Shown here in pieces: positions 1 through 12,770 of a stretch of DNA of 12,770 nt (the stretch's first letter is position 1; every line of letters begins with the position of its first letter). The DNA is from Armatimonadota bacterium. Its GTDB lineage: Bacteria > Sysuimicrobiota > Sysuimicrobiia > Sysuimicrobiales > Sysuimicrobiaceae. The translations under genes were made by a program, and so were the position numbers. The DNA lies in the NCBI GenBank assembly GCA_031432545.1, contig JAVKGX010000018.1:1-12770 (forward strand). Direction: 5' to 3'. The notes beneath the pieces are model-generated. The model was not told the origin of the DNA. It was given only the letters and a program-made list of their open reading frames with translations, and did no database searches.

Positions 1-1
1 C

Positions 2-564
2 CAGGTCACCTACGACCGCAACGTCGCGTTCGTCCAGCCGTTCCTCGCCGTCGTGCTCGCGGGCGGGATCGTCTACCTTCGGGACGTCGGCGTCCGGTGG
101 CCGGCGTCTGCGTCTGCGTCTGCGGCGCTGGGCGTGGTCCTGGCGTTCGCGCTGCCCGCACACGAAAACCTACAGGCGAACCTCGCCTACCAGTTTTATC
201 GGTACGACCAGGCGGCGCGCCGCATCAGCAGGCAGTACCGCCCCGACGACCTGGTCATCTACTTCCCCGCCTCAATCGACGTCGTCTTCGACCGCTACTT
301 CCGGCCCCCGGGTCGCGCCTGCGGATCGCGACCGACTTCAGGCGTTGGAGCCGAAAAGACCACATGCCGCTGATGCGCGGGGCCGCTCAGCGCTTCTCCC
401 AGTACCGCGGCCGGGTGTGGTTGGTCGTGAGCGTGCCCACGCCTGAGGGTTCGGTGGACGACCTGATCCGCCTGATCACCGAACAGGGTTTCCGGACCGC
501 CGGGATCGAGGACTTCCGAGGCGTCGGCGTCGCGATGTTCGTGCGCGCAGGAGGAAAGCGGTGA
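2..564 (+). CDS. 3' part of a membrane glycosyltransferase-like protein, 5' end outside window, internal 1-nt frameshift
   Basis: The reading frame is open from base 2, so the gene begins upstream of the window. It encodes a membrane stretch (PFLAVVLAGGIVYL), a second hydrophobic segment (AALGVVLAFALP) and then a soluble tail with YDQAARRISRQYRPDDLVIY, a layout common at the C-terminus of GT39/ArnT-like lipid-carrier-dependent glycosyltransferases. After ...DVVFDRYFRPPG the frame must change: codons starting at base 2 give way to codons starting at base 1, which continue SRLRIATDFRRWSRKDH and end ...FVRAGGKR at the TGA of 562-564. One missing C in the C5 run at 305-309 would restore a single protein. 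Without repair, the first frame stops at 373. The stop overlaps the GTG of the next gene by 4 nt, suggesting one operon of two related membrane proteins. The family assignment is inferred from layout; no catalytic residues lie in the visible part. Confidence 0.6.
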   Translation, partial: GHLRPQRRVRPAVPRRRARGRDRLPSGRRRPVAGVCVCVCGAGRGPGVRAARTRKPTGEPRLPVLSVRPGGAPHQQAVPPRRPGHLLPRLNRRRLRPLLPAPGSRLRIATDFRRWSRKDHMPLMRGAAQRFSQYRGRVWLVVSVPTPEGSVDDLIRLITEQGFRTAGIEDFRGVGVAMFVRAGGKR

Positions 565-2306
565 GCGAGGGAAGGTCGGCCGCGTCCGTTCGAGCAGACC
601 GCGCGGCGGTGCGCCACGCAGCCCGGACCGCAGGACCGACGGCCTTGGTGCTGGGTCTGGTTGCGGTCGTTCTCGCCGGCGTGTGGACACTCTTTCTGAA
701 GTACGAGAGCCACTGGTCGGTGGACAGCGCGATCCGGGAACTGATGATCAAGCGCGTCGCCGAGGGCGGGCTGGCCGGGCTCACGGTCCCCAACCTCGCC
801 GCTGAGGTCGATCCTGAGGGACGGTTCTTTCCCAGGTTTTTCTTCGTGGGGCGCGAGGACGGGTACCGTTTTGCGTTCCAGCCGCTGATCGCCGTACTGG
901 GAGCCGTGCCGTACGGCTTGCTCGGACGCGCCGGTCTGCCGGCCATCCCCCTGCTGGGCGCGCTGGCGCTGGGCTGGGTCACTGCGCTCGGTGCTCAGCG
1001 CATCAGGCCCGAATCAGCCGCGCCCGCTGCGGCGTTGCTGCTGCTGGCGACGCCGGTCGCGCTGTACGCCGTCACGCTGTGGGACCACCTCCCCAGCGTG
1101 GCGATGCTGACCGGTGGCACCTACCTGATCTGGCGGCACGGCCTGGAAAGCGCACCTCGGTTGGGGGAAGTGGCGGCCGGAGGATTTCTGATCGGAGCGG
1201 CGCTGCTGTTCCGCAACGAGGCGTACGCGTACGGGCTGGCCGTGGCTGTCGCCTGGGTGGTGTCGGCGCCCCGCGCCAAGGCTTCAGGGCTGGTGGCCCT
1301 GGTCGTCGGGTTTGCCGCCGGCTGGGCGTTGAACGCCGGTTGGAACCGAGTTGTCTTTGGCGATCCCTTCGGGCCCAAGGCGGTCGCCGTGGCCGCACAG
1401 CAGGTCGGGGCCCTGCGCGATCCGGAAATCGGGGGCTTCGTCACGTCGAGGCTGTGGAAGCTCTACCTGTTCGTCATCGCCCCCGACTTCCAGCAGCGCG
1501 CAACCGTCGACGTGTTGGCTGGGATGGCGGCTTTTGCGACGATCGCGCTGGCCGCCGGCCTTCTGTCGACTCGCCATCCCGAGCGCCGTCTGGGTCCGGT
1601 GGCCGCCAGCCTGTGGCTCGTGGCCCTGGCGACGATCTGGGTCCTCGGTGCGCGCGGGCAGGTCACCGGCTTCTTCTGGGTCGCCCCGTACCTCGTGATG
1701 GCGTTCGTGTACAGGCCCGCTTCGCCACTGCGGCGGTTCCTGTGGGTGGTGGGGCTGGTCTTTGCGGCGCTGGTGATCGGCACCGCCTCCCAAGGCGGCT
1801 ACCAGTGGGGGCCGCGCTATCTGCTGGCCGTCTATCCGATTGCGCTGTGGCTGGCTCTGGACGGATGGTTTGCTGCGTCCGACGGGTTCCGCCGCGGCGT
1901 GCGGGTGCCGGTTACGGTCCTCGTGGTGCTCGCCGGCCTCGCCCAGGCAGCAGGCGTCGACCACGCCGACACCGGCGCCTGGCAGGGCAGTGCAGTCGTG
2001 CAGGCACTGCGCACCGCTAGGACGGAGTACGTGGCCACGGGCGTCGAGGGATTCGCGTGGTTCTTTGCGCCGTACTACGGGGAGAAGAAGATCCTGGCTG
2101 TCGACAGCGCCGAGGAGTTGCGCGACCTCGTCCACATGCTGCTGCGCGCGCGGCTGGAGCGGTTCACGTACGTGCCGCGCGACGCGCTCTTCGATCCTCG
2201 GATCATCGAGCGCGAGAACTCGAGCGGGGTATCGTACCGCCGCGTGGACGACCGAAACCACCTCGGGATGCGTCTGATCGAGTACCGCTTGGACCGCACG
2301 CCCTAA
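561..2306 (+). CDS. Multi-pass membrane glycosyltransferase-like protein (GT-C / GT39-like), 581 aa
   Basis: The start is GTG at 561, preceded by AGGAGG at 549-554 with a 6-nt spacer, and it overlaps the upstream stop (GTGA). After a basic cytoplasmic N-terminus, a first membrane segment (about residues 27-47) is followed by a loop with WSVDSAIRELM (D55), the place where GT-C enzymes carry a catalytic acidic residue. Roughly ten hydrophobic segments follow, to about residue 465, including loops with WDHLPS (174-179), LFRNEAYAYG (216-225) and FGDPFGP (266-272); FRNEA sits where related proteins often have RPE. The last ~100 residues look soluble. The expected role is transfer of a sugar from a polyprenyl-phosphate donor to an extracytoplasmic acceptor. 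Neighbours support this: a similar partial gene upstream and a GT2 lipid-sugar synthase downstream. Substrate and acceptor cannot be told from sequence. A polytopic protein of unknown function is the main alternative. Confidence 0.72.
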   Translation: MSEGRSAASVRADRAAVRHAARTAGPTALVLGLVAVVLAGVWTLFLKYESHWSVDSAIRELMIKRVAEGGLAGLTVPNLAAEVDPEGRFFPRFFFVGREDGYRFAFQPLIAVLGAVPYGLLGRAGLPAIPLLGALALGWVTALGAQRIRPESAAPAAALLLLATPVALYAVTLWDHLPSVAMLTGGTYLIWRHGLESAPRLGEVAAGGFLIGAALLFRNEAYAYGLAVAVAWVVSAPRAKASGLVALVVGFAAGWALNAGWNRVVFGDPFGPKAVAVAAQQVGALRDPEIGGFVTSRLWKLYLFVIAPDFQQRATVDVLAGMAAFATIALAAGLLSTRHPERRLGPVAASLWLVALATIWVLGARGQVTGFFWVAPYLVMAFVYRPASPLRRFLWVVGLVFAALVIGTASQGGYQWGPRYLLAVYPIALWLALDGWFAASDGFRRGVRVPVTVLVVLAGLAQAAGVDHADTGAWQGSAVVQALRTARTEYVATGVEGFAWFFAPYYGEKKILAVDSAEELRDLVHMLLRARLERFTYVPRDALFDPRIIERENSSGVSYRRVDDRNHLGMRLIEYRLDRTP

Positions 2307-2324
2307 CTCCCGGCGCGGCTTCCC

Positions 2325-2376
2325 GGTACCAGGAGCCGGTACCAGGAACGGGTACCAGGAACGGGTACCAGGAACG
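2325..2376 (+). repeat. Left 13-bp direct tandem array, 4 copies
   Basis: Units start at 2325, 2338, 2351 and 2364, exactly 13 bp apart. Three read GGTACCAGGAACG; the outermost reads GGTACCAGGAGCC. The array begins 18 bp after the stop of the glycosyltransferase gene and ends 26 bp before the transposase stop codon on the other strand. GGTACC is self-complementary, so two adjacent units can form a 6-bp stem with a 7-nt loop (AGGAACG). A small GGTC-GGT-GACC inverted repeat abuts the array at 2376-2386. Confidence 0.93.
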
Positions 2377-2402
2377 GTCGGTGACCTTGCGCCAGCAGTC
2401 TG

Positions 2403-2978
2403 TCAGGCGTCGAGCTTCGCGGAGCGCGCGGGTGTCCCTCGCCTGTCGGAAGCCCCCGGAATGTCGCTCACATCGAGGACGGCGCGCGCCGTGCCGAGCA
2501 GGGCCAGCGCCTCCGTGGGGTCAACGACGCCCCAGTCCTGGGTGGCGTAGGCGTGGTAACTCGTCCAGGGGTAATCCTGGACCGAGGCCGCCAATCCGGC
2601 CTCCACTGGGTTCTGGTGCACGTATCGGACCACTGCCCAGAGGTACCCCTCGTCCTCGCAGAGCCTGGCGAAGTAGCGATCCTGGAACAGATGACCGGTC
2701 TGCCCGTAGCGCCGGTTGCGCCAGACGGCGAAGGTTCGCTGTACGTGGTACATGGCTCTCGCCAGAGAGTCATTGGAGCGGCGCACCAGCAAATGCAGGT
2801 GGTTGGGCAGCAGGGCGTATGCGATCACCCGCAATCCGAACCGCTCGCGGGCTTGGCTGAGCAGGGATAGGTAGAAGGCGAACTCGTCGGGCATGCGAAA
2901 GATCCGCTGTTGGCGGTTTCCTCTGGCAGTGACGTGGTAGATGCCGTCTGGGACTTCCTGGCGAGGCTTGCGCGGCAT
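2403..2978 (-). CDS. REP-associated tyrosine transposase (RAYT), IS200/Y1 HUH family, 191 aa
   Basis: This is a single-strand DNA transposase/endonuclease-like protein of the IS200-type Y1 superfamily. The start is ATG at 2976-2978 with AGGAGG at 2988-2993 (9-nt spacer); an in-frame upstream start at 3044 lacks this signal and would run beyond the usual MPRKPR opening. Landmarks are GIYHVTARGNRQQ (12-24), the metal-binding HUH motif in LLPNHLHLLVR (H60, H62), the GHLFQDRYF block (95-103), and RYVHQNPVEAGLA (118-130), whose Y119 is the likely nucleophile, followed by WTSYHAY. All hallmark blocks are present and the length is usual for RAYTs, so the enzyme looks intact. It is read opposite to its neighbours and lies between two tandem arrays of a 13-bp repeat, typical of RAYTs sitting beside their REP substrates. 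Whether it moves DNA or has a domesticated role is not known. Confidence 0.92.
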   Translation of the reverse strand: MPRKPRQEVPDGIYHVTARGNRQQRIFRMPDEFAFYLSLLSQARERFGLRVIAYALLPNHLHLLVRRSNDSLARAMYHVQRTFAVWRNRRYGQTGHLFQDRYFARLCEDEGYLWAVVRYVHQNPVEAGLAASVQDYPWTSYHAYATQDWGVVDPTEALALLGTARAVLDVSDIPGASDRRGTPARSAKLDA

Positions 2979-3046
2979 GGTCTCCCACCTCCTGGAATCT
3001 CTGTCTGCAAAGACTGAACGGGCCGACGTCGCCGTTTCGTGCACCC

Positions 3047-3068
3047 TTCCTGGAACCGGTACCAGGAA
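3047..3068. repeat. Inverted repeat at the inner edge of the right array
   Basis: TTCCTGG (3047-3053) and CCAGGAA (3062-3068) are perfect inverted repeats around the 8-nt loop AACCGGTA, which itself contains the palindrome ACCGGT. The right arm is the first regular 13-bp unit; the left arm belongs to a possible eroded extra unit at 3045-3057 that matches the GGTACCTGGAACC variant at 10 of 13 positions. A weaker relative, CCTGG and TCAGG with the same loop and one G-T pair, occurs at 3101-3118. REP-like hairpins are the usual RAYT substrate, so this is a candidate recognition site; that role is inferred. Confidence 0.5.
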
Positions 3069-3148
3069 CGGGTACCAGGAACGGGTACCAGGAACAGGTA
3101 CCTGGAACCGGTATCAGGAGCAGGTACCGGGAGCAGGTACCAGGAACC
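3058..3148 (+). repeat. Right 13-bp direct tandem array, 7 copies
   Basis: Units start at 3058, 3071, 3084, 3097, 3110, 3123 and 3136 with an invariant 13-bp period. The first two are GGTACCAGGAACG, identical to the left array. Later units vary: GGTACCAGGAACA, GGTACCTGGAACC, GGTATCAGGAGCA, GGTACCGGGAGCA and GGTACCAGGAACC. The A-to-T change in the fourth unit creates extra inverted repeats with its neighbours, including the palindrome CAGGTACCTG at 3095-3104. The array ends 5 bp before the ATG of the GT2 gene, so it forms the 5' leader of that gene. A 13-bp period is not a multiple of three, which argues against the array being coding. Confidence 0.94.
3142..3146 (+). promoter_or_regulatory. 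Ribosome binding site supplied by the last repeat unit
   Basis: AGGAA at 3142-3146, inside the last 13-bp unit (3136-3148), sits 7 nt before the ATG at 3154 and is the only Shine-Dalgarno-like stretch near that start. The preceding GGTACC at 3123 and 3136 could pair as a hairpin that places AGGAA directly on its 3' side. A regulatory effect is inferred. Confidence 0.5.
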
Positions 3149-3153
3149 GCACA

Positions 3154-3891
3154 ATGGTGGTTTGGGTCATCCTTCCGGCGTTCAACGAGGCCGAAAACCT
3201 CCCCGGGCTTCTGTCGGAACTGGATGCCCTGGCGACGGACACGCTGCCTGGCGTCCGGGTGGTGCTGGTCGATGACGGGAGCACGGATGCGACCGGGGAG
3301 ATCGCGCGGAGCTGGGCAGGTCCGTGCCGGCCGGAGGTGATCGCCCACGGGGCCAACCGGGGGCTGGCGGCGGCGGTGCTGACCGGTCTGCGCGCGGCTG
3401 TGAACAGGTGCGGGACGGACGACGTGATCGTGACCATGGACGCCGACGGATCTCACCGGCCGGCGCAGATCCCCGCGATGGTGCGCGAGATCGCAGACGG
3501 GGCGGATGTGATCATCGCATCGCGCTACCGGCCCGGGGCGCGCACCGCGGGGGTCTCCGCGATCCGCAGCCTGTACAGCCTGGGTGCGCGCGCGCTGCTG
3601 TCGGTGCTCTTCCCGATCCCGGGCGTGCGGGACTACACGTGCGGATTCCGGGCCTACCGGGCCGCGCTGCTGGGCCGGGCCCGCCAGCGCTACGGCGACC
3701 GCTGGATCGAGTCACAGGGTTTCTCGGTGATGACGGAGATCCTGCTGAAGCTGCGCCCCTTGCGGCCGGTGGTGCGCGAGGTGCCCATCGATCTGCGCTA
3801 CGACCTCAAGCGCGGGCGCAGCAAGCTGGTCGCGGGGCGGACCATCCGCCAGTACCTGGGGATGATCGTGCGGCTGCGGCTGCGAACGTGA
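3154..3891 (+). CDS. GT2 glycosyltransferase, polyprenyl-phosphate (dolichol-phosphate) mannose synthase-like, 245 aa
   Basis: This GT-A fold enzyme probably transfers a sugar from a nucleotide donor to a polyprenyl phosphate on the inner membrane face, giving the lipid-linked sugar used by GT-C enzymes. The ATG at 3154 opens directly into the GT2 strand VVWVILPAFNEAENL; an in-frame extension upstream runs through the repeat array and is rejected. Visible motifs are VLVDDGSTDAT (37-47), ANRGLAAAV (68-76), the metal-binding MDADGSH (95-101), IIASRYRPGA (120-129), DYTCGFRAYR (160-169, the DPM1-type acceptor block), and VREVPIDLRYDLKRGRSKL (207-225). It has no C-terminal membrane domain, as in short DPM1-like synthases. 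The leader is the 13-bp repeat array, so expression may have been altered by the RAYT element. Mannose is the usual sugar in this family, but glucose or another sugar is possible. Confidence 0.85.
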   Translation: MVVWVILPAFNEAENLPGLLSELDALATDTLPGVRVVLVDDGSTDATGEIARSWAGPCRPEVIAHGANRGLAAAVLTGLRAAVNRCGTDDVIVTMDADGSHRPAQIPAMVREIADGADVIIASRYRPGARTAGVSAIRSLYSLGARALLSVLFPIPGVRDYTCGFRAYRAALLGRARQRYGDRWIESQGFSVMTEILLKLRPLRPVVREVPIDLRYDLKRGRSKLVAGRTIRQYLGMIVRLRLRT

Positions 3892-4018
3892 AGGGTCTCA
3901 GGCGCCTGGCCGAGTCGCATCGATCCCAGACCCAAGCCTCCACCCAGGACGCGCGAATTCCCGGGTGGCCGGCGTTGTATCCCCACGGAGTCCGAACCGA
4001 AGGAGGGGGGTCGGATCC

Positions 4019-4555
4019 GTGTGGGATCTGGAGCGCCGGGAGGCGGGCTTCAGCCTCCTGGAAGTGATCGTCTCGCTGCAGCTGCTCGCGCTGGTCGTCC
4101 TGGTCTTGCTCCCTTTGAACCGGCTCGCGCTCGGCACCATCGCGTACGCCTCGGGAGCGGTCGGATACGCTCCCGTCCATACCGAGCATCCGGCCAGGCT
4201 GCGCACATCGGCTGCGGAGTACGTGCACGCAGAACTGGAGTATCTGCGCAGCCGCGGATACGCCGCGTTCGCGGCGGCGCACTGTCCTTTGTCCGCCGAG
4301 CCGCGCCCTGATCCGGTGCGGGACGTCCCGCCGGACTACCTGGGCGCCCACGAACCACGGATTCCCCCTGGGTTCGCTCGCGCTCGCATCCGCGTGGAAG
4401 ACGAGCAGGTACACGGGGTGGCCCCGGACGGTTGTTACCCGCGGCGGATCACGGTCTTGCTGTACCGCACCGACGAAGACGCCGCCGCGGCCAGGCCCTT
4501 TGCACGCGGGGCGATCCTGCTGTCGCCGCGCGGCAGGGCGGAGGCAGACCCGTGA
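4019..4555 (+). CDS. PilV-like minor pilin, class III prepilin, 178 aa
   Basis: The protein has a type IV prepilin N-terminus: a short charged leader MWDLERREAG, then FSLLEVIVSLQLLALVVLVLL. Cleavage is expected after G10, with F at +1 and the conserved Glu at +5 (E15), and one long hydrophobic helix. The start is GTG at 4019, with AGGAGG at 4001-4006 upstream (12-nt spacer, slightly long); a GTG at 3965 is in frame but has no ribosome binding site and would give an unusually long leader. ELEYLRSRGYAAF (about 75-87) resembles the post-helix region of PilV/GspI-type minor pilins. Two cysteines in the globular part (AAHCPLS, PDGCYPRR) could form a disulfide. It is the first of four prepilin-like genes and its stop overlaps the next start by 4 nt. 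A role in priming or tipping a pilus or pseudopilus is expected from the family. Confidence 0.8.
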   Translation: MWDLERREAGFSLLEVIVSLQLLALVVLVLLPLNRLALGTIAYASGAVGYAPVHTEHPARLRTSAAEYVHAELEYLRSRGYAAFAAAHCPLSAEPRPDPVRDVPPDYLGAHEPRIPPGFARARIRVEDEQVHGVAPDGCYPRRITVLLYRTDEDAAAARPFARGAILLSPRGRAEADP

Positions 4556-5145
4556 GCGGCGTCCCACACGGCGACGAAGCCGGCCTCACGCTGGTCGAAC
4601 TGCTCGTGGCGTTGTGCCTGCTGGGGGCCGTGCTGATCGCGACGACGACCGTGCTGTCCGGGACGTTTCGGGCGTGGCGTGTGACGGCGCACCGGGCCGA
4701 AGAACAGCAAAATGTCCGGCTGGCCCTGGAGTGGATGGTGCGCAGGCTGCGCGTCATCGGCCCAACCGACCTGACCGGCGGCGACGGGGGTTCGGTCGCC
4801 TTCGTCGCCGACTTGGGCAGCGGGGTCAAGCCCCACCGGTTCTGTCTGGATCGGCGCAGCTGGGTAGTGCGCCACCAGTCCGGAACGGACGTGACCCCGA
4901 CGGGCTGCACAAGGGGCGCGGGCATCACGACCCCTGCTGAGGCGGGCCAGCCCCACGTGGTGTCGCTGGAGTTTGCTTACTTCGACGCCGCCGACAACCT
5001 GCTGCCGGTTCCCCTGGACGCCACAGACCTCACGCGCATCCGGCGCATTCGGATCGAGTTGAAAATGGGCCTGCCAGGCCGCGACGAAGCCTCGTCGGCG
5101 ATGGGTCTAACCGCGGAGGTGGGACTACGCGGGGAGGTGCGGTGA
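4552..5145 (+). CDS. PilW/GspJ-like minor pilin, class III prepilin, 197 aa
   Basis: The GTG at 4552 overlaps the previous stop (GTGA) and is preceded by GGAGG at 4540-4544 (7-nt spacer), so translation is probably coupled. The leader MSGVPHGDEAG is followed by LTLVELLVALCLLGAVLIA, with the processing Gly at 11, Leu instead of Phe at +1, and the conserved Glu at +5 (E16). The following AEEQQNVRLALEWMVRRLR matches the amphipathic region after the helix in PilW/GspJ-type proteins. The remainder is a globular domain with FAYFDAADNLL and a late RIRRIRIELKM strand, also usual in that group. After the leader helix region, cysteines occur in RFCLDRR and TGCTRG. The stop is shared with the next gene (TGATG). 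Confidence 0.8.
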   Translation: MSGVPHGDEAGLTLVELLVALCLLGAVLIATTTVLSGTFRAWRVTAHRAEEQQNVRLALEWMVRRLRVIGPTDLTGGDGGSVAFVADLGSGVKPHRFCLDRRSWVVRHQSGTDVTPTGCTRGAGITTPAEAGQPHVVSLEFAYFDAADNLLPVPLDATDLTRIRRIRIELKMGLPGRDEASSAMGLTAEVGLRGEVR

Positions 5146-5756
5146 TGGCGATCGGACACGGGCATTTCGTGTTCGGCGGAGCACGGGCGGGGCGGCGGTG
5201 TGGCGGTCCCGAGGCCGTTCGACGAGTGATGGGTTTTGACGAGTCGGGGCTGGCGCTGGTCGTCACGCTGGCCGCGACGGTGGTGCTGCTGGCGGTGTCG
5301 GCGACTCTCGTGGCCGTGGCCCGGAACGAGTATCGGCTGGCGGCCTTGGCCCAGACCTCGCGGCAGGCCCTGGCCGTGGCCGAGGCCGGGCTGGAGCGCG
5401 GGCTGTTCGAGTTGCGACGAGACAGCAACTGGACGGACGCGACGGGGGCAACTGCCCTCAGCAGCGGCCCGTCGTGGTCCCCGCTGTGCCTGGCACCGGA
5501 CGCCGCACCTCCGTGCGACGAGGCGAGGGCCGTAGACGTGCCCTTTCCCGGGACGGATCCGCTCGGAACCTTTACGGTCGAACTGGCCAAAATCGGAGCG
5601 GATCCGCCGCTGGGTTGCGACGCAACGACGTGCATGCGACTCCGCGCGAGCGGGCGGGTCCGCGGATCGGCGCGCGTGGTGCAGGCCGTGGCCCGCCGCG
5701 TCGCCGACGCGGCTGTGGAGGTGCAGGAGTGGCGGGAGGTGTGGAAGGCGGAGTAG
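5145..5756 (+). CDS. PilX-like pilus assembly protein, 203 aa
   Basis: The chosen ATG at 5145 overlaps the upstream stop by one base and has GGAGG at 5133-5137 (7-nt spacer). An internal ATG at 5229 would give a short leader (MGFDESG) but has only a weak ribosome binding site. The diagnostic part is ESGLALVVTLAATVVLLAVSATLVAVA followed by QALAVAEAGLERGLFELR, the N-terminal arrangement of PilX-type proteins (hydrophobic helix then AEAGLE). The Glu at +5 after the Gly is absent (V instead), as is common in PilX/GspK-like members. The C-terminal half is a small globular domain with four cysteines (two in LCLAPDAAPPCDEA, two in GCDATTCMRLRA), able to form two disulfides. Function is inferred from family and position: a minor subunit of a type IV pilus or pseudopilus complex. 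Confidence 0.75.
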   Translation: MAIGHGHFVFGGARAGRRCGGPEAVRRVMGFDESGLALVVTLAATVVLLAVSATLVAVARNEYRLAALAQTSRQALAVAEAGLERGLFELRRDSNWTDATGATALSSGPSWSPLCLAPDAAPPCDEARAVDVPFPGTDPLGTFTVELAKIGADPPLGCDATTCMRLRASGRVRGSARVVQAVARRVADAAVEVQEWREVWKAE

Positions 5757-5803
5757 CGGGAATCAAAGACCGCGGGACACCGATTCCGGAGGGAGGAGAC
5801 GAC

Positions 5804-6292
5804 GTGCGTGCAGCCCCTCCCGACACGGAACCCGGGCAGCGGGGTTTCACCCTGGTGGAGGCGATCGTCGTCGCCGCGATCGTCTCGGTCCTGCTCGGAA
5901 TGGCCCTGGGCGGATACCGTGGAGTGCTGGCGGAACGGAGGGTGGACCGCGTGGCGTGGGAGATCGCCGGAGCCTTCCGGCTGGCCCAACAGACGGCCGT
6001 GGCGAGGGCGGGGGAGTGGCAAGCGGTCCGGGTCTACCTGACGGACCGGGCGGAGGTGCGGGGCCTCACGCCCGCGGGCACGGAGACCACGACGTTGTCC
6101 GCAACCGACGTCTTCCCGGACGGCGTGCGGGTGAGGCGCCTGACAGGATGCGAGCCGTTCGAAGTCCTGGGCTCCGGTGCGCCCCGCGTCGGCTGTCAAG
6201 GGACGATCGAGGTCAGGTCGGGTCCGGCCGTGCGGTACGTGATCGTGACCGCCCACACCGGCCGGGTGCGCGTCGGCACGTCCCCGCCGTAG
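5804..6292 (+). CDS. FimT/GspH-like pseudopilin, class III prepilin, 162 aa
   Basis: The start is GTG at 5804, behind a purine-rich GGAGGGAGGAG at 5788-5798. The frame is open further upstream, but that part overlaps the preceding gene and lacks a signal. The leader MRAAPPDTEPGQRG ends at G14; the mature protein begins FTLVEAIVVAAIVSVLLGMAL with Glu at +5 (E19). AWEIAGAFRLAQQTAVARAGEWQAVRVYL (about 56-84) is the characteristic stretch of FimT/GspH proteins, where a helix with AR/QQTA leads into beta strands. Two cysteines lie in the C-terminal sheet (TGCEPF, VGCQGT). It follows the PilX-like gene by 47 nt and closes the cluster. In Gram-negative bacteria FimT and GspH are minor pilins, and some FimT proteins bind DNA during uptake; whether this one does is unknown. 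Confidence 0.8.
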   Translation: MRAAPPDTEPGQRGFTLVEAIVVAAIVSVLLGMALGGYRGVLAERRVDRVAWEIAGAFRLAQQTAVARAGEWQAVRVYLTDRAEVRGLTPAGTETTTLSATDVFPDGVRVRRLTGCEPFEVLGSGAPRVGCQGTIEVRSGPAVRYVIVTAHTGRVRVGTSPP

Positions 6293-6325
6293 GTGAGGTC
6301 TGCCTAACGACGTCGCGCGTCCCCC

Positions 6326-6354
6326 TGGAGACCCTTTCGTAGCCGACGTATCCT
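6326..6354 (+). promoter_or_regulatory. Possible sigma70-like promoter for miaB
   Basis: In the 125-nt gap between the last pilin gene and miaB, TGGAGA (6326-6331) and TATCCT (6349-6354) each match the -35 and -10 consensus at 4 of 6 positions with a 17-nt spacer. In DNA this GC-rich such a match is weak evidence. No clear terminator was seen in the same gap. Confidence 0.22.
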
Positions 6355-6417
6355 CTTTGGCAGGAGATCACGCCGCGCCGGCCGGTGACGGGACCGGAGG
6401 GATCGTGGGAGCCGCAG

Positions 6418-7752
6418 ATGCCTGAACGCTACCACATCATCACCTACGGTTGTCAGATGAACGTCCGCGACTCGGAGGCTATGGCCGGGATGTTGGAGGC
6501 GGCCGGCTACGAGCGCGCCGAGGGGGTCGAAGACGCGGACGTGATCCTCCTCAACACGTGCACGGTCCGGGAGGGGGCGGACGACCGCGCCTACGGCCGC
6601 GTGGGAGAACTGCGCCGTCTCAAGCAGCGCAAGCCGACCTTGATCCTCGGGATGGCGGGCTGCCTGGTGCAGAAGGACCGAGAGGAAGTCCTGCGCCGCG
6701 CGCCGCACCTGGACCTGGTGTTCGGGGTCCACAACCTGCACCGCTTGCCGGAGTTGCTGCGCCAGGCGCGCGATGGGTGCCAGCGCGTCTACGAGGTGTG
6801 GGACTGCCGCCCCAAGGACGAGCCGCTGCCGGTGCTGCCCGCCGTGCGGTCGGGCGGGGTGCGCGCGTACGTGAACATCATCCACGGCTGCAACAAGTTC
6901 TGCACGTTCTGCATCGTGCCGTTCGTTCGCGGCCGTGAGCGCAGCGTGCCGCCCGAGGAGGTGGTCGCGGAGGTGCAACAGCTGGCGGTGCAGGGCTACC
7001 GGGAGGTCACGCTGCTGGGGCAGAACGTGGACTCCTACGGGCAGGACCTGCGTCCGCGCACGGATCTGGCGGAGTTGCTGGCGCGTGTGCACCAGGTCGA
7101 GGGGATCGAGCGGATCCGGTTCACCACCAGCCACCCGCGCGACATGACGGAACGACTGGTGCGCGCGGTGGCGGACCTGCCCAAGGTGTGCGAGCACATC
7201 CACCTGCCGGTGCAGTCCGGCGACGACGAGGTCCTGCGCCGAATGCACCGCGCCTACACCGTCACCGACTACCTGCGCATCGTCGAGACGATCCGGTCGC
7301 ACATCCCCCAGGCCAGCATCACCACCGACATCATCGTCGGCTTCCCCGGCGAGACCGAGGAGCAGTTCGAGAACACGCTGCGCCTGGTCGAGACGGTGCA
7401 GTTCGACGCGTGCAACACCGCTGTCTACTCGCCGCGCGAGGGCACAAAGGCCGCGGTGTACGACGATCCGGTCGATGCGCAGACCAAGCGGCGCTGGCTG
7501 TGGTCGCTCAACCGCATGGCAGAGCGGATCGCTTTGGCGCGCAACCGCCGCCTGGTCGGGAGCACCCAGGAAGTGCTGGTGGAGGAACGGGGCAGAGACG
7601 GCGGCGTGGTGGGCCGTACCCGGACGAACAAGGTGGTCACGCTGCCGGGACCCGAGGCGTGGATCGGGCGCACGATCCGGGTGAGGATCTCCGAGGCCGG
7701 GTCTTGGGTGCTGCGCGGCGAGCCCGTCGGCGTAGTCGCCGCGTCCGCGTGA
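6418..7752 (+). CDS. miaB: tRNA-2-methylthio-N6-isopentenyladenosine-37 synthase MiaB, 444 aa
   Basis: This radical SAM methylthiotransferase converts i6A37 to ms2i6A37 in tRNAs reading codons that begin with U. The ATG at 6418 is preceded by GGGAG (6407-6411, 6-nt spacer); a GTG at 6385 is in frame but lacks a site and adds residues before the normal MPERYHIITYGCQMN opening. The N-terminal UPF0004 domain carries the three auxiliary-cluster cysteines C12, C48 (NTCTV) and C82 (MAGCLVQ). The radical SAM triad is C158, C162 and C165 in HGCNKFCTFCIVP, followed by RGRERS and GQNVDSYG. HLPVQSGDD and TTDIIVGFPGETEEQF are typical core motifs, and a C-terminal TRAM-like RNA-binding region covers about 375-440. 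Length and all six cysteines match functional MiaB. It is convergent with sppA. Confidence 0.96.
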   Translation: MPERYHIITYGCQMNVRDSEAMAGMLEAAGYERAEGVEDADVILLNTCTVREGADDRAYGRVGELRRLKQRKPTLILGMAGCLVQKDREEVLRRAPHLDLVFGVHNLHRLPELLRQARDGCQRVYEVWDCRPKDEPLPVLPAVRSGGVRAYVNIIHGCNKFCTFCIVPFVRGRERSVPPEEVVAEVQQLAVQGYREVTLLGQNVDSYGQDLRPRTDLAELLARVHQVEGIERIRFTTSHPRDMTERLVRAVADLPKVCEHIHLPVQSGDDEVLRRMHRAYTVTDYLRIVETIRSHIPQASITTDIIVGFPGETEEQFENTLRLVETVQFDACNTAVYSPREGTKAAVYDDPVDAQTKRRWLWSLNRMAERIALARNRRLVGSTQEVLVEERGRDGGVVGRTRTNKVVTLPGPEAWIGRTIRVRISEAGSWVLRGEPVGVVAASA

Positions 7753-7762
7753 CGGGGAAGTC

Positions 7763-7776
7763 CGCGGTGGACCGCG
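7763..7776. terminator. Possible weak hairpin between convergent miaB and sppA
   Basis: CGCGG-TGGA-CCGCG (7763-7776, the bases also read as a 6-bp stem with a 2-nt loop) lies in the 67-nt gap between the two stop codons. There is no T-tract on either side, so it is at best a weak bidirectional pause or protective hairpin. Confidence 0.22.
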
Positions 7777-7819
7777 TCGTCGCCACCCCACCGCGCAGCA
7801 GATCTGGCGGGCCGCAGAC

Positions 7820-9493
7820 TCACACCGGCGGTTCGACTCCCGCGATCAGCCACGCGCGCTCGGCCAGCAGCATGCGCAGTGCGCGCGTCCAATCGCCCCA
7901 CGCGGAAGTCGGGTGGGCCGGCACCGGGGCGGCCTGGGGAGGGTGGATCGTGACCACCGCCACGTCCGCGCGCTCGGGGATCCCGGCCAGTTCCTTCGCC
8001 CTGCGCACCGCGGTGTCGAAGTCCCCGAGCTGGTCGACCAGCCCCACCGCCAGCGCCTGACGACCGGTCCATACGCGGCCCCGGGCGACGGCTTCCACCT
8101 CGTCCTCGGTTCGGCCGCGCCCCTCGGCCACGACGGAGCGGAAGCGGTGGTAGATGCGCTCCATCCACGCACGCAACGTCTGCCAGTCCGCATCGGTGTA
8201 CGGCGCGAGGGCCGAGGGCATGGTGGCCGAAGCCCCGCGCGAGAGGATCTCGTGGTGGATGCCGGCGCGGGCGAGCAGCCCGTGCACATCGAACTTGCCG
8301 GAGACCACGCCGATGGAGCCCGTGATCGTCGTGGCGCCCGCCACGATCCACGACGCCCCACAGGAGACGTAGTATCCGCCCGATCCGGCCACGTCGCCCA
8401 TGTGGACGACCACCGGCTTGCGACGGCGCAACCGCGTCACCTCGCGCCAGATGAGGTCGGAAGCGACGGCCGACCCTCCTCGTGAATCCACGTGGAAGAC
8501 GACGGCCTTGACGTGCGGGGCGCGCTCGGCGGCGCGGAAGGCTCGCGCCACGGTGTCGCAGCCTGCGAGGACCTGCCCGAGTAAGGGCAGGGGCAGGGGC
8601 AGCTCCCGGCTCTCGCCGGGTACGATCGTACCGCGCAGCACGACGACGCCGACGGCGTCCGGCCGCAAAGACCGCCAGCGGTAGCGGACGGGGAGGGAAC
8701 GCCGCGCCTGGGACAGCGGGACGATGCGTGCACTGCGCCCGTCGGCCAGCAGGGCGGCGAGGTCGTCCTCGTAGGCCATGTGGTCGGCGAGCCCGGCCTG
8801 TCGCAGGTCCTCGGGTGCAGGGACGCCACGGTCCACCAGGCGCTGCACGTCCTCGCGCGTCACGCGCCGGCGTTCGGCGAGGGCATCGGTGATCTCGTTG
8901 AGGGTGGCGTCGAGCACTGCATGGGTCACCTCGCGCTGCGGTTCGGTCGCACCCCGGTAGAGGAACCTGTGCGCGGCGGTCTTGTACTCGGCGATGTGGT
9001 GAAACTGGGGCAGCACGCCCCACCGGCCGAGCGCTTCCCGGAAGAACGCCAACTCCACGCGCGGCCCAAACGTCGTCACCTCGGCGCTGGGCGGCACGAC
9101 GACGACGTCGGCGGCCGAAGCCAGGTACAGGTCGGACAGCCCGCTGTTGTAGAGGTAGGCGGCGACGCGCTTTCCCGAGGCACGAAACCGCGCGAGCGCT
9201 TCCCTCACGCTCTGACGCGTCGCCATCCCCGCCTCGAGGTTGTGCACCCTCAACACGATCCCCCGCATCCGTGAGCGAGCAGCGCGGTCCAGGGTCCGGC
9301 GGAGGTCCTCCAGGCTCATCGGCGGAGGCCGCAGCAGGCGCTGGAGCAGGGGGAGCGCGGCACGGCGCTCGGGCAGGTTTCCGGTCAGGGTCACCACGGC
9401 GTAGTCTGGCGCGGGCAGGACCAGTACGAGCAGGTTGCGTATCAGTCGCGCCGCGTTGGAGACGAGTTCGACCAAGAACAGGATCGGTCTCAC
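7820..9493 (-). CDS. sppA: Signal peptide peptidase SppA, long two-domain (67K) type, 557 aa
   Basis: This membrane-associated serine protease degrades leftover signal peptides. The start is GTG at 9491-9493 with GGAGGTGA upstream (GGAGG at 9500-9504, 6-nt spacer). The N-terminus (residues 4-28) is hydrophobic and could anchor it. Two tandem peptidase S49/ClpP-like domains are visible, about 60-250 and 282-500. The catalytic lysine is K171 in [10 protein letters not shown] and the nucleophile S371 in [13 protein letters not shown]. The 200-residue spacing equals that between K209 and S409 of E. coli SppA, so the dyad looks intact. [15 protein letters not shown] (335-349) and [14 protein letters not shown] (388-401) are further hallmarks. 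A tandem hexamer GGGCAG x3 (8585-8602) encodes the LPLPLP linker stretch near residue 298. It follows mutL by 46 nt on the same strand, probably in one transcript. The long form is commoner in Gram-negative bacteria and cyanobacteria than in Firmicutes. Confidence 0.93.
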
Positions 9494-9539
9494 GGGCTCA
9501 CCTCCGGACGGTGGAGATGCGGTCGCAAGAAGTACGGGG

Positions 9540-11207
9540 TCACCGCCGCAGGAACCAGGTGTCCAGCCGCTCGCGCGGAACGATCACCAGCGTCGGTCTC
9601 CCGTGGAAGCAGGTGTACGGATCCTCGCAGCGTCCGAGTTCTTCGACGAGCGCGGTCATCTCTTCGTGTGAGAGGACGTCGCCCGCGCGAACGGCGCTGT
9701 GGCAGGCGGCCAAGATGGCCACGCGTTGGATGGCGTGACGCGGGCTGGCCGCCGGTTGGCCCGTCCGCAGTTCGGCGAGCACCTCCCGGATCAGTACGTC
9801 GGGCGACCCCCCCACGGGGGCGGGAACCTCCCGAACGAGGAACGTGCCGCCGAACGGCTCGATGTCGAAGCCGATCTGCCGGAACGCATCCAGAGCGCCT
9901 TCGAGGAGCGTGGCTTCGGAGGGGGGAAGGTCGAGGACGAGCGGCGCGGCGAGGGTCTGCGCGTGGGCTTCCCGCGACCGGGCGCGCAAAAACCGCTCGT
10001 ACAGCACCCGCTCGTGGGCGGCGTGTTGGTCGATCAGTGCGAGCCCTCCTGGCGCGGCGGCTACGACATAGGCGGCGGCGACCTGGCCGAGCACCTCCAG
10101 CGGCGGGAGGCAGCGCGGTGGCGTCGGCAGCGGCAGGGCTGCAGCCGTGCTCTCGTGGATCTCGCCGGTCGGGGGGTCATTCCGCGGATAGGGCCGTACG
10201 CCCACCACGACGACATCCAGTCCGGACGGCGAACGCGATCGGAACGCGTCCCGGACGGCGGACTCAACGGCGCGGAAGACGGCGTCTTCGTCTGCGAAAC
10301 GGACTTCCAGCTTGCGCGGATGCACGTTGGGATCGACGGATGCAGGCGGCAGCGTCACGAACAGCGCGCAGATGGCGTGGTGACCCGCAAGGACGTGCGT
10401 GCGCGACCCCTGCTCGATGGCGCGGGCGACCAGCGGGCTGTGCACCGGCCGCCGGTTGACGAAGACGTATTGTCCGCTGCGGCTGCGGCGGGCCGCCGAC
10501 GGCACCCCGAGGAAGCCCTCAATCCGGAGCGCACCGGACGCACGGTCGATGGGGAGGAGGTGTTTTGCGCCGATGCCGAGGACCGTCGCGGCTCGCTCCA
10601 GCGGAGTGGCAGGAGGCAGTCGCAGCACCTCCTCGCCGTCGCGCACGAACCGGAACGCCACGTCGGGGCGAGCGAGGGCGTGGCGCTCGACCGCATCGGC
10701 GCACAGCGCGGCTTCGCGCCCCACCGAACGCAGGAACGCCCGCCGGGCCGGGGTGTTGTAGAACAGGCGCCGCACCGCGACGACCGTCCCCCTCGGCGCA
10801 GCGGCCGGCTCGACGCTGGGCGTGCCGCCGCCTTCGGCACGAACCCGCGTGGCGGCGTGGCCGTCGGAGGTCACGATGTCGACCTGCGAGACGGCGGCGA
10901 TGCTGGGCAGCGCTTCGCCGCGGAATCCCAGCGTGGCGATCCCGCGCAGGTCGTCGCGAGAAGCGATCTTGCTGGTGGCGAACCGCCGCAGCGCGAGCAC
11001 CGCGTCGGCGGGATCCATGCCCACGCCGTCGTCGGCGACGCGGACGAGGTCGAAGCCACCCCGCTCGATCTCCACGGTGACCGACCGCGCGAGGGCGTCG
11101 AGTGCATTCTCGACCAGTTCCTTGACGACCGAAGCCGGCCGCTCGACGACCTCGCCGGCAGCGATGCGATCGGCAAGCCACGATTCGAGGACGCGGATCC
11201 TACCCAC
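9540..11207 (-). CDS. mutL: DNA mismatch repair protein MutL, endonuclease type, 555 aa
   Basis: MutL couples MutS mismatch recognition to strand incision. The GTG at 11205-11207 opens into the normal N-terminus ([21 protein letters not shown]) and overlaps the mutS stop by 8 nt; no good Shine-Dalgarno is seen, so translational coupling is likely. The GHKL ATPase motifs are complete: E30 and N34 in [21 protein letters not shown] (58-65), RRFATSKI (74-81) and LGFRGEAL (93-100). [11 protein letters not shown] and [11 protein letters not shown] complete the N-terminal half. The C-terminal domain has the metal-dependent nicking motif DQHA(x)2E(x)4E at 393-404, [10 protein letters not shown] (501-510) and CFHGRP (533-538), where most nicking MutLs have CPHGRP. 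The protein should therefore be an active endonuclease, as in bacteria lacking MutH. The linker (about 325-365) is short, giving a compact total length. Confidence 0.96.
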
Positions 11208-12770
11208 GCCGGCGTCCGGGGTCGCGCTCGGTCGGACTGCGCATGCGCACCACCTTCGCGGGGTCGGCGGCGGATCGTTGCCGCAGGCGGCGCTGGATGT
11301 CGTGCAGGACGTTGAGCGCTTCGATCGGGGTCATCGCGGCGAGGTCCAAAGACCCCAGCTCTCTCTCGACTTCGGACTCGACGACCAGTGGGAGCGCGGT
11401 CTGCACGGCGCGTGCCCTCCGCACCAGCGGTGGTGGGGTCGCCGGATCGGCGACCGACGGGGTCGCCTGCGACTGCAGACGTTCCAGCAGCGCGGCTGCC
11501 CGGTCGGTGACCTCGCGCGGGATGCCGGCGAGGTGGGCGACGTGGATGCCGTAGGACCGGTCGGAGGCGCCCTCGGCCACGCGGTGCAGGAAGACCACAC
11601 GGTCTTTCTCTTCACGGACCGTGACGTTGAGGTTGAACACCCCCGGCATGCGGTCAGCGAGTTCGGTAAGTTCGTGATAGTGGGTGGCGAACAGCGTGCG
11701 GCAGCCGATGCGCTCCCGGACGTACTCGACGACCGCCCAGGCCAGGCTCAATCCGTCGTAGGTGGCTGTCCCGCGGCCGACCTCGTCGAGGACGATCAGG
11801 CTGTCGTGCGTGGCATTGTGCAGGATGGTCGCGGTCTCTTGCATCTCCACCAGGAAGGTGCTGCGTCCGCCCGCGATGTCGTCCGCAGCGCCGACCCGTG
11901 TGAAGATGCGGTCGGCCGGCCCCAGGCGGGCACGCCGAGCCGGGACGAACGAACCGACCTGTGCCATGAGCGCGATCAGGGCGTTCTGGCGCAGGTAGGT
12001 CGACTTGCCGGCGAAGTTCGGTCCGGTGACGATCGCGATGCGGCGGTCGGCGTCGAGCCTCAGGTCGTTGGGCACGAAGCGCTCCTCGCGCAGCACGCGC
12101 TCCACCACGGGGTGCCGCCCCTCGGTGACCTCCAGCACCGGCTCGCTTGCGATCTCGGGTCGGACGTAGCCGTACGCTTCGGCGGCATCGGCCAGTGCCG
12201 CGAGCGCGTCCAGCGTGCCGACCGCGTCTGCGGTGGCGAGCAGACTGGGGCTGTGCTCGGCGACCTCGTCCCGCAGCGCACAGAACAGCTCGTACTCACG
12301 CTGCTGCATGCGCTCGGTGGCATGGAGGATCAGGGCTTCCTGCTCGCGCATCTCCGGCGTGACGTAGCGCTCTGCGCTCACCAGCGTCTGGCGGCGCTCG
12401 TAGTGCGGAGGGACTTTGTGCCTGTGCGCCTTGGTGACCTCGATGTAGTAGCCGAAAACCTTGTTGTAGCCGATGCGCAGCGACCGGATGCCGGTACGGT
12501 CACGTTCGTGGGCCTCCAGATCCGCGATCCACCGCCGGGCGCTGGCGGCCGCGGCTCGCAGGCTGTCGAGATCGGCGTCGTACCCTTCGCGGATCAGACC
12601 CCCTTCGCGCGGCGAGGCCGGCGGGTCGAAGACGAGGGCGCGTTCGAGGCGGTCGCGCAGGGCCTCGTGCGGGTCCGTCCGGCCCGCGAGGTATTGCAGC
12701 AGCGCCGAACCGAACGAGTCGGCGATCATCCGGATCTCGCCGACGGCGGCCAACGAGGCAGCGAGGTTCA
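11200..12770 (-). CDS. mutS: DNA mismatch repair ATPase MutS, C-terminal ~522 residues, 5' end outside window
   Basis: The frame is open to the right edge, so the N-terminal mismatch-binding and connector domains lie outside; family members are usually about 850-880 aa. The visible part starts in the lever region (NLAASLAAVGEIRMIADSF), then the clamp/lever with LRIGYNKVFGYYIEVTKAH, and the ABC-type ATPase. Walker A is GPNFAGKST (12024 down to 11998), with Phe where GPNMAGKST or GPNMGGKST is usual. The signature region has RVGAADDIAGGRSTFLVEM, Walker B is LIVLDEVGRGTATYDGLS, and the H-loop is LFATHYHELTEL. The C-terminus carries LDLAAMTPIEALNVLHDIQRRL, the usual helix-turn-helix dimerisation tail. 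It overlaps mutL by 8 nt and is the first visible gene of mutS-mutL-sppA. The ATPase motifs mark it as MutS1 rather than MutS2; no Smr domain is present. Confidence 0.97.
   Translation of the reverse strand, partial: NLAASLAAVGEIRMIADSFGSALLQYLAGRTDPHEALRDRLERALVFDPPASPREGGLIREGYDADLDSLRAAAASARRWIADLEAHERDRTGIRSLRIGYNKVFGYYIEVTKAHRHKVPPHYERRQTLVSAERYVTPEMREQEALILHATERMQQREYELFCALRDEVAEHSPSLLATADAVGTLDALAALADAAEAYGYVRPEIASEPVLEVTEGRHPVVERVLREERFVPNDLRLDADRRIAIVTGPNFAGKSTYLRQNALIALMAQVGSFVPARRARLGPADRIFTRVGAADDIAGGRSTFLVEMQETATILHNATHDSLIVLDEVGRGTATYDGLSLAWAVVEYVRERIGCRTLFATHYHELTELADRMPGVFNLNVTVREEKDRVVFLHRVAEGASDRSYGIHVAHLAGIPREVTDRAAALLERLQSQATPSVADPATPPPLVRRARAVQTALPLVVESEVERELGSLDLAAMTPIEALNVLHDIQRRLRQRSAADPAKVVRMRSPTERDPGRRRG

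Follow-up and report, generated by a model that had tools for sequence, protein, structure and literature searches.

A RAYT gene and flanking tandem arrays of a 13-bp near-palindrome that look like its cognate REP-type repeats

Organisation of the RAYT locus

The window analysed here is a complete contig (C18, 12,770 bp) of the genome under study (G000; 2.19 Mb in 21 contigs). It contains a RAYT gene located between two tandem arrays of the same short repeat, which raises the question of whether the arrays belong with the enzyme. The array unit, GGTACCAGGAACN, is 13 bp long and runs in one orientation and in exact register on both sides of the gene. The left array (2325–2376, plus strand) is composed of four units, GGTACCAGGAGCC followed by three copies of GGTACCAGGAACG, and the right array (3058–3148, plus strand) is composed of seven, three of which are degenerate (GGTACCTGGAACC, GGTATCAGGAGCA and GGTACCGGGAGCA). 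An additional degenerate unit, CTTCCTGGAACC (3046–3057, plus strand), forms the RAYT-proximal margin of the right array. Tandem Repeats Finder reported a period of 13 for each array (2325–2377, 4.1 copies, 95% match; and 3052–3147, 7.4 copies, 85% match). The window contains 15 matches to the 12-base core GGTACCAGGAAC with at most two mismatches, 14 of them at the two arrays, versus 0.63 expected from dinucleotide shuffles, and none of 200 shuffled windows reached 15.

A gap of 5 bp separates the end of the right array from the ATG that starts a family-2 glycosyltransferase gene (3154–3891, plus strand), which served as the syntenic anchor and has relatives at 63–65% identity. The last array unit places AGGA ∼8 nt 5′ of this ATG (3136–3154), and, judging by this spacing, it may supply the Shine-Dalgarno sequence of the glycosyltransferase. 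On the other side of the RAYT lies a gene for an LA3751-like putative membrane glycosyltransferase (561–2306, plus strand; NCBIfam match below the cut-off). A run of prepilin-like genes with the N-terminal methylation motif is found downstream of the family-2 glycosyltransferase (3965–6292), and a similar prepilin-like gene follows the glycosyltransferase in genome G039 (locus L056).

The RAYT/TnpA-REP gene (2403–2978, minus strand; 191 aa from the ATG) was assigned from Pfam, NCBIfam, alignments and fold. The open reading frame matches Pfam Y1_Tnp (E 4.7e-10), the only domain found in a Pfam search that revealed no C-terminal helix-turn-helix domain, and NCBIfam NF047646 REP_Tyr_transpos (84.4 bits; cut-off 80). 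A GTG at 3044, 66 bp upstream of the ATG, would give 213 aa, but the ATG at 2978 is the likely start because alignments with relatives begin there. The HUH motif has the form N-H-L-H, and the catalytic tyrosine lies within RYVHQNP, so that the protein combines a Y1 HUH domain, the Tyr-x-x-x-N-P motif and a RAYT-model match, as RAYT/TnpA-REP proteins do. H60, H62 and Y119 (numbered from the ATG at 2978) are invariant across a 43-sequence alignment, in which the invariant motif residues carry the numbers N81, H82, H84, Y141, N145 and P146. In the AlphaFold model (mean pLDDT 86.9, low confidence from about residue 191) the best structural match is the E. coli RAYT–REP structure 4ER8 (E 4e-9), followed by the ISDra2 and IS608 transposases; a sequence search for solved relatives likewise gave E. 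coli TnpA-REP (4ER8) alone. W94-Q95 of the E. coli enzyme, part of the region that recognises GTAG (PMC6006769), corresponds to F-Q in the window protein. G000 carries two RAYTs that are 52% identical and no insertion-sequence-like identical copies; the window RAYT is a single-copy domesticated transposase gene that is vertically kept.

The initial annotation had described an HUH transposase with H60, H62 and Y119 between four and seven copies of one unit in 13-bp register. The domain matches and the conservation of these residues confirm the enzyme, and the unit counts, register and single orientation stand. Not all of the units are GGTACCAGGAACG, however: base 13 is G, A or C, and three units of the right array are degenerate.

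Structure and distribution of the 13-bp repeat

The annotation had also set direct arrays against palindromic REPs, an opposition that fails at the level of the unit, as the direct unit, GGTACC-A-GGAACC, is an imperfect palindrome in its own right. In an alignment of 70 units in register the consensus is nGTACCnGGAACn, in which positions 6, 9 and 12 never vary, positions 2, 5 and 8 almost never do, and the edges (1 and 13) and the centre (7) are free. Since GGTACC is palindromic, a pair of tandem units can fold as GGTACC-AGGAACG-GGTACC, a REP-like hairpin despite the direct-repeat geometry. With DNA parameters two units are predicted to form a 6-bp stem that closes a 7-nt loop (−3.7 kcal/mol), which makes for a weak hairpin, and one unit alone has no predicted fold. 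Neither GTAG nor GTGG is present in the two window arrays. Exact copies of a 26-bp dimer, GGTACCTGGAACC and then GGTACCAGGAAC, number two on contig C2 and one each on C5 and in G039; a third C2 site departs from it in the first base only. Units are homogenised locally, being more alike within an array than between arrays (11.6 versus 11.1 of 13 positions; 0 of 2000 permutations); the arrays therefore appear to have been seeded and then grown in place.

The repeat is dispersed in G000, with 71 unit sites at one mismatch versus 5 for the reversed control; about 20 arrays of one to twelve matches each were counted. Although ∼90% of the sequence is coding, 19 of 20 arrays are intergenic (by gene calls from a codon-usage caller trained on six window genes, in a count that omits one further degenerate in-gene match), and many are no more than 25 bp from a start or stop codon. 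Most have no adjoining RAYT. One array (C1:612288–612378) has inserted into a menE-like acyl-CoA ligase gene with in-frame read-through (EVRI-RYQEQVPGTGTRN...-PGEILVRGP); orthologues without the array read EVRV-EE-GEVLVRGP (G035), EVRVEGGEGEILVRGP (G036) and EVRAGRSAQEPGEILVRGP (G040). At a second new site, the gap between the birA and dmpA-like genes contains a two-unit array and measures ∼58 bp in G000, compared with 14 bp in both G039 and G040; five relatives have this gap without an array. At the C5 and C6 array loci, gene order differed from that of the relatives or divergence was too high for an empty-site comparison. No clear target-site duplications were seen by eye in the array flanks, as expected for Y1 enzymes. 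A NagZ-like glycosidase gene on G000 contig C4 (L040:4207–5832) has an internal repeat of its own, with two copies of TGLLRGRMGFDG and a linker between them.

The comparison covered 43 genomes of the phylum, all from one order, with few and divergent relatives and one strain of the species. Tandem pairs of the unit (at most three mismatches) numbered 53 in G000, 15 in G039 and one each in G037 and G040, with none in the other 39 genomes, and reversed-control pairs were absent from all 43. Only G000 and G039 have an intact RAYT of the window RAYT's clade. A two-by-two table of intact clade RAYTs against arrays gives a chance of 1 in 903, a figure that exceeds the true strength of the association because G000 and G039 share a family and are not independent.

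The same association is seen at the locus itself. In G039, which belongs to another genus, a RAYT 58% identical to that of the window lies between the same arrays and adjoins the orthologous glycosyltransferase gene, where a 7-unit array is readable too; the array on the glycosyltransferase side is alignable among G000, G039 and G040. The orthologous locus contains a decayed RAYT with decayed repeats in G038 and neither RAYT nor array in G035 and G036. In G040 the array is present and the RAYT absent, which taken alone would count against a link between the two, but the decayed RAYT at this position in the sister genome makes it read as RAYT loss. Repeats are decayed or few where the RAYT is decayed or lost. 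Relatives that lack the RAYT do not have arrays in equal abundance. The link between arrays and RAYT, first proposed from placement, is thus supported by comparative evidence, namely synteny in another genus, genome-wide co-occurrence and repeat decay upon RAYT loss.

Sequences next to the arrays were also inspected. In G039 and G040 the arrays are accompanied by GTTGACATAACG, which was considered as part of a longer repeat and rejected, as it occurs once per genome in the four g3 genomes; it lies within a dif-like site in G037 and G038 and forms a half site away from dif in G039 and G040. Repeat units abut the dif-like site at a distance of 2–3 bp in G037 (G037:C3:3044), and units abut the half-dif AGTTGACATAACGT at G039:C50:2465 and G040:C2:85087, with a full dif-like site elsewhere in both genomes.

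Palindromes beside related RAYTs

The second RAYT of G000 (L066, C8:65003–65605) is flanked on both sides by a palindrome, GGTGCCAGGCACC, of which G000 contains a few dispersed copies (C1:136208, C2:61569, C2:135314 and C8:65630). RAYTs of order-mates have GGTGCCAGGCACC, GGTACCTGGTACC, GGGGTCAGACCCC, GGGGACAGTCCCC or GGTGACAGTCACC in their flanks, with the common form arm-CAG-arm′. Sites of the sister palindrome GGTGCCWGGCACC, each listed on both strands as the sequence is palindromic, number 32 in G015, 10 in G021, 9 in G022, 5 in G020 and 4 in G000, with at most two elsewhere, and RAYTs are present in each of these five genomes.

RAYT flanks were compared with controls for 97 loci from the study order and named genomes; two of the 97, L056 and L100, are probably duplicates. 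The two flanks had an 11-mer in common at 68 of the 97 loci versus 16 of 73 control flanks, and a tandem repeat lay at most 400 bp away at 44 versus 11 of 97 controls. The generalised core GG[GT][AG][ACT]C[AG]G was present on both sides in inverted orientation in 27 of 67 cases (2 of 67 controls). On the RAYT tree, which was built without published subclass reference sequences, motif type required 13 changes versus at least 24 in 500 shuffles, with the reservation that the labels were chosen after the flanks had been seen and that linkage alone would give some clumping. Judged from these sequences, motif type follows the RAYT tree.

Other arrangements were observed in the order. Palindromes are paired 29–30 bp apart, without abutting, at L058 and L057 and on contigs C15, C21, C49 and C169 of G015, so the spacing differs by RAYT lineage. 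Another RAYT type of genus g3, cut by contig ends in G037, G040 and G039 (L063, L064, L073 and L079), has direct arrays before it whose units contain CTGTCCCC and have a GGGGACAG core.

Origin of the arrays and relation to known systems

These observations are probably best explained by a REPtron-like unit, in which a vertically kept single-copy RAYT is accompanied by a cognate 13-bp imperfect palindrome, nGTACCnGGAACn, packed head to tail; the arrays look like unusually short, tandemly packed REP-type mobile repeats of this RAYT. Two adjacent units would give either a 26-bp near-palindrome, GGTACCTGGAACC.GGTACCAGGAACC, or the hairpin with its 6-bp GGTACC stem and 7-nt loop, and this structure is the likely single-strand substrate of the HUH/Tyr enzyme. 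Acting in trans, the RAYT would carry short units to new locations, most of them between genes, with no target duplication. Slippage or unequal exchange would then lengthen the arrays in place. We infer from the repeat and its distribution that the RAYT recognises the hairpin and mobilises the units and that the arrays grow by slippage. It is conceivable, though doubtful, that the RAYT instead cuts and rejoins the single-stranded array at each GGTACC-n-GGAAC step, which would make seeding and lengthening both products of the transposase; the cited papers describe no such mode for REP systems.

Among explanations without present mobilisation by the RAYT, the arrays could be its own terminal repeats, as in the TIRtrons of Di Nocera et al., with solo copies as relics and a RAYT that now moves nothing. 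Repeats on both sides of a single-copy, vertically inherited gene that is decayed in G038 and lost in G040 agree with this, as do the inverted GGGGWSAS-like cores frequent at related RAYTs, but we regard it as improbable, since the window arrays are direct rather than inverted and the many near-identical G000 arrays missing in relatives suggest spread after the split. The arrays could also be independent satellites, produced by slippage, recombination or another element, with the RAYT located between them by chance or inserted into them. Homogeneity within arrays is an expected outcome of slippage, and arrays do exist without a RAYT, both in G040 and at most G000 sites. Slippage alone, however, does not explain placement in new genes, arrays are nearly absent from the 41 genomes without an intact clade RAYT, the same pairing is seen again in another genus, and other RAYTs are flanked by related palindromes of their own, so this origin is likewise given little credence. 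Retention as host regulatory elements unlinked to transposition, such as a glycosyltransferase leader or Shine-Dalgarno sequence, fits the array abutting the glycosyltransferase start in two genera and the many arrays at most 25 bp from start or stop codons, but is very improbable, as the family members G035 and G036 lack the array at that start and arrays lie beside unrelated genes and inside one gene.

The REPtron-like reading places the locus close to several described systems. REPtrons with GTAG REPs or REPINs in E. coli and Pseudomonas (PMC3116915, PMC8266576) share with it a low-copy RAYT, cognate dispersed intergenic palindromes and repeat clusters beside the RAYT, including tandem REP arrays in P. 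fluorescens SBW25. The tandem geometry is therefore not foreign to REPs, as had been supposed, since Bertels and Rainey (2011) described tandem REPIN clusters with units of ∼70–180 bp beside Pseudomonas RAYTs (PMC3116915). Like REPs in the broad sense, the window repeats are palindromic, dispersed, mostly intergenic and adjacent to a cognate RAYT. Unlike canonical GTAG REPs, they have no GTAG/GTGG foot, their unit is 13 bp rather than a 20–40 bp hairpin, and, in contrast to tandem REPs with a period of ∼70–180 bp, they repeat every 13 bp and form a hairpin only across two units. Of the contrast with REPs first drawn for this locus, what persists is the strictly abutting 13-bp packing, which is the unusual feature; the palindromic unit and the dispersed, intergenic arrays are REP-like.

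Di Nocera et al. (2013) described TIRtrons as RAYT-like genes with flanking inverted repeats, many containing GGGGWSAS, some of them self-complementary and dispersed as single, dimeric or grouped copies (PMC3733652). The window locus resembles these and TIRYT in its RAYT-like gene, its short repeat without GTAG on both sides and its dispersed copies. It differs in the direct, exact 13-bp packing of GGTACCAGGAAC, as both arrays run one way, and in its core, as GGTACCAG agrees with GGGGWSAS at 5 of 8 positions; intermediates towards GGGGWSAS, GGTGCCAG and GGTGACAG, flank related RAYTs. Quentin et al. (2018) reported TnpA-Y1 subclass 2.1 (group 1 of Bertels) as lacking REP-like flanks and as the probable home of TIRYT (PMC6006769). 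The window enzyme shares with it N-H-x-H, F-Q for W-Q at the guide-binding position and H-x-N-P after the catalytic tyrosine, but has YVHQNP rather than YIHLNP, no detected C-terminal helix-turn-helix and clear flanking repeats. A literature search for the exact palindromes yielded nothing relevant in the papers covered. We class the window case among RAYTs that have a REP-like cognate repeat, as distinct from GTAG REP systems and standard TIRtrons.

For the large class of RAYTs without GTAG REPs, REP-like flanks were reported to be lacking, save for a set of inverted repeats. Our results suggest that these RAYTs do have cognate repeats, in the form of very short palindromes of ∼11–13 bp, often in small tandem arrays, that change in step with the enzyme and were probably below the reach of earlier hairpin searches. 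Each enzyme thereby gains a defined candidate substrate, and the window RAYT may be a case of a domesticated transposase that generates short tandem arrays.
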